This document shows positions 1 through 64,000 of a DNA stretch of 64,000 bases, piece after piece; the first letter of the stretch is position 1; every line of letters starts with the position of its first letter. The notes under the pieces were generated by a model, which did no database searches, had not been told where the DNA came from, and saw only the letters and a program-made list of their open reading frames with translations. The DNA lies in assembly GCA_900318035.1 (NCBI GenBank), contig ONJC01000012.1, positions 1 to 64,000 on the forward strand, written 5' to 3'. The position numbers and the translations under genes are program-made. The stretch comes from an uncultured Methanobrevibacter sp. GTDB lineage: Archaea > Methanobacteriota > Methanobacteria > Methanobacteriales > Methanobacteriaceae.

Positions 1-1
1 A

Positions 2-772
2 AACCACATAATATTGACTGGAATGTTGTTAACTCAATCAAATGATTGGAAAACAATAAAAGATGTATTAAAAAACATTTATGAAACAATTGACCTTTTC
101 ATTGAAATGCAAAGAGAATTTGGAGAAAGAAAAAATTACAATGAAATACAAAAAAGAATTCGCGAACACATTTTAATCGCAGATTCAGGTTATTTCTCCA
201 CAGAAAACCTCTATCATTTATTCATTAATAAAATAAATGCATTAGTAATGCCAAAAAAATTATCTGAAGATCACAATAATAGTTTAAGGCGTGAAAATGG
301 ATATAAAGAAAAAAGAAAAAAGTCAATAAAAAAAGATTTCATAAGAGTTAAAAATGGTTATATCTGCCCTTCTGGCCGATTTATGAGATTAGTAGAGGTA
401 AAAAAGGTTAAACGTTGGAAACTTCACAAGGAAGATGCTCTTCCAGACATTTGCAAGACAAAAAAGTACATTTTTAAAGCCTATTCATGCAAAGGATGTC
501 CCAATATCGAAAACTGCAAACATCAACGATTAGTAATCCATATTTCAGACCTTATTTACGAAATGACGGAAAAATTCTTGAATAAAAGATATAAAATTCA
601 TTATAAAGCTCGTTTTTCAAGAAGTGAAGGCATTAACGGTTTTTTGAAAGGTGATAATGGAGTTTTGAAATTAATCGGCACTACTGAAAAGGCAGTAGAC
701 AACGAGATCCAACTAAGAAACACCATTTACAACCTTACAAGATTAATTAATCTAAAAGACACAGCATATTGA
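2..772 (+). CDS. IS1182-like transposase, C-terminal part (runs off the window start)
   Basis: This is the C-terminal part of a DDE transposase. The reading frame is open to the first base, so the N-terminus lies upstream of the window. 'LIADSGYFS' (about residue 55) fits the second catalytic Asp of IS1182/IS4-like transposases. 'CKGCPNIENCKH' (about residue 160) is the small cysteine cluster usual in IS1182. 'FSRSEGINGFLK' near the C-terminus carries the catalytic Glu. The C-terminus is intact and no frameshift is seen. I did not identify a terminal inverted repeat downstream. Activity cannot be judged without the missing N-terminal Asp. Confidence 0.75.
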   Translation, partial: NHIILTGMLLTQSNDWKTIKDVLKNIYETIDLFIEMQREFGERKNYNEIQKRIREHILIADSGYFSTENLYHLFINKINALVMPKKLSEDHNNSLRRENGYKEKRKKSIKKDFIRVKNGYICPSGRFMRLVEVKKVKRWKLHKEDALPDICKTKKYIFKAYSCKGCPNIENCKHQRLVIHISDLIYEMTEKFLNKRYKIHYKARFSRSEGINGFLKGDNGVLKLIGTTEKAVDNEIQLRNTIYNLTRLINLKDTAY

Positions 773-1060
773 GCGAAGAATGCAATAAGTAACTCAATAA
801 TCCATCATAAAGATAAACTGTACGCCGTATCCAAAACAACAAGTTTTTCATAAAACTACAGAAAAATACAAAAAACCTGATGTTCAAATTAATTTTTACT
901 ATTCAAATTAAATAAAAATTACGATTTCACATTCAAAAGACCACCAAAAACCTACACGAAAAACAACCATTTACTGGCTTAAAATCAAAAATAAAGACTA
1001 TTTCACTATGAAAATAAGAAAAATAAGAAAAACTATCAATAATCTAAATTATTGACAAAG
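773..1060. other. AT-rich spacer after the transposase
   Basis: There is no convincing reading frame, RNA gene or promoter here. The stretch should contain the right end of the insertion element, but no inverted repeat could be matched because the left end lies outside the window. Confidence 0.4.
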
Positions 1061-1099
1061 TCCTTAAAAAAAAAGGCAAATGAGAGATTGTCTCTCATT
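1061..1099 (-). terminator. Hairpin and U-tract terminator of the MFS gene
   Basis: AATGAGAGA and TCTCTCATT (1079-1099) form a perfect 9-bp stem with a 3-nt loop. On the minus strand the stem is followed by a run of T. The MFS stop codon lies inside the stem. Confidence 0.7.
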
Positions 1100-2612
1100 G
1101 TTTTTTAATATTTTTATTTTTTATCCGCAGCGTTATAATTAACATAGCTGCTAACACGATGGCTAATCCATACATTACGGAAGCCATTGCATTTTGAATA
1201 ACTATATCTGCAGTATTTACAACAATACTATCTTGTCCGTCTATTGTATCTAATTTTTGGAAGTAATCATAGACTTCTTGATGGAATTGTTCATCTCCTG
1301 AATAATCAGGTGCATAGGTATCGATTGCAGTACTAATACCGCCCATAACTCCAAGAATTAGAATTATTCCAATGATTGCTGTACCCAATGAGGAACCTAA
1401 TGTCTCACCAGTTGTAATAATACCAGATGCATTATTTTGGCCTTCAGCAGGAACATCGAATAATGCAACATCCGCTGCTAAAGCCATCATAAAACCAATA
1501 CCTGTCCCAAGTAAAAACTGTCCTGGAATTAAATCCAGCATGTTTACATTTAATTTAAATTGATAACTTAAAATCAGACATCCTACAATAGATATTATAC
1601 ATCCTATTGCCATGAGTGTCTTGTGATTCAGTTTTCCTATTAGTTTTGGAGTGGTCAATGAAAAAATAAACAAAGCCATAACAAATGGAAGTGAAGCCAA
1701 ACCCGTATCGAATGGATTTAACTGCAATACAGTTTGGAAAAACAGAACCATTACAAAAAATGTTCCCGATATTACAATATTATATAATAACTTAATAGAT
1801 GTACCTATACGCAAATTTTTGTCTCTAAATAATTCAACATCAAGCAATGGCACCTTGCCTGACCTTTTTCTTTTGAGTTCAAACCATATAAAGATTGCTA
1901 AGACTATCAATCCCAAAATTATCTCAATTATGCTGGTAGCAAAATCCTTAGTCAGAGTCAAAATACCAAGCACAAGCAAAAGAAGACATATACCGGAAAG
2001 TATAGCACCAATAATATCAAGATCGCTTTTAGATTCAGTAGGCTTAAAATCAGGTATTTTATTTTGCATTACTAAAATAAATAAAATGAATATTAATTCA
2101 AATGCGAAAGTGTATCTCCAGCTGAAAAAAGTTGTAATAAGCCCACCAAGGAGCGGAGCTAAAATATCTGCAAGTCCTGCCATTACCCCGAGAGTTGCCA
2201 AAGCAATTGTACGCTTTCTGCCGGAATATATTCCGCTTATTATTGAAACTATGGCAGGCAGCATTAATGCCGCAGCAACACCTTTAATCGCTGCCCATCC
2301 GACAAAAAACATTGTAACACTTGAACTTAATACTGCAGCAAATATTCCTATACCAAAAAGTGCAGCACCAATTACAAACAGTTTCTTTTTACCAACTATG
2401 TCCTGAAGTTTGGTACTGAACAGTATCAACGCAGCAGTGATAAGAGTACAAAACGACACAATCATTTGAATAGTACTAACATCAGCATTCAAATCAACAA
2501 CAATTCGAGAAATGCTAACATTCATGAAGAAAGAGTCCAACACTATAATAAAGGAAGCACAAGCCACAACTATTAACGGAAACCAAGAACTCTCGTTAGC
2601 CTTTTCATTCAT
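1095..2612 (-). CDS. MFS drug exporter, DHA2 (EmrB/QacA) type
   Basis: This is a 505-residue membrane transporter, predicted to export drugs or other small molecules using an ion gradient. The first helix carries 'VLDSFFMNVSISRIVVDL', the signature D1 region of DHA2 transporters. The 'DIVGKKKLF' loop between helices 2 and 3 is motif A. Hydrophobic segments fit about 14 helices, and the length is normal for the family. A strong ribosome binding site, AGGAGGATTAAT, precedes ATG 2612. The gene stands alone: the next gene upstream is divergent and a decayed gene fragment lies between them. The substrate cannot be read from sequence. Confidence 0.88.
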   Translation of the reverse strand: MNEKANESSWFPLIVVACASFIIVLDSFFMNVSISRIVVDLNADVSTIQMIVSFCTLITAALILFSTKLQDIVGKKKLFVIGAALFGIGIFAAVLSSSVTMFFVGWAAIKGVAAALMLPAIVSIISGIYSGRKRTIALATLGVMAGLADILAPLLGGLITTFFSWRYTFAFELIFILFILVMQNKIPDFKPTESKSDLDIIGAILSGICLLLLVLGILTLTKDFATSIIEIILGLIVLAIFIWFELKRKRSGKVPLLDVELFRDKNLRIGTSIKLLYNIVISGTFFVMVLFFQTVLQLNPFDTGLASLPFVMALFIFSLTTPKLIGKLNHKTLMAIGCIISIVGCLILSYQFKLNVNMLDLIPGQFLLGTGIGFMMALAADVALFDVPAEGQNNASGIITTGETLGSSLGTAIIGIILILGVMGGISTAIDTYAPDYSGDEQFHQEVYDYFQKLDTIDGQDSIVVNTADIVIQNAMASVMYGLAIVLAAMLIITLRIKNKNIKKQ

Positions 2613-2804
2613 ATTTATTAATCCTCCTAATTTTAAAAAATATTTTTACATGCTCTTTTAAACATGAACATAAGTATATTTGATTTCCCAACGATTAAAT
2701 TTTTGGATGGAATTTTTACATAATCAGCAAGAACACCACAATTCTGTAAAATTGATTTTCAAATGCATTCTATGAACATCAAATATCAAAGGCCTAACTA
2801 AAAA

Positions 2805-2962
2805 CTACATCAATCTAGTTTGAGCATCAATATAGCGGGGTTCACAAACATCATTGACAACATAACTCTCTTTTACCTCACTATCAACAACGGCGAATTA
2901 AGATTATGCAACTTCTGGTTCTTTTTGACCAGTTTCATATAGGCGTTGGCATAACACTCTTC
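2805..2962 (-). pseudogene. Displaced 3' end of a DUF1848 gene (copy 1)
   Basis: The minus strand reads ECYANAYMKLVKKNQKLHN, then a one-base deletion, then a C-terminus ending EPRYIDAQTRLM. This matches the last 50 or so codons of the intact DUF1848 gene at 10609-11532. Homology starts abruptly at the codons for the Cys-Tyr-Ala-Asn motif, and no upstream coding part is present. It is therefore a gene fragment and not expressed as a protein. Confidence 0.85.
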
Positions 2963-2964
2963 AA

Positions 2965-2983
2965 ATTATCTACTACTTTTTAG
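2965..2983. repeat. ATTATCTACTACTTTTTAG motif, copy 1
   Basis: This motif abuts the breakpoint of the displaced DUF1848 3' end. Near-identical copies are at 8916-8933 and 8984-9002, again beside a DUF1848 3' end. It is a candidate element end or recombination site. Confidence 0.6.
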
Positions 2984-3163
2984 TTAGAGTTGTTTGATAG
3001 TAACGAACAAATATTGCGTATCAAATGCTCTCACCATAATGTTATAAAATTAAAAAAGATTTGAAAGTAAAAAAAAAACTTTAAAAGCAATTCACCGCAA
3101 CATCCCCATTTAATTATTATTCCATATCTTTTTGGAAAAAATTATTTAACATCAAAAAACTAA

Positions 3164-3180
3164 TTTAATATATATTTTTA
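3164..3180 (+). promoter_or_regulatory. TATA-box region of the CDP-alcohol phosphatidyltransferase gene
   Basis: TTTAATATATATTTTTA lies 25 to 40 bases before ATG 3205. No ribosome binding site is seen, so a leaderless or very short-leader transcript is likely. Confidence 0.5.
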
Positions 3181-3204
3181 AAGAAAAATGCGATTTTGAT
3201 TGAG

Positions 3205-3693
3205 ATGAACAGATTACTGATTAACTGCATAACATCATTAAGAATATTTTTCGGATTCTTATTTTTATTCTGTGTCCTGTTTGATTTAAACACGACTTAT
3301 CTAATCGTCATATTCATTTTAACAGCAATTTCTGATGTTAGCGACGGATGGCTTTCAAGAAAATACAATCTTTCATCTGATGAGGGTGCAAAGTTTGATG
3401 TAATCTGTGATTTTATATTCATTATTCTTTCCACATTCGCCCTGATTTTAATTGATTTGATTCCATTATGGTTTTTAGTAATAATTATCTTAAAATTAAT
3501 TGAATTTTTCAAAACCAGCGATGAAACACTGGTCTATGAAAAATTTGGCCATTTTGTTGCTTTAATGTTTTATGTATTTCCATTAGTGGCCATTTTAATA
3601 AATAACAAAATCATAGTATTGATATTAGCCATTTTCATTACGATTTGTGCTTTAATATCCTCTTTAAGGAGAATTCATCAAAAATTTTATTAA
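3205..3693 (+). CDS. CDP-alcohol phosphatidyltransferase family membrane protein
   Basis: This small (162-residue) integral membrane enzyme should transfer a phospho-lipid group from a CDP-activated lipid to an alcohol. The family signature DxxDGxxxRx8GxxxDxxxD is complete: 'SDVSDGWLSRKYN' followed by 'GAKFDVICD'. About five to six hydrophobic helices are visible. ATG 3205 is preferred over an in-frame TTG at 3196 because of the TATA-box distance. The gene lies just upstream of the damaged fumarate-reductase-like genes in the same direction. Its alcohol substrate is unknown. It is shorter than typical family members of about 200 residues but the motif is intact. Confidence 0.82.
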   Translation: MNRLLINCITSLRIFFGFLFLFCVLFDLNTTYLIVIFILTAISDVSDGWLSRKYNLSSDEGAKFDVICDFIFIILSTFALILIDLIPLWFLVIIILKLIEFFKTSDETLVYEKFGHFVALMFYVFPLVAILINNKIIVLILAIFITICALISSLRRIHQKFY

Positions 3694-3723
3694 TTATCTA
3701 TTTTAAATATAATCTTTGATTAT

Positions 3724-4280
3724 ATGATATCTCTTAGAAAAATAAACACATTATTAATAATTGTCATTGTGCTGATGCTTTTAAATCATGCAGTGTTATC
3801 TCTGTTGTATCTATATGGCATTATAAGTTATTCTCCAGATTTTCAAATAACTGGAAGACGTCTGTTTTATCCTGTAGTTGCACATATCATCATAAGCATG
3901 TATCTCTACTTTAAGGACAAGTCAAGAGGTGTAAACAGATACCCAACTTGATTTCCGATACAACACAGCAGCTGATTTCCGGAATCATGATAATTGTTTT
4001 TGTAAGCCTGCACATATTGGGATACTCCTTCAATCCGCTGGGAGAACAAAGCACATTTAATTTTAGTTTATACCATTTTATAGTTGATACTTTAATGTTT
4101 GTTTCAATAGCTGTGCATTTAAGAGTTTCAATTCCTAAATTCATGATATCATTAGGATTTCTTGAAAACAAGGACGAACATGTGAACTTTAAACGAAATG
4201 TGAACTGAGCAGTATTGATAATATTGATTGTCCTGATTCTTGGTGAAGTAATGTATTATGTTGGAGGTGCATTATGGTAG
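3724..4280 (+). pseudogene. Broken membrane-anchor gene upstream of the FrdA-like gene
   Basis: Two reading frames (3724-3951 and 3948-4208) and an in-frame tail (4209-4280) look like one former gene of about 185 codons. A frame change lies near 3940-3950. A TGA at 4206 interrupts it, after which a clean hydrophobic helix (AVLIILIVLILGEVMYY) continues to a TAG that overlaps the FrdA start codon. Five to six helices are visible. Several carry histidines (LNHAVLS, VVAHIII, SLHILGYS, YHFIVD, AVHLRVS), a pattern like haem-b or quinone-type membrane anchors. Whether it bound haem is inference; these methanogens are thought to lack cytochromes. It could also be two small membrane proteins. Confidence 0.6.
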
Positions 4281-5860
4281 ACATAATCGTAGTTGGAGCA
4301 GGCATTGCCGGTTTAACAGCATCAATTAAAGCCTGTGATAAGGGTGCAAACGTTTCATTGATATCTTCCGATTATTCTGAACGCTCACAGTCAGTGATGG
4401 CAATGGGAGGGATAAATGCAGCACTTAATACCAAAGGGGAAAATGACTCAACAGACCAGCATTTCACAGATACATTGAATGGAGGCTGTAAAATAAACAA
4501 TGAAAAGGCCGTGGAAATGCTAACCTCTGATGCACCTCAAATTATAGATTGGCTTGAAAGGATAGGCACAAGCTTTTCCCGTGACGAAAATGGCAATGTT
4601 GACATGAGAAACTTCGGAGGCCAAAAGAAAAAAAGAACCGTGTATGCCGGATCAAGAACCGGCAAGCAGATAGTATCCTCTCTTGTCAGTTTATGCCGTA
4701 AAAGAGAAACTGAAGGTAAAATTAAGCGTTTTGTAGGATACAGATTTTTGTCACTGATTTTTACCGACGAAAATGAATGCTGCGGCATCAACTGCATCCA
4801 TGAAGATACACAGGAACTAAGATCTTTTATTGGAGATGCAGTCATCATCGCTACCGGAGGATATAATTCCCTTTTTGGAAAAATACTTGGATCAACTCAA
4901 AACGACGGATTTGCTACTGCAAAACTGTTTACACAGGGTGTGAGATTAGCCAATCTGGAAATGGTCCAGTATCACCCAACCACAGTTAAGACCCCTCAAA
5001 AAAGAATGTTTATAACCGAAGCTGCACGTGGTGAAGGAGGAAAACTCTTTGTGATGAAGGACGGCAAACCGTGGTATTTCATGAAGGATTTCTATCCGGA
5101 GCTTGCTGATTTGATGCCGAGGGATGTCGTTTCAAGAAGCATTTTCAAGGTTTCGGATGGTGGTAAAAAGGACGTTTATCTTGACTTGACACATTTGGAT
5201 GAGTATACAGTTAAAGTCAAGCTGGATGAGGTATATGAAATATGTGAGAAATATCTGAATTTAAATCCATTAAAAACCCCAATTCCAATATTTCCTGCAG
5301 TTCATTATTTCATGGGAGGCATACAAACCGATGAAAATCATAAAACCAACATCAAGGGATTGTATGCTGCAGGCGAATGCTCATGCCAGTATCATGGAGC
5401 AAACAGACTGGGAGGAAATTCACTTTTGGGAACGGTTCATGGAGGATGGATTTCAGCAGAAAATGCTGTTTTGGAAAAGCCAAAAGGAAATGTCATAAAC
5501 AGTATCGATGAAGAATTGGAGTCATTTAAATCATATGCTCCAAAGGATAAATCCCTGCAGGATACTTTAAGCGAAATATCTCAGATAATGAACGATTCCC
5601 TGGGAATTTACAGAAATGAAGGTGATTTGATGGCTGCACTGGACAGACTGGATAATCTGGACACAAATGTCAATGCAAAATATTATGATTATCTTAAAGT
5701 AAAATTATTAGTGATTCTTTCAAAGGCAAGCATTTTATCAGCACTTGAGAGAAAGGAATCAAGAGGAGCTCATCAAAGGACTGACTATCCCGAAAGCGAT
5801 GACAGGTATAAAAAATCCATCTGTGCAATGTATGATGATGAGAATATAGTGATAGAATGA
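4274..5860 (+). CDS. Fumarate reductase / succinate dehydrogenase flavoprotein subunit
   Basis: This FAD protein (528 residues) should interconvert fumarate and succinate. The N-terminus has the dinucleotide-binding motif 'VGAGIAGLTAS'. Active-site motifs are present in order: 'QYHPTTV', 'TEAARGEGG', 'PRDVVSRSI', 'FPAVHYFMGG', 'GECSCQYHGANRLGGNS' and the C-terminal 'SRGAHQRTDYPESDD'. The histidine that covalently holds FAD in bacterial FrdA/SdhA is replaced by Gln in 'RSQSVMAMGG', so FAD is probably bound non-covalently, as reported for the methanogen thiol:fumarate reductase TfrA. The ribosome binding site GGAGGTG precedes ATG 4274. The gene overlaps its neighbours on both sides, so it is translationally coupled. 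It could be called tfrA by homology. Confidence 0.88.
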   Translation: MVDIIVVGAGIAGLTASIKACDKGANVSLISSDYSERSQSVMAMGGINAALNTKGENDSTDQHFTDTLNGGCKINNEKAVEMLTSDAPQIIDWLERIGTSFSRDENGNVDMRNFGGQKKKRTVYAGSRTGKQIVSSLVSLCRKRETEGKIKRFVGYRFLSLIFTDENECCGINCIHEDTQELRSFIGDAVIIATGGYNSLFGKILGSTQNDGFATAKLFTQGVRLANLEMVQYHPTTVKTPQKRMFITEAARGEGGKLFVMKDGKPWYFMKDFYPELADLMPRDVVSRSIFKVSDGGKKDVYLDLTHLDEYTVKVKLDEVYEICEKYLNLNPLKTPIPIFPAVHYFMGGIQTDENHKTNIKGLYAAGECSCQYHGANRLGGNSLLGTVHGGWISAENAVLEKPKGNVINSIDEELESFKSYAPKDKSLQDTLSEISQIMNDSLGIYRNEGDLMAALDRLDNLDTNVNAKYYDYLKVKLLVILSKASILSALERKESRGAHQRTDYPESDDRYKKSICAMYDDENIVIE

Positions 5861-6524
5861 AGGTAAAAATTAAAATTGATGACAATTATCAGATTTTCGA
5901 CTATGAAGGTGATTTAAACATATCTGTTATCACTTTGCTTGAAAAATTGGACTGGCCAATTGAATATTCATGCAGCTGTCTTCAAGGCATTTGCGGCGCA
6001 TGTGCCATGGTTATCAATTCAGAACCTAAACTTGCATGCAAAACATTTCTAAATGAAGAAAAGACAGTTATAGAAGACAATCAGATTACAATTGAACCTC
6101 TATCCAAATTTCCATTAATCAAAGATTTAAAAGTCGACAGATCAATTCTGTTTGATGCAATGACAGAATGTGAGCTATGGCTTGAAAACGATTCTGAATA
6201 CAATCCAAAAGATTTGGATTTTGAATATGAAATGTCATTGTGCCTGATGTGTGGATGCTGTACCGAAGTATGTCCCAATTATAAGTTAGGAGATTTTGTA
6301 GGAGCACCTGCTACCGTATCGGCATCAAAATTAGTTAATCAGGAAAGTGATGAAGAGCACTTGAAAAATATGAAAAAAAATATAAAAAAAGGTTTTTTTC
6401 ACATTGTGTTAAATCAATTTCCTGTGAAGATGTCTGTCCCATGGAAATCCCAACCCAAAGAGCAATTTCAAAAATGAACAGAAAATCCGTATGGAGAATC
6501 TGGCAACTCATGAATCTTGATTAA
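5857..6524 (+). pseudogene. Fumarate reductase iron-sulfur subunit, frameshifted near its C-terminus
   Basis: The N-terminal 2Fe-2S ferredoxin domain has 'SCSCLQGICGACAM'. The first 4Fe-4S motif is 'CLMCGCCTEVCPN' (about residue 128). In the open frame the protein ends at 6477 with a non-homologous tail. In another frame, directly after a poly-A/poly-T stretch at 6370-6396, the expected second cluster motif appears (HCVKSISCEDVCPMEIP), continuing to a TAA at 6522. One missing T in the run of seven T would explain the shift. The repaired protein has about 222 residues. It lacks the HdrB-like CCG domain of canonical TfrB, so it resembles FrdB/SdhB more than TfrB. A sequencing error is possible. 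Confidence 0.8.
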
Positions 6525-6637
6525 ATCACTACATTATCCCTTAAATCGATTAAATACATATGAATAATTCCATCAGGAGACATGTTCACATCATCCGGGT
6601 TATTAAGTATTTTGGATAAGACATTGGCGTAAAGCAA
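6521..6637 (-). pseudogene. Remnant of a DUF4143 ATPase gene (C-terminus only)
   Basis: The minus-strand frame ends with NMSPDGIIHMYLIDL. This matches the end of the ATPase at 9045-10265 (NMSRDGIKHMNIIDF), and the DNA is also similar. A stop codon sits directly before the fragment and nothing upstream matches. It lies between the frameshifted FrdB-like gene and the ABC-type membrane gene. Confidence 0.65.
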
Positions 6638-6676
6638 TCAAAACTGTCCAATACCTATTGCATGATTGAAATTCAA

Positions 6677-8665
6677 TTATTCCTCTTTTTGATAGTCAAT
6701 AATCACAAATATCCTCTTGATGCTTGAAAATGCAGTTTCAATAGAAGCCATTGAGGCGCTTAGTTTCTTAATAGGCTTTGTCATCAATTGTCCATACATA
6801 ATAACTGCCAATAAGGTTCCCAGCTGTATTTCATTAACTGATAAAAAGTAAACACCTGCCATATAAACAGTTATATTACTTACATTTGTTAAAAAGGTTG
6901 TAATAGGCCCCATAACATTAGTAACATTTCGGGATTTGGCATAATAGTCAATTACAGTTTGGTTGATTTTTTTAAATCCTTTTTCATGGAATGAATCACG
7001 ATTTGACAGACCTCTTTCAAAATAGCTCATCAATCGCCCCAAATGCTTTTGATGACCATCGTAATAGGATTTAGATTTATAATCACATAAATAAAAGCAA
7101 ATCACATAAACAGGCAGTATCATCAGATATATTAAGCTCAATCTAAAGTCTGTCATCACCATCAATACCATTACAAGGACTATCGATAGGATTTGCGCAA
7201 AAATTTCAGTAATACGTGAAGAAACGAACTCCCTGATGTTCATCACATCATTGTTTAATCTAGATAGAATCTGACCCTTTGAATTTTCCTGAATGAATCC
7301 TGAACCAACAGCATCAAGTTTATCAAATAATTTCATTCTTAAATTATATGCAACCTTTTCACCGATAACTCCCATGATTCTCTTTGGAGGTACTTTAAAC
7401 AGATACCCTGCAGAATATAATGCCAACAACAAGGCAAGATTAGTGTAGATGGCAAAATCGTTAGATGAATTCATGTTAGAACTCAATAAATCAACCGTCT
7501 TTCCTGCAACTTTAGGAGCATAAACCATGCACAATGTAGATGCCGTGAGTAAAATCATTGATATTACTGTTTTGGCCTTATCGTCTTTCAATATTCTGCG
7601 GAATTTTTGGAAGATATCTTTTCTTTCAGCCCATATGCCCTTATCCTCACAAGCAATATCATCCTCAACAATTTCTATTTCTTTTGGATTATCCGTTGTG
7701 TTTTCAGATTTTATGATTTTATCTTCAATATTAAGGACTTCTTCTAAACGCACGGAAGTGGCATATGCACGTGGCCACCTATCAATTAAAGCTGGAACAA
7801 ATGTCAAGGTAGAAACGAAGTATGCAACATATATCAGAATAATAAATGAATCAATTACACTGTCAGTTTCAAAGCCAATAGTGTACCCGGAATTGATCAT
7901 TGCAAATGTAATCAGAACAACAGCATATAAACCCCATAATAATACTGGGCCCAGGTAATATTGACTTAAGATATACTTAACGTTTTTATCATATGAATTC
8001 TCACATGCCTTTTCAAATTCAACTTCATACTCCTGTTTATTAAATGGAATCTTGAGGGCAATATCGGTGATTTTGGAGAGAAACATCAGGTTTAACTTCC
8101 CATATGTCTTTTTAGCTCTGAAAAATATTTTTACAATTTGTTTCATTCTAAAAATTACAAGAAGGGCAATAACACCAACAAATGACAAGAAGAATATCGC
8201 ATAAGTCCCATCAATCAATGCTATTTCATATATAATTGCTGTGAGTGTAACTGGAATCAGCATTAATTGTGTGAGTATTATCACTATAAATCCCTGTTCT
8301 GAGGACATTCCTCTGGTTGACCGTGTGGTTAGCCCTGAAATTTTAAAGTTGGCAATTTCCTCATCAGGCAAGTTCATTAGAATATGAAATATTTTCTCAC
8401 GTATTGTATATGCTGCTTTTGAAGCCACTCTTGTTGAGAGAAAAGAGACAGCATAAATGGAAATCATCACAAAGGCAGTATACACTAACATGTATAATCC
8501 TGATTTGAAAAGCAAGCCTATTTTCTGTTCTTTAACTCCAGTTAAAGCCATGCTGAACAAATCAATTATTTCCATTTGAAAAAATGTCTGAATAATCAGT
8601 AATGCAAAAATGATTACTATTGTTTTCCATTGGAATTTTAATGCAACACTCAAAAACTTTTTCAT
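6677..8665 (-). CDS. Double ABC-exporter transmembrane protein lacking ATPase domains
   Basis: This 662-residue protein is two type-I ABC exporter membrane domains in tandem. TMD1 spans about 1-325 and ends 'RLEEVLNIEDK'. TMD2 spans about 350-655 and ends 'SSIKRIFVIIDYQ'. Both ends fall exactly where an ATP-binding domain would normally begin. No Walker A, signature or Walker B motif is present, although a full TMD-NBD-TMD-NBD exporter has about 1,150 residues. Other exporter features are there, including 'KGQILSRLNNDV' in the TMD2 coupling-helix region. The linker is short and acidic. No ATPase gene of ABC type is in the window. It may be a deletion derivative, use ATPases encoded elsewhere, or have another role. 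Confidence 0.75.
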   Translation of the reverse strand: MKKFLSVALKFQWKTIVIIFALLIIQTFFQMEIIDLFSMALTGVKEQKIGLLFKSGLYMLVYTAFVMISIYAVSFLSTRVASKAAYTIREKIFHILMNLPDEEIANFKISGLTTRSTRGMSSEQGFIVIILTQLMLIPVTLTAIIYEIALIDGTYAIFFLSFVGVIALLVIFRMKQIVKIFFRAKKTYGKLNLMFLSKITDIALKIPFNKQEYEVEFEKACENSYDKNVKYILSQYYLGPVLLWGLYAVVLITFAMINSGYTIGFETDSVIDSFIILIYVAYFVSTLTFVPALIDRWPRAYATSVRLEEVLNIEDKIIKSENTTDNPKEIEIVEDDIACEDKGIWAERKDIFQKFRRILKDDKAKTVISMILLTASTLCMVYAPKVAGKTVDLLSSNMNSSNDFAIYTNLALLLALYSAGYLFKVPPKRIMGVIGEKVAYNLRMKLFDKLDAVGSGFIQENSKGQILSRLNNDVMNIREFVSSRITEIFAQILSIVLVMVLMVMTDFRLSLIYLMILPVYVICFYLCDYKSKSYYDGHQKHLGRLMSYFERGLSNRDSFHEKGFKKINQTVIDYYAKSRNVTNVMGPITTFLTNVSNITVYMAGVYFLSVNEIQLGTLLAVIMYGQLMTKPIKKLSASMASIETAFSSIKRIFVIIDYQKEE

Positions 8666-8754
8666 AATACTAAATTAGTTTTAAAATTAAAAAAAATTTT
8701 CCATCACTGTGCCACGAATATATCTCCTATGAATTAAGAAGAAAAATTTAGCCA

Positions 8755-8913
8755 TTACATTAATCTTCGTTGTGAATCAATATAGGTTGGTTCATTGACT
8801 TCCTTTACAACATCATTCTTTTTAACATCACCAATCAGCAAGGGCGAATCCGAATTGTGCAATTTCTGGTTCCTTTTGACCAGCTTCATGTTGGCGTTGG
8901 CATAACACTCTTT
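8755..8913 (-). pseudogene. Displaced 3' end of a DUF1848 gene (copy 2)
   Basis: An uninterrupted frame of 52 codons reads KECYANANMKLVKRNQKLHN and ends NEPTYIDSQRRLM. It matches the C-terminus of the DUF1848 gene at 10609 and begins at the same Cys-Tyr-Ala-Asn point as copy 1. There is no start codon or upstream domain. Confidence 0.87.
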
Positions 8914-8915
8914 AA

Positions 8916-8933
8916 ATTATCTACTACTTTTAG
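8916..8933. repeat. ATTATCTACTACTTTTAG motif, copy 2
   Basis: One T shorter than copies 1 and 3. It lies directly against the truncation point of the DUF1848 fragment, exactly as copy 1 does. Confidence 0.6.
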
Positions 8934-8983
8934 TGAAATTTGTTCTACATCATACGAACAAAAAATGATTAAAAAGTAAATGA

Positions 8984-9002
8984 ATTATCTACTACTTTTT
9001 AG
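8984..9002. repeat. ATTATCTACTACTTTTTAG motif, copy 3
   Basis: Identical to copy 1, and 68 bases from copy 2. It lies just downstream (minus strand) of the DUF4143 ATPase gene. Confidence 0.6.
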
Positions 9003-9044
9003 ACAGCTTAGTTTCATAATAGAAAGTCCCAAATAACCATTTTC

Positions 9045-10265
9045 TTAAATTTCATCACCTAATAAAAAGTCAATTATGTTCATATGTTTTATTCCATCTC
9101 TAGACATGTTAAATTCATCCATACTAAATACATATGCATCATATTTATCAGGAATGTTTAATAATGGTGTAAATTCCCGTTCTATTGTTTCATCAGAAGC
9201 TAAAAGATAAGCAACCTGAATATAAATTTTATTATTCTTATTTTTAGCTATGAAATCTACTTCCTTATTTTTAACCCAACCCACTTTAACTGAATATCCA
9301 CGTCTTAAAAGTTCAATATACACAATATTTTCAATTATTCTAGGTAACCATTTATTATTTTCATCAACCAACGCCTGATGAAATCCATGATCCGTTAAAT
9401 AGTATTTTTCATCTGTAGATAAGAGTTTTTTTCCAAGTATGTCTTCACGTAGCACTCTATGGCAAAATATTGATTCAACAATGAAGTTTGTATAATTATT
9501 GATAGTTTCTCTTGAAGTTCTTTTACTTTCAGATTTTAAAAAATTTGCAATACTTTTTTTAGAGAATGTCTGCCCTATGGAATTCATAATATAATAAACG
9601 AATCTTTTAAATGTGTCAATTCTTCTGATTTCATGTCTTGAAAGTATATCACTAATAATGATAGAATCATAGATGTCAAGAAGTGCATTGATTTTACCAT
9701 CTTCATCTTTTAAAGAAAGCAATGACGGCATTCCACCATATTCTATGTATTGCATGAAATATTCATATATCTTAGTTTTATCCATTTTAATATTGTTAAT
9801 TTCATTATGATACTTTAAAATTTCTTTAAATGAAAAAGGATAAATGTTTATATGAACATATCTTCCTGCGACCAATGTTGAAAGTTCAGATGAGAACAAT
9901 TTTGAATTAGATCCAGTAACATAAATATCACAATCAAAAGAAACCCTATATGAATTAATTGACTCTTCCCATTCATCAACCAATTGAATTTCATCAAACA
10001 ATAAATAGACCTTACCCTCAATATCTTTAACCTTATCTAAAACAACTTCATCCAATTCTTTTGATGTCTTAATATGTCTATATTTCACATTTTCTAATGA
10101 TATGTAAATTATATTCTCATCAGCAATACCTAAACCCTTAAGTTCCTCGATAATACTTTTTAAAAATGTTGTTTTTCCACATCTACGCAACCCAATAATA
10201 ATTTTAATAAAATCCGTGTCCAAATAGTTATAAAAAACATTAAGATAATCTTCTCTTTTAATCAT
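9045..10265 (-). CDS. AAA ATPase with C-terminal DUF4143 domain
   Basis: This is a 406-residue ATPase. Walker A is 'GLRRCGKTTFLKSI' (about residues 26-39) and Walker B is 'KVYLLFDEIQLV' (about 90-101). A sensor-like 'VTGSNSKL' follows. The C-terminal third (about 200-330) is the winged-helix and DUF4143 region, and the end holds a nuclease-like fold with 'EVDFIAKNK'. The family is common in archaea and accessory DNA, and its job is not established. GTGATT precedes ATG 10265. The gene is alone between a tandem repeat and a displaced DUF1848 end, inside the proposed accreted region. A C-terminal remnant of a relative is at 6521-6637. Confidence 0.85.
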   Translation of the reverse strand: MIKREDYLNVFYNYLDTDFIKIIIGLRRCGKTTFLKSIIEELKGLGIADENIIYISLENVKYRHIKTSKELDEVVLDKVKDIEGKVYLLFDEIQLVDEWEESINSYRVSFDCDIYVTGSNSKLFSSELSTLVAGRYVHINIYPFSFKEILKYHNEINNIKMDKTKIYEYFMQYIEYGGMPSLLSLKDEDGKINALLDIYDSIIISDILSRHEIRRIDTFKRFVYYIMNSIGQTFSKKSIANFLKSESKRTSRETINNYTNFIVESIFCHRVLREDILGKKLLSTDEKYYLTDHGFHQALVDENNKWLPRIIENIVYIELLRRGYSVKVGWVKNKEVDFIAKNKNNKIYIQVAYLLASDETIEREFTPLLNIPDKYDAYVFSMDEFNMSRDGIKHMNIIDFLLGDEI

Positions 10266-10318
10266 GCAATCACATCTTAATAATATATTAGATTATAATC
10301 ATATATAAATTTGTCAGT

Positions 10319-10450
10319 TATAACTTACAAAATTACAAAAATAAAAATAAAACAAAAGTATAACTTACAAAATTACAAAAATAAAAATAAAACAAAAGTA
10401 TAACTTACAAAATTACAAAAATAAAAATAAAACAAAAGTATAACTTACAA
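10319..10450. repeat. 40-bp tandem repeat, three full copies plus a part
   Basis: Units at 10319-10358, 10359-10398 and 10399-10438 appear identical, followed by 12 bases of a fourth. Each begins TATAACTTAC and is otherwise A-rich. The repeat sits in the 343-base gap between the DUF4143 ATPase and the DUF1848 gene. The rest of the gap (10266-10318 and 10451-10608) is AT-rich and holds nothing else recognisable apart from likely ATPase promoter sequence. Confidence 0.92.
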
Positions 10451-10608
10451 CATTATAATATAAAACAAGAAATACGTGATTTCACAGAACTTCAAAAAAT
10501 CTCTTTTTAGCAACAAATAAATTCAAATTGAATTCAATATATTTTAGAGGTTTATTTAAAAGTATCCTGAAAAAAAATGATTTAATTAAAAATGATTCAT
10601 GAAATTAA

Positions 10609-11532
10609 TTAAAATAGTTTCTGTTGTGTGTCAATATAGCTGGGTTCATCGACTTCCTTTATAACATCATTCTCATTAACATCACCAATCAGCAACGGCG
10701 AATTAGGATTATGCAACTTCTGGTTCTTTTTAACTAGCTTCATATTGGAGTTGGCATAGCAATATTTGCACCCATGCATGCAGGTATTATATAATCCAAT
10801 ATCCCTCCCCATTAAACAGTTGCATTCGCGATTGTGATATTTTCCTTTAGGGACTTTTAGATTATTTCCAATAGCCTTTTCCAACACCTGCTGTGTCATG
10901 CATCCTGATGAATCAAAACCAAACTGATCAAGCAATGTGCCCTCAACGCATGTCTTCATTTGAATGCCATATTCTTTAGCGGTTTTAGCGAAATTCTCAC
11001 CAATGACCAAACGTTCATCAACTGTTACCTCACGGGCCTCAGGAAAATTCCTCAATACTTTCTGATACAAATCAATGAAACTTATTGTGCAGTCTGAAGT
11101 GTATTCATGCAGTTCTGATGCCATTTCCTCAAACTTTTCAGTGTGAAAATCAAGATCGTACTTTTCAGTTATGAAAATCGGATCATATCTCCAGGACACT
11201 GCATTGATTCCTACAATCTCAGACAATTGCTTAAATGTTTTTATGACTTTTTTATAATCGGGAACATTGACTTCAATGTCTTTATCATAAGGGTTTATTG
11301 TTGTAAACCAAAACTGATTATAATCTGACAGCCTGTCCAAATTCTTTACCAAAGGCTTTGGATTTTTGGAGCAGAAACATATTACATCGACGGTTTTGGG
11401 ATTGAAGTTATACTTGTAAATCTGATTGTTATAGGGGTTTTTGCTGAGTACAAAACCTTCATCAATTCTGTTCAAGAACCATTTAGTAAAAAAAGCAGGA
11501 ATATCAGTTCTTGTACCTGTATTAAGTATCAT
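10609..11532 (-). CDS. DUF1848 family protein (radical-SAM-like cysteine motif)
   Basis: This 307-residue protein belongs to DUF1848. It begins MILNTGTRTDIPAFF. The reading frame is open for another 49 codons upstream, but that part overlaps the thiolase gene and reads as low-quality Arg-rich sequence, so ATG 11532 is chosen. The C-terminal third holds 'RDIGLYNTCMHGCKYCYAN', a CxxxCxxC-type cluster similar to radical SAM enzymes, plus 'CNCLMG' just before it. The enzymatic role is unknown. The start codon lies just after the terminator of the thiolase gene. The last 52 codons occur twice more, at 8755 and 2805. Confidence 0.85.
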   Translation of the reverse strand: MILNTGTRTDIPAFFTKWFLNRIDEGFVLSKNPYNNQIYKYNFNPKTVDVICFCSKNPKPLVKNLDRLSDYNQFWFTTINPYDKDIEVNVPDYKKVIKTFKQLSEIVGINAVSWRYDPIFITEKYDLDFHTEKFEEMASELHEYTSDCTISFIDLYQKVLRNFPEAREVTVDERLVIGENFAKTAKEYGIQMKTCVEGTLLDQFGFDSSGCMTQQVLEKAIGNNLKVPKGKYHNRECNCLMGRDIGLYNTCMHGCKYCYANSNMKLVKKNQKLHNPNSPLLIGDVNENDVIKEVDEPSYIDTQQKLF

Positions 11533-12728
<1,196 letters not shown>

Positions 12729-13766
12729 TTACATTTTAATTTTGCCTTTGAATTTAGCATAAACCGCATAATCAACATATGTTTTATCATTGATGATTTC
12801 CTGTGTTTTTGGAGCTAAATCTCTTCTTTCTTTAATTTCATCTTTAACATGTATTGTGAATCCATCACTTCCTGCACCTGAACCGTATGAAATGACAAAA
12901 ATCTTATCTCCAGGTTCTGCTACATCCAAAATATTGGACAATGCCAATGGCACTGCACCGGAATAGGTGTTACCAATATTAGGAGTTAAAAGTCCCTGTT
13001 TGATTTGTTCAGATGTGAAACCTAATTTTTTACCTGCCCTGAGGTAGAATTTACCGTTAGGCTGATGGAAACATGCATAATCATAATCTTCAGGTTTTGA
13101 ATCGGTTTCTTCGAACAGCATTTTTGCTGTACTTAAAACATGCTTGAAGTAAGCAGGCTCTCCTGTAAAACGACCTCCGTGAGAAGGATAGTTTTCACCT
13201 TCTCTCCTGTAGAAATCAGGAGTGTCGGTTGTGAAACTGCATGTGTGTTCAATGTCAGCTATTGTATTTTCATTTCCGATAATGTAAGCTGCACCACCTG
13301 CTGATGCTGTGTATTCCAAAGCGTCTCCAGGCGCACCCTGTGATGTGTCAGCACCAATAGCCAAACCGTATTCAATCATTCCTGATTTGACAAGACCCAT
13401 AGTCATTTGGATACCTGCGGTTCCTGCCTTACATGCGAATTCCAAATCAGCTGCAGTCAATTTTGGAGTTGCGCAAATCGCTTCAGCAACAATGGAAGCA
13501 GTCGGCTTTACTGCATAAGGATGTGATTCGGAACCAACATAAACAGCACCGATTTTACTTGGATCAATTTGAGCTCTTGCTAGTGCATATCTAGCAGCAG
13601 TTACTGCAATAGTAGCAGTGTCTTCATCAGCAGAAGGAACGGATTTTTCATTGACAACCAATCCATTTGATAGGGCTACAGGGTCATCTCCCCATACCTT
13701 TGCAATTTCCTCTACTTTAATTCTATAAGATGGCACGTGTGCACCATATCCTACTATTCCTACCAT
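12729..13766 (-). CDS. Hydroxymethylglutaryl-CoA synthase
   Basis: The enzyme makes HMG-CoA from acetoacetyl-CoA and acetyl-CoA, the second mevalonate step. It has 345 residues, typical of the archaeal form. Catalytic residues are visible: Glu in '[11 protein letters not shown]', Cys in '[11 protein letters not shown]' and His in '[10 protein letters not shown]'. The ribosome binding site is AAGGTGATTTA before ATG 13766, and an AT-rich promoter region lies at 13790-13860. It is first in an operon with the thiolase, which suits substrate hand-over between the two enzymes. Confidence 0.93.
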
Positions 13767-13910
13767 TAAATCACCTTAAATAATAATCTTGAACGACATT
13801 AAAAATTAATTTAATTATTAATATTTTATTTTTATTATTATATAAAATTAACTAATAAAAAAGTATTTTTAAACAAAATAAGAATTTTAAAAAAAGAATA
13901 GAATTCCAGA

Positions 13911-13984
13911 TGCAGTTGCCGGGATTCGAACCCGGGTTGTAGGCTTGGAAGGCCCAAGTAATAACCAGACTATACCACAACTGC
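13911..13984 (-). tRNA. tRNA-Gly (anticodon TCC)
   Basis: A 74-base cloverleaf. The acceptor stem is GCAGTTG with CAACTGC and discriminator A. The anticodon stem is TGGGC/GCCTA with loop CTTCCAA, giving anticodon TCC. The T arm has the GGTTCGAATCC core. No CCA is encoded. Confidence 0.93.
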
Positions 13985-13992
13985 ATAAAAAG

Positions 13993-14066
<74 letters not shown>

Positions 14067-14101
14067 ATAAAAACTAACAACAAATAAACTTATGTTTTAA
14101 T

Positions 14102-14111
14102 AATATATAAA
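14102..14111 (-). promoter_or_regulatory. TATA box of the tRNA-Gly pair
   Basis: TTTATATATT on the minus strand lies about 35 bases before the first tRNA base. Confidence 0.55.
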
Positions 14112-14161
14112 GGTTTCGTTTAAATTAATCTTTTTGAAAATAAATGAAAAAATTGGATGAA

Positions 14162-14830
14162 TTAAATTTTATGTGCAATAACACAAATCCAATCATTTTC
14201 ATCATTCAGGTATGCTTTGAAATCCTTAAATCCTGCAGTTTCAAGAGATTGTCTTAAAACCTCCTCTGAATATATTTTCATGTCCAATAATTCAACCAAA
14301 TCATCATATTTTTCCATTTCGCCTTCCCTGTAAACCGCCTCATTGCAGATGAATATGAATCCGTCCTTTTTAAGAACCCTGTTTACTTCCTTCAAATCAT
14401 TGATGAAGTCAGGCCAGAAATAGATTGTCTCAAAGCATGTTGCAATATCAAAGGTTTCATCATAAAACGGCATTTCAGAAACGGATCCCTGAAGCACATT
14501 CACGATTCCCCTGTCAATGGCATCCCTGTTGAGTTCGGTTGACTTTTCAACGCTGACATCCGAGTAGTCTATTCCGACAACCCGGCCGTTATCTGATATC
14601 TGTGATGCAAAGCGCTCAATGTTTCTTCCACCGCCACAGCCTATATCAAGAATTTTACTGTCTTCGCTGATGTCAAAATGGCTTACGCCCCACTGCGCCA
14701 TGCTTTCATGAGACCTGTTCATCCTGTCCAGTATCTGATGGCCCAGTTCGCCTTCGGGTTTTCTTGCATTCTTAATCAATTCCTTATCTTCAATGTGATG
14801 ACCTGTGTTTACCTTATCATTGTCACTCAT
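14162..14830 (-). CDS. Class I SAM-dependent methyltransferase
   Basis: This is a 222-residue Rossmann-fold methyltransferase. Motif I is 'ILDIGCGGGRNIERF' (about residues 65-79). An acidic motif II follows ('VVGIDYSDVS'), and the post-I region has 'VLQGSVSEMPF', as in methyltransferase 11/25 families. 'DIATCFETIYFWPD' is the motif III area. The target is unknown. GTGATAAT precedes ATG 14830. The gene begins 4 bases after the tgtA stop and is probably in its operon, but a tRNA target is not shown by that alone. Confidence 0.85.
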   Translation of the reverse strand: MSDNDKVNTGHHIEDKELIKNARKPEGELGHQILDRMNRSHESMAQWGVSHFDISEDSKILDIGCGGGRNIERFASQISDNGRVVGIDYSDVSVEKSTELNRDAIDRGIVNVLQGSVSEMPFYDETFDIATCFETIYFWPDFINDLKEVNRVLKKDGFIFICNEAVYREGEMEKYDDLVELLDMKIYSEEVLRQSLETAGFKDFKAYLNDENDWICVIAHKI

Positions 14831-14834
14831 ATTA

Positions 14835-16814
14835 TCACTTTTTAAATCCTTTTCTGGTTTTGATGGCCTGTCCTGTTTGGAACTGTTCTATTTCACATGC
14901 TCCAAGCAATGCCTTTCCATAGGCAAGCAACTTGTCCTGTTCATTGACAATCAGAACTTCATCCTTTGCCCTTATGTTTTCATCACAATCCACTACAAAT
15001 TTGCAGAAAACGCTTTTTCCGTCAAGTGCAAATGGTTCTGAGTCCTTGTTTACAACAACCCTGTTTTGCGGATAAGGCATGCGATTGTGAAGTCTTTTTG
15101 CACCTTCCTTTGATAGAATCAGGTATGAATCTGATGCCCTCATATTCACAATCAGAACCTTGCCGTCATAGATGTGTCTGATTTTGCCTGTCTTTTTACT
15201 CTTCTCTATGTTGATGTTGCCGGTGAAAAGAGCATCGCCAGCTCCAACACCGAACTGATAATCCGCAATTGCCTTAACCTTTTTGACATCATCCTTTCTG
15301 TATCTGATTTCATCTGAAAAGTCGGATTTTTCATATAGTCCGAGTTCCAGATTTTTTACAACCCTTGAGTGAATCAGGACCTGATCATAGTATTCCACAA
15401 ATTCAGAGATGAAGTCCTCCATAAACTCTATTGCATCAACGTCACGTGTTTTTGGAGCATCATTCTGGCTTAAAGGATAAACCTCATCGATTTCAAGAGG
15501 TATCAATCCGAACGGAACATCCAAAACCATGAAGTCTGTGTCTTCGAGGTCCAAATCCTTTTGAGCCCCATATACATAAAATTCGCCGAGTTTACCAGAT
15601 ACGAATTTAGAGTAAGGCTTTCTTGAAGGAGGCAATATTACCAAATCACGTTTTTTAGGCATGCGACGAAGCTTCTGCATGTGCCTCAGGACTTCACTCC
15701 TGCAGAGTGATTCGGAACCTGTGTAGAAAAATGCGGACTTTTTGCTTCTCGGGTCATATTTTTCCAAATCCTTTGAGTAGTTTCCCAGATGCCTTACGGC
15801 TTCAAGAAGTGCCGGGTGGGCTCTGCAGCGTTCCTCAACAAGTTCCATCAAATTGCCGTCATAGATTGCCTGTCTGATTAACCTCAACTCTGCAAATGAA
15901 ACATGCAGGTTGTGCTGAGCTATCAAATCTCTTCTTTTCTCTTTCGGCATTGCCCTCAAGTCATCAGGAGTGTATTTTGTGCACACTTCACATGAACATG
16001 GCATTTCCTGGAGGTTTTCAAGCTTATATGTTCCTCTTGTTGACAGGAGCCTGTCGTCATCTGCATACAATATGTATGCCGCTGAGTCAAAAAGGTCGCA
16101 TCCCATTGCAACACAAAGGGCAAATATCATCGGATGGCCCGCTCCCATAAGATGGCGGGGAACGGTATCTGAAAGTTCAGCCATTGAATTCATCACGACA
16201 TCTACAAGATCCCTGTAGTGGTATGACTCCATTAGAGGAACAACCGCACCTATCGGATATAAATCCGCATCAAGCTTTGAAAGCTCCCTTGCGCATTGTC
16301 TTCTGAGGTCTAGAAATGTTGATCCCTGAACTACTGAATTCAGCATCATTTCCATATTCTGCTCTTTTTTATATGCAACAGCCTCTTTTGCACGTTCAAG
16401 AGTAATTTCCAAATCGCTTTCAGCCTTTTCACGGTCAACGAAAGGAGCTGTAGGAATGTCAAGACTTGTTCCTATGTCTGTTTTAATCAGTTCCTGAAAT
16501 TCGATGACTTCCCTGTTTGTGATTTCAACATCACCGTAAACGGACAGCTGGAAAGACCCGGAATCTGTCATGATAGGGCCGTCAAAATGGATCAGCTCAT
16601 GCAATCCCTTCTCGACAGCTTCCTTTTTCAAGTCTTCATCTTTGTAAATGAGGTATGCGTTGGTAATGACGATGTCCGCCCCGTATTTGCCAACATCGAT
16701 TTCCTGTTTTCTAGGATGTATGACAGGCATCAGTGCAGGGGTTTTAACATCACCGTGTTTTGTTTTCAAAACACCCACACGCCCCATATTATCTTTAGCT
16801 TTAATTTCAAACAT
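14835..16814 (-). CDS. tgtA: tRNA-guanine(15) transglycosylase (archaeosine synthesis)
   Basis: The enzyme swaps guanine-15 of tRNA for preQ0, the first step in making archaeosine. At 659 residues it has the full archaeal length. The catalytic domain (about 1-350) has 'MTDSGSFQLSVYGD' with the nucleophile region, and the zinc ligands 'CSCEVC' plus a downstream His. A middle domain follows, and the C-terminal PUA domain (about 580-655) ends near 'RTRKGFKK'. The ribosome binding site is AAGGTTAA before ATG 16814. The methyltransferase gene follows directly. Confidence 0.95.
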   Translation of the reverse strand: MFEIKAKDNMGRVGVLKTKHGDVKTPALMPVIHPRKQEIDVGKYGADIVITNAYLIYKDEDLKKEAVEKGLHELIHFDGPIMTDSGSFQLSVYGDVEITNREVIEFQELIKTDIGTSLDIPTAPFVDREKAESDLEITLERAKEAVAYKKEQNMEMMLNSVVQGSTFLDLRRQCARELSKLDADLYPIGAVVPLMESYHYRDLVDVVMNSMAELSDTVPRHLMGAGHPMIFALCVAMGCDLFDSAAYILYADDDRLLSTRGTYKLENLQEMPCSCEVCTKYTPDDLRAMPKEKRRDLIAQHNLHVSFAELRLIRQAIYDGNLMELVEERCRAHPALLEAVRHLGNYSKDLEKYDPRSKKSAFFYTGSESLCRSEVLRHMQKLRRMPKKRDLVILPPSRKPYSKFVSGKLGEFYVYGAQKDLDLEDTDFMVLDVPFGLIPLEIDEVYPLSQNDAPKTRDVDAIEFMEDFISEFVEYYDQVLIHSRVVKNLELGLYEKSDFSDEIRYRKDDVKKVKAIADYQFGVGAGDALFTGNINIEKSKKTGKIRHIYDGKVLIVNMRASDSYLILSKEGAKRLHNRMPYPQNRVVVNKDSEPFALDGKSVFCKFVVDCDENIRAKDEVLIVNEQDKLLAYGKALLGACEIEQFQTGQAIKTRKGFKK

Positions 16815-17042
16815 ATTATTTAACCTTAATAATTTGATTGGTGAACCTGATTACAAGAATGTAATTGTTGAAAAAAATCAAGTTCTAAAATAAATAGTCT
16901 CTAAAAAAAATTAGAGTGTTAATTATATCTACATTAACATTAAGCTAGAAATTATATAAATTTTGCTCATCTGGGAATTTAAAAATAAACCTGACATGAC
17001 AAAAAAGAGCCAACCCATCAAATTGTATTGAAAAAAAATATG

Positions 17043-17083
17043 GAGAAAAAAAGGAAAAATGGAGGTTAAGTAAAACTTAACCT
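17043..17083 (-). terminator. Terminator of the Lys-rich secreted protein gene
   Basis: AGGTTAAG and CTTAACCT (17063-17083) form an 8-bp stem with a 5-nt loop. On the minus strand a T-rich tract follows. Confidence 0.7.
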
Positions 17084-17094
17084 GTTATTTGTGT

Positions 17095-17868
17095 TTATAA
17101 TTTAGCCCTCTCCTTAATAGATTTTTTAGCTAAATTTTTATTTGCCTTTTTAGCTTTTTTATGGTATTTAACCTTTTTAGATGTTTTTTTGGTATTTTTG
17201 GCTTTTTTATGTTTTTTATCAGATTTTTTCACGACTTTTGATTTCTTTTTAATGTCATCATTGCCCAGGTCAGATGAATTCTTATCACCATGGCCCATCG
17301 GAGCTGATTCATTATTATTTTTATCATTTAAAGGGGATTTTTGATTGTTTTTGAAATTAGGAGAAATATTATTCATGCCAATCAATTTAGAAACAACATC
17401 ATCCATCAAATCTCCATTTTGGGGAGGAATGGATTTATTGTCCATTAAACCGTTAGGTTCATCGAATTTATGTTTCATATCAAAAGATTCGTTTACTGGA
17501 GGCTTAAACATGTCAAAGCCAGTATTGTTATCCAAACGCCCATCATCTTCAGGTTTTATATCCATTTTGTGTTTGTACAAATTCTCATTGCTTCTATTGT
17601 CTCCAGGATCTCCCGGAGTTTTATCGAATGATTTTTGTTCATCATGGGATTTGAAATCAAAACCAAAATCATCATCATGATTTTGAATATCTCCATCGCC
17701 AAATCTTTCGCCGGCAATATCTTTGTTTGCCATATCCGCAGATTTCATTGACAGATTTGATCCCGTCCCATCAGCTTCAGCATCACTGACAGCTGAAACC
17801 TCAGATATTATAGCGAAAGATAACATAATGAGCAAAAACATTACAACAACATTTCGTCTATCATGCAT
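17095..17868 (-). CDS. Secreted low-complexity protein with Lys-rich C-terminus
   Basis: I do not recognise a family. The protein (257 residues from ATG 17868) starts with a clear signal peptide: MHDRRN, a hydrophobic stretch of about 18 residues, and an Ala-Val-Ser cleavage region. The middle is rich in Asp, Asn, Gly and Pro. The last 55 or so residues are extremely basic (SDKKHKKAKNTKK-like). An in-frame TTG lies ten codons upstream, but GAGATGA before ATG 17868 fits the start. The basic tail could bind an acidic wall or surface polymer; that is inference. It is monocistronic with its own terminator. Confidence 0.7.
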   Translation of the reverse strand: MHDRRNVVVMFLLIMLSFAIISEVSAVSDAEADGTGSNLSMKSADMANKDIAGERFGDGDIQNHDDDFGFDFKSHDEQKSFDKTPGDPGDNRSNENLYKHKMDIKPEDDGRLDNNTGFDMFKPPVNESFDMKHKFDEPNGLMDNKSIPPQNGDLMDDVVSKLIGMNNISPNFKNNQKSPLNDKNNNESAPMGHGDKNSSDLGNDDIKKKSKVVKKSDKKHKKAKNTKKTSKKVKYHKKAKKANKNLAKKSIKERAKL

Positions 17869-18923
17869 ATTTTCATCTCGCTTTTTTTTGACAATCAAAA
17901 TTTCACAAAATTTTTAACTCCAATTTAGTGTTAAAACTCATGAATATTCACGATTGTCAGTTAGTATTAACTAAAAACTACTATATAAATCTTTTTACTT
18001 GATTTTAGCCAAAAATTAACAAAATATAAGAAAAATAAGCATTTTTAGGTGAAAAATTAAACGGCTAAAAATCCTCCGAATGACCTCTTAAAACCCGAAA
18101 TCAAACATAACCTGTCCCGTCAGCACCACCATTATTCAAATCAAATCTAGACAAATCAGCCCCAATAAGATTAAATCTGATTAAACAAGCCTTTTTTAAA
18201 TAGAATAAGATTATTTAATAGTTGATTATTTAAAATAACAAAAATTTTTAAGCAAAAAGGACATTAACGAATTGAAAATAGAAAAGCTTTTAGAATTTTC
18301 CAATTAATGAAAAAAGCATTATCCGATTGAATTTGTAAAAATAAGTGAAAAATCATCAGATTAAAAATCAGACAATTATGGTCAAAATCATTGGCACCAG
18401 ATTCAAATAAAATGGAAAAGCTCATTTTAAACTCAAATAATCAAAAACGATTCATATAAACCTGTTTTCATAAAAATTGAAGCTTAAAATCAAATTTAAA
18501 TTTTAATGGAAAAAACATGAAAATATGAGCCCATATCGATTTGATTTCTAAAAAAAGAATTTTAACTATCACAAACCACACTGAAAATAATGAAATCGAA
18601 TGAATTTAAGACTTTAAAAATCAGTTAACCTGAATCAGATTTTCAATTTTCCAAGAAGTGCACAAAACCCGACAGACAATTCATATCACTGTAAAATAAA
18701 ATTTTAAATATTCAATTCATCAAATTTAAAAAAACAGAGAAAAAACAGACATAATCTATCAAAAAGAATATTTAAAGAAACATATACGAAAAACAAGCCG
18801 TTTAATCTGTATTTTAAATGGATTTTTTGAAAAATTAAAAATCAACCAAAAATGACAAAGCCCACACTTTCCCGATTGCATCACCTATTAAAACTATGAA
18901 ATCCAAAATATTGTTTAGATAAA
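17869..18923. other. About 1 kb A-rich gene desert
   Basis: No gene is supported. A TATA-like ATTTATATAG (17979-17989, minus strand) probably drives the Lys-rich protein gene. The block at 18061-18190 is richer in G and C than the rest. On the minus strand it has an open frame of about 38 codons without a start codon, which could be a decayed gene end or part of an unannotated RNA. Confidence 0.45.
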
Positions 18924-20138
18924 ATGAGTTACGAAAATAATGCAAGAGTAATCAACGACGATATTTTTGATTTGGTCAATCAATGTTTTAGTCATGAAAG
19001 AAGTAGTCGAAATATTGAAGAAAGGGTTAATTTTTTTGATACTTACAATAATTATTTTGTTTTAACAGATGATGGATCTTATTCTATTAATTCAAAAGAA
19101 ATAAATCATAAAGTTGAGACATTACATACATCTACCGGCGCAATAAGTGAGTCATTTGAGAAATTTATCAAACCTATGAAGTTCAACTATGATGAGGATA
19201 TTGCGATTCTGGATATCTGTGCCGGAATCGGATACAACACTTCAGCAGCAATAGCTGATTTCATCAAAAACTCAGCGGGTTCCAATTTGACAATTGACAT
19301 GGTCGAAATATCCAAGGCAACACTTGCATGCGGTCTTCTGGTTCCGTCCCCTATTAAAGAGCATGACATCACCAAAAAAGCCATCGAAGATGAACTCATC
19401 AAACAGGACTATGCTGCCTTAAGTGTGGAAAGCACCGAAATACCCGAAAACATTGACATCAATGTCTTCATTGAAGATGCAAGACAGACCGTTCAAAAGC
19501 TTGAAAGCGACAGTTATGATGCAATATTTTTAGACCCATTCAGTCAGAACATGGCACCGGAATTATTTTCACTTGAATTTTTCAAACAGTTCAGACGCCT
19601 GATTAAGGATGACGGAATTGTTGCAACCTACACCTCAGCAGCACCAATCAGAGCAGGTTTTATAGATGCAGATTTCTATATTGGACTCGGACCGATTTTC
19701 GGAAGAAAACAGGGCGGAACACTGGCAAGCCCGAATCCTCTTATGCTTGATACATCACTTCCAAAAAACGATGAGATAAGAATAGCCCTGTCAGATGTCG
19801 GAATTCCGTTCAGAGACCCTAATCTGAATGACAAAAGCGATGTTATTTTAGAGAGAAGAACTGAAGAGCGCCATGAGGCAAGACACAACACCAAAATTTC
19901 ATCAGCCGTGAAAACACCTATATTTCTTGGCCAGGAAATGGATGATGAGAAACTTAAAAGGCGCGTTGAGCGAAATCTGGCAAAAATGAACATTCCATCA
20001 ACAACATCTGCCGAAGCCTACTACATCGTTGAGCCTGAAATCAGCTACACGGAAAAACAGGATGAAAAAAATAACTCAACAAACAGAATTCTTGAAATGA
20101 AAAAAAGATTAAAAAAAGTTAAAATGGGAAAATTATGA
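18924..20138 (+). CDS. MnmC-like SAM-dependent methyltransferase
   Basis: This 404-residue protein resembles the methyltransferase domain of MnmC, which acts on wobble-uridine side chains of tRNA. Motif I is 'ILDICAGIGYNTSAA' (about 91-105). 'DAIFLDPFSQNMAPEL' (about 198-213) is the MnmC-type acidic and catalytic region, followed by 'FKQFRRLIKDDGIVATYT'. The C-terminal 120 residues are charged and specific to this group. No oxidase domain is present, as is usual outside bacteria. The gene is convergent with the surface protein gene and overlaps its stop by 6 bases. The substrate is inferred from the family. Confidence 0.75.
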   Translation: MSYENNARVINDDIFDLVNQCFSHERSSRNIEERVNFFDTYNNYFVLTDDGSYSINSKEINHKVETLHTSTGAISESFEKFIKPMKFNYDEDIAILDICAGIGYNTSAAIADFIKNSAGSNLTIDMVEISKATLACGLLVPSPIKEHDITKKAIEDELIKQDYAALSVESTEIPENIDINVFIEDARQTVQKLESDSYDAIFLDPFSQNMAPELFSLEFFKQFRRLIKDDGIVATYTSAAPIRAGFIDADFYIGLGPIFGRKQGGTLASPNPLMLDTSLPKNDEIRIALSDVGIPFRDPNLNDKSDVILERRTEERHEARHNTKISSAVKTPIFLGQEMDDEKLKRRVERNLAKMNIPSTTSAEAYYIVEPEISYTEKQDEKNNSTNRILEMKKRLKKVKMGKL

Positions 20139-21992
20139 TGCTACATATTTTCCGCTTAATAATTGATATGCAAGATCTTTAGAACATGCTTTTGTTGGTG
20201 TAACTACAGTTAAATCAGCTATACCTTCACCATGATTATGGCCGAATACTGACCAGTCACAGTCACAGTCTGCACAGATGATAATACCTTCAGCACCACC
20301 GTTTTCCTTATTACCAGTTGGTGGGAAAACTCCGTAATCACTATATTCGGAGCCTGCGAAGAATATGCTCCAGTACAGGTCATGACTTCCACAGTAAGGA
20401 CAGGTTCTTTCAAATTCTGTTGTATAGAATGTGTAACCGTATTTACTCATTTCACCAGGAGCAGAAGCTCTACCGACAACTAAAAGTGAATAACCGTCTT
20501 CTGAAACACCATACTGATTATATTCCTTTCCAACATTGGATTTAACTACATTAACGGTTTTTGTAATTGTATAACCATTACGAGGATCCTTACAGGTTAC
20601 AGCATATTTGCCTGCATCAAGCTTGAAGTTAATGCTGGCAGCTCCATAATTATTGGTTTTAACTGTTTTTGTTACTCCTTTTAGAGTAATTTCCATGTTG
20701 GTATTTTTTGCAAGGCTGCCGTCAGCATTCAACAGGGTTGCTGTGAACACTGAAGTTTTGTTTTCAGCTCCAGTAACATCACTTGCCTTGATAGTAGGAC
20801 TAAGGACAGTGATTTTTGTTTTTATGTATGACTGGGTGTATGGATCATAGGATGAGAATGTGTAAGCTCCTTTTGACAATTTGAATTTTACACTGGCCAC
20901 ACCTTTTGAATTGGTTTTGGCTGTCTTTTTTACACCATTAATGTAAACATATACCTTAGCATCCTTAACCAGCTTTTCGTCCTTGTAAAGGGTAACCTTG
21001 AATTTGGAAGTCGCATCTGAAAATACAGTCATTTTCTTAGCTGTCATAGTAGGCAAAATCTTAATGGTCTTTGTTAACTTTTCACCTGTTTGAGTATTGA
21101 CAGCAGTTATCTTGAAAGTGGACGGATCAGATATGATTGAAATCTTAGCTACTCCTTTTGAATTTGTCCTAACATTAAAAGTAGTTCCGTGAGCCTTGAA
21201 CTTAATGTATCTTTTGGATAAGGCTTTTCCGTCAGCATCCAAAAATTTGGCTGTGAAAACCCTGGAACTTAGGAAATGCTTGGTTACATCAGAAGCACTT
21301 ACTGTAGGTTTAATGATAATTTTATTAGAAATTTCATATCCGTTAGGATGGATTGCATATACAGTATATTCTCCGGCCTTAAGATTTACACTTAAACTGG
21401 CAACACCTTTCTTATTTGTCTTTTGTGTATAAGTCTTGTTATTCAGGACAAACTTCACATTTGTATTTTTTAAAAGTGTTCCGTTAGTGTTATAGAATTT
21501 GGCGGAGTACTGTTTGGAATTGGAATAATATTTGGTTAAGTCATTGGCTTTAACAACAGGCAATACTTTGACATTTGATTTTTCAACAGTATCCCCATAT
21601 GTTGCAGAAACAACATAATTTCCGGCATTCAAATCAAGAGGTACTGAAACTTTACCTTCACTGTCAGTATTTTGAGTGTAGCTGACGCCATTGACATTTA
21701 AGCTGACAGAGGCATTTTCCACCGGATTATTATTCCTTGATAAAACAACAGTATAATTGGATCCGCTGTAATATGAACTTGACTCGCTAGTTAACACATA
21801 ATTTCCAGTTGAACCAGCCGTTTGAGCATTTTCACTTACAGACAATAAATTTTCACTCCCCGAAGGGGGTTCCACATCAACTTCCCCGGCAATAACATCA
21901 TCAGTTGAATTTGCATCAGCAGCACAAACTGCAGATACTGACAACATAAATGCCAGAGTTATTAAAAATATTTTAAATTTTTTATTAAACAT
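20133..21992 (-). CDS. Adhesin-like surface protein: five Ig-like repeats and a zinc-ribbon end
   Basis: A signal peptide (MFNKKFKIFLITLAFMLSV...CAA) is followed by five Ig-like repeats of about 83 residues (about 55-480). Each contains a 'TNSKGVASV'-type turn and ends in a 'KTITVL'-type strand. The C-terminal 130 residues differ: they hold 'CPYCGSHD' and 'CADCDCDW', a probable zinc ribbon, then 'ACSKDLAYQLLSG'. There is no C-terminal membrane helix, so attachment may use the end domain. ATG 21992 follows GGAG; an in-frame ATG five codons upstream is less likely. Such repeat proteins are abundant in Methanobrevibacter and linked to contact with other cells. Confidence 0.82.
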   Translation of the reverse strand: MFNKKFKIFLITLAFMLSVSAVCAADANSTDDVIAGEVDVEPPSGSENLLSVSENAQTAGSTGNYVLTSESSSYYSGSNYTVVLSRNNNPVENASVSLNVNGVSYTQNTDSEGKVSVPLDLNAGNYVVSATYGDTVEKSNVKVLPVVKANDLTKYYSNSKQYSAKFYNTNGTLLKNTNVKFVLNNKTYTQKTNKKGVASLSVNLKAGEYTVYAIHPNGYEISNKIIIKPTVSASDVTKHFLSSRVFTAKFLDADGKALSKRYIKFKAHGTTFNVRTNSKGVAKISIISDPSTFKITAVNTQTGEKLTKTIKILPTMTAKKMTVFSDATSKFKVTLYKDEKLVKDAKVYVYINGVKKTAKTNSKGVASVKFKLSKGAYTFSSYDPYTQSYIKTKITVLSPTIKASDVTGAENKTSVFTATLLNADGSLAKNTNMEITLKGVTKTVKTNNYGAASINFKLDAGKYAVTCKDPRNGYTITKTVNVVKSNVGKEYNQYGVSEDGYSLLVVGRASAPGEMSKYGYTFYTTEFERTCPYCGSHDLYWSIFFAGSEYSDYGVFPPTGNKENGGAEGIIICADCDCDWSVFGHNHGEGIADLTVVTPTKACSKDLAYQLLSGKYVAS

Positions 21993-22389
21993 AAACGTTA
22001 ACTCCATTTAACATTTGTTCGTAATATCTTTTATTACACTTTTTCTATAAAAAGCTTTTGATTTTCAAAAAAAGCATAAAGAAGTTTAATTTATAAAAAA
22101 TAAACAATAATAAGTTTATAAATAGTATAAATATATTAAAATAAGTCAAATTATTATCAAAAGATAAAATTTAAGTGAAAATAGAATTTTTAATATTAAT
22201 AATAGCTAAGCAAACTTTAATTATTTGAGAGATTATTTCAAAAGGCATGATAAAATTTAATCAAAGGTTTGTAAAAAATAAATAAAAAAATAGTTTGTTT
22301 TAATGAAAAACCAATTCAAAATCGTTAAAATCAAATTTAAATGCCGAATAAGAAAAAAAGAAAAAAAGGTGTAAAATGTGGCGGAAATT
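21993..22389. other. Spacer with the glmS U-rich terminator
   Basis: The glmS end is followed on the minus strand by two T runs (plus-strand A runs at 22350-22369), likely the operon terminator. The rest is AT-rich and should hold the promoter of the surface protein gene. No gene is seen. Confidence 0.5.
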
Positions 22390-24174
22390 CTATTCCACTG
22401 TAACACATTTTGCTAAATTTTTAGGCTTGTCAGGGTCATGACCCTTCTCAAGAGTGATGTAATATGCAATCAGCTGCAGCGGTACAATATATACCAGCGG
22501 CGCAATAATCTCTTTTACATCAGGATTTATTGGAATAACAACATCTGCTTTGGCCTTTAAGGATTCATCACCCTCAGCACCAAGTGCAAGGACATTTGCT
22601 CCACGGGATTTGACCTCTTCCAGATTGCTCATGGTTTTTCTGTAATTGTCTCCAGGAGGCAATATGACGACTACCGGAATTCCCTCATCAATCAATGCCA
22701 AAGGACCATGTTTCAGCTCTCCTGCAGCATAGCCTTCACCATGAATGTAGGAAATCTCCTTAAGTTTTAAAGCTCCCTCAAGCGCTGTCGGATATGAATA
22801 TCCCCTTCCGAGGTAGAAAAAGTCACGGGCATAGTTGTATCTTTTTGAAAGTTCCCTGATGAAATCATCCTGACCCAATACCTCATCGATGAATGCAGGA
22901 ACCCTGTCAAGTTCGCTGAGCAGTTCCTTGTTTTTGGAAAGAAGAGCTGCAAACATATATATTGAAGTCAGCTGAGCCACATAGGTTTTTGTTGCGGCAA
23001 CTCCAATTTCAGGGCCGGCCTGAGTCTGAATCACATAATCCGCCCTTCTTGTTATTGCGGAACCTGCAACATTAACGATTCCCAATGTCTTTGAAGTCTG
23101 ATTGGCAACATCCAGTGCCTTGAGAGAATCTGCAGTTTCACCTGACTGTGATATGAAGACAACCAGTGTCTTGTCATTCAGGGTATTTGCGGAGTATTTG
23201 AACTCAGAGGCCAGAATGACATCTGTCGGAATTCCTGCAAGAGATTCTATCAGATATTTTCCAGTGAGTGAAGCATGATATGATGTTCCGCATGCAACAA
23301 AGCATACTCTCTGCAGGTCTCCCACCTCGTCAATGATTTCCTGAATGTTTTCCTTTTGGGTCAGTGTGTTGGTGACTGCTATGGCCTGTTCGTTGATTTC
23401 CTTAATCATGAAATGTTCATAGCCTTCCTTTTCAGCCATTTCAGGTGTCCAGTTAATGGTTTCGATTTGCTTGTTTACAACATTGTCGAATTCGTCGTGA
23501 ACAATAACACCTTCCCTGTCAACAATGACTATCTCACCCTTTTCGGGATATATTATGTCTTTGGCATATTTGAGGATAGCCGGTGAGTCGGATGCAAGAT
23601 AGTATCCGTTTTCACCCAGTCCAACAATCAAAGGAGAATCCTTACGGGTTGCAACTATTTTATTTGGTTCCTTTGTTGATATTGCTGCAATCGCATAAGC
23701 CCCTTCAATCACTTCGATTGTTTTTCTCACTGCATGTTCAAGGTCGAATTTTTCATCCATGAACTTCTGAATCAGATGGGGAATGACCTCAGTATCTGTT
23801 TCTGATTTGAATACATGACCTTCAAGAGTTAATTTTTCCTTAATTTCCAAATAATTTTCAATGATACCATTGTGAACAACAGCCACAGTGTTTTCCTCAT
23901 CAACATGAGGATGAGAATTCATCTTTGAGGGATCCCCGTGTGTTGCCCATCTCACATGAGCAATTCCAAAACTGCCGGGCATGTCTGTGAGATTCAATTT
24001 ATTGTCCACTTCTATGATTTTACCTTTATCTTTTTTAATGTGTATCTTATCTTCTGAGAATGTGGCAAGACCTATTGAGTCATATCCCCTGTATTCCAAT
24101 TTTGATATGCAGTCAAAAAGGATTGGCGCCACATCTTCATCATCTTTTAATATACAACCTACAATTCCACACAT
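22390..24174 (-). CDS. glmS: Glutamine-fructose-6-phosphate aminotransferase
   Basis: The enzyme makes glucosamine-6-phosphate from fructose-6-phosphate and glutamine, the entry to UDP-GlcNAc and so to wall and surface sugars. It has 594 residues, full length. The nucleophile Cys2 is in 'MCGIVGC'. The glutaminase domain (about 1-220) has 'HNGIIENY' and 'HVRWATHG'. Two SIS sugar-isomerase domains follow ('VACGTSYHAS', 'SQSGETADS'), ending with the conserved 'LAKCVTVE'. It is the last gene of the purC-purS-purQ-cobA-glmS run. UDP-GlcNAc is also the starting sugar for the pseB pathway 20 kb away. Confidence 0.96.
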   Translation of the reverse strand: MCGIVGCILKDDEDVAPILFDCISKLEYRGYDSIGLATFSEDKIHIKKDKGKIIEVDNKLNLTDMPGSFGIAHVRWATHGDPSKMNSHPHVDEENTVAVVHNGIIENYLEIKEKLTLEGHVFKSETDTEVIPHLIQKFMDEKFDLEHAVRKTIEVIEGAYAIAAISTKEPNKIVATRKDSPLIVGLGENGYYLASDSPAILKYAKDIIYPEKGEIVIVDREGVIVHDEFDNVVNKQIETINWTPEMAEKEGYEHFMIKEINEQAIAVTNTLTQKENIQEIIDEVGDLQRVCFVACGTSYHASLTGKYLIESLAGIPTDVILASEFKYSANTLNDKTLVVFISQSGETADSLKALDVANQTSKTLGIVNVAGSAITRRADYVIQTQAGPEIGVAATKTYVAQLTSIYMFAALLSKNKELLSELDRVPAFIDEVLGQDDFIRELSKRYNYARDFFYLGRGYSYPTALEGALKLKEISYIHGEGYAAGELKHGPLALIDEGIPVVVILPPGDNYRKTMSNLEEVKSRGANVLALGAEGDESLKAKADVVIPINPDVKEIIAPLVYIVPLQLIAYYITLEKGHDPDKPKNLAKCVTVE

Positions 24175-24894
24175 TTAATCACCTTGATAATTGTAAATGT
24201 CTTTGTAAAGTTTCACAACATCCCCTATTATTAAAATGGCAGGAGTGTTGATTTTCTTATCGGAAATATCACCCAAAGTTCCGAACACCACGTTTTCATC
24301 AGGCATTGTTCCGCTTTCAACAGCGCATACTGGTGTGTCAGGAGAACGGTATTTCATGATTTCAGCAGTGTTTTCTCTGATATTTCCTATTCCCATCAGA
24401 ATAATTAATGTATCGGCAGTATAATCCCAGTGAACCTGACTTTCAGGTTTTGTAGGATCTTCATGACCGGTTACAATAGTCACTGATGTTGCAACAGCCC
24501 GGTGAGTTACAGGCAGTCCGAGAGAGGTAGGTGCTCCAATTGCTGAGGTAACACCCGGAATTACTTCAAATTTGATATCATGTTCCATTAAAGCCAATAT
24601 CTCTTCTCCACCACGACCGAATACGAATGGATCTCCTCCCTTAAGCCTTACGACATTTTCATGAGTTTTGGCCTGCTCGATAATCAGCTCGTTGATTTCA
24701 TCCTGTGTCTTGTAATGTTCGCCCGCCTTTTTGCCGACATAAATCCTTTCGGCATTTTCAGGTGCATGGGCAAGTATCTCTTCGTTTGCAAGATAATCGT
24801 ATAAAACCACATCTGCCTTGTTTAGGGCTTTAACTGCTTTTAATGTTATTAAATCAGCATCCCCAGGACCTGCACCAATCAAATAAACTACCAT
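24175..24894 (-). CDS. cobA: Uroporphyrinogen-III C-methyltransferase
   Basis: The enzyme methylates uroporphyrinogen III twice to precorrin-2, the branch point to corrinoids and coenzyme F430. At 239 residues it is the single-domain form. Signature motifs are '[16 protein letters not shown]' at the N-terminus, '[16 protein letters not shown]' (about 80-95) and '[19 protein letters not shown]'. Its stop abuts the glmS start, and it lies 11 bases after purQ. hemD, for the preceding step, is at 57.6 kb and not in this operon. Confidence 0.94.
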
Positions 24895-24905
24895 TTAAAT
24901 CACTT

Positions 24906-25550
24906 TTATAAGAATCCTTTAAAGAAGTTCAAACCGTCATCGGAGCCGAACAGTTCTTCACAGGCTCTTTCAGGGTGAGGCATCATTGCGCAGACAAGTC
25001 CTGACTCATCACATACGCTTGTGATTGCTTCCATTGAACCGTTAGGGTTTTTGCCTTCAAACTGCAATACGATTTGGTCCTGGTCTTTTAAAAGGTCAAT
25101 GTCCTCTGTGTAGAATCTTCCTTCGGCATGTGCAATAGGAAGCTGTATTGTCTGGCCTTTTTCAAATGCCTTTGTAAATGGAGTTCTTGAAGTTCCAACC
25201 TTCAAATCCACCCATTCGCAGTTGAATTTAGGATATTCGTTTGTGATGAAAATTCCAGGGACAAGACCTATTTCACCTAAAATCTGTGCTCCATTACAGA
25301 TTCCTAAAACAGGTTTTTCCTCTTTAACCAATTCCTTAATTCCATCAATTACAGGAGTGATGGAAGCCATTGCGCCTGCCCTCAGGTAATCACCATATGA
25401 AAATCCTCCAGGAATGACAATGCCGTCATAGTCTGTGAGGTTTTCTTCACTCCACCAAATATATTCAGGAGTGAGGCCGGCCAGTTCAATGGCCTGTGCA
25501 ACGTCCCTGTCACAGTTGGTTCCCGGAAATCTGATTACACCAATTTTCAT
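24906..25550 (-). CDS. purQ: Phosphoribosylformylglycinamidine synthase, glutaminase subunit
   Basis: This glutaminase supplies ammonia to PurL in purine synthesis. It has 214 residues. It begins '[16 protein letters not shown]'. The catalytic Cys is in '[12 protein letters not shown]' and the His/Glu pair in '[11 protein letters not shown]'. It works with PurS and the small PurL found in archaea; purL is not in the window. The gene is 11 bases downstream of purS. Confidence 0.95.
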
Positions 25551-25561
25551 TTGAATCGCTC

Positions 25562-25828
25562 CTATTTACCACAAGCCATGTTCTGTGGAATGACATTGAT
25601 TTTATAATCATGAATTACAGGATTACAGAGTAATCTTTCGCACATGTCAACTACATTTTCCCTGATTGCTTCCCTGTCTTCACCTTCCATTTGGAATTTG
25701 ATGGTTTCAACAGTTTTTACGTTTTTAACTTCGTAGCCCAGCAATTCGAGAGATCTTTCGATTGTTGTAGCTTCAGGGTTTAACATACCACTTTTAAGGG
25801 AAATCTTTACTTCAATATCAAATAACAT
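25562..25828 (-). CDS. purS: Phosphoribosylformylglycinamidine synthase subunit PurS
   Basis: An 88-residue subunit that bridges PurQ and PurL. It shows the family pattern '[22 protein letters not shown]' region near residues 10-33, then '[13 protein letters not shown]' and a conserved '[12 protein letters not shown]'. It sits between purC and purQ with almost no spacing, as expected for this complex. Confidence 0.93.
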
Positions 25829-26557
25829 CTAAATCACCTTTTCATCATCCGGAATAATTCTGTTATATACTTCTACATAAGCATCCATAACTTCGTTGTC
25901 TTTTCCTTTTCTAAATAATTCCTTGTCCAACATATCCAATGTTTCGCTGTCCCATAATCTGCATCCGTCAGGGGAAATCTCATCGCCCAGAAGAATGTTT
26001 CCGTCCTTGTCCTTACCGAACTCAACCTTGAAATCAACAAGTATGATTCCGGCATCTGCAAAGAATTCTGTTAAAACCTCATTGATTTTCAATGCCTTTT
26101 CTGTGAGGATATCTATTTCCTCCTGTGTTGCAATGCCCAATGCCTTAATGATTGAATCATTCAACATAGGATCGTGATACTCATCGGCCTTGAAATCCAT
26201 TTGAACAATTGGAGGTTCCAATTTGGTACCGTCTGCAATTGGATATTTGCGAACCAAACTACCGGTAGCAATATTTCTTACAATAACTTCGATTGGAATC
26301 ATTTCAAGCTTTTTTGCAAGCATGACATTTGGTTGCGGGAGGTCAATCAGCTGGGTTTCAACACCGTTTTCCTCTAAAACCCTAAATATTTTAGTAGAGA
26401 TTACGGCATTGTATGCCCCTTTGTTGTTCATGACTTCTTTTCTTTCTCCGTCACCTGCAGTCATGTCATCTCTAAACTCGATTATGACCTGATCTTCGTT
26501 ATCGGTAGTGAATACGCTTTTTACTTTTCCACCGTTAATTAACTCTTTTTTCTCCAT
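25829..26557 (-). CDS. purC: SAICAR synthase
   Basis: The enzyme joins aspartate to CAIR in purine synthesis, using ATP. It has 242 residues. Motifs seen are 'KVKSVFTTDNEDQVIIEFRDD' (split around residue 20), 'FRVLEENGVETQLI', 'VRNIATGSLVRKYPI' and the C-terminal 'DEISPDGCRLWD'. It is the first gene of the five-gene run. A TATA region lies 44 to 60 bases upstream of its start. Confidence 0.95.
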   Translation of the reverse strand: MEKKELINGGKVKSVFTTDNEDQVIIEFRDDMTAGDGERKEVMNNKGAYNAVISTKIFRVLEENGVETQLIDLPQPNVMLAKKLEMIPIEVIVRNIATGSLVRKYPIADGTKLEPPIVQMDFKADEYHDPMLNDSIIKALGIATQEEIDILTEKALKINEVLTEFFADAGIILVDFKVEFGKDKDGNILLGDEISPDGCRLWDSETLDMLDKELFRKGKDNEVMDAYVEVYNRIIPDDEKVI

Positions 26558-26600
26558 GATATCAACAAAATTATTAAATTAGTATATTATAATTTTTGAA

Positions 26601-26617
26601 TTATATATTATATAAAA
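26601..26617 (-). promoter_or_regulatory. TATA-box region of the purC operon
   Basis: TTTTATATAATATATAA on the minus strand is placed for a transcript starting about 20 bases before the purC ATG. Confidence 0.5.
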
Positions 26618-26817
26618 TTAAGTTAATGTTACCGATTCCAAGCTAAATTTTACCAAGATTTTTGAATTGATTATGGCGAAGGAACGGCTGATAATTCAGA
26701 CACATTCTTCAAACCAGTTTATTATATTAACTGAATTTTACATTAACATCACCGATAGTGAATATGAAAGTTAACTGAAAAATAGGATATATATCAAGCA
26801 GATGAAATTCAAGTGAA

Positions 26818-26856
26818 AATAACAAAAAAGAAGAGATAAGATGAAAATTATCTTAT
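26818..26856 (-). terminator. Terminator of the Leu/Ile-rich secreted protein gene
   Basis: ATAAGAT and ATCTTAT (26836-26856) form a 7-bp stem with a 7-nt loop that includes the stop codon. On the minus strand a T-rich tract follows. Confidence 0.65.
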
Positions 26857-28104
26857 TCTGTTGTAAACAAATGCTCCAATTGTAATAATCACAAATGCAC
26901 CTATTATAATTACTGCACTTTCAATCACATTAATCAAGAAACTGCCGACTGATTTCAAGAATTCTAAAATCGCCTGAATTAAGGCTATGATCTGATTGAT
27001 TAAATCTATAAGGAACTGTATTAAGCTATACAGCAATTCTAAAAGTGCCTGTAAAAGTGCAATAAGTGCAGCGATAAGCTCTGCAATTAAATTCAATATG
27101 TAGTCAATCAAGTCTAAAAGCTGTTGAATGAGATTCATTATCATGGCCAATAACTTTAAAAGCCCATCAAGTTGTTTCCATAACGATTCAAGCATCTTTA
27201 AAAGTTTTCCAAGAGCCTCCATCAAGGAGTGAAGGTCCATCAGGAAGTTTTCAAACAGCTTCACCATTTCTTCAAGAGCATTGACAATCATTAGAAAGCC
27301 GTTTAGTAATGTGGCGAGAATAGGTTTCCAGGCCCCATAGAGTGCATTGGCCAGGAAAAGCAAATAATCATATAAATTCTTCAGGAATGTGGAGTTTGTT
27401 CCATTGCCGATTGGCTGAGTTATATTTGTAATGTTGGTTGGATTGGTAACGTTTGTTGTATTTGTCACATTGGTTAAATTTTGATTTACATTGATTGTTC
27501 TGAATGATGCTTTATATGCAAAATAATCCGATACGTTGCCGGACACGGATGTTAAAACTTCAAAATCAAAAACCGCCTCAGTATGGTTGTTTATTCTAAC
27601 GACTTCATGGTCTCCTATTGATTCGTGTGAGATCCTATACGGTTCATCGTTATCAGATGAGTTGTTTTTTACAGACTTGTCTATTTCTGATTCAATCCTG
27701 TCTGTTGAACCGCCCAAGAAGTTTTCAATTATTTTCAGCTTCAGTTCATTTGAATTGCCTGCCAGTGATGTGGAGGCACGTTTGAATTCATCTCCTGATT
27801 TTGCAGGCGGTTTTGAAGAATCAATCATAAAACCCCTAAACCCATCGCTAAACGGGATGTCATTTCCACTTCCCATAGCTAAAATATAGTTCCCCGTGGG
27901 TTTGTGGGTTTTGTTTTTATCCGTTGTCTTGTTCTTATCCGTAGTTTTTTTATTTTTATCGACTTTTTTGTCTTTATCGACTGTCTTGTCATGATCTGTT
28001 GTTTTATTGTTATGGTCATGAGTGACGTTGTCTGCCACGACAATACTTAAAAGACAAAAGGAAATTAATATTACAAGAACTAATGTAACTATTTTTTTGT
28101 TCAT
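26848..28104 (-). CDS. Secreted protein with a long Leu/Ile-rich helical C-terminus
   Basis: No known family is recognised. The protein (418 residues) has a signal peptide, then a short Asp/Lys/Asn repeat ('TTDKNKTTDKNKT', about 40-65). A globular middle (about 75-210) is followed by Asn-Thr repeats ('NVTNTTNVTNPTNIT'), dense in N-glycosylation sequons. From about residue 245 to 385 there is an almost unbroken amphipathic stretch of Leu, Ile, Ala, Gln and Glu. It ends in a strongly hydrophobic helix and 'YNRIR'. This looks like a surface protein held at the membrane by its C-terminus, with a long helical rod or membrane-lying region. AGAGGCATC precedes ATG 28104. Confidence 0.7.
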   Translation of the reverse strand: MNKKIVTLVLVILISFCLLSIVVADNVTHDHNNKTTDHDKTVDKDKKVDKNKKTTDKNKTTDKNKTHKPTGNYILAMGSGNDIPFSDGFRGFMIDSSKPPAKSGDEFKRASTSLAGNSNELKLKIIENFLGGSTDRIESEIDKSVKNNSSDNDEPYRISHESIGDHEVVRINNHTEAVFDFEVLTSVSGNVSDYFAYKASFRTINVNQNLTNVTNTTNVTNPTNITNITQPIGNGTNSTFLKNLYDYLLFLANALYGAWKPILATLLNGFLMIVNALEEMVKLFENFLMDLHSLMEALGKLLKMLESLWKQLDGLLKLLAMIMNLIQQLLDLIDYILNLIAELIAALIALLQALLELLYSLIQFLIDLINQIIALIQAILEFLKSVGSFLINVIESAVIIIGAFVIITIGAFVYNRIR

Positions 28105-28277
28105 ATGATGCCTCTATATTAATAATATTTATATGATTCACATATTTAATATTATGGCAATTCTAGTGAATAAAATGCAAAATTGCTTAAATTAGTTAAA
28201 TATTATAGGCATACTTTAAATTTTAAATACTATTATCTAAAAATATATATCTGTCAAGCAGTTAAGTAGTGATAAAT

Positions 28278-29084
28278 ATGAATTTACGTGAAATTATAAT
28301 GGATGCAATTAAATTTCCTATCAGCGATACTCGAAAATTTTTATTATTCTGTGCTTTAATCATTCTAATGAGCTTATCAACAATTCTCCCATCATATGGC
28401 GTTAAGAATGATACTTTATCCATCATTTTAAGCCTTGTGACTTTAATCGTGTTATTTGTAGTTTTAGGCTACTCGGTTGAGGTCATTAAAAGCGGAACCG
28501 ACGGCGAGAATACACTTCCGGATTTTGATTATGTAAAACAATTTGTCATAGGCATTAAAGCATTGATTTTAGATATAATCTATTTCATTATACCCACAGT
28601 CATTGTCATAATTGTCGCTTCCGCAACCGGACTGATTTCCTCATTCACTAAAATCGTATATATCAGCATTGACGCTATAGCTAATGATGCAAACAATTTG
28701 ACCGCAATAATTGGGACAGTCCCAAAACCAATAATGAACACATTTACCAATTCGTTAACCGTTACTTTAATTGTTGCAATTATCCTATTTATCATATTTT
28801 CATTGATGTCATTTACAGGACTGGTCAGATTTGCAAAATTCGGAAGCGGGACCGAAGGTCTGAGATTCAGGGAAATACTAAAAGACATGTCAAAGGTCGG
28901 CCTGATAAAGATTATAGTTACACTGATTGTAATTTATATAATAGCATTGGCATTGGCAGTTGTCATCGGACTAATTGGATTGATTCCATATATCGGTGTT
29001 TTCATAGGCATTTTTATCGGAGTGCCATTTGTACTGCTGTTTTTATACAGAGCTATCGGTTTATTGTATGCAGACGCATATTAA
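28278..29084 (+). CDS. DUF4013 family membrane protein
   Basis: This is a 268-residue multi-pass membrane protein with about six helices. The pattern 'FPISDTRKFLLFC' at the start, followed by a soluble 'GTDGENTLPDFDY' loop (about residue 80), is typical of DUF4013. The C-terminal 'LYRAIGLLYADAY' is also family-like. Function is unknown. An in-frame GTG at 28269 is possible, but GTGATA before ATG 28278 supports the later start. It is divergent from the secreted protein gene, and a poly-T stretch at about 29090 may end it. Confidence 0.78.
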   Translation: MNLREIIMDAIKFPISDTRKFLLFCALIILMSLSTILPSYGVKNDTLSIILSLVTLIVLFVVLGYSVEVIKSGTDGENTLPDFDYVKQFVIGIKALILDIIYFIIPTVIVIIVASATGLISSFTKIVYISIDAIANDANNLTAIIGTVPKPIMNTFTNSLTVTLIVAIILFIIFSLMSFTGLVRFAKFGSGTEGLRFREILKDMSKVGLIKIIVTLIVIYIIALALAVVIGLIGLIPYIGVFIGIFIGVPFVLLFLYRAIGLLYADAY

Positions 29085-29207
29085 ACCACTTTTTTTCTTT
29101 ATATACCCAAACACCCATACCCCAATTTAATACAACCTCTTTGGCCCATATTACTTTTTATATTAAAAATAGAAAACAGTCGTTAATGTTAAAAAAAATA
29201 AAAAGAG

Positions 29208-29492
29208 TTATAATTTGTTAATGTAGGCCACATCATCGGGAGTCAAACCGAATTTCATCCCGTTCAGTGAGCCGTTCGGAAGCTCAGATAAGATTGTAAC
29301 CGGATATGCCTCGGCAGGTTTGATAAACATATTATGAGTAACATTCTGCCTTGTTGTAACCGATATCTTATAATTGTTTCCGATGCGTGATATTTCCCCG
29401 TCAAGAAAAACCTTGTTGAAGGTCTGTTCGAGAAGGTAATCCGGAAATGAAGCCCGGATATTGAAATATTCCAATAACTCTTTAAAAATCAT
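29208..29492 (-). CDS. Hypothetical 94-residue protein
   Basis: No family is recognised. The protein is soluble, with no signal peptide or cysteines. It begins MIFKELLEYFNIRASF. The middle has alternating strands, 'GNNYKISVTTRQNV'. It starts 4 bases after the upstream gene for a membrane-anchored protein, so the two are likely cotranscribed and may work together. A T-rich tract on the minus strand follows the stop. Confidence 0.6.
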   Translation of the reverse strand: MIFKELLEYFNIRASFPDYLLEQTFNKVFLDGEISRIGNNYKISVTTRQNVTHNMFIKPAEAYPVTILSELPNGSLNGMKFGLTPDDVAYINKL

Positions 29493-29496
29493 TCTA

Positions 29497-29850
29497 TCAT
29501 TCCAGGCTTGGGAGATTTTCCTGATCGGATTTGTAGGATGAACCTATCAGTTCACCTGAATCCACATCGAACTGCCTGAAGCCTCCATCACCATAAGTGA
29601 CTTCACGGTATTGTCCTTCGCCGTTCTGGCCGTTGGACTTGATAATTTCGCTTACAATGTCCCCGCCATCTGACTGGGAACCTTCCAAAGATGCGACACT
29701 ACTTGCTTTATCCTTTATATTTTCCATTATATTAGAATCTTTTTCATCCATATTAACACCTGATTGGTTCATGAAAGAATATGCTACAGCACCACCGACA
29801 ACCAGCAATGCTACAATAATCCCTAAAAGGACTAAAATAAAGCTTTTCAT
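29497..29850 (-). CDS. Small membrane-anchored hypothetical protein
   Basis: There is one N-terminal hydrophobic helix (MKSFILVLLGIIVALLVVGG), then about 95 polar residues facing outside. The polar part has a Gly/Asp-rich 'YGDGGFRQFDVDSGELIG', a sequence also seen in other short methanogen surface proteins. AGAGGTGAGAAT before ATG 29850 decides the start over an upstream in-frame ATG. The gene is first of a two-gene unit with the 94-residue protein. Confidence 0.62.
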   Translation of the reverse strand: MKSFILVLLGIIVALLVVGGAVAYSFMNQSGVNMDEKDSNIMENIKDKASSVASLEGSQSDGGDIVSEIIKSNGQNGEGQYREVTYGDGGFRQFDVDSGELIGSSYKSDQENLPSLE

Positions 29851-29946
29851 ATTCTCACCTCTTAAAGCTTTCATTTATTGTTTGAACATAAGGTGTTAAA
29901 ATAGTTTTCTATTTAGTTTATATATTACAAAAAATAATATTTAATC

Positions 29947-30156
29947 ATGAACATGAAAAATACCGCAATACTTCTCATATTCCTGTTATGTGTTCTGGGC
30001 CTTATGATGGGAGTTTACTATACAGAATCCAGTGAGCCTTCCATAAACACAGCCGACTATGAGGAGATTATTCATGAGGATTCAAACGGAACAATCACCA
30101 TTCATCTTGAAAAAAAGAACAACGAAAAAAATTTCATGAATAAACTTATCAGCTAA
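29947..30156 (+). CDS. Small membrane-anchored or secreted peptide
   Basis: A 69-residue protein: MNMKN followed by a hydrophobic helix (TAILLIFLLCVLGLMMG), then an acidic then basic exterior tail. No family is recognised. The regular N-terminal anchor supports a real gene. It is divergent from the preceding pair and convergent with the symporter gene. Confidence 0.5.
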   Translation: MNMKNTAILLIFLLCVLGLMMGVYYTESSEPSINTADYEEIIHEDSNGTITIHLEKKNNEKNFMNKLIS

Positions 30157-30187
30157 AAAAATAGAAATGTTATGGATTAACCATAAC
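30153..30187 (-). terminator. Terminator of the sodium symporter gene
   Basis: GTTATGG and CCATAAC (30169-30187) form a 7-bp stem with a 5-nt loop, followed on the minus strand by a T run (30153-30168). Confidence 0.68.
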
Positions 30188-30189
30188 GC

Positions 30190-31677
30190 CTATACTCTTT
30201 CTTCAACATCATCCCAGTCAGGGTTTTTGGCCGGGAGAACTGTAAATACGACGGTTGCAACCACAAGAATTATCGCAACAATAATCGTGAATACACATTG
30301 GTCAAATGTTTGGGTTTTGAATACATCAATCAATCCTCCAATCCATATAATTGATATGAATATTGGAAGAATATATTTGACAATTACAAGCCACCATTTT
30401 CCCAATTTGATTGTTTTACTTCGGGAATTTAAAAAGCCAATGAGTTTTTCTGCATTAAATACCCATGCAAATACAATACATTCAAGAATAACACCAAACA
30501 GAAGAGCAATCTGGTTGATGAACGTATCCACAAATCCAAGTACTGATCCGCCATAGGCGGTTGCATAAATCATGGAAACAGCCGCACCGAAAATAATCAG
30601 TATTGTCATTGCCTTTGACCTTGAATATGCAAACTTATTTTGAATTGAAAAGGACAAAGGCTCAATTGTTGACAATATGCTTGTAAGACCTGCAAGATAA
30701 ACTGTTAAAAAGAACAGAGGTCCCAAGACGTAAGCCCATTGGCCCAGTACATTGAACACTGTCGGATATGCCACAAATACAAGTCCTGTTCCTTGGGTTA
30801 CAAGTTCAGATACTGCAGTTCCTGACTGCATTGACATGTAACCTAAAATTGAAAATACACCCAAAGCGGCGAAATTTTCAAAAAGGGAGTTAGCAAGAGC
30901 GATTGATATTGTATTTGTAATCAAATCCGCATCGTCTCTTGTATAGCTTGCATATGTGAAAGCTATTGACATTCCCAAACTCAGGGAAAATATAATCTGT
31001 CCGAATGCAGCCATCCATATTTCAAAATGGCTCAGAAGTGACCAGTCCGGGTTGAAAAGCTCCGCAAGACCTATTGAAGCACCAGGCAAAGTCAAAGAGA
31101 CCGCAACAATAATAACCATAATTACAAACAGTGCAGGCACTAAAACTTTTGAAACCTTACCAAGACCCTCTTCAAGGTCCTTGTGAGATATAAGCCAAAT
31201 GATTACCCAACCGACAAGCATTGCAACTGCAATGATTGGAACAAAATGCAACAGCCCGGATATGGAATCACTTGACTGGAGAAGAGTTGTTGCAAAGAAT
31301 GTATCAGGATTTGCACCCCAACCCTTTGTGAAACTCAAAATCATGTAAATTCCATCCCAGCCCAGAATAGCTGAGTAATAAATCATAATCATAAAAACAG
31401 CAACCGGCAAAAGCCAGCCTAAAAATTCCCAATTGGAGTGAATCTTTCTAATCGCCTTTGGAAAAGAAGACTTAAAATTATATCCAACGCCATACTCCAA
31501 AATCAAAAATGGAATTCCCATCAAAAGAATTGCCACAATATAAGGGATGTAGAATGCTCCCCCACCATTAGAGTAAAGCACATAAGGATATCTCCAAATG
31601 TTTCCAAGTCCAACGGCAGAACCGATCATTGCAAGGATGAATGACAGGTTACTGCCCCATTCATTTTTATCTGCCAT
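30190..31677 (-). CDS. Sodium-dependent symporter, NSS/SNF family
   Basis: This 495-residue transporter imports a small solute, usually an amino acid, with sodium. The family signature 'GSAVGLGNIWRYPYVLYSNGGGAF' region lies at residues 18-41, and about twelve helices follow. 'SFTKGWGANPDTF' is the external loop seen in prokaryotic members. The start is set at ATG 31677 (MADKNEWGSNLSF) because family members begin shortly before the conserved Trp-Gly; an ATG three codons upstream is also possible. The substrate is not predictable here. Confidence 0.9.
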   Translation of the reverse strand: MADKNEWGSNLSFILAMIGSAVGLGNIWRYPYVLYSNGGGAFYIPYIVAILLMGIPFLILEYGVGYNFKSSFPKAIRKIHSNWEFLGWLLPVAVFMIMIYYSAILGWDGIYMILSFTKGWGANPDTFFATTLLQSSDSISGLLHFVPIIAVAMLVGWVIIWLISHKDLEEGLGKVSKVLVPALFVIMVIIVAVSLTLPGASIGLAELFNPDWSLLSHFEIWMAAFGQIIFSLSLGMSIAFTYASYTRDDADLITNTISIALANSLFENFAALGVFSILGYMSMQSGTAVSELVTQGTGLVFVAYPTVFNVLGQWAYVLGPLFFLTVYLAGLTSILSTIEPLSFSIQNKFAYSRSKAMTILIIFGAAVSMIYATAYGGSVLGFVDTFINQIALLFGVILECIVFAWVFNAEKLIGFLNSRSKTIKLGKWWLVIVKYILPIFISIIWIGGLIDVFKTQTFDQCVFTIIVAIILVVATVVFTVLPAKNPDWDDVEERV

Positions 31678-31774
31678 AATTTCCATTTTCCTATTTAATT
31701 ATGTAAACTATTTTTGTAGTTGGGATAATAAATAGGTTAGGATTTGATACAACATAAGCATGAAACTATTTTGA

Positions 31775-32590
31775 TTAATATTTACCAAAGTCTATTTCAT
31801 TTAAAATATGAGGAACACGTTCTTCTTCTGGCGGAAGTTGCATATAATCACCAAAAATTTGACCTAAAGTAGCTTCCTGATTATTTGGAATCTTTGCATA
31901 AATATCTTCAAATTTTACTAATTTTGCAGGCTTTAAATCCTCAATTTTAAAATAAGGTTGCTCATTCATTGTCAAATCAGCGTAATATTTGCAATCCTGA
32001 TTTTCATACTTCCTAAATAGCTTTAACATTTTCTTTTGATAATATTTAGGTGTCAAACCGATTTTGTTAAAAATAAAGTGTAGTAAATGTGTAACAGTCT
32101 TTACTAGATTTGAATATTGTTCTATTTTTATTGAAGAAATTGAACATAATTTACATAAGACCAAACATCTTCTCATATATAAAAATCGTTTAAATTTATT
32201 ATCCGGAACCTTATCCAGAATAAACAAATCCAAATGAATACCTAATTTAAAAGGAACTTGACTGTCCCAATATTCGGCCCAATAAGTTCCATTCAAAGAT
32301 AAACGACCAAATTGGAAGAAATAATGTTCATCATACCTTATATCAAAAACAGTGTATTTTTCACTGTTTTTTTCTTCCATTACTTTTAAAAATTTCTCAT
32401 AATCCTCTCTAAACATCATTATGTCAATATCATCATCCCATGGTATAAATCCCTGATGTCTTACAGCACCAATCTCGGTTCCGAAAAACAAGTAATAATC
32501 AATGTTATTTTCATCACAGATATCAATGAAATCCTTTAATATTAAAAGTTCAACATCCTTAATATGTTGGAGAGTATCTTCATTACCCAT
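31775..32590 (-). CDS. LicD family phosphotransferase
   Basis: LicD proteins move a phosphorylated group, such as phosphocholine, from a CDP-activated donor onto a surface sugar. This 271-residue protein has the core motif 'GTEIGAVRHQGFIPWDDDID' (about 41-60), with the Asp cluster used for catalysis, then 'FGRLSLNGTYWAEYW'. It is the last gene of the unit with the cytidylyltransferase-oxidoreductase fusion and the class V aminotransferase. GGCGAT precedes ATG 32590. A second LicD gene is at 35159 and is clearly related but diverged. The transferred group is not known. Confidence 0.88.
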   Translation of the reverse strand: MGNEDTLQHIKDVELLILKDFIDICDENNIDYYLFFGTEIGAVRHQGFIPWDDDIDIMMFREDYEKFLKVMEEKNSEKYTVFDIRYDEHYFFQFGRLSLNGTYWAEYWDSQVPFKLGIHLDLFILDKVPDNKFKRFLYMRRCLVLCKLCSISSIKIEQYSNLVKTVTHLLHFIFNKIGLTPKYYQKKMLKLFRKYENQDCKYYADLTMNEQPYFKIEDLKPAKLVKFEDIYAKIPNNQEATLGQIFGDYMQLPPEEERVPHILNEIDFGKY

Positions 32591-32600
32591 TTTATCGCCA

Positions 32601-33929
32601 TCAGTATTTTTTAATAATGTTCAAGTCATTATTTTCAAAGTCTTCCATAATCCTACAAATTGCTTTTGAAACTTCAAAATCTATATAAGCATTATTTTTC
32701 CCCAGTTCTATTGATTTTGCAAATGCTACAAGCATGTATCTTATTCCTTCACCGTCCAGCTGGTAGAAATACTTCTTATTGTCTTCCTGGTTTTCATATC
32801 TTAACTCGAAGTAATCTGTTTTCCACCATGGAGCAGGAACATATGCATAGCCTTCAGAACCTGAAATAATCAATTCTCCTTCTGATTTGACACTGTTTGC
32901 AACCTTGATTGAAGCAACTGCATTTTCATATTGAAAATCTATTTTTGTGAATAAATCAAAATTATCTTTACCTTCCAAAAGCAATGAATTGATTGTTTTA
33001 TCTTTATAATCAACCCCTAAGATTTGAAAAATCGGCAGGAGTGCTGTTGGCGCCCATGCTGTGATACTGTTCCATGAGTTATCATCATATTCCCTTAAAC
33101 TGGTACATGTAGCATCAATTGAATAAACATCCCCAATATTTCCACCTTTAAGCAACAATAACAATCGGTTATATGCTGTTGAATAGGCAGTCTTGATGGA
33201 ATCCATTAAAATCAAATCATCATTTAAAGCCAATTCTTCAAGTTCAATGCATTCTTTTTCAGTTAAAGCAAATGGAGACTCACACAATACATGTTTTCCT
33301 TTATTTAGAGCGTTTTTAATTTGTGCGTAATGTTTTGAAGGATGTGAAATGATATAAACTGCATCAACGAGATTCAATAATTCATCATAGTCTTTCGCTA
33401 ATGTCAAATTCTCATTTTCATAACATTTCCTTTCTTCCTCATTATCTGCAAGAATGGCACTTACTTCAATACCGTTTACAAATTTGGATTCATCGAAAAA
33501 CTTTTTTAGAATGTTTCCTTCACCAACAAGCCCCAGATTAACACTTCTGTTTTTAGATCTGATGTCTGAGCTTGAAACTCCTTCAGTTCTTTCCAGATAA
33601 ACAACATCACAGAATTCCTTTAGATAATCGAAGTGTCCTACCCAATCAGAACCGACTGTGAAAATATCAACTTCATATCTTTTTATATCATCAATCTTTT
33701 GGCCTTCATATTCTTCAATGATAATTTCGTCAGCAAGGCCTGTTGCCCTTACGGATTCAATTCTTTCCATTAATGACTGCTTTACGTTGATTTTACCGCG
33801 CTGTTTGTCAAAATCATCTGCAGTGACTCCCACAATCAGATAATCACCCAATTCTTTTGCTCTCTCTAAAAGTCTTTGGTGTCCATAATGGAACAGATCA
33901 TATGTTCCATATGTAATTACCTTAATCAT
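32601..33929 (-). CDS. Fusion: TagD-like cytidylyltransferase and Gfo/Idh/MocA oxidoreductase
   Basis: Residues 1-130 form a glycerol-3-phosphate cytidylyltransferase-like domain. The nucleotide-binding 'HYGH' is in 'TYGTYDLFHYGHQRL', and 'RTEGVSSSDIR' is the C-terminal signature. It would activate a phospho-alcohol as a CDP derivative. Residues 131-442 form a Gfo/Idh/MocA oxidoreductase with 'LGLVGEGNILKKF' for NAD(P) and 'LCESPFAL' in place of the usual Glu-Lys-Pro. The start overlaps the stop of the upstream aminotransferase by 4 bases. With LicD directly downstream, the unit should make and transfer a CDP-activated compound. The Lys to Ser change in the oxidoreductase could mean altered chemistry. 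Confidence 0.85.
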   Translation of the reverse strand: MIKVITYGTYDLFHYGHQRLLERAKELGDYLIVGVTADDFDKQRGKINVKQSLMERIESVRATGLADEIIIEEYEGQKIDDIKRYEVDIFTVGSDWVGHFDYLKEFCDVVYLERTEGVSSSDIRSKNRSVNLGLVGEGNILKKFFDESKFVNGIEVSAILADNEEERKCYENENLTLAKDYDELLNLVDAVYIISHPSKHYAQIKNALNKGKHVLCESPFALTEKECIELEELALNDDLILMDSIKTAYSTAYNRLLLLLKGGNIGDVYSIDATCTSLREYDDNSWNSITAWAPTALLPIFQILGVDYKDKTINSLLLEGKDNFDLFTKIDFQYENAVASIKVANSVKSEGELIISGSEGYAYVPAPWWKTDYFELRYENQEDNKKYFYQLDGEGIRYMLVAFAKSIELGKNNAYIDFEVSKAICRIMEDFENNDLNIIKKY

Positions 33930-35002
33930 TTTAATATTCCTCTTTTTTCTAAATCTTTAAATGCTTCAATTAATTTATCATTATCTTCAAGGGTTAAGTC
34001 CCCAATGTGGCCAACCCTAAACATTTTATTTCCGATTTCACCACCGTTTGGATTGATCCAAATGTTATAATCAAATTTTAACGCATTGACAATATCCTCC
34101 GCATTGGAATCAATGCAATAGACACCAGTAACAGAATTTCCCAAACAATCACATTTAACTTCCAAAGGCAAATCCTTGATTTTCTCCCTAAAATCATTTG
34201 CCAATGTTGAAATTCTTTTAATTTCAGCTTCAACTCCGCCCTGACTTTTGATTTCCTTTAATCTTTGATTAATCTGTAATAAAATTGTTACAGCCGGAGT
34301 GAATGGAGTTTGGCCCCTCTCACCATTCTTCAGCATGTCCTTTAAATCAAAATACATTGATTTAGATTTGGAATTTTCAACCTTTTCTAATGCATTTGGC
34401 CCCAAAACAATGATTGAAACACCTGGAGGGCAGGCCAATGCCTTTTGTGAACCGGTAATGACAACATCAATGTTTTGTTCAACCATATTTAATGGATTTG
34501 CCAAAAATGAGCTGATTGCATCGACAATGAGAAAAATATTATTTTCCTTGCAGAATTTGGAAATCAAATCCAAATCATAATAGACACAGGAACTGGTTTC
34601 ACAGATGTTTACCAAAAAGGCAGTGTAGTTTTTGTTTGAATATTCATCTAAAATTTCTTGAGTGATGTTCTGGCCAAAATCAAGTCGTATTTCATCGTTT
34701 GGAATTTCATGAAGATTACATAAATCAACGAATCTCTGGCCGAATCCGCCACCATTAACAATCAAAACCTTGTCATTTTGGTTTAAAACATTCATTACGG
34801 TTGCTTCCATAGCTGCAGTTCCAGACCCAGTGATAAATACTGCTCTTGAATCCTCATCTGCATAAACGAACTCTTTCATCAACTCTTCATTTTCAAACAT
34901 TACCTTAGAAAATTCATCATTTCTAAAATATGGAGTCTGTTCACCGCCTATTTTTCTAACAGACTCACTACTCATTACAGGACCAACAGTGAAATTTAAC
35001 AT
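33926..35002 (-). CDS. Class V PLP aminotransferase (2-aminoethylphosphonate or serine-pyruvate type)
   Basis: This 358-residue fold-type I enzyme has the PLP lysine in 'ITGSQKALACPPG' (about 190-202). 'FITGSGTAAMEA' binds the phosphate, 'IVDAISSFLANP' holds the PLP-ring Asp, and 'NGGEIGNKMFRVGHIG' is the C-terminal substrate region. The start resembles 2-aminoethylphosphonate transaminases ('NFTVGPVMSSESV'). It heads the three-gene unit with the cytidylyltransferase fusion and LicD. No phosphonate-forming gene (PEP mutase) is in the window, so an aminoethylphosphonate product is only one option. AGGAAGTC precedes ATG 35002. Confidence 0.82.
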   Translation of the reverse strand: MLNFTVGPVMSSESVRKIGGEQTPYFRNDEFSKVMFENEELMKEFVYADEDSRAVFITGSGTAAMEATVMNVLNQNDKVLIVNGGGFGQRFVDLCNLHEIPNDEIRLDFGQNITQEILDEYSNKNYTAFLVNICETSSCVYYDLDLISKFCKENNIFLIVDAISSFLANPLNMVEQNIDVVITGSQKALACPPGVSIIVLGPNALEKVENSKSKSMYFDLKDMLKNGERGQTPFTPAVTILLQINQRLKEIKSQGGVEAEIKRISTLANDFREKIKDLPLEVKCDCLGNSVTGVYCIDSNAEDIVNALKFDYNIWINPNGGEIGNKMFRVGHIGDLTLEDNDKLIEAFKDLEKRGILK

Positions 35003-35158
35003 AAAATGACTTCCTAATATATTAAAAAAAAATTTATATTAATTTATATAAACTATAATTTAAAAAAAGAAATATTTAAAAATTTCCAATAACTATAATT
35101 TATTACAATTTAATCGACACTATTTAATCAGCAGATTAAAAAATAGAGGAAAATTAAC

Positions 35159-35992
35159 ATGATTAAATCAAAAAGATATGATGATGACACATTGAAACAC
35201 TTACAGCAAGTTGAAATGAAACTTTTCAAATACTTCATTGAAATTTGCGAAGAACACGATTTAACCTATTTTATGTATGCGGGGAGTTTACTTGGAACCA
35301 TAAGACATCATGGATTTATACCTTGGGATGATGATATTGATGTAATCATGTTTAGGGAAGACTTTGAAAAATTAAATAACCTTTTAGAAAAGGACATTGA
35401 TATAAAATACAGATTCTTCAATGTTTTAAATGAAGAAACATATCATTATACTTGGGGGAGAATAACACTAAAAAATACCTTATTCAAAGAATGGTGGGGA
35501 GATCAGGTTGATTACACACCAAATATCTTTCTGGACATCTTTATTTTAGATAATATTCCAACTAACAACATTAAAAAGTTCATCCATAAATGGAGATGTT
35601 TTACACTAAACATGTTAACCTCTTATTCAATAATTAAATTTGAAAACGAATCCACACTTAAAAAGATAATTCAGCAAACAATTTATTACATTATTAAAAT
35701 ACTTCCAATTTCACCGTTCAGCATTAAGAAAAGATGTGTTAAGTGCTTTACAAAATACCAATATGATGACTGTGAAGAAGTATGTGATTTTCCATCCGAA
35801 TTCTTAATGCCAATATCTTTTAAAAGCGATTGGTTACCTCTTAAAAAAGCTAAATTTGAAGATATTGAAGTGAACATTCCAAATAATTATGATAAAATAT
35901 TGAAAATGGATTATGGCAATTATATGGAATTGCCACCTGAAGAATCAAGATTCAATGAAGCCCCAGAAGAAATTGACTTTGGAGAATATTAA
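35159..35992 (+). CDS. LicD family phosphotransferase (second copy)
   Basis: This 277-residue protein has the LicD core 'GSLLGTIRHHGFIPWDDDID' (about 43-62) and 'WGRITLKNTLFKEWWGDQ'. It ends 'LPPEESRFNEAPEEIDFGEY', almost as the other LicD does, so the two share an origin. It is divergent from the aminotransferase gene with a ribosome binding site AGAGGAAAA. Two LicD proteins suggest two acceptor sites on the glycan, or two donors. Confidence 0.87.
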   Translation: MIKSKRYDDDTLKHLQQVEMKLFKYFIEICEEHDLTYFMYAGSLLGTIRHHGFIPWDDDIDVIMFREDFEKLNNLLEKDIDIKYRFFNVLNEETYHYTWGRITLKNTLFKEWWGDQVDYTPNIFLDIFILDNIPTNNIKKFIHKWRCFTLNMLTSYSIIKFENESTLKKIIQQTIYYIIKILPISPFSIKKRCVKCFTKYQYDDCEEVCDFPSEFLMPISFKSDWLPLKKAKFEDIEVNIPNNYDKILKMDYGNYMELPPEESRFNEAPEEIDFGEY

Positions 35993-36068
35993 AAAAGAAT
36001 CATATCATATAATTATAAATAGTTCACTACACTACGGAATTTTAAATTTGACTACAGAAGGAGATTAG

Positions 36069-37124
36069 ATGTCTAAAAATAAAAAAAATATATGTTTAGT
36101 AACAACAGTGTATTCTTTTTTCTTATATTTATTAATAAAAGGATATAATGAAGAGGACATTTATATATTTACTGCATGGTTTCCAAAAGAAGTATCGAAA
36201 AATGTAAAACATATTCAAATGCCTCCAGTACTCTTTAAGGGAAAAAAATTCGCTGAATTAAATTCAATTTCTGGAATTTACGAAAATATTATTGGATTTT
36301 TCAGATATTTCTATGGTTATTTAAAACTTAGAATTTTACTGTTTATTAAAACATTTAATTGTGATGTTGAAGCATATGGGCATGCACAAACCCCATTTTC
36401 ATATATTCTATTTGAAAATGAAAATTCAAATATTATTGAAGATGGAATAGAAAATTATACTGCAGAAATATGTGAACCTCATAAAATTAATCCAATTATT
36501 GATTTTTTCCTACACATTTGTGGAATTTATATTTTAAATAATTGTGAATGTTATGGTACTCATAAAAATGTTAAAACCGTTTATTTGACAAATAAACATG
36601 ATAATCCATTAATTAAAGATAAGGTTAGAATAATTGATATTAAACAGTTATGGGATAATTTAACTAATGAAGACCAAACAAAAATTTTAGAAATATTTAA
36701 TGTTAATATTGAAGGAATTGATTTTAATAAAAAAACTGCTCTTTTATTAACCGAACCATTAGCGGAAGGTAGTTTGACAACCATAACCGAAGAAGAAGAA
36801 ATAAAAATATATAATGAAATAATCGAAAAATTTAGTGATTATCAAATACTAATAAAACCTCACCCAAGAGATATGAAAAATTCTGAAAAAATATTTCCTA
36901 ATATGAAAATTATAGATAAAAACTTTCCTGTAGAAATATTAACCCTAATTAACATTAATCCAACCGTTGTTTGTTCTATTGTCTCAACTGCATTATACAA
37001 TTTTGAGAAAAGTAAAATTTATGTATATGATGGAAAAATAAGTGATAAATATATTCAAAATGCTCAAAAAGAATTGTTAAAAATAATAAAAGAAAAAAAT
37101 TTAGATTTAATTTCTAATCAATGA
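36069..37124 (+). CDS. GT52-type glycosyltransferase, likely nonulosonic-acid transferase
   Basis: This 351-residue protein resembles family 52 transferases, which include lipooligosaccharide sialyltransferases using CMP-sialic acid. The C-terminal half has 'LLLTEPLAEGSLTT', 'YQILIKPHPRDMKNSE' and 'PVEILTLININPTVVCSIVSTALYN'. This matches the family pattern of an Asp/Glu-Gly region, 'KPHPRD' and 'StAl'. It follows LicD-2 with a good ribosome binding site (AAGGAGATT). Its 3' end overlaps that of pseI by 11 bases. The match to the neighbouring CMP-pseudaminic acid genes is good. Codon use is notably A-rich. The family assignment is by motif only. Confidence 0.68.
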   Translation: MSKNKKNICLVTTVYSFFLYLLIKGYNEEDIYIFTAWFPKEVSKNVKHIQMPPVLFKGKKFAELNSISGIYENIIGFFRYFYGYLKLRILLFIKTFNCDVEAYGHAQTPFSYILFENENSNIIEDGIENYTAEICEPHKINPIIDFFLHICGIYILNNCECYGTHKNVKTVYLTNKHDNPLIKDKVRIIDIKQLWDNLTNEDQTKILEIFNVNIEGIDFNKKTALLLTEPLAEGSLTTITEEEEIKIYNEIIEKFSDYQILIKPHPRDMKNSEKIFPNMKIIDKNFPVEILTLININPTVVCSIVSTALYNFEKSKIYVYDGKISDKYIQNAQKELLKIIKEKNLDLISNQ

Positions 37125-38160
37125 ATGATAAATTAAAAGGCATTCCTTTTTCTAAATTTTTATTAACTTTTTTACCAATTATTTTCTTTAAATATTTTGG
37201 ATGTAATCCAAAACCAGGTCTGATTGAACGAACATTATCTTCAGTTACAATTTCACCTTTTTTAATACCTTCAACTACAAATAATGATCTTGAAAATTCT
37301 CGATTTGATTTCATCTTATCAGATAATTCATAACTAACTTTTCCCAATGCTTTTTCAACATTTCTAATTGAATCCACCATCTGTTTGAATTCATCAGGTT
37401 CCATTGAAAATTCAGAATCCGGACCCCCCATATCCCTGTCCAAAATAAAATGTTTTTCAATTATATCGGATCCCAAAGCAATAGATGCAGTTGAAACTTC
37501 ACCGCCCAAAGTGTGATCTGATAAACCAACAACAACATTGAATTTTTCTTTAAGGTCTGGAATGGTATTCAAATTAATTTCTTCCAAGGGTGCAGGATAA
37601 GATGAAGTGCATTTTAAAAGGGCTATTTCATTATTGCCTGCATCTAAACAAGTTTTTACAGCAAGTTCAATATCTTCAAAAGATGCAATACCTGTTGAAA
37701 TTATGATTGGTTTTCCTTTTGATGCAACATATTCTATTAATGGAATATCAGTTATCTCAAAAGATGCAATTTTGTATGCAGGCACATCCATATCCTCTAA
37801 GAAATCAACAGAAGTTTTATCAAAAGGTGAAGAAAATACGATTAAACCTAAATTTTCCGCAATCTTTTTGAGTTTGGGTTGCCAATCCCATGGCATGTAT
37901 GCATCTTCATACAACTCATGAAGAACCTGTCCGTCCCATACAGTTCCTTGTTTAATCTGGAAATATTCATTATCGCAATCAATAGTAATGGTATCTGGAG
38001 TGAAAGTTTGGAATTTAACTGCATCTGCTCCAGCTTCCGCCATAGCTTCAATTGTTTTAACAGCAATATCAAAATCATTCATGTGATTTGCAGAGAGTTC
38101 TGCAATAATAAATGTAGGCTTTTCATCACCTATTTCTTTTTCACCAATTTTAAATCCCAT
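37114..38160 (-). CDS. pseI: Pseudaminic acid synthase (NeuB/PseI family)
   Basis: The enzyme condenses phosphoenolpyruvate with the hexose released by PseG, making a nine-carbon nonulosonic acid. It has 348 residues. The NeuB barrel begins 'PTFIIAELSANHMND', with 'GADAVKFQTFTPDTITID' next. 'ALLKCTSSYPAPLEEINL', 'GLSDHTLG' and 'EKHFILDRDMGGPDSEFS' hold metal and substrate residues. The C-terminal SAF/antifreeze-like domain covers about 285-348 ('RSLFVVEGIKKGEIVTEDNVRS'). The details fit the PseI branch better than sialic acid NeuB. It is the last gene of the eight-gene operon. Confidence 0.9.
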   Translation of the reverse strand: MGFKIGEKEIGDEKPTFIIAELSANHMNDFDIAVKTIEAMAEAGADAVKFQTFTPDTITIDCDNEYFQIKQGTVWDGQVLHELYEDAYMPWDWQPKLKKIAENLGLIVFSSPFDKTSVDFLEDMDVPAYKIASFEITDIPLIEYVASKGKPIIISTGIASFEDIELAVKTCLDAGNNEIALLKCTSSYPAPLEEINLNTIPDLKEKFNVVVGLSDHTLGGEVSTASIALGSDIIEKHFILDRDMGGPDSEFSMEPDEFKQMVDSIRNVEKALGKVSYELSDKMKSNREFSRSLFVVEGIKKGEIVTEDNVRSIRPGFGLHPKYLKKIIGKKVNKNLEKGMPFNLSFID

Positions 38161-38164
38161 AATA

Positions 38165-39580
38165 TTACCCTTTTATAAATTTTAATGCAACGCAATTTTT
38201 AATCACAACCTCACATTCTTTTTTAAATCCCATCGATTTAAAAAATGAAATTGAACGAATATTTTCTTTTTTAATATATGCAATTACTCTGCCGTCAATT
38301 AATTCCAATCCTTTAGACAACAATATTTTCGACAAACCTAGACCTCTATATTTTTTATTTAAACTGATACTGATAACCGGGTATTTTTCATCAAAATCCA
38401 ATCTTAATTGGCCTATCAAATCGTCTTCATACTCTAAAACATAAAATTTAACTGAATCGTCATTTAAAATATTTTTAAACCAATTTTTATGGTCTTCTAG
38501 AAGAATTTTTTCTGAATTGAATGAACTTTTACGAACTTCATCATCATTTGCAATTTCAAATATTTTTAAACAATCCTCTTTCTGAATGGACCTGAATGTT
38601 GAATTATTTTTATAAAACTCTTTTAGAATATTTTTAACAATATTCAAAGACCCTTTACCATTTACAGCCTGAATACCCAATAATCTTTTATCAAACCGAA
38701 TATTTTTATCTTTTAAATAATTTATCCTACCTAAAATATTTTCTAAAAGATTATCATCATTCCAACAGCCTGCATATTCAATAAAACCTTGATTAACCAA
38801 ATTTTTAATATTATTTTTCTGATTATCAATAATGCCAATAGCTATTGTTGGAACACCAATACAAGCAAGTTCATATAATGTTTGACCACTGGCTGAAATA
38901 GCTAAATCGACAGAACTCATTGCATTAATAATTTCAACAGAATTTGGAGAATAAATTAACTCAACATATTCATTTTTTAAGGATTCTATCTCTTTAGTGT
39001 TTTTAAAACTATCTGCGATTATGACTTTCTTATTAACTTTAGGAAAATTATCATTTAACAATTCCAATATTTTTGGAGTTAGATTTCTTAAATCATTGCC
39101 CCCCATTGTAATTAAAATATTTTCAATTGAATCATTGATTTTTAATTTTTGAATATCCCAAAAGTCCTTTCTCAAAGGGATAAATTCATTTCCTATCAAA
39201 TAAGTTATATCATCTCTTTCTAAATAACCCATATCAGAAGTATCTAATGTTCCATTAATTACAATGCCCTTAGGATAATCTAAACGATTATTATCATCAA
39301 CATAAACACCCAATAATGAGTTTTTAGAAATTTCTTCATAAAATGTCAAATCTGCTAAATAAGAATCAATAAGAACAATTTCTGCATTAAAAGAATCATA
39401 TAACCAATCAATAATTTCTACATTCATATCCTGAACAATAGATTTTATTGATTCATCACCATTTACAATGAACTTTGGGGAAATATTGTAATGTTCAAAA
39501 GCTTGATGGATAGAGCTACATCTAGCTACATGACCATATCCATAATCCTTTCCGCCTTCAGTTAGAATAACAACTTCCAT
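38165..39580 (-). CDS. pseG: PseG-like UDP-sugar hydrolase fused to a GNAT acetyltransferase
   Basis: Residues 1-310 match PseG, which removes UDP from the diacetamido-trideoxy-altrose precursor. They show 'LTEGGKDYGYGHVARCSSI' at the start, 'VYVDDNNRL', 'ILITMGGNDLRNLTPKIL' and 'AISASGQTLYELACIGVPTIAI'. Residues 325-470 are a GNAT N-acetyltransferase with 'RGLGLSKILLSKGLELI' for acetyl-CoA and 'IRSISFFKSMGFKKE'. PseH is also a GNAT enzyme, so the fusion may join the acetylation and hydrolysis steps. ATG 39580 is preferred over TTG 39589. The operon also has a second, separate GNAT. Confidence 0.86.
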   Translation of the reverse strand: MEVVILTEGGKDYGYGHVARCSSIHQAFEHYNISPKFIVNGDESIKSIVQDMNVEIIDWLYDSFNAEIVLIDSYLADLTFYEEISKNSLLGVYVDDNNRLDYPKGIVINGTLDTSDMGYLERDDITYLIGNEFIPLRKDFWDIQKLKINDSIENILITMGGNDLRNLTPKILELLNDNFPKVNKKVIIADSFKNTKEIESLKNEYVELIYSPNSVEIINAMSSVDLAISASGQTLYELACIGVPTIAIGIIDNQKNNIKNLVNQGFIEYAGCWNDDNLLENILGRINYLKDKNIRFDKRLLGIQAVNGKGSLNIVKNILKEFYKNNSTFRSIQKEDCLKIFEIANDDEVRKSSFNSEKILLEDHKNWFKNILNDDSVKFYVLEYEDDLIGQLRLDFDEKYPVISISLNKKYRGLGLSKILLSKGLELIDGRVIAYIKKENIRSISFFKSMGFKKECEVVIKNCVALKFIKG

Positions 39581-39581
39581 A

Positions 39582-40736
39582 TTAATCAAATTCTGAAATT
39601 ACTTTATAAAGTTTATCTTTAACAAAATCAGTATCCTCATCAGTTAAAGTAGGATACATAGGAATACTAATTTCTTTTTTATAAAACTCTTCACAAATAG
39701 GACATAATTCATTGCCAAATCCTAAATTTTGATAATATGGTTGTTTATAAACTGGAATGTAATGAACTTGAACACCAATTCCCTCTTGTCTTAATTTTGC
39801 AAATATCTCTTTTTTATGATTTACAAATTTATCTTTTAAGAGAATTGGATATAAATGATAAGCAGACTGTCTATTTTCCTTTTCAACAGTGACATCAAAG
39901 TAAGGATTATCCTCAAATATTTCATCATAAGTTTTAGCTATTTTTCTTCTAGATTTGACAAATGAATCTAATTTTTTTAATTGGGAAACACCTAAAGCAC
40001 ATTGAATATCTGTTATACGATAATTGAAACCTAAATACTGCATTTCATAGTACCAGTCACCATGAGGCTCATTAACCAAATTATTTTTAGTTATTCCGTG
40101 TGATCGGAATAATTGTAAACGTTCATAATATTCTTCATTGTTAGTAACAATTATCCCCCCTTCACCGGTTGTAATGTGTTTTACTGGATGGAAACTGAAC
40201 ATGGCCATTTCTGAATAAGTTAACGAACCTATTTTTTTGCCATTATATTTTGCGCCTAATGCATGGGCTCCATCTTCAAATAATTTTACATCATTTTCTT
40301 CGGCAATTTCTGAAAATTCTTTCAAATCAACAGGTTGACCTGAATAGTGAACTGGAGAAATTAATTTAGTCTTATCACTAATTTCAATTTTAGACACATC
40401 CAAATTCCCAGTCTTACTTTCCACATCACTAAATTTAACATCTGCCCCCAAATATAGGGCAGCATTTGAAGTTGCAACAAAAGTATTTGGAGTGGTTATG
40501 ACCTCATCCCCTTTTCCAATGCCTAAAGCGAAATATGCTCCATGTAAGGCAGAGGTTCCAGAATTAAATGCTACAGCATATTTAGCACCGCAATACTTAG
40601 CAATGTCTTTTTCAAATTCTTCAATTTTAGGACCTTGAGTAATTAGAGGAGATTTTAAAGTTTTCACAACTTCTTCAATATCTTCATCATCAATTGTTTG
40701 TTTTCCATATGGTAAAAATTTAGAAATAAAAAACAC
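39582..40736 (-). CDS. pseC: PseC-type UDP-sugar 4-aminotransferase
   Basis: This DegT/DnrJ/EryC1 aminotransferase would add the 4-amino group to the PseB product. It has 384 residues. The PLP lysine is in 'FSFHPVKHITTGEGG', the pattern specific to PseC. Also seen are 'AFNSGTSALHGAYFAL', 'TPNTFVATSNAALY' and 'LFEDGAHALGAKYNGK'. The start is odd. The only near start is GTG 40736, preceded by little. An alternative reading uses that GGGGTG as the ribosome binding site with an ATT start at Ile-4. The stop lies directly before the pseG ATG. Confidence 0.88.
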   Translation of the reverse strand: MFFISKFLPYGKQTIDDEDIEEVVKTLKSPLITQGPKIEEFEKDIAKYCGAKYAVAFNSGTSALHGAYFALGIGKGDEVITTPNTFVATSNAALYLGADVKFSDVESKTGNLDVSKIEISDKTKLISPVHYSGQPVDLKEFSEIAEENDVKLFEDGAHALGAKYNGKKIGSLTYSEMAMFSFHPVKHITTGEGGIIVTNNEEYYERLQLFRSHGITKNNLVNEPHGDWYYEMQYLGFNYRITDIQCALGVSQLKKLDSFVKSRRKIAKTYDEIFEDNPYFDVTVEKENRQSAYHLYPILLKDKFVNHKKEIFAKLRQEGIGVQVHYIPVYKQPYYQNLGFGNELCPICEEFYKKEISIPMYPTLTDEDTDFVKDKLYKVISEFD

Positions 40737-40741
40737 CCCAA

Positions 40742-42046
40742 TTAATTTTCTTCAACGATATTACGTTTGAAAACAGGATCCACTTTTTTACCTATTAAAA
40801 TGCCTTCAGTAGAATCTTGTTCAATTGCTTTTTTAATATTAATCATTGCTTCTTCAGCCGCAGCCAAATAAGCTTCGATTTCTTCTTCTGTGTGAGATAA
40901 GTTAATGTTATTAATTCCAACGGTTATTATGCCATTGTGAATCATTGCTTGAGAGAAAATTGAATTAATATCCAAATAATCCAAACTTCCAACATCTTCA
41001 AATTCAACACCACAATGAGGTGGAAGGCCACTAACCAAAATTACATCTTCTAATTCATAATTTTTAATAAGGAGTTCCAGCCCTTCTTTTAACATAGTTC
41101 CCAATTTCCAAATATGTTCATAAGAACCAGGTTTCTCTAAAATTTTTAATGCAGCAATTGAGCCAGCCATAGACAATGCTTCACCACCAAATGTTGTGGA
41201 AACAAAAATACCCTCTTCAATTTGTTTCATTATTTCTTTTTTACCGGCAACAGCAGAAATTGGCAATCCATTACCCATACCTTTTCCAAATGCAGCCATA
41301 TCCGGAACAACATCATATAACTCTGAAGCTCCACCTAATGCATATCTAAAACCAGATACAACTTCATCAAAAATTAATATAGCTCCATTTTCATGAGTTA
41401 AATCTTTAACTTTTTGTAAAAAATCATCTTTAGGACCATTAGCTTGAATTGGTTCTAAAATAACAGCAGCAATTTGATTAGGATACTCTTCAAAAAGTTC
41501 TTTTAATGATTCAATATTATTATATTCAAATGTTTTTGTTAAATTTGAAACATCCTTTGGAATCCCTTTGTTGTTTTCTGTTGAACCAATGGACCAATCA
41601 TGCATTCCATGATATCCTGATAATGCTACTAAATCTCTTTCAGTGAATGCTCTTGCTAGTCTTATTGCGGAAGTAGTTGCATCACCGCCATTTTTAACAA
41701 ATCTGACCATTTCAGCACAAGGAATAATATCAATAATTTTTTCAGCTAATTCGACTTCTACTTCAGCTTGAAGTGAAAAGGAAATTCCTTTTTCAAGTTG
41801 TTCTTTAATGGCATTATTTACTTCTTCAATGTTATATCCAATTGTAATCGGACCTAATGCACATACAAAATCAATGAATTTATTTCCATCAACATCATAT
41901 AAATAACAACCTTCACCCCTTTCAATAAATGCAGGAGAATCTCCTTGACAATAATATCTATATGATTTACTGTAAGTTTGAGCACCTAAAGGGGTTACTT
42001 CAATTGCTCTTTTCAACAAGTCATTACTTTTTTCATAGTTTGCCAT
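40742..42046 (-). CDS. Class III (glutamate-1-semialdehyde type) aminotransferase
   Basis: This 434-residue PLP enzyme resembles HemL but sits in the pse operon. The PLP lysine is in 'AFGKGMGNGLPISAVAG', the phosphate site in 'NGGDATTSAIRLARA' and the cofactor Asp in 'ILIFDEVVSGFRY'. The start is ATG 42046 after GGTGATAA. In the operon it lies between the aldo/keto reductase and pseC genes. A role in modifying the sugar or making a side group is likely; true HemL function is less likely because no haem gene is near. Specific substrate unknown. Confidence 0.84.
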   Translation of the reverse strand: MANYEKSNDLLKRAIEVTPLGAQTYSKSYRYYCQGDSPAFIERGEGCYLYDVDGNKFIDFVCALGPITIGYNIEEVNNAIKEQLEKGISFSLQAEVEVELAEKIIDIIPCAEMVRFVKNGGDATTSAIRLARAFTERDLVALSGYHGMHDWSIGSTENNKGIPKDVSNLTKTFEYNNIESLKELFEEYPNQIAAVILEPIQANGPKDDFLQKVKDLTHENGAILIFDEVVSGFRYALGGASELYDVVPDMAAFGKGMGNGLPISAVAGKKEIMKQIEEGIFVSTTFGGEALSMAGSIAALKILEKPGSYEHIWKLGTMLKEGLELLIKNYELEDVILVSGLPPHCGVEFEDVGSLDYLDINSIFSQAMIHNGIITVGINNINLSHTEEEIEAYLAAAEEAMINIKKAIEQDSTEGILIGKKVDPVFKRNIVEEN

Positions 42047-42057
42047 TTTATCACCAA

Positions 42058-42987
42058 TCAAAAATTATCCCATTTCCTAGGATCAATCAAATAATCATCA
42101 TTTATCCTTAAACTATCAAAATCAATATTTTTCAAAAGATTTTTATCAAATCTGTCAATGCTTTTGATATTTGATTCCAATTCTTCTGGAGAATCTACTC
42201 CAAGAATGGTTGAATTAATAAAATTATTATAATAAACAAAAACACTGGCTAACTCAGGTACACTAACATCACATTCATCAGCCAATCGTTGTAATTCTTC
42301 TTTAAATGGTTTGATTTCTTCCAAACCTTTAGGAACATCATCAATTTCGCATGGAATAATTCCTTTTAAAAAAGTAGACCTGCTTACTAAACCAATGTTA
42401 TTTTCATCTAACTGCTCTTGTATATCGTCAAAACGCCTATCAAAAATATTATATGGAATTTGGAAAAAATCAACTGAATTTCCATGATTTTCCATAATAA
42501 ATTCTGTTTCAGGCAATTCATATACTGAAACACCAAATAAATCAATTAAATTATCTTCTTTTAATTGATTTATTACATCCCAAAAATCCTCATTCTTATA
42601 TATTTCTTCAATTGTTTGATGTAATTGTAAAATAGGAATTTTATTTAATTTAAGTTTTTCTAAAGATTCATCTACCGAGCTATAAACATCAAATTTTATT
42701 TTACTATAATTTAAATTATTTAAATCCTCAATTAAACGTAATTTCGTAGCAACAACAAAATTATTCTTATAGTTTTCCATGAAACATCCAATTTTATCTT
42801 CACTATCACCATATTCACGTGCAGTATCGATTAACGTTAGCTCATTATCAACTGCAGTTTTGAGAATATCATCAACTTCATCTTGAGTTTTTCTTTTTGT
42901 AAACCCATAATCCAATCCAAATTGAACTGTACCTAAACCAAATTTAGAAATTTCATAATCTGAATTTTTAAAATTATTTATTAACAT
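42058..42987 (-). CDS. Aldo/keto reductase family protein
   Basis: This 309-residue NAD(P)H-dependent reductase begins 'MLINNFKNSDYEISKFGLGTVQFGLDYG'-like (start at 42987 after CAGGTAAT). 'TLIDTAREYGDSEDKIG' carries the catalytic Asp and Tyr, and 'VVATKL' carries the Lys. The expected active-site His is found in 'PILQLHQTIEE'. It is encoded between the cytidylyltransferase and the class III aminotransferase. The two extra enzymes are probably a pair: reduction and transamination of one intermediate. Its substrate is not known. Confidence 0.85.
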   Translation of the reverse strand: MLINNFKNSDYEISKFGLGTVQFGLDYGFTKRKTQDEVDDILKTAVDNELTLIDTAREYGDSEDKIGCFMENYKNNFVVATKLRLIEDLNNLNYSKIKFDVYSSVDESLEKLKLNKIPILQLHQTIEEIYKNEDFWDVINQLKEDNLIDLFGVSVYELPETEFIMENHGNSVDFFQIPYNIFDRRFDDIQEQLDENNIGLVSRSTFLKGIIPCEIDDVPKGLEEIKPFKEELQRLADECDVSVPELASVFVYYNNFINSTILGVDSPEELESNIKSIDRFDKNLLKNIDFDSLRINDDYLIDPRKWDNF

Positions 42988-42991
42988 TTTA

Positions 42992-43759
42992 TTACCTGAG
43001 GATTTCATCATTTTCTAAAGATTTCTTTAAACCTTCATTTTGTTCATACATATCATTTATTTTCAATAAAGAAGGATTATCATCTAATAACTTAAAAATA
43101 TCATCCATTAAAAATATTTTTTCATCATCATATAAACACTCATAAATCTTTTTAATTAAAATAAAATCTTCTTTTTCATCAACAGTCCATCTAAAATTAG
43201 ATAAATCTCTATCTTGGGCAAAATTGCCTAATTTATAATTTTCAGGATTGTTTTTTATGAATAATGTAACATGTTCTCTTTCAGATTTTAATGTTGCTTT
43301 ATTCCACATCTCATTTAAAATAGACAATTTAAATACTTCACAATCCAAACCATCTGGAAATGTCCGAATCAATGTATTTGTAGTGTAGTCATAATCATTT
43401 TCCAAATGTTTTTCAATGACTTCATCAACAATAATAGGATCAATTAATGGACAATCTGCAGTGATTCGAACAATACTATCCTGTTCATTTAAATTAAATT
43501 TAACCGCTGCTTTATAATACCTATCTAAAACATCATTTTCATCTCCGGAAAAACAATCAATATTTAATCTTTCACAAAGATTAACAATCGGTTCATTTTC
43601 AGACTCATTACTAGTTATTACAATAATTTTATCAACATATTTACAAAAACTAAGTCTATTTATTATATGTTCCAAAAGAGGTTTGCCAACAACTTCTTTC
43701 ATAACTTTTCCAGGAAGTCTTGAAGACCCCATCCTTGCTTGAATCATTGTATAAATCAT
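42992..43759 (-). CDS. pseF: Cytidylyltransferase, PseF/SpsF family
   Basis: The enzyme would load the finished nonulosonic acid with CMP, making the donor for transfer. It has 255 residues from ATG 43759. The nucleotide loop 'MIQARMGSSRLPGKVM' is at the N-terminus. 'GDENDVLDRYYKAA' and 'IVRITADCPLIDP' hold the Mg2+ and substrate residues, and 'SNFRWTVDEKEDFIL' is typical of the SpsF branch. The start directly follows the stop of the acetyltransferase gene, in the same TTGATTAATATG context as pseG. Confidence 0.86.
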   Translation of the reverse strand: MIYTMIQARMGSSRLPGKVMKEVVGKPLLEHIINRLSFCKYVDKIIVITSNESENEPIVNLCERLNIDCFSGDENDVLDRYYKAAVKFNLNEQDSIVRITADCPLIDPIIVDEVIEKHLENDYDYTTNTLIRTFPDGLDCEVFKLSILNEMWNKATLKSEREHVTLFIKNNPENYKLGNFAQDRDLSNFRWTVDEKEDFILIKKIYECLYDDEKIFLMDDIFKLLDDNPSLLKINDMYEQNEGLKKSLENDEILR

Positions 43760-43760
43760 A

Positions 43761-44297
43761 TTAATCAACTAAATTTTTATTATATAACTCAAAAACAAAT
43801 GCATCAATAAAATCCCCATTGAAAAAATAAGTATCTTTTTTAATATATGCTTTTTTAAATCCGCATTTTTTAAATGCTTTTATAGAGCCAATGTTATTCT
43901 CATAAACTCCAGCGAAAACTTTTCTTAAATTTAATTCATCAAATGCATATTTGCAAACTAAACTAATTGCATTGGTAGCAATTCCTCGACCCCAATAATT
44001 TTTATCTCCAATAACCAAACCTATATCCGCATATTTATGAACTGGATGAATACCCCCCAATTTAATATTACCAATGTGTTTATCTGATTCTTTATCAATA
44101 ATGGCAAAAAGAATATTATTTTCACTAGAGTTCATTGAAGTTACAAAATTTTTTAATGAATCAATAGTATGAGTTGTAAAACGTGACTCTAAATATTGAT
44201 TAATTTCAGAATCATTCATCCATCCCAAATAATTTTCGTTACAATCTTCAAGAGAAATATTTCTCAAATAAAAGTTGTCCGATTCTAAAATAGGCAT
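43761..44297 (-). CDS. GNAT N-acetyltransferase, PseH-like
   Basis: This 178-residue acetyltransferase starts MPILESDNFYLRNISLED at ATG 44297 after TTGAGGATAAC. The acetyl-CoA motif is 'DKNYWGRGIATNAI', and 'NIGSIKAFKKCGFKKAY' is the C-terminal motif. By position it should acetylate the 4-amino sugar made by PseB and PseC. The PseG fusion brings a second GNAT domain, so one of the two may act at another position or use another acyl group. Confidence 0.82.
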   Translation of the reverse strand: MPILESDNFYLRNISLEDCNENYLGWMNDSEINQYLESRFTTHTIDSLKNFVTSMNSSENNILFAIIDKESDKHIGNIKLGGIHPVHKYADIGLVIGDKNYWGRGIATNAISLVCKYAFDELNLRKVFAGVYENNIGSIKAFKKCGFKKAYIKKDTYFFNGDFIDAFVFELYNKNLVD

Positions 44298-44304
44298 GTT
44301 ATCC

Positions 44305-45297
44305 TCAATAAACAATATCTATATATTTTAAAGCTTCACGAATTTCTTCAACACTTAACCATTCAGGGTTATTGTCTGATGCATAACGGAACCTGTCTTC
44401 AACCTTTTTTCCACCGTCAATTTCAAGATTATCCCACCATTCAAGTTCGGGATAAATAATATAATAATCATCATATTCATAAGCTGATCTTGAATCTTCA
44501 GCAGTAATCATTACTTCATGGAGTTTTTCACCAGGCCTAATTCCAACATCTTCAAGTTCACAATCTGGAAGCATTGCTTTTGCCAAATCAGTTACTTTAA
44601 ATGAAGGACATTTATGAATAAATAATTCTCCTCCTCTAGCTTCATCAATGGCTTTGATTACAAGATCTACCGCTTCATCAAGAGTAATCCAGAAACGAGT
44701 CATCCTCATATCTGTAATTGGTAATTTTGTTGCTCCTTCATCAATTAATGTTTTAAAGAAAGGTATTACAGAACCTCTACTTCCACTAACATTTCCATAT
44801 CTAACTACAGAAAATTGAGTGTTTTTAGCTCCAACATACGCATTAGCTGCAATGAATAACTTATCTGAAACCATCTTTGTAGCACCATAAAGATTTACTG
44901 GATTTACTGCCTTATCAGTTGACAATGCAACAACTTTTTCAACATCTTTATCAATTGCCACATCAACAATGTTTCTTGCACCATCAATATTAGTTTTAAT
45001 AGCTTCTAAAGGATTATATTCACAAGCTGGAACTTGTTTAAGAGCAGCTGCATGAACAATGATATCAACACCATCACATGCTCTTGCAAATCTTTCTTTA
45101 TCTCTTACATCACCAATAAAGTAACGCATAACTTTTTTATATTCTCCAAATTGTCTTTGCATCAAATATTGTTTATACTCATCTCTTGAGTAAATAATAA
45201 TTTTTTTAGGATTAAACTGTTCTAAAACACGTTTAGTGAATTTTTTTCCAAAAGAACCAGTTCCCCCAGTGATTAAAATAACTTTATCATTTAACAT
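44305..45297 (-). CDS. pseB: UDP-N-acetylglucosamine 4,6-dehydratase (inverting)
   Basis: This is the first enzyme of the pseudaminic acid route, turning UDP-GlcNAc into a 4-keto-6-deoxy sugar with C5 inversion. It has 330 residues. The NAD motif is 'ILITGGTGSFGKKF'. 'SRDEYKQYLMQRQFGE' and 'HAAALKQVPACEYNP' are typical of PseB and FlaA1, and 'LSTDKAVNPVNLYGATK' holds the altered Tyr/Lys catalytic region. It is the first gene of the operon, with GGAG before ATG 45297. AT-rich promoter sequence is shared with the divergent flippase gene. Confidence 0.93.
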   Translation of the reverse strand: MLNDKVILITGGTGSFGKKFTKRVLEQFNPKKIIIYSRDEYKQYLMQRQFGEYKKVMRYFIGDVRDKERFARACDGVDIIVHAAALKQVPACEYNPLEAIKTNIDGARNIVDVAIDKDVEKVVALSTDKAVNPVNLYGATKMVSDKLFIAANAYVGAKNTQFSVVRYGNVSGSRGSVIPFFKTLIDEGATKLPITDMRMTRFWITLDEAVDLVIKAIDEARGGELFIHKCPSFKVTDLAKAMLPDCELEDVGIRPGEKLHEVMITAEDSRSAYEYDDYYIIYPELEWWDNLEIDGGKKVEDRFRYASDNNPEWLSVEEIREALKYIDIVY

Positions 45298-45426
45298 TGG
45301 TTAACTCCATATAAATTAATAAAAAAATTTCAAATATTTATTAAATATTAATATATTATTTTTTACTTAAATATTTAACATACTAATGTAATAAGTATTA
45401 GATATAAATTAAAAAATCGTGAGTTT

Positions 45427-46857
45427 ATGAGTCGAGTACAAACAATATTCAAAAATATGAGTTGGTTATTTATATCACAGATAGTGGCCAGTGTATGCGC
45501 CTTTATTTGGACTGTGTTAATGGCCAGATATCTTGGAGTTACTAAATATGGTATTTTTGGATTTGCTACTTCTTTAACTTCTATTTTAATGGTTACTACT
45601 GATTTAGGACTAAATACTCATATTGTTCGACATATCGCTACAGATTATGATTCCGCACCAAAATATTTAGGTAATGCAATACCTCTGAAATGCATTTTTG
45701 GTGTGGGTACAATGATTTTAACATTAATTATTTTGATATTAATGAAAACTGATGAACTCACACTTACTGTAACATTATTATTCACTATAGAAATGATTTT
45801 AAAAACATTAACCTATTTATTAAATGGATCATTTCAAGCATTTGAAGAAGGAAAATATCAAGGAATCGAAAATACTTTATTACATGTCATTTTATTAATA
45901 TTCATTCTGATTACAATATTCGGCAATTTTGACATCATTGGAATTGCAATTTCTTACATATTAGCAAATGCCATTGCATTAGGTTATGCCTATTATGCTC
46001 TGAAAAAATATGTTACCAAACCTAAATTTGAGCTAGATTTAGCATTTTGTAAAGAAATTACACGATTATCACTACCTTTTGCAATCATTGGCTTATTATA
46101 CACCATATATTACTCCATAGACATAGTTATGCTTACCAACATAGTAGGGAATTATGCCTCAGGAATATACAATGCAACATATAAATTAATTTCAATTTTA
46201 ACATTATTTTACTCAGTTTATACTGCAGTAATATTTCCAGTAATGAGTAAATTTTTCAAAAATGATGAATCACTACTTTTAATAAGTTTTGAAAAATCAA
46301 TCAAATACCTGATGCTTGCAATTATCCCAATAGCTGTTGCAACAGTATTTTACTCAAACGATATAATACACTTAATTTATGGAAACAAATATGATGCTGC
46401 ATCACCTGTTTTATCCATCTTAATTTGGACCGTATGCTTATTATTCATTAGTGGTGCAACAAGTTCATTACTAAATGCATCTCATAAAGAAGTGGCCGTA
46501 ACAAAAATATACGGCATAGCTGCAGTTTTCAATATTGTTTTAAACTTATTTATGATTCCATACTTATCCTATAACGGTGCCGCAATCACTACAGTATTAA
46601 GTGATGCACTCATTGTAATCTTACAGTCATATGTAATTTATAAATTAGGCCACAGACCCAACAAAAAGCTATATTATGACATCTTAAAAATAATAGCCGG
46701 ATCTGCTGTCTTAGGAATCGCATTATACTTCTTAAACTTGAATATGTGGGTGGCCCTTCCAGTTGGAATAATAATCTATTTTGCAGCCATTTATCTGTTT
46801 AAATTCTTTGATGATGATGACAAATATGTCCTTAAAGAAATTTTAGGTAAAAATTAA
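45427..46857 (+). CDS. Wzx-like polysaccharide flippase
   Basis: This 476-residue membrane protein of the MOP/PST flippase family would carry lipid-linked sugar units across the membrane. The N-terminal 'MSWLFISQIVASVCAFIWTVLMARYLG' region is typical. Twelve to fourteen helices are visible, with polar 'ATDLG'-like turn 'TTDLGLNTHIVRHIA'. GTGAG precedes ATG 45427. It is divergent from pseB, which links it to export of the nonulosonic-acid glycan. Confidence 0.86.
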   Translation: MSRVQTIFKNMSWLFISQIVASVCAFIWTVLMARYLGVTKYGIFGFATSLTSILMVTTDLGLNTHIVRHIATDYDSAPKYLGNAIPLKCIFGVGTMILTLIILILMKTDELTLTVTLLFTIEMILKTLTYLLNGSFQAFEEGKYQGIENTLLHVILLIFILITIFGNFDIIGIAISYILANAIALGYAYYALKKYVTKPKFELDLAFCKEITRLSLPFAIIGLLYTIYYSIDIVMLTNIVGNYASGIYNATYKLISILTLFYSVYTAVIFPVMSKFFKNDESLLLISFEKSIKYLMLAIIPIAVATVFYSNDIIHLIYGNKYDAASPVLSILIWTVCLLFISGATSSLLNASHKEVAVTKIYGIAAVFNIVLNLFMIPYLSYNGAAITTVLSDALIVILQSYVIYKLGHRPNKKLYYDILKIIAGSAVLGIALYFLNLNMWVALPVGIIIYFAAIYLFKFFDDDDKYVLKEILGKN

Positions 46858-47218
46858 ATTAAAGATTATGGGAAAATAATTTCCCAAAATCTCCAATTTT
46901 AAAGAAGTTCTTAAAATGTATGAAATACAAATTAATATGACACTAAAGTGTCAATTAAAGTTTATTTTTAAACATTAATACAATTTTGCATTAATAACAA
47001 TAATTTCCAAAAGTAGATTACACTTTAATCTAGGACATTAATAATTTACATCCTATATTAACAAAACGTATATTACTATTAAAAATATACATTGAAATTT
47101 CTTTAAATTGATTCCAATTAGGAAAATTGCATCCATTATGTAAAATTTACTTCAAAAAAACCATCACATATAACATAATATTATTTAAATCCAATAAAAA
47201 AATTGTTTAAATATTAAC
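46858..47218. other. Spacer after the flippase gene with two hairpins
   Basis: TGGGAAA/TTTCCCA (46869-46886) is a 7-bp stem without a T tract. TGACACT/AGTGTCA (46938-46953), extended by TTAAT/ATTAA, is followed by T-rich sequence and is the better terminator candidate for the plus-strand flippase gene. The rest is AT-rich with no gene. Confidence 0.5.
46932..46972 (+). terminator. Probable flippase terminator
   Basis: A near-perfect stem centred on GACACT-AA-AGTGTC with TTAAT/ATTAA below it, followed by a T-rich run. Confidence 0.45.
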
Positions 47219-47360
47219 TTTACCAAAATAAGTATAATTACTTTACTAAAATAAGTATAATTACTTTACTAAAATAAGTATAATTACTTTACTAAAATAA
47301 GTATAATTACTTTACTAAAATAATACTTTACTAAAATAAGTATAATTACTTTACCAAAAT
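47219..47360. repeat. 23-bp tandem repeat, about 6.5 copies
   Basis: Units at 47219, 47242, 47265 and 47288 are regular. A fifth at 47311 lacks seven bases, and a sixth at 47327 is full, followed by a partial copy ending near the ROK gene. Each has TTTACTAAAATAAG followed by TATAATTAC. The junctions create the dyad AAGTA-TAAT-TACTT once per unit. First and last units have ACC in place of ACT. Confidence 0.93.
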
Positions 47361-47363
47361 TAA

Positions 47364-48233
47364 TTAAGGCAAATCATCAACAATTTTCATAGCTCCTAAA
47401 ACCGCTGCTTTTTCTTTCAATTGAGATATTTGAATTTCAGTTTTTTTAAATGCAACCTCATTAAAGCCCTTTTTAATTATATCCAGAAGCATATCTCCCG
47501 CATTTGAAACACCACCTGAAATTATAATGACTTCAGGATCAAAGGCACTGCAGATTACACCAAGCAGCTTTCCGAATTTGAAATATGTATCGCCGATTAT
47601 CTTTAAGGCCACTTCATCTCCAAGTTTTGCCTGAGTGAAAATATCTTTCGCCGTGAAATTTTCAAAATCCCTCAGTGAAGAATACTCGTCATTTGATTTT
47701 AAATAGTCCTTCACAGTTTTTACAAGCCCGTTAGCTGAGGCGTTTTGCTCAGTCGTTGTTGAGTCAAGAGATATGAATCCTATTTCGCCTGCGGCGCCGT
47801 TATGGCCTTCCACCAACTGCCCGTTTATTACAAGACCTGCGCCAATTCCCGTTCCGATTGTTACCAGAAACAAGTTATTCCAGTTTATAGCCTCGCCGAT
47901 GGCCTGCAGATTCACATCATTTAAAACAATCACTTTTATGCCAATTCTGGTCTGCAAAACCCCAGCAAAATCACATTCAGGCAAATTCAGATTAATGGTT
48001 TTGCCCACAATGCCGTCTTTTACAATGCCTGCTATGCCCACCACAACTGCCTTAAAATCACTGCTTTTCAAGTTCATCTGGGAAATTTTAGTGTTGATTT
48101 CTCGTTCAATCATGTCAATGATATTGTTTTCAGGTGTTTTAACCGTCCATACTGTTATTACTTCATGTGAGCGAAAAACCGAGAAGTTTGTTGTTGTTCC
48201 CCCAAGGTCAACGGAAAATGCATAACTGTTCAT
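47364..48233 (-). CDS. ROK family protein (sugar kinase-like) without the zinc motif
   Basis: This 289-residue protein has the phosphate-binding motif 'FSVDLGGTTTNFSVF' at the N-terminus. 'VVVGIAGIVKDG' and 'LVTIGTGIGAGLVINGQL' are as in ROK glucokinases, with 'EGHNGAAGEIG' as the start of the ROK signature. The cysteines that normally follow (CxCGxxGCxE) are absent: the sequence reads FISLDSTTTEQNASANG. The catalytic Asp is in 'NDVNLQAIGEA'. It may phosphorylate a sugar such as glucose or an amino sugar. It directly precedes a tandem repeat on its 3' side. Confidence 0.82.
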   Translation of the reverse strand: MNSYAFSVDLGGTTTNFSVFRSHEVITVWTVKTPENNIIDMIEREINTKISQMNLKSSDFKAVVVGIAGIVKDGIVGKTINLNLPECDFAGVLQTRIGIKVIVLNDVNLQAIGEAINWNNLFLVTIGTGIGAGLVINGQLVEGHNGAAGEIGFISLDSTTTEQNASANGLVKTVKDYLKSNDEYSSLRDFENFTAKDIFTQAKLGDEVALKIIGDTYFKFGKLLGVICSAFDPEVIIISGGVSNAGDMLLDIIKKGFNEVAFKKTEIQISQLKEKAAVLGAMKIVDDLP

Positions 48234-48382
48234 GGTTAATGATTTGTGAAAATCTATTATAAAATGCTATCTAAAAATTAAAAATCACTCAACCTCCGCC
48301 ACAAAATATTTGCTATTTTTGATTTCCAATAATTAAAAGATTTTAATATATACTCCACAAATATCTAATAAATGGGATTAAA

Positions 48383-49144
48383 ATGAACTGCTGGAAAAAC
48401 AATTTCAACGAAAAAACCTTAAATCAGGCAATCAAATACAAAAACAATATTGAAAACATCAACTACGACGGCTACACATTTAGAGCAACCGTCAAATCAA
48501 AATTCAGTGTTGAACTTATAATTCAAGACAACTTACTGTTTGACATGTCTTGCAGCTGTGCTAAAAAGTCATCCTGCACACATGAGGCTGGGCTTTTGTA
48601 TTTTTTAGAGGAATTTCCGGAAATCCTTGAAGACTTCACAAATGTTACTGAAGCAGACAAAATCAGTGACTTGGATGTCAGTGATGATTTGAAAGTGATT
48701 TCAGATACAAAACTTAAGAAATTCCTGAAAAAAGAATTCAAAAAAAATCCGAAACTCAAATACAATTTCATCAAACAGTTTAAAAGCGAATCACTGATTG
48801 ATTCAAAAGCCTATGAGAAAAAACTAAAAAGTATTTTGAGAAATGGGGGAAAGGAAATGGGTTTTTACAAACTCCACAATATGAGAACACCCCTTAAAAA
48901 ATTCGTCAAAAAAGACATTCCACTTTTAATCCAGCAAAATGAATATGAGCTGGCATTTAAACTTTTAAATGACATTATGGACATATTCAATGACCAGATT
49001 TACTGGGATGATGATGCATGGTATGAAATAGCATATTACTATCGAGAATATGTTTACTTTTTACTTGAAAATGGAGAATTTGGTGAACACGACAAAATGC
49101 GCGTTCAGAGGAATTTAAGTATAATCAATGATTTAGTAATTTAA
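48383..49144 (+). CDS. SWIM zinc-finger protein
   Basis: This 253-residue protein has a SWIM finger, 'MSCSCAKKSSCTHEAGLLYFL' region (about 53-73), with the CxCxnCxH ligands. The rest is helical and charged, without a known enzyme domain. SWIM fingers bind DNA or proteins. The gene lies upstream of a SNF2 helicase that also has a SWIM domain, with a broken small gene between them, so the three may once have been one unit. Other function unknown. Confidence 0.76.
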   Translation: MNCWKNNFNEKTLNQAIKYKNNIENINYDGYTFRATVKSKFSVELIIQDNLLFDMSCSCAKKSSCTHEAGLLYFLEEFPEILEDFTNVTEADKISDLDVSDDLKVISDTKLKKFLKKEFKKNPKLKYNFIKQFKSESLIDSKAYEKKLKSILRNGGKEMGFYKLHNMRTPLKKFVKKDIPLLIQQNEYELAFKLLNDIMDIFNDQIYWDDDAWYEIAYYYREYVYFLLENGEFGEHDKMRVQRNLSIINDLVI

Positions 49145-49246
49145 TTAATGAATAGAACAATTTTACAACTGAAAACAATTTTTGCATCAAATAAGTTAAA
49201 GTTATAACTTTATAAGATAAACTAAATAATAACTAAAATAAAAGAA

Positions 49247-49503
49247 TGATTTATGAATTAACAATAGGAAAAAAGAAATATCACGATGCTTTAAAAAAGA
49301 TGAAACAAACGGAGAACATATTGTTAAAAATACGGATTTGCGGTTTTTAACTTTGACTGTATTTACCTTGGGAGATATGAAGAAAAAAAAGACTTAGAAA
49401 AACAAACAGATTTTCAATTCAGAGCCATTCTCGAAATGACCTGAAAATTTTTCAGGAAAAATCCGGAACCGATATTGAAAATTTAAACTTGGTGAAACAT
49501 TAA
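49247..49503 (+). pseudogene. Broken small gene between the two SWIM genes
   Basis: Three consecutive frames each read as sensible protein: MIYELTIGKKKYHDALKKMK from ATG 49247, then FNFDCIYLGRYEEKKDLEKQ, then NDLKIFQEKSGTDIENLNL up to a TAA at 49501. Two frameshifts would join them into about 85 codons. No family is recognised. The final stop is 1 base before the SNF2 start, as in a coupled operon. Confidence 0.55.
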
Positions 49504-49504
49504 A

Positions 49505-52500
49505 ATGACATCGAAAGAAATTACAAAAACATGGTGGGGTGAAAAATGGTTAAACGCCCTTAAGGGAGTCTATTATACTAACCGAATCGGCCGTGGAAAA
49601 ACCTATGCAAACACGGGCAGAGTCTATGATATTTTAATCAATGACAATCTCGCCCTTGCCAAGGTCAGAGGCAATTATCAGAGCTATTATAATGTAAGTG
49701 TTGAATTTAAACATTTCACCCAAAGCGAAAAGAACACAATAATCAAAACCGTTTATGAAAATCCACAAATCACATCCGTCCTTTTAAACCGTAAACTACC
49801 TACAGAACTTTATCAATTGATTAAAAATGAAGGCGTTGATGTTTTCCCCACATCCCACCTAGATTTGAAAACATCATGCAACTGTCCTGATTACGCACCG
49901 ATCTGCAAGCATATTGCAGGCCTGGTTTATATGATTACCCTTGAAATCGACAGGGATCCTTTTTTGATTTTTAAGCTTCAGGGTCTTGATTTGCTGGACG
50001 TGCTGAATTTTGAAATTGAAGAGGAAAACATTGAAGATATTTCAGAACTATTTGACCATGAAGACAGCGAAATAGAAAGTGAACTTGACTTTTCAAAAAT
50101 TCCAAATCTCCACTTACAGATTTTTGAGCTTCTGGAGGACAATCCCGTTTTTTATGCAAAAAACTTTAAGTCAATACTTGACAACATCTACAAATCCCGT
50201 GAAAGATATCTCAAAAAAAGAGTCATGAACTATTCACGTTTTGGTTATGGCAGCTATTATGAATACTATACTCGCCTTGATTATGAACATGCTGCCTTTA
50301 ATGGTTCTGAAGAGGAATATGATGACTGGCTTGAAAGCATTTTTCTTGAAAGGTGGGGCATGCCTAACCAGTGGGAGACATTTTCCCTAAACATCAACAA
50401 CAACTATAAAATCTCCAAAATAATCTCACAAAAAAACACACCTTTCGGCAAAGACAAAAGTGAAAGCACACTCTTTGGGTTTTTCACTGAAATAATCGAA
50501 AGCAATATCTCCAAATTCAACAATGACATTCAATTTTTAAATTTAGTTTATCAGTTCACTTTAGAGCTGATTAAAAATCATTCACTGGTTCCTGAATTGT
50601 TTAAATCGGGAAACACTTATCATATCAGATGGATTCCTGCAATTTTTGACGGGGCAATTTCAAAAAGCATTGATATTTTAACTGCTTCATGTCCCGATGA
50701 TTTGATAACGTTCAAAAATCAGAGAATTTCAAAAAAAGACCAGATCATAACTGCAGTCAGCTTATTCGTAAAGGGATTTGATGAGAAATACCTGAAACAT
50801 GGTGTTGCACAGTCAATTAAGAAAAATTATGATGAAAAAGTTTTTAAACTGTTCTTTTTCAATCCTCAAAAGTTTAAAAATGAAATTTCAACACCCGAAT
50901 CAATTAATCAGTGGCTTTCAAAGTTTCAGATTAATTCCAGGGATTATGATTTGTATTTGCATGTTGAAGAGTCTTTAAATGGATTTAATGTTGATGTTAA
51001 AGTAAATTATGAGCTTGAAAGTATTGGTGAGGTCATTAACAAAACCACAGATAAGCTTTTAAAAACAAATTTAATGAAAGACATATATGTCATCAATGAA
51101 ATTTACCCTAAATTCAACAGGACACTTAATTTTAATGAAAATCTTGAGCTGAATTTAGACGACTTTACTAATTTCTTTTTAAATACTTTACCATTATTTG
51201 AAGTAATGGGCCTTAAAATTATTCTACCGAAATGCCTTCAAAAAATCTTCAAACCAAAATTAAAATTGGACATAACACAAACACAAAATGAAGATAAATA
51301 CATAACATTCAAGGATTTGACAAAGTTCGACTGGAAAGTGGCAATCGGAAACACAACGTGCACACCAGAGGAATTCAGACATATTGCAGAAAAATCAAAA
51401 GGCCTTGTTAAAATAGCTAATGAATACGTAATGCTTGATGAGAGAGAAGTGAAATCACTGATAAAACAGATTGACAAGCTTCCTGAAAAGTTAAACAAAC
51501 ATGAACTTTTAAAAGGAATTCTGAGTGGAGAAATCCTTGACAGGGATGTTGAAATTGAAGGAAACTTCGATGAACTGATTGAAAATATCACAAAAGTAAA
51601 TGACATTAATGTTCCGGACAATATAAAAGCCGAATTAAGGAACTATCAGGAGACAGGTTACTCATGGCTGGTTCAAAACATTAATGCAGGATTCGGAAGT
51701 ATCCTGGCGGATGATATGGGGCTTGGAAAAACCCTGCAGGTTTTAACCGCAATCCAATACCTGAAACAGGAAGGCTATCTCGAAAAAGAGCATGTGTTGG
51801 TTATAGCACCGACAAGCCTACTTACAAACTGGCAAGAAGAAATCCGAAAATTCACACCAGATTTAACGTCATATATCTTCCACGGAACTGCCAGACGATT
51901 TACAAAGAAAAAATACGATGTCTATTTAACCTCATATGGAGTAATCAGAAGCGATATCAACAAATTCAAAAAGCAGAAATGGTTTTTATGCGTTGTTGAT
52001 GAGGCACAAAACATTAAAAATCCCAATACAAAACAGACAAAAGCCATTAAATCAATCAATGCACGACACAAAATTGCAATGTCCGGAACTCCGGTTGAAA
52101 ACAGAATGTCTGAATATTGGAGCATCTTTGATTTTACAAACAAAGGATATCTTTCAAGTCTTAAGAACTTCAGGAAAAATTATATCATTCCAATTGAAAG
52201 GGAAAAAAATCAGGACACTCTGGATAACTTCAAGCAGATTACAAAACCATTTATATTAAGACGTCTTAAAAATGATAAAAACATTATTAAAGACCTGCCA
52301 GATAAAATCATCAATGATATCTACTGTAACCTAACTAAAGAACAGATTGCACTTTATAAAGAAACAGTGGATGCATCCATGATGGAAGTTGAGGAAAATG
52401 ATGGAATAAAACGAAAAGGATTGGTTTTAAAAATGATAAACTCACTAAAACAGATCTGCAACCATCCATCACAGTTTACCAAAAGCAAAAATATAAGCAT

Positions 52501-53032
52501 CAACGAATCCGGAAAAATGGAGATACTGATGAACACTCTGGAAAATATTCTTCAATCAGACGAAAAAGTACTGATATTTACCCAATATGTAAAAATGGGC
52601 GAAATAATGCAAAAATTAATTGAAGAAAGATTTAATGAAGAAGTTCTGTTTTTACAAGGATCGCTTACACGTAAAAAAAGGGATGAAATGATTAAAAAGT
52701 TCCAGAATAGAAAACAAAACAAAATCTTCATCATATCCCTTAAGGCAGGAGGAACAGGTTTGAACCTCACGGCAGCACAAAATGTCATTCACTATGATTT
52801 ATGGTGGAATCCGGCAGTTGAAAATCAGGCAACAGACCGTGCATACAGAATAGGCCAAAAGGAAAATGTGATGGTTTACCGATTCATTACAAAAGGCACA
52901 TTTGAGGAAAAAATTAATGAAATGATACAAAATAAAGAAGAGCTTGCCAAACTAACCGTTGGAAACGGTGAAACATTCATCACAGAAATGAATACTGCTG
53001 ATTTGAAAAACATATTAACATTGAGAAAATGA
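49505..53032 (+). CDS. SNF2-family helicase with N-terminal SWIM zinc finger
   Basis: This is a 1,175-residue ATP-driven DNA translocase. The N-terminus reads 'TWWGEKWLNAL', as in other SWIM proteins, and the finger 'SCNCPDYAPICKHIAGLV' is at about 124-141. A long middle region (about 200-690) follows. The motor domains start near 700: motif I 'ILADDMGLGKTLQVL', II 'VVDEAQNIKNP', III 'MSGTPVENRMSE', V 'LKAGGTGLNLTAA' and VI 'QATDRAYRIGQKENV'. Archaeal and bacterial proteins of this type are thought to remodel protein-DNA complexes, with an unclear physiological role. GGTGAAAC precedes ATG 49505. Confidence 0.93.
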   Translation: MTSKEITKTWWGEKWLNALKGVYYTNRIGRGKTYANTGRVYDILINDNLALAKVRGNYQSYYNVSVEFKHFTQSEKNTIIKTVYENPQITSVLLNRKLPTELYQLIKNEGVDVFPTSHLDLKTSCNCPDYAPICKHIAGLVYMITLEIDRDPFLIFKLQGLDLLDVLNFEIEEENIEDISELFDHEDSEIESELDFSKIPNLHLQIFELLEDNPVFYAKNFKSILDNIYKSRERYLKKRVMNYSRFGYGSYYEYYTRLDYEHAAFNGSEEEYDDWLESIFLERWGMPNQWETFSLNINNNYKISKIISQKNTPFGKDKSESTLFGFFTEIIESNISKFNNDIQFLNLVYQFTLELIKNHSLVPELFKSGNTYHIRWIPAIFDGAISKSIDILTASCPDDLITFKNQRISKKDQIITAVSLFVKGFDEKYLKHGVAQSIKKNYDEKVFKLFFFNPQKFKNEISTPESINQWLSKFQINSRDYDLYLHVEESLNGFNVDVKVNYELESIGEVINKTTDKLLKTNLMKDIYVINEIYPKFNRTLNFNENLELNLDDFTNFFLNTLPLFEVMGLKIILPKCLQKIFKPKLKLDITQTQNEDKYITFKDLTKFDWKVAIGNTTCTPEEFRHIAEKSKGLVKIANEYVMLDEREVKSLIKQIDKLPEKLNKHELLKGILSGEILDRDVEIEGNFDELIENITKVNDINVPDNIKAELRNYQETGYSWLVQNINAGFGSILADDMGLGKTLQVLTAIQYLKQEGYLEKEHVLVIAPTSLLTNWQEEIRKFTPDLTSYIFHGTARRFTKKKYDVYLTSYGVIRSDINKFKKQKWFLCVVDEAQNIKNPNTKQTKAIKSINARHKIAMSGTPVENRMSEYWSIFDFTNKGYLSSLKNFRKNYIIPIEREKNQDTLDNFKQITKPFILRRLKNDKNIIKDLPDKIINDIYCNLTKEQIALYKETVDASMMEVEENDGIKRKGLVLKMINSLKQICNHPSQFTKSKNISINESGKMEILMNTLENILQSDEKVLIFTQYVKMGEIMQKLIEERFNEEVLFLQGSLTRKKRDEMIKKFQNRKQNKIFIISLKAGGTGLNLTAAQNVIHYDLWWNPAVENQATDRAYRIGQKENVMVYRFITKGTFEEKINEMIQNKEELAKLTVGNGETFITEMNTADLKNILTLRK

Positions 53033-53089
53033 TTTTCACAAGAAACTAGTACTTCATAGCCGAAATTCGCGATGTTATTTTTGTATTAT

Positions 53090-53345
53090 TAACTTCCAAA
53101 TTCTTTAATTATAGATTTAAGCTTAGAATCCAAAGCCCTCGTTTTAGCCTTAAGCTGAGCATTCACGGCATCCAAAACTAATTCTCAGCCTTAATATGAT
53201 TGTTGGTAGCTTTTACAGCAGCAAATTCATTTTCCAATTCAATGAGCTTATTTTGTAAAATAATTTCCGTTTCAAATCTTCCAACAACATCTTCAGCCGT
53301 TTCATTATTTATCATGTCAATCAACTCATCAAATTCTTTTTCAAA
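53090..53345 (-). pseudogene. Degraded C-terminal copy of the adjacent nuclease-like gene
   Basis: On the minus strand about 60 codons read KEFDELIDMINNETAEDVV and so on through a coiled-coil start, then stop at a TAG and decay. They match residues 215-270 of the protein encoded at 53360-54274 directly upstream. It is a partial tandem duplicate without start or catalytic part. Confidence 0.8.
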
Positions 53346-53359
53346 TAAATTCCTGTATT

Positions 53360-54274
53360 TTACTTTAGTCTTAATTGGTTCTCCAATTCTTTAATTGTAT
53401 CCTGAAGCTGAGTAATCCGATTATCCAAAGCATCCTTCTCAGCCTTAAGCCGAACATTTTCAGCATCCGCAGCATCCTTCTCAGCGGACATAACATCAAG
53501 TTTTTCTCCTAATTCAATCAGTTTATTCTGAGATATTATCTCTGTTTCAAATCTTCCCACAACATCTTCGCCTGTTTCATTATTTATCATATCAATCAAC
53601 TCCTTAAATTCTTCATCATCATCAAAATATGCATCAATCATAGTGCAAATAACTGAATATAATGTATACTCAAGTTTTTTAGGCTTATTTTTAATTTTAT
53701 TGTATAATTCAACTATTTGCCTTGTTATTTCACATGCACTATCTCTTGGAGCGAACAATACAATTATTCCCAAATTTAAAGCATTGCCAATGGTTAAATG
53801 CTCTTCATGATTTTTAATTATATTGCTGACAGTATTTAATCTTTTTTTGTTATCCTGCCTGCCAAGATTTAAAAACATCAGTTTTGTAGTGGAAGTTGGT
53901 GTTCTTTCAAATTCTCTGATGGATTTTTCTTCATTCAAATGAGATGCAATCACATTTAATGGAGGCAATCTTTCATCGGCAATCTGCTGAATGTTATAAT
54001 CGCCGATTATTTTGATTTTAGGCATGTCAACAGGTGTTGATTGATGTTCCAAGTCCACAACCGCAGGTTCAAACAATACTTTTAAATCAGGATCAACCAC
54101 ATATGACGCATCCATTTCAAGCCTCCTCCCGTCTTTAAGTCGAACCTTAACATTTGATTTTCTTTTAAAAATGCCCGGAATGTTAAGTTCTTCGTGAAAT
54201 TCCTTTGGATACTCATTATACATAACTCCAAAAGCAAAATCATAGGGGTTATTCAATTTTCTCTTCCTTGCCAT
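53360..54274 (-). CDS. Rpn/PD-(D/E)XK nuclease-like protein with coiled-coil tail
   Basis: This 304-residue protein has in its N-terminal half 'EPAVVDLEHQSTPVDMPK' (about 68-85). It resembles the D-ExQ active-site strand of Rpn/PDDEXK transposase-like nucleases. The C-terminal 60 residues ('EKDAADAENVRLKAEKD') are a regular coiled coil. The family is common in multiple copies in Methanobrevibacter-like genomes, but the function is not established. A degraded copy of its C-terminus is directly downstream. The nuclease assignment is tentative. Confidence 0.6.
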   Translation of the reverse strand: MARKRKLNNPYDFAFGVMYNEYPKEFHEELNIPGIFKRKSNVKVRLKDGRRLEMDASYVVDPDLKVLFEPAVVDLEHQSTPVDMPKIKIIGDYNIQQIADERLPPLNVIASHLNEEKSIREFERTPTSTTKLMFLNLGRQDNKKRLNTVSNIIKNHEEHLTIGNALNLGIIVLFAPRDSACEITRQIVELYNKIKNKPKKLEYTLYSVICTMIDAYFDDDEEFKELIDMINNETGEDVVGRFETEIISQNKLIELGEKLDVMSAEKDAADAENVRLKAEKDALDNRITQLQDTIKELENQLRLK

Positions 54275-54570
54275 AATTATTTCCCCATCCCTCCAGTATC
54301 TAGTGCAGATTATACAAACAAAGGTTATGGTCGACTCACAGCATTTTAATGAAATCTACATTATTTTAATTGAACATCATTTAAAAAATAATTTTTTGAA
54401 GTGCGAAAAGGCACAAAATCATAATTATGAAAATAGAAGATGAAATTTTCAGAATCAATTATTCTCTGAATATGACCCACATAACAATCAGTTCAAATTA
54501 ACTGGATTTAGGAGAAGTTTTTAAAAAAAATGTGACAAATTTTAAATATAACATACGAGTTATTACTTTT
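54275..54570. other. Spacer between divergent genes
   Basis: No gene is seen. TTTTAAATATAAC near 54538-54552 is a TATA-like element for the gene starting at 54571, which lacks a clear ribosome binding site. Confidence 0.45.
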
Positions 54571-56130
54571 ATGAATCGAAAACTTATTATTGCAGCAATA
54601 GCTATAATAGCCGTTGCCTGCATAGGAGTGTTTGCACTGACAAACACAGGTACAAATAGCGGTTCATCAATAAGCATTGATGCAAGTGCTCTTGAGGACT
54701 CATCAAATCTTGTTGTTGATGGAGAGAAATTAGATAAAAACAATGTATTTATCCACTCAGAATCTTCAGACGTTAATGCCCTTTTAGTTAAAAATGGAGG
54801 GGCTTTCAAAATAGCAAACGGACAAATCAACAAGACAGGAGATACACAAACCAGTGGAGACGATGCGGACTTTTACGGAGTGAATTCTGCAGTTCTTGTA
54901 AACACCAACGGTACTTTGGATATAAGCAATGTTGAAATCAACACCAATTCCAAAGGATCAAACGGTATTTTTGTAACCAATGCCAATGCTTCCTCAAGCA
55001 ATTCCTCACAGGGAGGTGCAGGAGGTGAACCGCCTGAAGCAACCGGAAACGGAAGCGGAAACGGAGGACAACCACCTGAAATGCCTGAAGCTACTGGAAA
55101 CGGAAGCGGAAACGGAGGACAACCACCTGAAATGCCATCCGGAGAAGGTTCCGGTGAAGGTGGACCTGCTCCTGGGGGAAACGGTGGCGGCCAGCCTGGT
55201 CAGGATACAGTTTCCGGAACAACCGAAGCAACCATTAAAAACGTGAAAATCACAACACACTCAGATAAGTCCAGAGGACTTGATGCAACATATAACGGTA
55301 AGATTACCGCTGAAAATGTGATTATCAACACCGACGGACAAAGCTGTGCTGCTCTTGCAACAGACCGTGGCGAAGGTCAAGTTCATGTTAAAAACTCCGA
55401 AATCAACACAGGAGTAAGCAAAACCAGCGGCAGAGGATCACCTTTAGTATACTCAACAGGAAACATTACTCTTGAAAACACCAAAGGAACATCCTATGTA
55501 TCTCAGATTGCATGTATTGAAGGTAAAAACTCAATCGGAGTGACAAATTCAGACCTTACCGGTTACGCTGAGGGTAACAGAAAAGATGGTGACGCTTACG
55601 TTGATTTAGGTGGCGTATTCATTTATCAAAGCATGAGCGGAGACGCCAATGTCGGAACATCCCTATTTACTGCTAAAGATTCAAAGCTTTCAATAGCTTC
55701 CAATTCTTCAGTTTACAAAACTGCTCCGATGTTTCATGTAACAAACACTGCCTGTGTCATTAACCTGGACAATACCGAGCTGAACTTCGGAAGCGGAACA
55801 TTTTTAGAAATTGCAGGTCAAAACCAATGGGGAACAACCGGATCCAATGGAGGAGTGGCTGAACTGAACACAAATAATGAAAAAATAGATGGCAATGTCA
55901 TTGTCGATGCCATAAGCTCCCTTAACTGGACAATGAAAAATACAGACTTTAAAGGTGCGGTAAACTCTACCGGAAACACTACCATTAGTGTTGGTGAAGG
56001 GTCAACCTGGACATTAACCGGCGACAGTACTGTGTCAAGTCTGGCCGTTTCAGGTAAAATTGATTACGGAAACTTCAAACTGACTGTTGGAAATAAGACC
56101 TACGACAGTTCAAATCCTTTTAAAGGATAG
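54571..56130 (+). CDS. Secreted beta-helix-like protein with Gly/Pro-rich repeat
   Basis: This 519-residue protein starts with a hydrophobic helix (MNRKLIIAAIAIIAVACIGVFAL), a signal peptide or anchor. Repetitive strands follow ('GGAFKIANGQINKTG', 'NGTLDISNVEIN'), suggesting a right-handed beta-helix of the carbohydrate-binding or polymorphic-outer type. Residues about 145-210 are a Gly/Pro/Glu/Asn linker with a 17-residue repeat. More beta-helix repeats continue to the end. No C-terminal membrane anchor is seen. The ORF can be extended by 13 codons upstream, but the anchor begins at ATG 54571. Similar proteins are known in gut bacteria, so transfer is possible. Confidence 0.75.
   Translation: MNRKLIIAAIAIIAVACIGVFALTNTGTNSGSSISIDASALEDSSNLVVDGEKLDKNNVFIHSESSDVNALLVKNGGAFKIANGQINKTGDTQTSGDDADFYGVNSAVLVNTNGTLDISNVEINTNSKGSNGIFVTNANASSSNSSQGGAGGEPPEATGNGSGNGGQPPEMPEATGNGSGNGGQPPEMPSGEGSGEGGPAPGGNGGGQPGQDTVSGTTEATIKNVKITTHSDKSRGLDATYNGKITAENVIINTDGQSCAALATDRGEGQVHVKNSEINTGVSKTSGRGSPLVYSTGNITLENTKGTSYVSQIACIEGKNSIGVTNSDLTGYAEGNRKDGDAYVDLGGVFIYQSMSGDANVGTSLFTAKDSKLSIASNSSVYKTAPMFHVTNTACVINLDNTELNFGSGTFLEIAGQNQWGTTGSNGGVAELNTNNEKIDGNVIVDAISSLNWTMKNTDFKGAVNSTGNTTISVGEGSTWTLTGDSTVSSLAVSGKIDYGNFKLTVGNKTYDSSNPFKG
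55036..55137 (+). repeat. Two 51-bp in-frame repeats in the Gly/Pro-rich linker
   Basis: Units at 55036-55086 and 55087-55137 differ at only a few bases. Each encodes EATGNGSGNGGQPPEMP, and a part-unit precedes them. Length variation between strains is expected. Confidence 0.9.
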
Positions 56131-56162
56131 GAAAGATTAATTTCTTTCCTAAATTCATTTTT
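56129..56162 (+). terminator. Terminator between convergent genes
   Basis: AGGAAAGA and TCTTTCCT (56129-56150) form an 8-bp stem with a 6-nt loop, followed by a run of T on the plus strand. Confidence 0.72.
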
Positions 56163-56677
56163 TAGCAGTGAAAACCTGCATCATACACTTCTTTTAGCAA
56201 ATCCGGTTGGGATTTGACATCACCGAATGCTGAAAATACTGCCTTTTCTGTTGGGTTTTTTGAAAAACTGATGAAATCTCTGATTCCAGTTAAAACATTG
56301 CCGTTTTTTGCGCCGGCTGCAGTAATGATGTAATAATCCTTGTTTTCCAAATCCCTGAATATAGGATAGCACCTGTCAAAGAATCTTTTGAGGGTTCCGC
56401 ACATTGAATAATAGTAAACAGGTGTTGCATATACGATTACATCAGCTTCCATCATCTTATCGAGAACTTCTGCAAGTCCGTCTTCCTGGAAACATTTCTT
56501 TTCAGGTGTTTTGCATTTATAGCATGCTTTGCATGCATGAAACCTAATCTCTTCAAGATTATATTTTACAACTGCATTGTCCCCGTCAAGGGCTCCCTTT
56601 ACAAATTCATCACACATGGTATCGGAATTACCGCCGATTCTTGGTGATGAACTGATTACAACTACTTTTTTTGTCAT
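56162..56677 (-). CDS. Flavodoxin-family NADPH-dependent FMN reductase / iron-sulfur flavoprotein-like
   Basis: This 171-residue flavin protein has the FMN loop 'ISSSPRIGGNSDTMCDEF' at the N-terminus, 'YATPVYYYSMCGTLKRFFDR' (about 87-106) and a compact cysteine cluster 'CKACYKCKTPEKKCF' (about 50-64). That cluster recalls the archaeal iron-sulfur flavoproteins that act in electron transfer or oxygen/peroxide defence. It follows a flavodoxin-like gene by 5 bases with a strong ribosome binding site (GAGGAG), so the two are an operon. Confidence 0.85.
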   Translation of the reverse strand: MTKKVVVISSSPRIGGNSDTMCDEFVKGALDGDNAVVKYNLEEIRFHACKACYKCKTPEKKCFQEDGLAEVLDKMMEADVIVYATPVYYYSMCGTLKRFFDRCYPIFRDLENKDYYIITAAGAKNGNVLTGIRDFISFSKNPTEKAVFSAFGDVKSQPDLLKEVYDAGFHC

Positions 56678-56682
56678 ATTAA

Positions 56683-57144
56683 CTACTCCTCAATCCACTG
56701 TTTTGCTTTTGAAACATTTCCTGTAAATCTCATTCCCTTTGCAAAATCGAGTTCAGGATATGTGTTTTGAAGGTCGCTTACACATTTGTCGACTCCTGAG
56801 CCTCCTGATGTGCAGAATACCTTAATTCTTTTGCCGACCAAATCAACGCTTTCTATGAACGTGTTGATGATTGTTGGTGCGGTATACCACCATACCGGAA
56901 ATCCGATTGCAACAGTATCGTATGATGAAACATCACAGGTCTGCTTAATTGGCGGTCTGAATGACTTGTCATTCATTTCAATTGTTGATCTTGAGTTTTT
57001 GTCCATATAATCCAAATCTGCAGTAGTGTAAATTTCCTCCGGCACGATTTCAAAAATGTCATATCCGTTTTCGCCGGCTATTTTTTCAGCTACGCTTTTA
57101 GTTACTCCGCTTGCTGAAAAATATGCCACCAGTACATTGCTCAT
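56683..57144 (-). CDS. Flavodoxin-like protein
   Basis: This 153-residue protein has the FMN-binding loop 'LVAYFSASGVTKSVAEKIA' and the second flavin loop 'AIGFPVWWYTAPTII'. 'FCTSGGSGVDKCV' follows. It is short-chain, of the flavodoxin_4 type, and likely moves electrons with the neighbouring flavin reductase. AGGTGATATT precedes ATG 57144. Confidence 0.87.
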   Translation of the reverse strand: MSNVLVAYFSASGVTKSVAEKIAGENGYDIFEIVPEEIYTTADLDYMDKNSRSTIEMNDKSFRPPIKQTCDVSSYDTVAIGFPVWWYTAPTIINTFIESVDLVGKRIKVFCTSGGSGVDKCVSDLQNTYPELDFAKGMRFTGNVSKAKQWIEE

Positions 57145-57537
57145 AATATCACCTAGTTTTAAATTGGTTATTATAATATATATTTGTTAACATTCGCAAC
57201 AATATGGGGTAATAGATTATCATGGACCCCTAAAAATTCCAATTCAAAACAATATAAAGCAATGAAATCAACATGAAAATTTTAAAAAAAATATTATGAA
57301 CTAGAAAAAAATAGTCTCCATTTAATGAATACCATAATATTAGCAAGATTTTGTTTAAAACAGACATCTGTTCCTGTTTAGAAACAAAACAAAGGAATTT
57401 AATTTGAATACAAATTAACCCATCACTAATATCATGCTCCTGAACTACCTCAACATGTAGAAGTTGAAGAATCATAATTTTTCCGACATGACCCATTTTT
57501 GAAAAAACTATAATTAATAGTTAAATCAAAAAATTAA

Positions 57538-57553
57538 TTATTATAAATCATAA
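57538..57553 (+). promoter_or_regulatory. TATA-box region of the hemD operon
   Basis: TTATTATAAATCATAA precedes the hemD start by about 60 bases. Confidence 0.5.
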
Positions 57554-57556
57554 TAT

Positions 57557-57587
57557 GTACCGGTAAGTTGGTATGATTTTACCGTAC
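57557..57587. promoter_or_regulatory. Dyad between the hemD TATA box and start
   Basis: GTACCGGTAA and TTTACCGTAC form an imperfect inverted repeat around a short centre, just downstream of the TATA region. This is where an archaeal repressor could block transcription. Confidence 0.4.
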
Positions 57588-57612
57588 AATAAATTAATGA
57601 AGGTAATGTAAA

Positions 57613-58377
57613 ATGTCAAAACCCGTTGTTGCAATAACAAGGCCAAAGGATAGGGCGAAAAAGGCTTGTGAAATTGTTGAAAAGTTGGGAGGGGAGGCAA
57701 TTCTTGCGCCGACTCTTGATTTGGAGCCGGTCAACACCGAATCCCTTAAAAATCTTGTCGCAAGAAAGGATGATCTTGACTGGATTATTTTCACATCCCC
57801 GACCACAATCGTTTCCCTAAACAAGTTTTACCCCGACTTTTTGAAAACTCTTGAATGCAAGTTGGCGGTCATCGGAAACAAGACCGGGAAACTGGCTGAA
57901 AAACAGGGTCTTGAAGTTGATTTGATGCCTGAAGAGTTTACTGCTGAAGGATTGATTGAAGAGTTTAAAAATCAAAAGATTACAGGCAAAACCATCGGAA
58001 TTCCAAGAACAGCATCCGCAAGGCCAATTCTGCCTCAGGAGCTTGAAAAGCTTGGAAACGAAGTCATTCTTGCCGAAGCCTACAAGTCATTGTTTCCTAT
58101 GGATGAAGATGCAGTCAGGCAACTGATTGAAAAGATTGGAAGCGGCAAAATAGATGCGATTACGTTTACAAGTCCCCTTACTGTTGAAAACTTCTTTGAA
58201 ATAGGCAAAGACAAATCAGAGCTTGCAGATCTTTTGAATGACAATCTTTTAACCGTCTGCATTGGCCCGATTACAGCAAAGGTCCTTGAAAAATATGGCG
58301 TTTCCCACATTTACCCAGATACTTACACAGTTCCTGACATGATGGAACTATTATTCAAAACATTAGAAAAAAGGTGA
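57613..58377 (+). CDS. hemD: Uroporphyrinogen-III synthase
   Basis: The enzyme closes hydroxymethylbilane to uroporphyrinogen III, the common precursor of corrinoids, F430 and sirohaem. It has 254 residues. The weakly conserved family shows 'VAITRPKDRAKKACEIVEK' at the start, 'WIIFTSPTTIVSL', 'DAITFTSPLTVENFFEI' and a C-terminal 'CIGPITAKVLEKYG'. AAGGTAATG precedes ATG 57613. It is followed within 5 bases by srp19. The product of this step is the substrate of CobA, encoded at 24.2 kb. Confidence 0.92.
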   Translation: MSKPVVAITRPKDRAKKACEIVEKLGGEAILAPTLDLEPVNTESLKNLVARKDDLDWIIFTSPTTIVSLNKFYPDFLKTLECKLAVIGNKTGKLAEKQGLEVDLMPEEFTAEGLIEEFKNQKITGKTIGIPRTASARPILPQELEKLGNEVILAEAYKSLFPMDEDAVRQLIEKIGSGKIDAITFTSPLTVENFFEIGKDKSELADLLNDNLLTVCIGPITAKVLEKYGVSHIYPDTYTVPDMMELLFKTLEKR

Positions 58378-58381
58378 GAAA

Positions 58382-58651
58382 ATGATTACAATATGGCCAC
58401 AATATCTAGATAAGAATTTGAGTCTTTCCGAAGGCCGTAAGGTTTCAATGGAATATGCCGTAGCAGAACCTACCATTTCCGAAATTGAAAGAGCCCTTAA
58501 AAGACTCGGTTTGAAATACACCATGGACAAGGAAAGGGCATACCCTGGAAAATGGTATGAAAAATCCGGCAGAGCCCTTGTCGAATGGGAAGGAACAAAA
58601 CTGGAATTATTAAAGGAAGTTAGCTTGAAATTAAAAGAAATTAAAAACTGA
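58382..58651 (+). CDS. Signal recognition particle subunit SRP19
   Basis: This 89-residue RNA-binding protein helps assemble 7S RNA with SRP54, for targeting of secreted and membrane proteins. It shows the archaeal pattern 'ITIWPQYLDKNLSLSEGRKV', 'AVAEPTISEIERALKRLGL' and 'YPGKWYEKSGRALVE'. It is the second gene in the hemD run. Confidence 0.95.
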   Translation: MITIWPQYLDKNLSLSEGRKVSMEYAVAEPTISEIERALKRLGLKYTMDKERAYPGKWYEKSGRALVEWEGTKLELLKEVSLKLKEIKN

Positions 58652-58656
58652 TTACT

Positions 58657-60063
58657 ATGGAAATACCACAATTAATGCAGGAACAGTACCGCCAGGCAAG
58701 GGAAATAATTGAAAATTCCGAAGACATCAAGGTCTACTCACATATCGATTGTGACGGTATCTGTTCAGGCGCAATACTATCAACCATTCTAGACAGACAA
58801 AACAAGGCTCATGAAATCGAATTCGTTAATCTGGATGTTCTTGATGACATTGAACTTACCCATGAACTTACCATCTTTTCGGATTTGGGTTCAGGCCAGC
58901 ACATCGACACCAAAGCCAAAGAAGGCCAAAAGATTATAATACTTGACCACCACCCACCATTAAGAGACCTGGACTATAATAAGGACAAGGACTACACATA
59001 TCTTGAAATCAATCCAATACACCACGGAATCGACGGATCATATTACGTTTGCGGCGGAGGATTATGCTATTTTCTGGCTAAAGAGTTCGGATATGAAGAT
59101 TTAAGCTGGATTGGAGTTTTATCATCCATCGGAGATATGCAGAATACAAAGACAGGTCATTTTGAAGGACTGAATGAAATCATCCAGCAGGATGCAATTG
59201 ACGGAGGATATCTTAAGGTCATCAAAAGCGATTTGAACATTTATGGAAGAAACACTCGTCCGCTGTTTGTAGCCCTCTCATATTTCAGCGACGTCAGACT
59301 GCCGATTACAAACAACACCACAGAAACAATGGCAATTTTGGAAGAGCTCGGAATTGATGAAAAGCACAACCGCAAAACATTGAATGAACTGACAACCGAA
59401 GAGAAGGGAAAGCTTTTCAGATATCTCAGGGAAATGATAACCAAGGCAGTTCCCGGAAAATATGTAAGATACATTCCGCAGCTGATTATCGGAGATGCGT
59501 ACACCTTCCTGAAAGAGGATTCCGACAGCTTCCTGAGGGATGCGTCTGAGTTTTCAACAGCCATGAATGCCTGTGGCAGAAACCATCAGGAAAAGATAGC
59601 TATGGAGGTTTTGAAGGGCGACAGGTTTGTAGCGCTCGATGAACTTGAGGCTGTAAGCAAAGAGCATAAACGCAATTTGGCTCAGGCTATCGAGAAAGTT
59701 GCAGGCAGTGATGAAACAAACATCATCGAACTTGAAAACCTGCAGTACTTTGACGGAGACGGTATCAAACCTGAAATTGTCGGAACAGTAACAGGCATGA
59801 TTTTAGGTTACTGCAATTGGAAAAAACCAATCATCGGATTTACACAAACAGACAGCGACGGAATAAAGGTTTCCCTAAGATGCTCCAGACTTCTTTCATA
59901 TGAAGGAATCCATTTTGGGAATATCATACGTCAAATAGCTTCAGAAGTCGGAGGAAGCGGCGGAGGACACTCCATGGCATGCGGAGCATACATCCCCACC
60001 GAAAATAAAAATGAATTCATCAACCTTTTCAACGAAAGCCTCGACGGTAAAATATCTAATTAA
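58657..60063 (+). CDS. RecJ-like DHH-family phosphoesterase / single-strand exonuclease
   Basis: This 468-residue protein has the DHH domain motifs 'YSHIDCDGICSGAI' (about 27-40), 'FSDLGSGQH' and 'IILDHHPPLRD' (about 89-99) for two metal ions. The C-terminal DHHA1 domain ends 'VGGSGGGHSMACGAYIP'. Archaeal RecJ-like proteins (GAN type) associate with the replicative helicase and with DNA repair. It begins 5 bases after srp19. Exact exonuclease polarity is not deducible here. Confidence 0.9.
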   Translation: MEIPQLMQEQYRQAREIIENSEDIKVYSHIDCDGICSGAILSTILDRQNKAHEIEFVNLDVLDDIELTHELTIFSDLGSGQHIDTKAKEGQKIIILDHHPPLRDLDYNKDKDYTYLEINPIHHGIDGSYYVCGGGLCYFLAKEFGYEDLSWIGVLSSIGDMQNTKTGHFEGLNEIIQQDAIDGGYLKVIKSDLNIYGRNTRPLFVALSYFSDVRLPITNNTTETMAILEELGIDEKHNRKTLNELTTEEKGKLFRYLREMITKAVPGKYVRYIPQLIIGDAYTFLKEDSDSFLRDASEFSTAMNACGRNHQEKIAMEVLKGDRFVALDELEAVSKEHKRNLAQAIEKVAGSDETNIIELENLQYFDGDGIKPEIVGTVTGMILGYCNWKKPIIGFTQTDSDGIKVSLRCSRLLSYEGIHFGNIIRQIASEVGGSGGGHSMACGAYIPTENKNEFINLFNESLDGKISN

Positions 60064-60120
60064 TTTATATATGATTAAATTTATAAATATCTATTAATCA
60101 AGTATAATTGAGGAATGACT

Positions 60121-60927
60121 ATGATGAAATCATTTAAAAAAAGGGGTGCACTCACACATTTTCAAATTTTAAGTGAGATTTCTAAACAAGACCCGCACCT
60201 CAAACAGAAAGATTTGGCTAATAAATTGGGAATAACTATACAAGCAGTCTCCGAAAATATCAAAACATTAATAGAACAAGGCTATATCACTTCTAAAGAC
60301 GGCAGATCACCTTACAAAATTACCCAGTCAGGAATCGACAAAGTAAAAAAGGATGCAATAAGCCTAAGAAAATATTCCGATTCAGTTCTGGAAACCATGA
60401 ACCATTATAAAACCATCTGGCCCGCTATTGCTAGAGAGGACCTTAAAAAAGATGATATTGTTGGATTATTCATGGAAAATGGAGTTTTATATGCTCATAA
60501 AAAAGAGGAAAATGCAACCGGTATCGTATTAGATGACGCCGAAAAGGACATGGACGTTTCTCTAACAAACCTTACAGGAATTATTGATATGACTGTGGGC
60601 GAAGTAACTGTCATCAACCTCCCTACAATAAAAAATGGAGGGTCTAAAGCTTGCGACATGGATTTAATTAAAAATGTATACTCCAAAGGAACCAATTCAG
60701 GTGTAGAATTCGATAAGATTGCTGTAGCAGGCACTGTTGCACGTGCTGTTGTTAAAAAACTTGATTTACCTCTCGATATTGAATTTGCAGCTCCTCAAGC
60801 TACTGCAAATGCTGCACGTAAGGGGCTTAATGTACTTGCAATCTGCGTTGGTGAAATGAGCAAGGCATTTACCCGTGAACTTGAAAATGAAAAGATTAAA
60901 TTTAACATTATTGATGGGACTAAATAA
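60121..60927 (+). CDS. Winged-helix transcription regulator, archaeal DUF7839 type
   Basis: This 268-residue protein has a helix-turn-helix (about 10-75). It reads 'LKQKDLANKLGITIQAVSEN' with recognition helix 'QAVSENIKTLIEQG', then a wing 'TSKDGRSPYKITQSG'. The C-terminal domain (about 100-268) is a small-molecule or metabolite-binding type found in many methanogens, with 'VAGTVARAVVKKLDLPLDIEFA'. GAGG precedes ATG 60121 by 7 bases; the ATG at 60115 is too close to it. A TATA region is at 60079-60090. Confidence 0.78.
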   Translation: MMKSFKKRGALTHFQILSEISKQDPHLKQKDLANKLGITIQAVSENIKTLIEQGYITSKDGRSPYKITQSGIDKVKKDAISLRKYSDSVLETMNHYKTIWPAIAREDLKKDDIVGLFMENGVLYAHKKEENATGIVLDDAEKDMDVSLTNLTGIIDMTVGEVTVINLPTIKNGGSKACDMDLIKNVYSKGTNSGVEFDKIAVAGTVARAVVKKLDLPLDIEFAAPQATANAARKGLNVLAICVGEMSKAFTRELENEKIKFNIIDGTK

Positions 60928-62211
60928 CTAATTTTCCCTTATTTTTTTTAATAACCCTGCAGCTATTTCCTCAGAGGTAATATCTGCAGAAGAATTATTT
61001 TTTACTGCTTTAACGTATTCTTCCAAGTTATCAGTTTTAATTGAATTTTTTACATCTTCCAGAACTCGCTTGTTTTTAATATTTTCTATTTCTGCATCTG
61101 TTGGAATCTTTTTTTCGATTATTTTACCTTTAGATTCCTTTTTGATGTTGTTAAAGTTATGATTATCTTCTTTTGAAACCAAAGTAAATGCAAAACCGCT
61201 GTTTCCAGCCCTTGCAGTTCTTCCGATTCTGTGGATGTGGGCATCATGGTTTTGAGCCACGTCATAATTGATGATAAATTCCAAATCAGGAATGTCCAAG
61301 CCTCTTGCGGCCACATCGGTTGCAACCAAATAGCGAACATTGCCGTTTCTGAATTTGTTCATTACCTTGTCCCTTACCTTCTGAGTCATGTCACCGTGAA
61401 GGGCTTCGGCAGAATAGTCTCTTTTTTTAAGGTTTTTGAAAACAAAATCAACACCCTTCTTAGTGTTAGAAAAAATTAGGGCCTGGGAAATGTCATATGC
61501 CTCAATGATTCTTATCAAATCATCAAATTTGTGTTTATGATTGGTTCTGAATGCATACTGTGTGATTTTTGGAACATTGCGCCTTTTATTGGATATTTTT
61601 ATAAATTTAGGATTGTTCTGGTAGTTTTCAGCTATTTTTCTAATCTCTCGAGGTATTGTGGCTGAAAACATCAATGTCTGTTTTCTGTATTTGGATTCAT
61701 TTAAAATTCTTTCAATATCATCCCTAAATCCCATGTCAAGCATTTCATCGGCTTCGTCCAAAACCACTCTCTCGATACCGGTCAAATCAAGATTGCCCCG
61801 TTCGACATGATCAATTACACGACCGGGAGTTCCGACAACAATGTGAACTCCCTTTTTCAGAACCCTTGTCTGTTTTCCTATCGGCTGGCCACCATAGACT
61901 GCCAGAACCTTAAGTTTCTTAACGTTTGCGCCAACTTTTGAAATCTCATCTGCAACCTGAAGGCACAGCTCCCTTGTAGGGCATAAAACAATTGCCTGGG
62001 GAGATTTGTCGCCTATAAAAATATTTTCGATGACCGGTATTGCGAATGCTATTGTTTTTCCTGAACCCGTTTGGGCCTGAGCAGTAATGTCAATACCTCT
62101 TAAGGCATCAGGAATCGCCTTATTTTGAATTGGAGTCAAATCCGTAAGACCCATCTGGCAAATGGCTTTTTTGACTTCACCTGAAATGTTTAAATCCTCA
62201 AATTTCATCAT
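60928..62211 (-). CDS. DEAD-box RNA helicase
   Basis: This 427-residue helicase has the Q motif 'GLTDLTPIQNKAIP', I 'AQTGSGKT', Ia 'PTRELCLQ', Ib 'TPGRVIDH', II 'VLDEADEMLD', III 'SATIPREI', V 'ATDVAARGLDIP' and VI 'HRIGRTAR'. It unwinds RNA, and homologues aid ribosome assembly and growth in the cold. The stop codons of this gene and of the regulator are adjacent but convergent. Confidence 0.95.
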   Translation of the reverse strand: MMKFEDLNISGEVKKAICQMGLTDLTPIQNKAIPDALRGIDITAQAQTGSGKTIAFAIPVIENIFIGDKSPQAIVLCPTRELCLQVADEISKVGANVKKLKVLAVYGGQPIGKQTRVLKKGVHIVVGTPGRVIDHVERGNLDLTGIERVVLDEADEMLDMGFRDDIERILNESKYRKQTLMFSATIPREIRKIAENYQNNPKFIKISNKRRNVPKITQYAFRTNHKHKFDDLIRIIEAYDISQALIFSNTKKGVDFVFKNLKKRDYSAEALHGDMTQKVRDKVMNKFRNGNVRYLVATDVAARGLDIPDLEFIINYDVAQNHDAHIHRIGRTARAGNSGFAFTLVSKEDNHNFNNIKKESKGKIIEKKIPTDAEIENIKNKRVLEDVKNSIKTDNLEEYVKAVKNNSSADITSEEIAAGLLKKIREN

Positions 62212-62231
62212 GTTAATATTTAAAAAAATAG

Positions 62232-63095
62232 CTATATAACAAATTTGGTTTGGTATGAGCTTTGCGGAAATTCATGCAGATACCTGAATATTTCATCCCA
62301 CCTGTTCATAATGCCTGCATCATAAGTTCTTTTTTTAAAAATTTTCATAAGTTCCCTGTCATTTGGAGACGGAATCGAATAGTCATTGCCGTACTCCCTA
62401 ATATACCTATCCTTCAAACCAGGAAAGTGCTCATCAAGCTTTGAATAGAAGTACTCCCTGTTGCCGTCCCGGAGGGTAAGTCCCATTCCGTGGCACAATA
62501 TTCCCTTTACGTTTGTTTCTATGCAACTGTCAATTATAGAGTTAATGTTATCCTCGGTATCGTTAATATATGGAAGTATCGGACATAGCCAGACGACTGT
62601 TGGAATCCCATTGTCGTTTAACGTTTTGAGGACTTCCACACGCCTTGAAGTCACACAGACATTGGGCTCCAGAATGCTGCACAGCTCATCATCTGCAGTT
62701 GTCAGCGTCATCTGAATAACAACTTTTGATTTCTCATTTATCCTTTTGAGAAGCTCCAGATCCCTCAGCACCAGGTCGGATTTGGTGATGCATGTAAAAC
62801 CAAAACCATAATTATGAATCAGCTCCAGGGATTTTCTCACATACATTAAACGCTTTTCCAGCGGAATGTACGGATCTGTCATTGCACCTGTGCCTATCAT
62901 TGATTTTGGCCTTCTTCTAAGTTCTTTTTTAAGAAGCTCAAGTGAATTTTCCTTGACTGCAATGTCCTCAAACTTATGGTCCATTCCATAGATTTTGCTT
63001 CTTGAATCACAGTATATGCATCCGTGGGTGCATCCTCTGTAAAGGTTCATTCCGTTATTTTTGGAGAGGATTGATTTTGACGTTACATAATGCAT
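62232..63095 (-). CDS. Radical SAM protein, SPL-like (spore photoproduct lyase family)
   Basis: This 287-residue protein has the cluster motif 'LYRGCTHGCIYCDSRS' (about 19-34), with CxxxCxxC for the 4Fe-4S cluster and SAM. 'IGTGAMTDPYIPLEKRL' (about 66-82) and 'CITKSDLVLRDLELL' are typical of SPL-like proteins. Such proteins are common in methanogens with unknown substrate; DNA photoproduct repair is not established for them. ATG 63095 is chosen over a TTG six codons upstream. It is divergent from the Cas4-like gene. Confidence 0.83.
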   Translation of the reverse strand: MHYVTSKSILSKNNGMNLYRGCTHGCIYCDSRSKIYGMDHKFEDIAVKENSLELLKKELRRRPKSMIGTGAMTDPYIPLEKRLMYVRKSLELIHNYGFGFTCITKSDLVLRDLELLKRINEKSKVVIQMTLTTADDELCSILEPNVCVTSRRVEVLKTLNDNGIPTVVWLCPILPYINDTEDNINSIIDSCIETNVKGILCHGMGLTLRDGNREYFYSKLDEHFPGLKDRYIREYGNDYSIPSPNDRELMKIFKKRTYDAGIMNRWDEIFRYLHEFPQSSYQTKFVI

Positions 63096-63182
63096 GAAGT
63101 TAACTTTGCACAAACCAATATATAAAAAGGTGGCAAGAGCATTTGCAAAGTATTTTCATATACAAGTTACAAAAATAAAATT

Positions 63183-63875
63183 ATGCAACAAAAAAACATT
63201 ACCGAATACGGAAAGGAATATGAAATTAAAAACCATCCTGACATAAAAGGTGTTCAAATAATTGAAGGGAAAAACAATTTCCCCATTAGTTGGCTCAACA
63301 AACAAGGATATTGTGAATATCAGATATATCTCGAGAACATGAAAGGGATAGAAACACCGGCAACACCTGAAATGACACACGGAAGCGACATACACAACCA
63401 GCTTGAAAACATATTCAAACAGGAAGCAACTCCCGCAACATTTGAAGATGCCGTTGAAGCATCAAAAGAAACTGCATCAATGTCAAGGGAATGCTTTGTA
63501 GTTGCACCGGAATACGGAATAAGAGGATTTATCGATGAAATATGGATGAAACCGGAAGAAATCGTGATAATTGACGACAAGCCGGGTCGCACACCTTACC
63601 AGTCAACAATGAACCAGGTCAGGGCATATTGCCTTGCATTCAAAGACATGACCCATGACGACAGGCAGATTAAGGCAGCGTTGAGGGAACGTGGAACAGA
63701 CAATCTCTTTTGGATTGAAATATTCACACCGGAAGTCGAAAAACAAATAAAATTCACAATAGACAGAATGCACGGCCTTTTAGACGGTTCAAAACCATTC
63801 ATTCCAACTAAAAATCCGAACAAATGCAGATCCTGCAGATACAAACGTTACTGTGAACATTACAAAAGGAAATAA
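63183..63875 (+). CDS. Cas4/Dna2-like PD-(D/E)XK nuclease with iron-sulfur cluster
   Basis: This 230-residue protein has the RecB-type active-site pieces: 'HGSDIHNQLE', 'GFIDEIW', 'IVIIDDKPG' and 'QVRAYCLAF'. The cysteine pattern is one early Cys ('QGYCEYQ', about 39) and three at the end ('CRSCRYKRYC', about 218-227). This is the Cas4 arrangement for a 4Fe-4S cluster. No CRISPR array or other cas gene is in the window. It probably works as a DNA-repair nuclease. The start ATG 63183 lies 88 bases from the divergent radical SAM gene. Confidence 0.84.
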   Translation: MQQKNITEYGKEYEIKNHPDIKGVQIIEGKNNFPISWLNKQGYCEYQIYLENMKGIETPATPEMTHGSDIHNQLENIFKQEATPATFEDAVEASKETASMSRECFVVAPEYGIRGFIDEIWMKPEEIVIIDDKPGRTPYQSTMNQVRAYCLAFKDMTHDDRQIKAALRERGTDNLFWIEIFTPEVEKQIKFTIDRMHGLLDGSKPFIPTKNPNKCRSCRYKRYCEHYKRK

Positions 63876-63877
63876 TC

Positions 63878-64000
63878 ATGAACAAAAAGAAAATCTCAAT
63901 AATCCTTTTAATAATATTTTTAATAACTATTGGTCTGACAATAGCCAATCTGTTTTTGGAGGATTCAAACAGTGTTGAAAAGAAAAACGAAACACTGACA
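63878..64000 (+). CDS. Membrane-anchored protein, cut by the window end
   Basis: A frame starts MNKKKISIILLIIFL, 2 bases after the Cas4-like stop, and continues to the last base as 41 codons. It has one N-terminal hydrophobic helix of about 20 residues, then a charged exterior part ('EDSNSVEKKNET'). The family cannot be judged. Archaeal operon-like spacing suggests it is cotranscribed with the nuclease gene. Confidence 0.6.
   Translation, partial: MNKKKISIILLIIFLITIGLTIANLFLEDSNSVEKKNETLT

Follow-up and report, generated by a model that had tools for sequence, protein, structure and literature searches.

A likely integron-like cassette array at the 3' end of a DUF1848 gene in Methanobrevibacter, probably driven in trans by a proviral tyrosine integrase

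Why should the last 52 codons of one gene recur twice behind it? The window, a 64,000-nucleotide stretch of an uncultured Methanobrevibacter sp., holds a DUF1848 gene whose 3' end, according to a preliminary description, is present twice more downstream in the same orientation, as repeated site-specific integration would leave it. Alignment bore this out: displaced tail 1 (8755–8904) is 83% identical to the gene copy over 160 nt, and displaced tail 2 (2805–2953) is 74% identical to the gene copy and 87% to tail 1. The copies were also said to be cut at one point, and both begin at the same core, TTATGCCAAC, with coinciding breakpoints; of the starts first given (8913 and 2962), the two tails stand and the exact ends do not, the tails beginning at the core 8–9 bases further in. 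The Pfam DUF1848 match in the gene (E = 1.9e-95, residues 3–261 of 308) ends where the core lies. A PDB search returned no DUF1848 relative, and a literature search found no paper mentioning DUF1848. The elements of the locus are as follows.

11559–13766, minus strand: conserved left chromosome flank with thiolase and HMG-CoA synthase genes, common to 13 species compared
10609–11532, minus strand: DUF1848 gene (Pfam), the array anchor, with the core at codons ~258–261 and a replaceable tail at 10609–10758
10750–10759, minus strand: attB-like core of the intact gene, CTATGCCAAC
8906–9019, minus strand: arm region of site 1, direct arms at 8983–8999 and 8915–8931, 68 bp apart
8896–8905, minus strand: core of site 1, TTATGCCAAC
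8755–8904, minus strand: displaced DUF1848 tail 1, frame intact
2955–3015, minus strand: arm region of site 2, a single arm at 2964–2980
2945–2954, minus strand: core of site 2, TTATGCCAAC
2805–2953, minus strand: displaced DUF1848 tail 2, frameshifted

The core consensus of the gene and both displaced ends is (C/T)TATGCCAAC. Directly upstream of both displaced cores, and absent from the earlier account, stands the motif AAAAGTAGTAGATAATTT, in its longer form AAAAGTAGTAGATAATTT.AAGAGTG. The 17-mer AATTATCTACTACTTTT occurs three times in the window (2964, 8915 and 8983), a number reached by 0 of 100 dinucleotide shuffles, and an imperfect palindrome, TTGTTCGTA..(n)..GAACAA, lies between the arms of site 1. 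Throughout Methanobrevibacter an arm region of ~110 bp stands before detached tails, many sites having only one arm; this upstream arm is common to detached tails, and the DUF1848 gene copy lacks it. A model of the site gave 89 matches (loci read), the site region was matched in 50 of the 67 Methanobrevibacter species genomes, and the exact site pattern, searched in 84,980 species genomes, hit 29 stretches, every one of them in Methanobrevibacter. The thiolase and HMG-CoA synthase flank is also present in G011 and G034, both without DUF1848 and without an array.

Extra copies of a gene end might simply be a local 3'-end duplication or an assembly artefact, as the genome of the window is in 56 contigs, array contigs across the genus often terminate in repeats, and most of the genomes are MAGs, which are prone to misassembly at repeats (G014 and G029 are single contigs, G010 has six). 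However, G014, a single contig, and the near-complete G010 show the same architecture, the cassettes are met as units in other places, and the upstream arm is on the detached tails, not on the gene. The arm sequence and the recurrence across species have already refuted this explanation, which we give practically no chance.

What lies between the tails had been described as two islands without an integrase. The absence of an integrase holds, and both islands stand as cassettes, but a third cassette, carrying an MFS transporter, sits after the last tail.

8906–10758, minus strand: cassette 1, with the gene tail, 40-bp tandem repeats (10319–10455), a DUF4143/AAA_14 ATPase (9045–10265, Pfam) and arms
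2955–8905, minus strand: cassette 2, with tail 1, an ABC_membrane protein (6677–8665, Pfam), FrdB-like (5857–6477, Pfam) and FrdA-like (4274–5860, Pfam) genes, small membrane ORFs (3724–4208), a CDP-alcohol transferase (3196–3693, Pfam) and an arm
1064–2954, minus strand: cassette 3, with tail 2 and the MFS transporter (1095–2612), the far-end site missing

All three recur in other genomes. At the equivalent place, the cargo of cassette 1 has 99.4% identity with G014 and 96.5% with G018, against mostly 75–95% for the chromosome flanks. Cassette 2 recurs as a unit in G001 (L070:906–6921; 96.2%, full length) and in G076 (L183). Cassette 3 is 98.3% identical to G016 (L073:9251–11051) across window positions 1064–2863, the homology ending at 1064, and the MFS cassette is found again in G014, G018, G019, G064, G066, G071 and G090. 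Dozens of detached DUF1848 tails, cut at one common codon, are present in Methanobrevibacter, and the cassettes between them measure 1–8 kb (median 2 kb), contain one to six genes in either orientation and vary in order between species. A tail that ends the live gene in one species can stand detached, with identical sequence, in another, and small cassettes between intact sites recur across species at 99–100% identity, nearly all without an integrase. The islands of the window are members of this genus-wide pool of reusable cassettes without integrases, not the local history of unrelated islands; the earlier picture of a few local islands gives way to differently ordered cassettes drawn from the pool, with the recombinase in trans. 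Since cassettes without integrases are reused in varied orders, the recombinase must act in this way.

Under tandem accretion, several islands unrelated to one another and each equipped with an integrase would instead have integrated serially at the DUF1848 3' end and lost the integrases later. The site near the gene's 3' end, the existence of a provirus of matching specificity and the integrase remnants held by some arrays (G019, G014, G081) fit such a history, but the sharing of nearly identical, nearly always integrase-less cassettes between intact sites and in varied order does not. Because ends and contents recur identically, independent decay does not account for the cassettes, and we regard this explanation as unlikely.

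Comparison of closely related cassettes revealed where the exchange happens. In the 20 cassette pairs that agree best between species, all with a cargo identity of 99.3% or more, not one mismatch occurs in the 60 bp leading up to the core, and just beyond it the agreement drops to background level except where both species also have the following cassette in common; the next tail, where different, averages 73% identity, alongside a tail-to-tail baseline of 71.7 ± 8.5. The sequences show that arms and cargo move together. Just left of the crossover, 55 of 60 arm-attached cores have T and 13 of 15 gene-attached ones have C (Fisher p = 6e-10, T/C counts), and since this base follows the left flank, the exchange is placed to its right, inside TATGCC. 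Most DUF1848 gene copies have TGC instead of TGT. One block of two cassettes (6,198 bp, 100% identical) is found both in G064, where it follows a DUF1848 tail, and in G089, where it sits inside the proviral gene c11, between CCGTTA and TATTG. G064 has c11 intact, which gives an occupied and an empty site to compare, and only GTTA is common to the two contexts.

The preliminary description had proposed a search for tyrosine recombinases near DUF1848 genes elsewhere, and one tyrosine-integrase clade (clade A) adjoins the site in six of seven cases, the seventh being at a contig end. A general integrase search (PF00589) yielded several per genome without link to the array; only one clade is found at the site, and by inspection the ~150 further integrases listed all lie more than 1 kb from any listed site. 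The clade-A integrase scores 28.7 bits with Pfam Phage_integrase (cut-off 27.1), and HxxR and a C-terminal Y can be read in its sequence. In NCBIfam it matches XerA/XerC/XerD-type models only, far under the cut-off (archaeal XerA-type, 49.5 bits vs 220), and its PDB matches are marginal (XerA 5hxy, E = 0.005). It was not found in the window's own genome (~88% complete). The provirus beside the site encodes a terminase, and an attL with an inverted right arm is seen within DUF1848 in G009, G072, G079 and G089, and within mrtB in G004, whose attR completes the pair.

L092:11213–12241: integrase gene of the G004 provirus
L092:12395–12518: attR of the G004 provirus
L112:3053: attL of the G004 provirus, the right arm being the arm sequence inverted

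The proviral attL and attR have ~10 bp in common. As befits an arm-type attP, the integrase gene of G004 adjoins attP, and attL and attR are attP/attB hybrids. A search of viral contigs, using the clade-A integrase as well as the site pattern, found no free virus with this attP. The sharp identity drop at the core, the jump into c11, the clade-A integrase at the site and the clean att sites support site-specific integration; together with the shared tails, they uphold the part of the earlier proposal in which a replacement end displaces the old one.

Homologous recombination between repeated tails and arms could in principle move cassettes with no dedicated recombinase. The tails are repeated at 70–90% identity, and left breakpoints, mapped systematically, fall into two classes, one located at the core, the other within the tail (model positions 207–208 and 236–239). 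The ends of the window's cassette 1 are blurred, with breakpoints inside the tail. The left tail reaches just 87% identity in about half of the recent pairs, and the breaks of older pairs lie close to model position 208, which indicates that homologous exchange between tails also occurs. As sole mechanism, however, it is contradicted by the block in c11 with only GTTA in common, by the short stretch common to attL and attR and by recent pairs whose arms stay identical up to the core before identity drops; we consider it highly improbable in that role, and it remains a secondary process reshuffling tails. That the tail is carried whole with the cargo was rejected as a general rule, as cassette 1 of the window does not fit.

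We judge it very likely that the three cassettes in this interval of the window are part of a larger array of integron type, on which a proviral tyrosine integrase most probably acts in trans. Each cassette would consist of a 52-codon DUF1848 tail, cargo genes and arm sequences, and in a presumed circular intermediate the joint would read arms, core, tail. A tyrosine recombinase, probably the clade-A integrase, would join the circle to (C/T)TATGCCAAC, the core close to the DUF1848 3' end. The new cassette would take the first array position, its tail becoming the new protein C-terminus, possibly to some benefit, and the previous tail would be displaced downstream, behind the arms of the incoming cassette; the reverse reaction would excise cassettes one at a time or as blocks. 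The source of the recombinase is most likely a tailed provirus, in which an attP with the same arms and core adjoins the integrase gene, and whose integrase would act in trans on recombinase-less cassettes. This provirus goes into DUF1848, to which it adds a DUF1848 paralog of its own, and rarely into other places; it can also carry a cassette block, which makes it a plausible vehicle between species.

Known systems share parts of this architecture. SCC elements of staphylococci likewise stack at the 3' end of a single gene, rlmH, and many of them lack a recombinase; SCC recombinases are of the serine type (Ccr), whereas the candidate here is of the tyrosine type and has arm-type sites. In integrons, archaeal ones among them (PMC9668308), and in CALINs, small mobile cassettes likewise form arrays, with a recombination site at the end of each and a short core, and arrays without a local integrase can be used in trans; the cassettes found here are exchangeable too and end in such a site. 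Unlike integrons, the platform is a protein-coding gene with a replaced end, a cassette has one to six genes in either orientation, the integrase comes from a tailed provirus and matches no dedicated integron-integrase (IntI) model in NCBIfam, and, whereas attC has paired cores GTTRRRY / RYYYAAC and recombines as a folded single strand, the core GTTATGCCAAC (GTTATGC) has no R at position 5. As in CIMEs and tandem ICE/IME accretion, where elements at a replaced gene end are mobilised by a relative (PMC5704250), att-flanked elements that lack a recombinase are stacked here at a single attB within a gene. In contrast to CIMEs, the elements are 1–8 kb long, archaeal, apparently provirus-driven and shuffled in a genus-wide pool, the site lies 52 codons ahead of the stop, the neighbouring integrase is that of a provirus with a terminase, and no conjugation families are among the Pfam matches listed for the cargo. 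The M. smithii provirus Msmi-Pro1, with an 11-bp intragenic att, also combines a tyrosine integrase with a short core in a protein-coding gene of Methanobrevibacter, but the review describes single insertions and mentions neither cassettes nor accretion (PMC8371274). Our literature search revealed no integron-like system in Methanobrevibacter among the matches listed.

We see an even chance that this is an independently evolved integron equivalent, with a viral tyrosine integrase, a protein-gene platform, functional replacement termini and proviruses ferrying blocks. On that reading the cargo pool would be metabolic, transport and regulatory, and the replacement terminus might, with odds that we judge balanced, keep capture from breaking the platform gene. 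If the proposal is true, major methane producers of ruminant and other guts possess a gene-exchange platform by which vitamin B6 synthesis (PdxS/PdxT), transporters, sulfite-exporter-like and fumarate-reductase-like modules would move between species. A viral attachment site could then seed an integron-like array, which bears on integron origins, and methanogen genetics would gain a candidate integration site and recombinase.

Substitutions among the detached DUF1848 tails fall at third codon positions in 60% of cases, and judging from this pattern the tails look as if each had once served as a coding end. Detached tails explain scattered gene fragments that annotation would label pseudogenes.

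On the minus strand of the window, the genes for HMG-CoA synthase, thiolase and DUF1848 are followed by two extra copies of the last ~52 codons of DUF1848 (tails).

Features of the locus (coordinates in the window, strand, description)
12729-13766, minus, HMG-CoA synthase gene
11559-12716, minus, thiolase gene
10609-11532, minus, DUF1848 gene
8755-8904, minus (orientation of the gene), detached DUF1848 tail, ~52 codons
2805-2953, minus (orientation of the gene), detached DUF1848 tail, ~52 codons

The preliminary description had placed two extra DUF1848 3′ ends here, in gene orientation and with a shared start; its coordinates are correct to within a few bases, and both copies do begin at one core, TTATGCCAAC, which inside the intact gene is CTATGCCAAC. 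The motif AAAAGTAGTAGATAATTT.AAGAGTG lies directly upstream of both detached cores and is absent from the DUF1848 gene; a 17-mer of it occurs three times in the window versus 0.07 expected. The DUF1848 Pfam domain stops at residue 261, the core position, so the part that is exchanged does not belong to the conserved domain. The genome of the window (56 contigs) holds a second arm-core-tail site at 6706-6969 of L101 (G000:C28:1-16000), away from DUF1848 and with other cargo around it.

A tblastn search with DUF1848 revealed 20-odd genes and dozens of detached tails in relatives, the tails starting mostly at residues 244-264 of 308 and forming largely single-orientation groups. Alignment of the sequence upstream of detached tails defined a conserved ~110-bp region in which two direct arms, AAAAGTAGTAGATAATTY, spaced ~67 bp, enclose an imperfect palindrome, TTGTTCGTA(n)GAACAA; the region closes with RAAGTGTG|TTATGCCAAC. 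Many sites have a single arm only. Among genomes chosen one per species, mostly metagenome-assembled, the site region has matches in 50 of the 67 from the genus, some being the DUF1848 gene itself because the query includes the tail. The exact arm-core pattern was found in 29 stretches, all titled Methanobrevibacter and mostly from rumen and goat gut, in a search of 84,980 bacterial and archaeal species.

Tail, cargo genes and arms form cassettes from core to core. The loci read contain 69 such units (median 2.0 kb, range 1.0-7.7 kb) that carry between one and six genes, oriented either way, and a given unit recurs across several species beside different neighbours.

Cassette types (cargo by Pfam, occurrence)
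MFS transporter, 7 core-to-core copies in 6 genomes
DUF4143/AAA_14 ATPase, several families
HxlR, CbiA and TauE, 5 genomes
HXXEE and MarR, 4 genomes
PdxS and PdxT, 3 genomes
ABC_membrane, Frd-like and CDP-alcohol transferase, 3 genomes including that of the window
DUF2099 and HxlR
RhuM
Others

The array in the window reads outward from DUF1848 as DUF4143 (cassette 1), then ABC_membrane, Frd-like and CDP-alcohol transferase (cassette 2), then MFS (cassette 3). Cassette 1 is 99.4% and 96.5% identical to those at the same position in two other species, G014 and G018, the flanking chromosome is mostly 75-95% identical, and the second cassette differs in each of the three species. Inside cassette 1 is a 40-bp tandem repeat (10319-10455; 3.4 copies, 98% match), at which the match with G014 and G018 is interrupted, so that copy number seems to vary between species. 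In cassette 2, two ORFs of 75 and 86 aa (3724-4208) make up the small membrane subunit next to FrdA, which looks frameshifted; in G001 and G076 it is one ORF of 185-186 aa. The 662-aa protein at 6677-8665 has two ABC_membrane matches and no ABC ATPase domain (Pfam), and recurs in cassettes from several genomes, sometimes accompanied by the Frd-like operon and sometimes not. Cassette 3 lacks its far-end site, its homology to G016 stopping at 1064; an insertion or deletion may have removed the site, and a DDE transposase ORF lies at the contig start (14-772).

Breakpoints were compared in 20 between-species cassette pairs with cargo at least 99.3% identical, which are not independent because several share a cassette. 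All 20 pairs match at 100% over the 60 bp ahead of the right-hand core, and the next tail, where unshared, averages 73% identity versus 71.7 ± 8.5 for random tails. The base before TATGCC is T in 55/60 arm-attached sites and C in 13/15 gene-attached ones (Fisher p = 6e-10), which places the exchange to the right of that base. Left tails are 100% identical in about half of the pairs and near 87% in most others, indicating that tails are also reshuffled, probably via homologous recombination; recurrent breakpoints lie near model positions 208 and 237. One tail is the live DUF1848 end in G087; its 100% identical counterpart in G019 is detached, together with its cargo. Differences among detached tails fall mainly (60%) at third codon positions, which fits each tail having once been a coding end.

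An integrase associated with these sites was found in G004 (contig 13), where a provirus with a large terminase lies within mrtB. Its tyrosine integrase (at least 342 aa; Pfam Phage_integrase) starts at a distance of ~150 bp from a complete arm site, beyond which come the core, the rest of mrtB and then mrtD, mrtG and mrtA (all mrt genes, mrtB included, are named by sequence recognition); the other end reads mrtB...ACTGTTATGCCAATAGTATAGAAATTATCTACTACTTTT, core plus inverted arm. In G010, G014 and G016, mrtB is uninterrupted. Integrases 93-100% identical to that of G004, some truncated, make up a clade (clade A) in G004, G089, G064, G080, G019 and G014, with a broken one (77%) in G081; all adjoin an arm-core site except that of G080, where the contig ends. 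The other ~150 integrases, on inspection of the coordinates listed, are all more than 1 kb away from any listed site, and the window's own genome (88% complete) has no clade-A integrase. In G009, G072, G079 and G089, one provirus end (attL) lies inside DUF1848, and in all four a second DUF1848 gene comes next, a viral one with ~40% identity to that of the host; the virus thus interrupts the host's gene at the core while supplying its own version, unlike the cassettes, which restore the tail. Behind truncated DUF1848 in L245 (G089) and L246 (G064), the viral paralog contains the core and then a host-like tail match, and may itself serve as a platform.

Integrase-driven exchange at the DUF1848 core is most likely the mechanism. 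A resident or incoming provirus would supply the integrase, which would recombine the DUF1848 core with the one carried by a circular cassette; the incoming cassette would become first in the array, its tail the new protein end, and the old tail would be pushed behind the incoming arms, with excision as the reverse. New cargo may first have entered through imprecise provirus excision taking adjacent host genes. Homology alone does not explain the movement: a two-cassette block of 6,198 bp, 100.0% identical between G064 and G089, lies behind a DUF1848 tail at an attR, the provirus end opposite attL, in G064 (L175:9366-15563) and within a proviral gene, c11, in G089 (L174:4029-10226), which puts it inside a virus. 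Intact c11 of G064 reads CCGTTATATTGATG and the junctions in G089 read CCGTTA|CGCCAAC (left) and TTGTTA|TCTTGATG (right), block and target sharing GTTA only; the two c11 genes are an empty/occupied pair at a secondary target.

The array works similarly to integrons and CALINs, but by NCBIfam its integrase falls outside the integron type, its core does not fit attC and a coding gene serves as its platform. There is a resemblance to CIME accretion as well, though no conjugative elements are visible. Proviruses inserted singly within genes, one of them with an 11-bp att in M. smithii, are the subject matter described in a review on archaeal tyrosine recombinases (PMC8371274), which does not describe cassette arrays, and no earlier description of such arrays was found in the literature searched, which excluded most subscription papers.

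Arrays end near the same chromosomal genes, c74 and c73, in G007, G010, G014 and G088, the last with one short array only. The single-contig genomes G011 and G034 have two small genes and then c74 after thiolase, with both DUF1848 and array absent from this locus. The usual DUF1848 locus of G004 holds only a relic, which could account for mrtB being the location of its provirus. Four tails, two in G019 and one each in G001 and G016 (L067:7577, L069:2804, L071:9652, L073:11148), share another ~110-bp upstream context, neither DUF1848 nor arms, that ends ...GACAAGCAATTATTG|TTA and appears to be a further platform at which cassettes recurrently insert.
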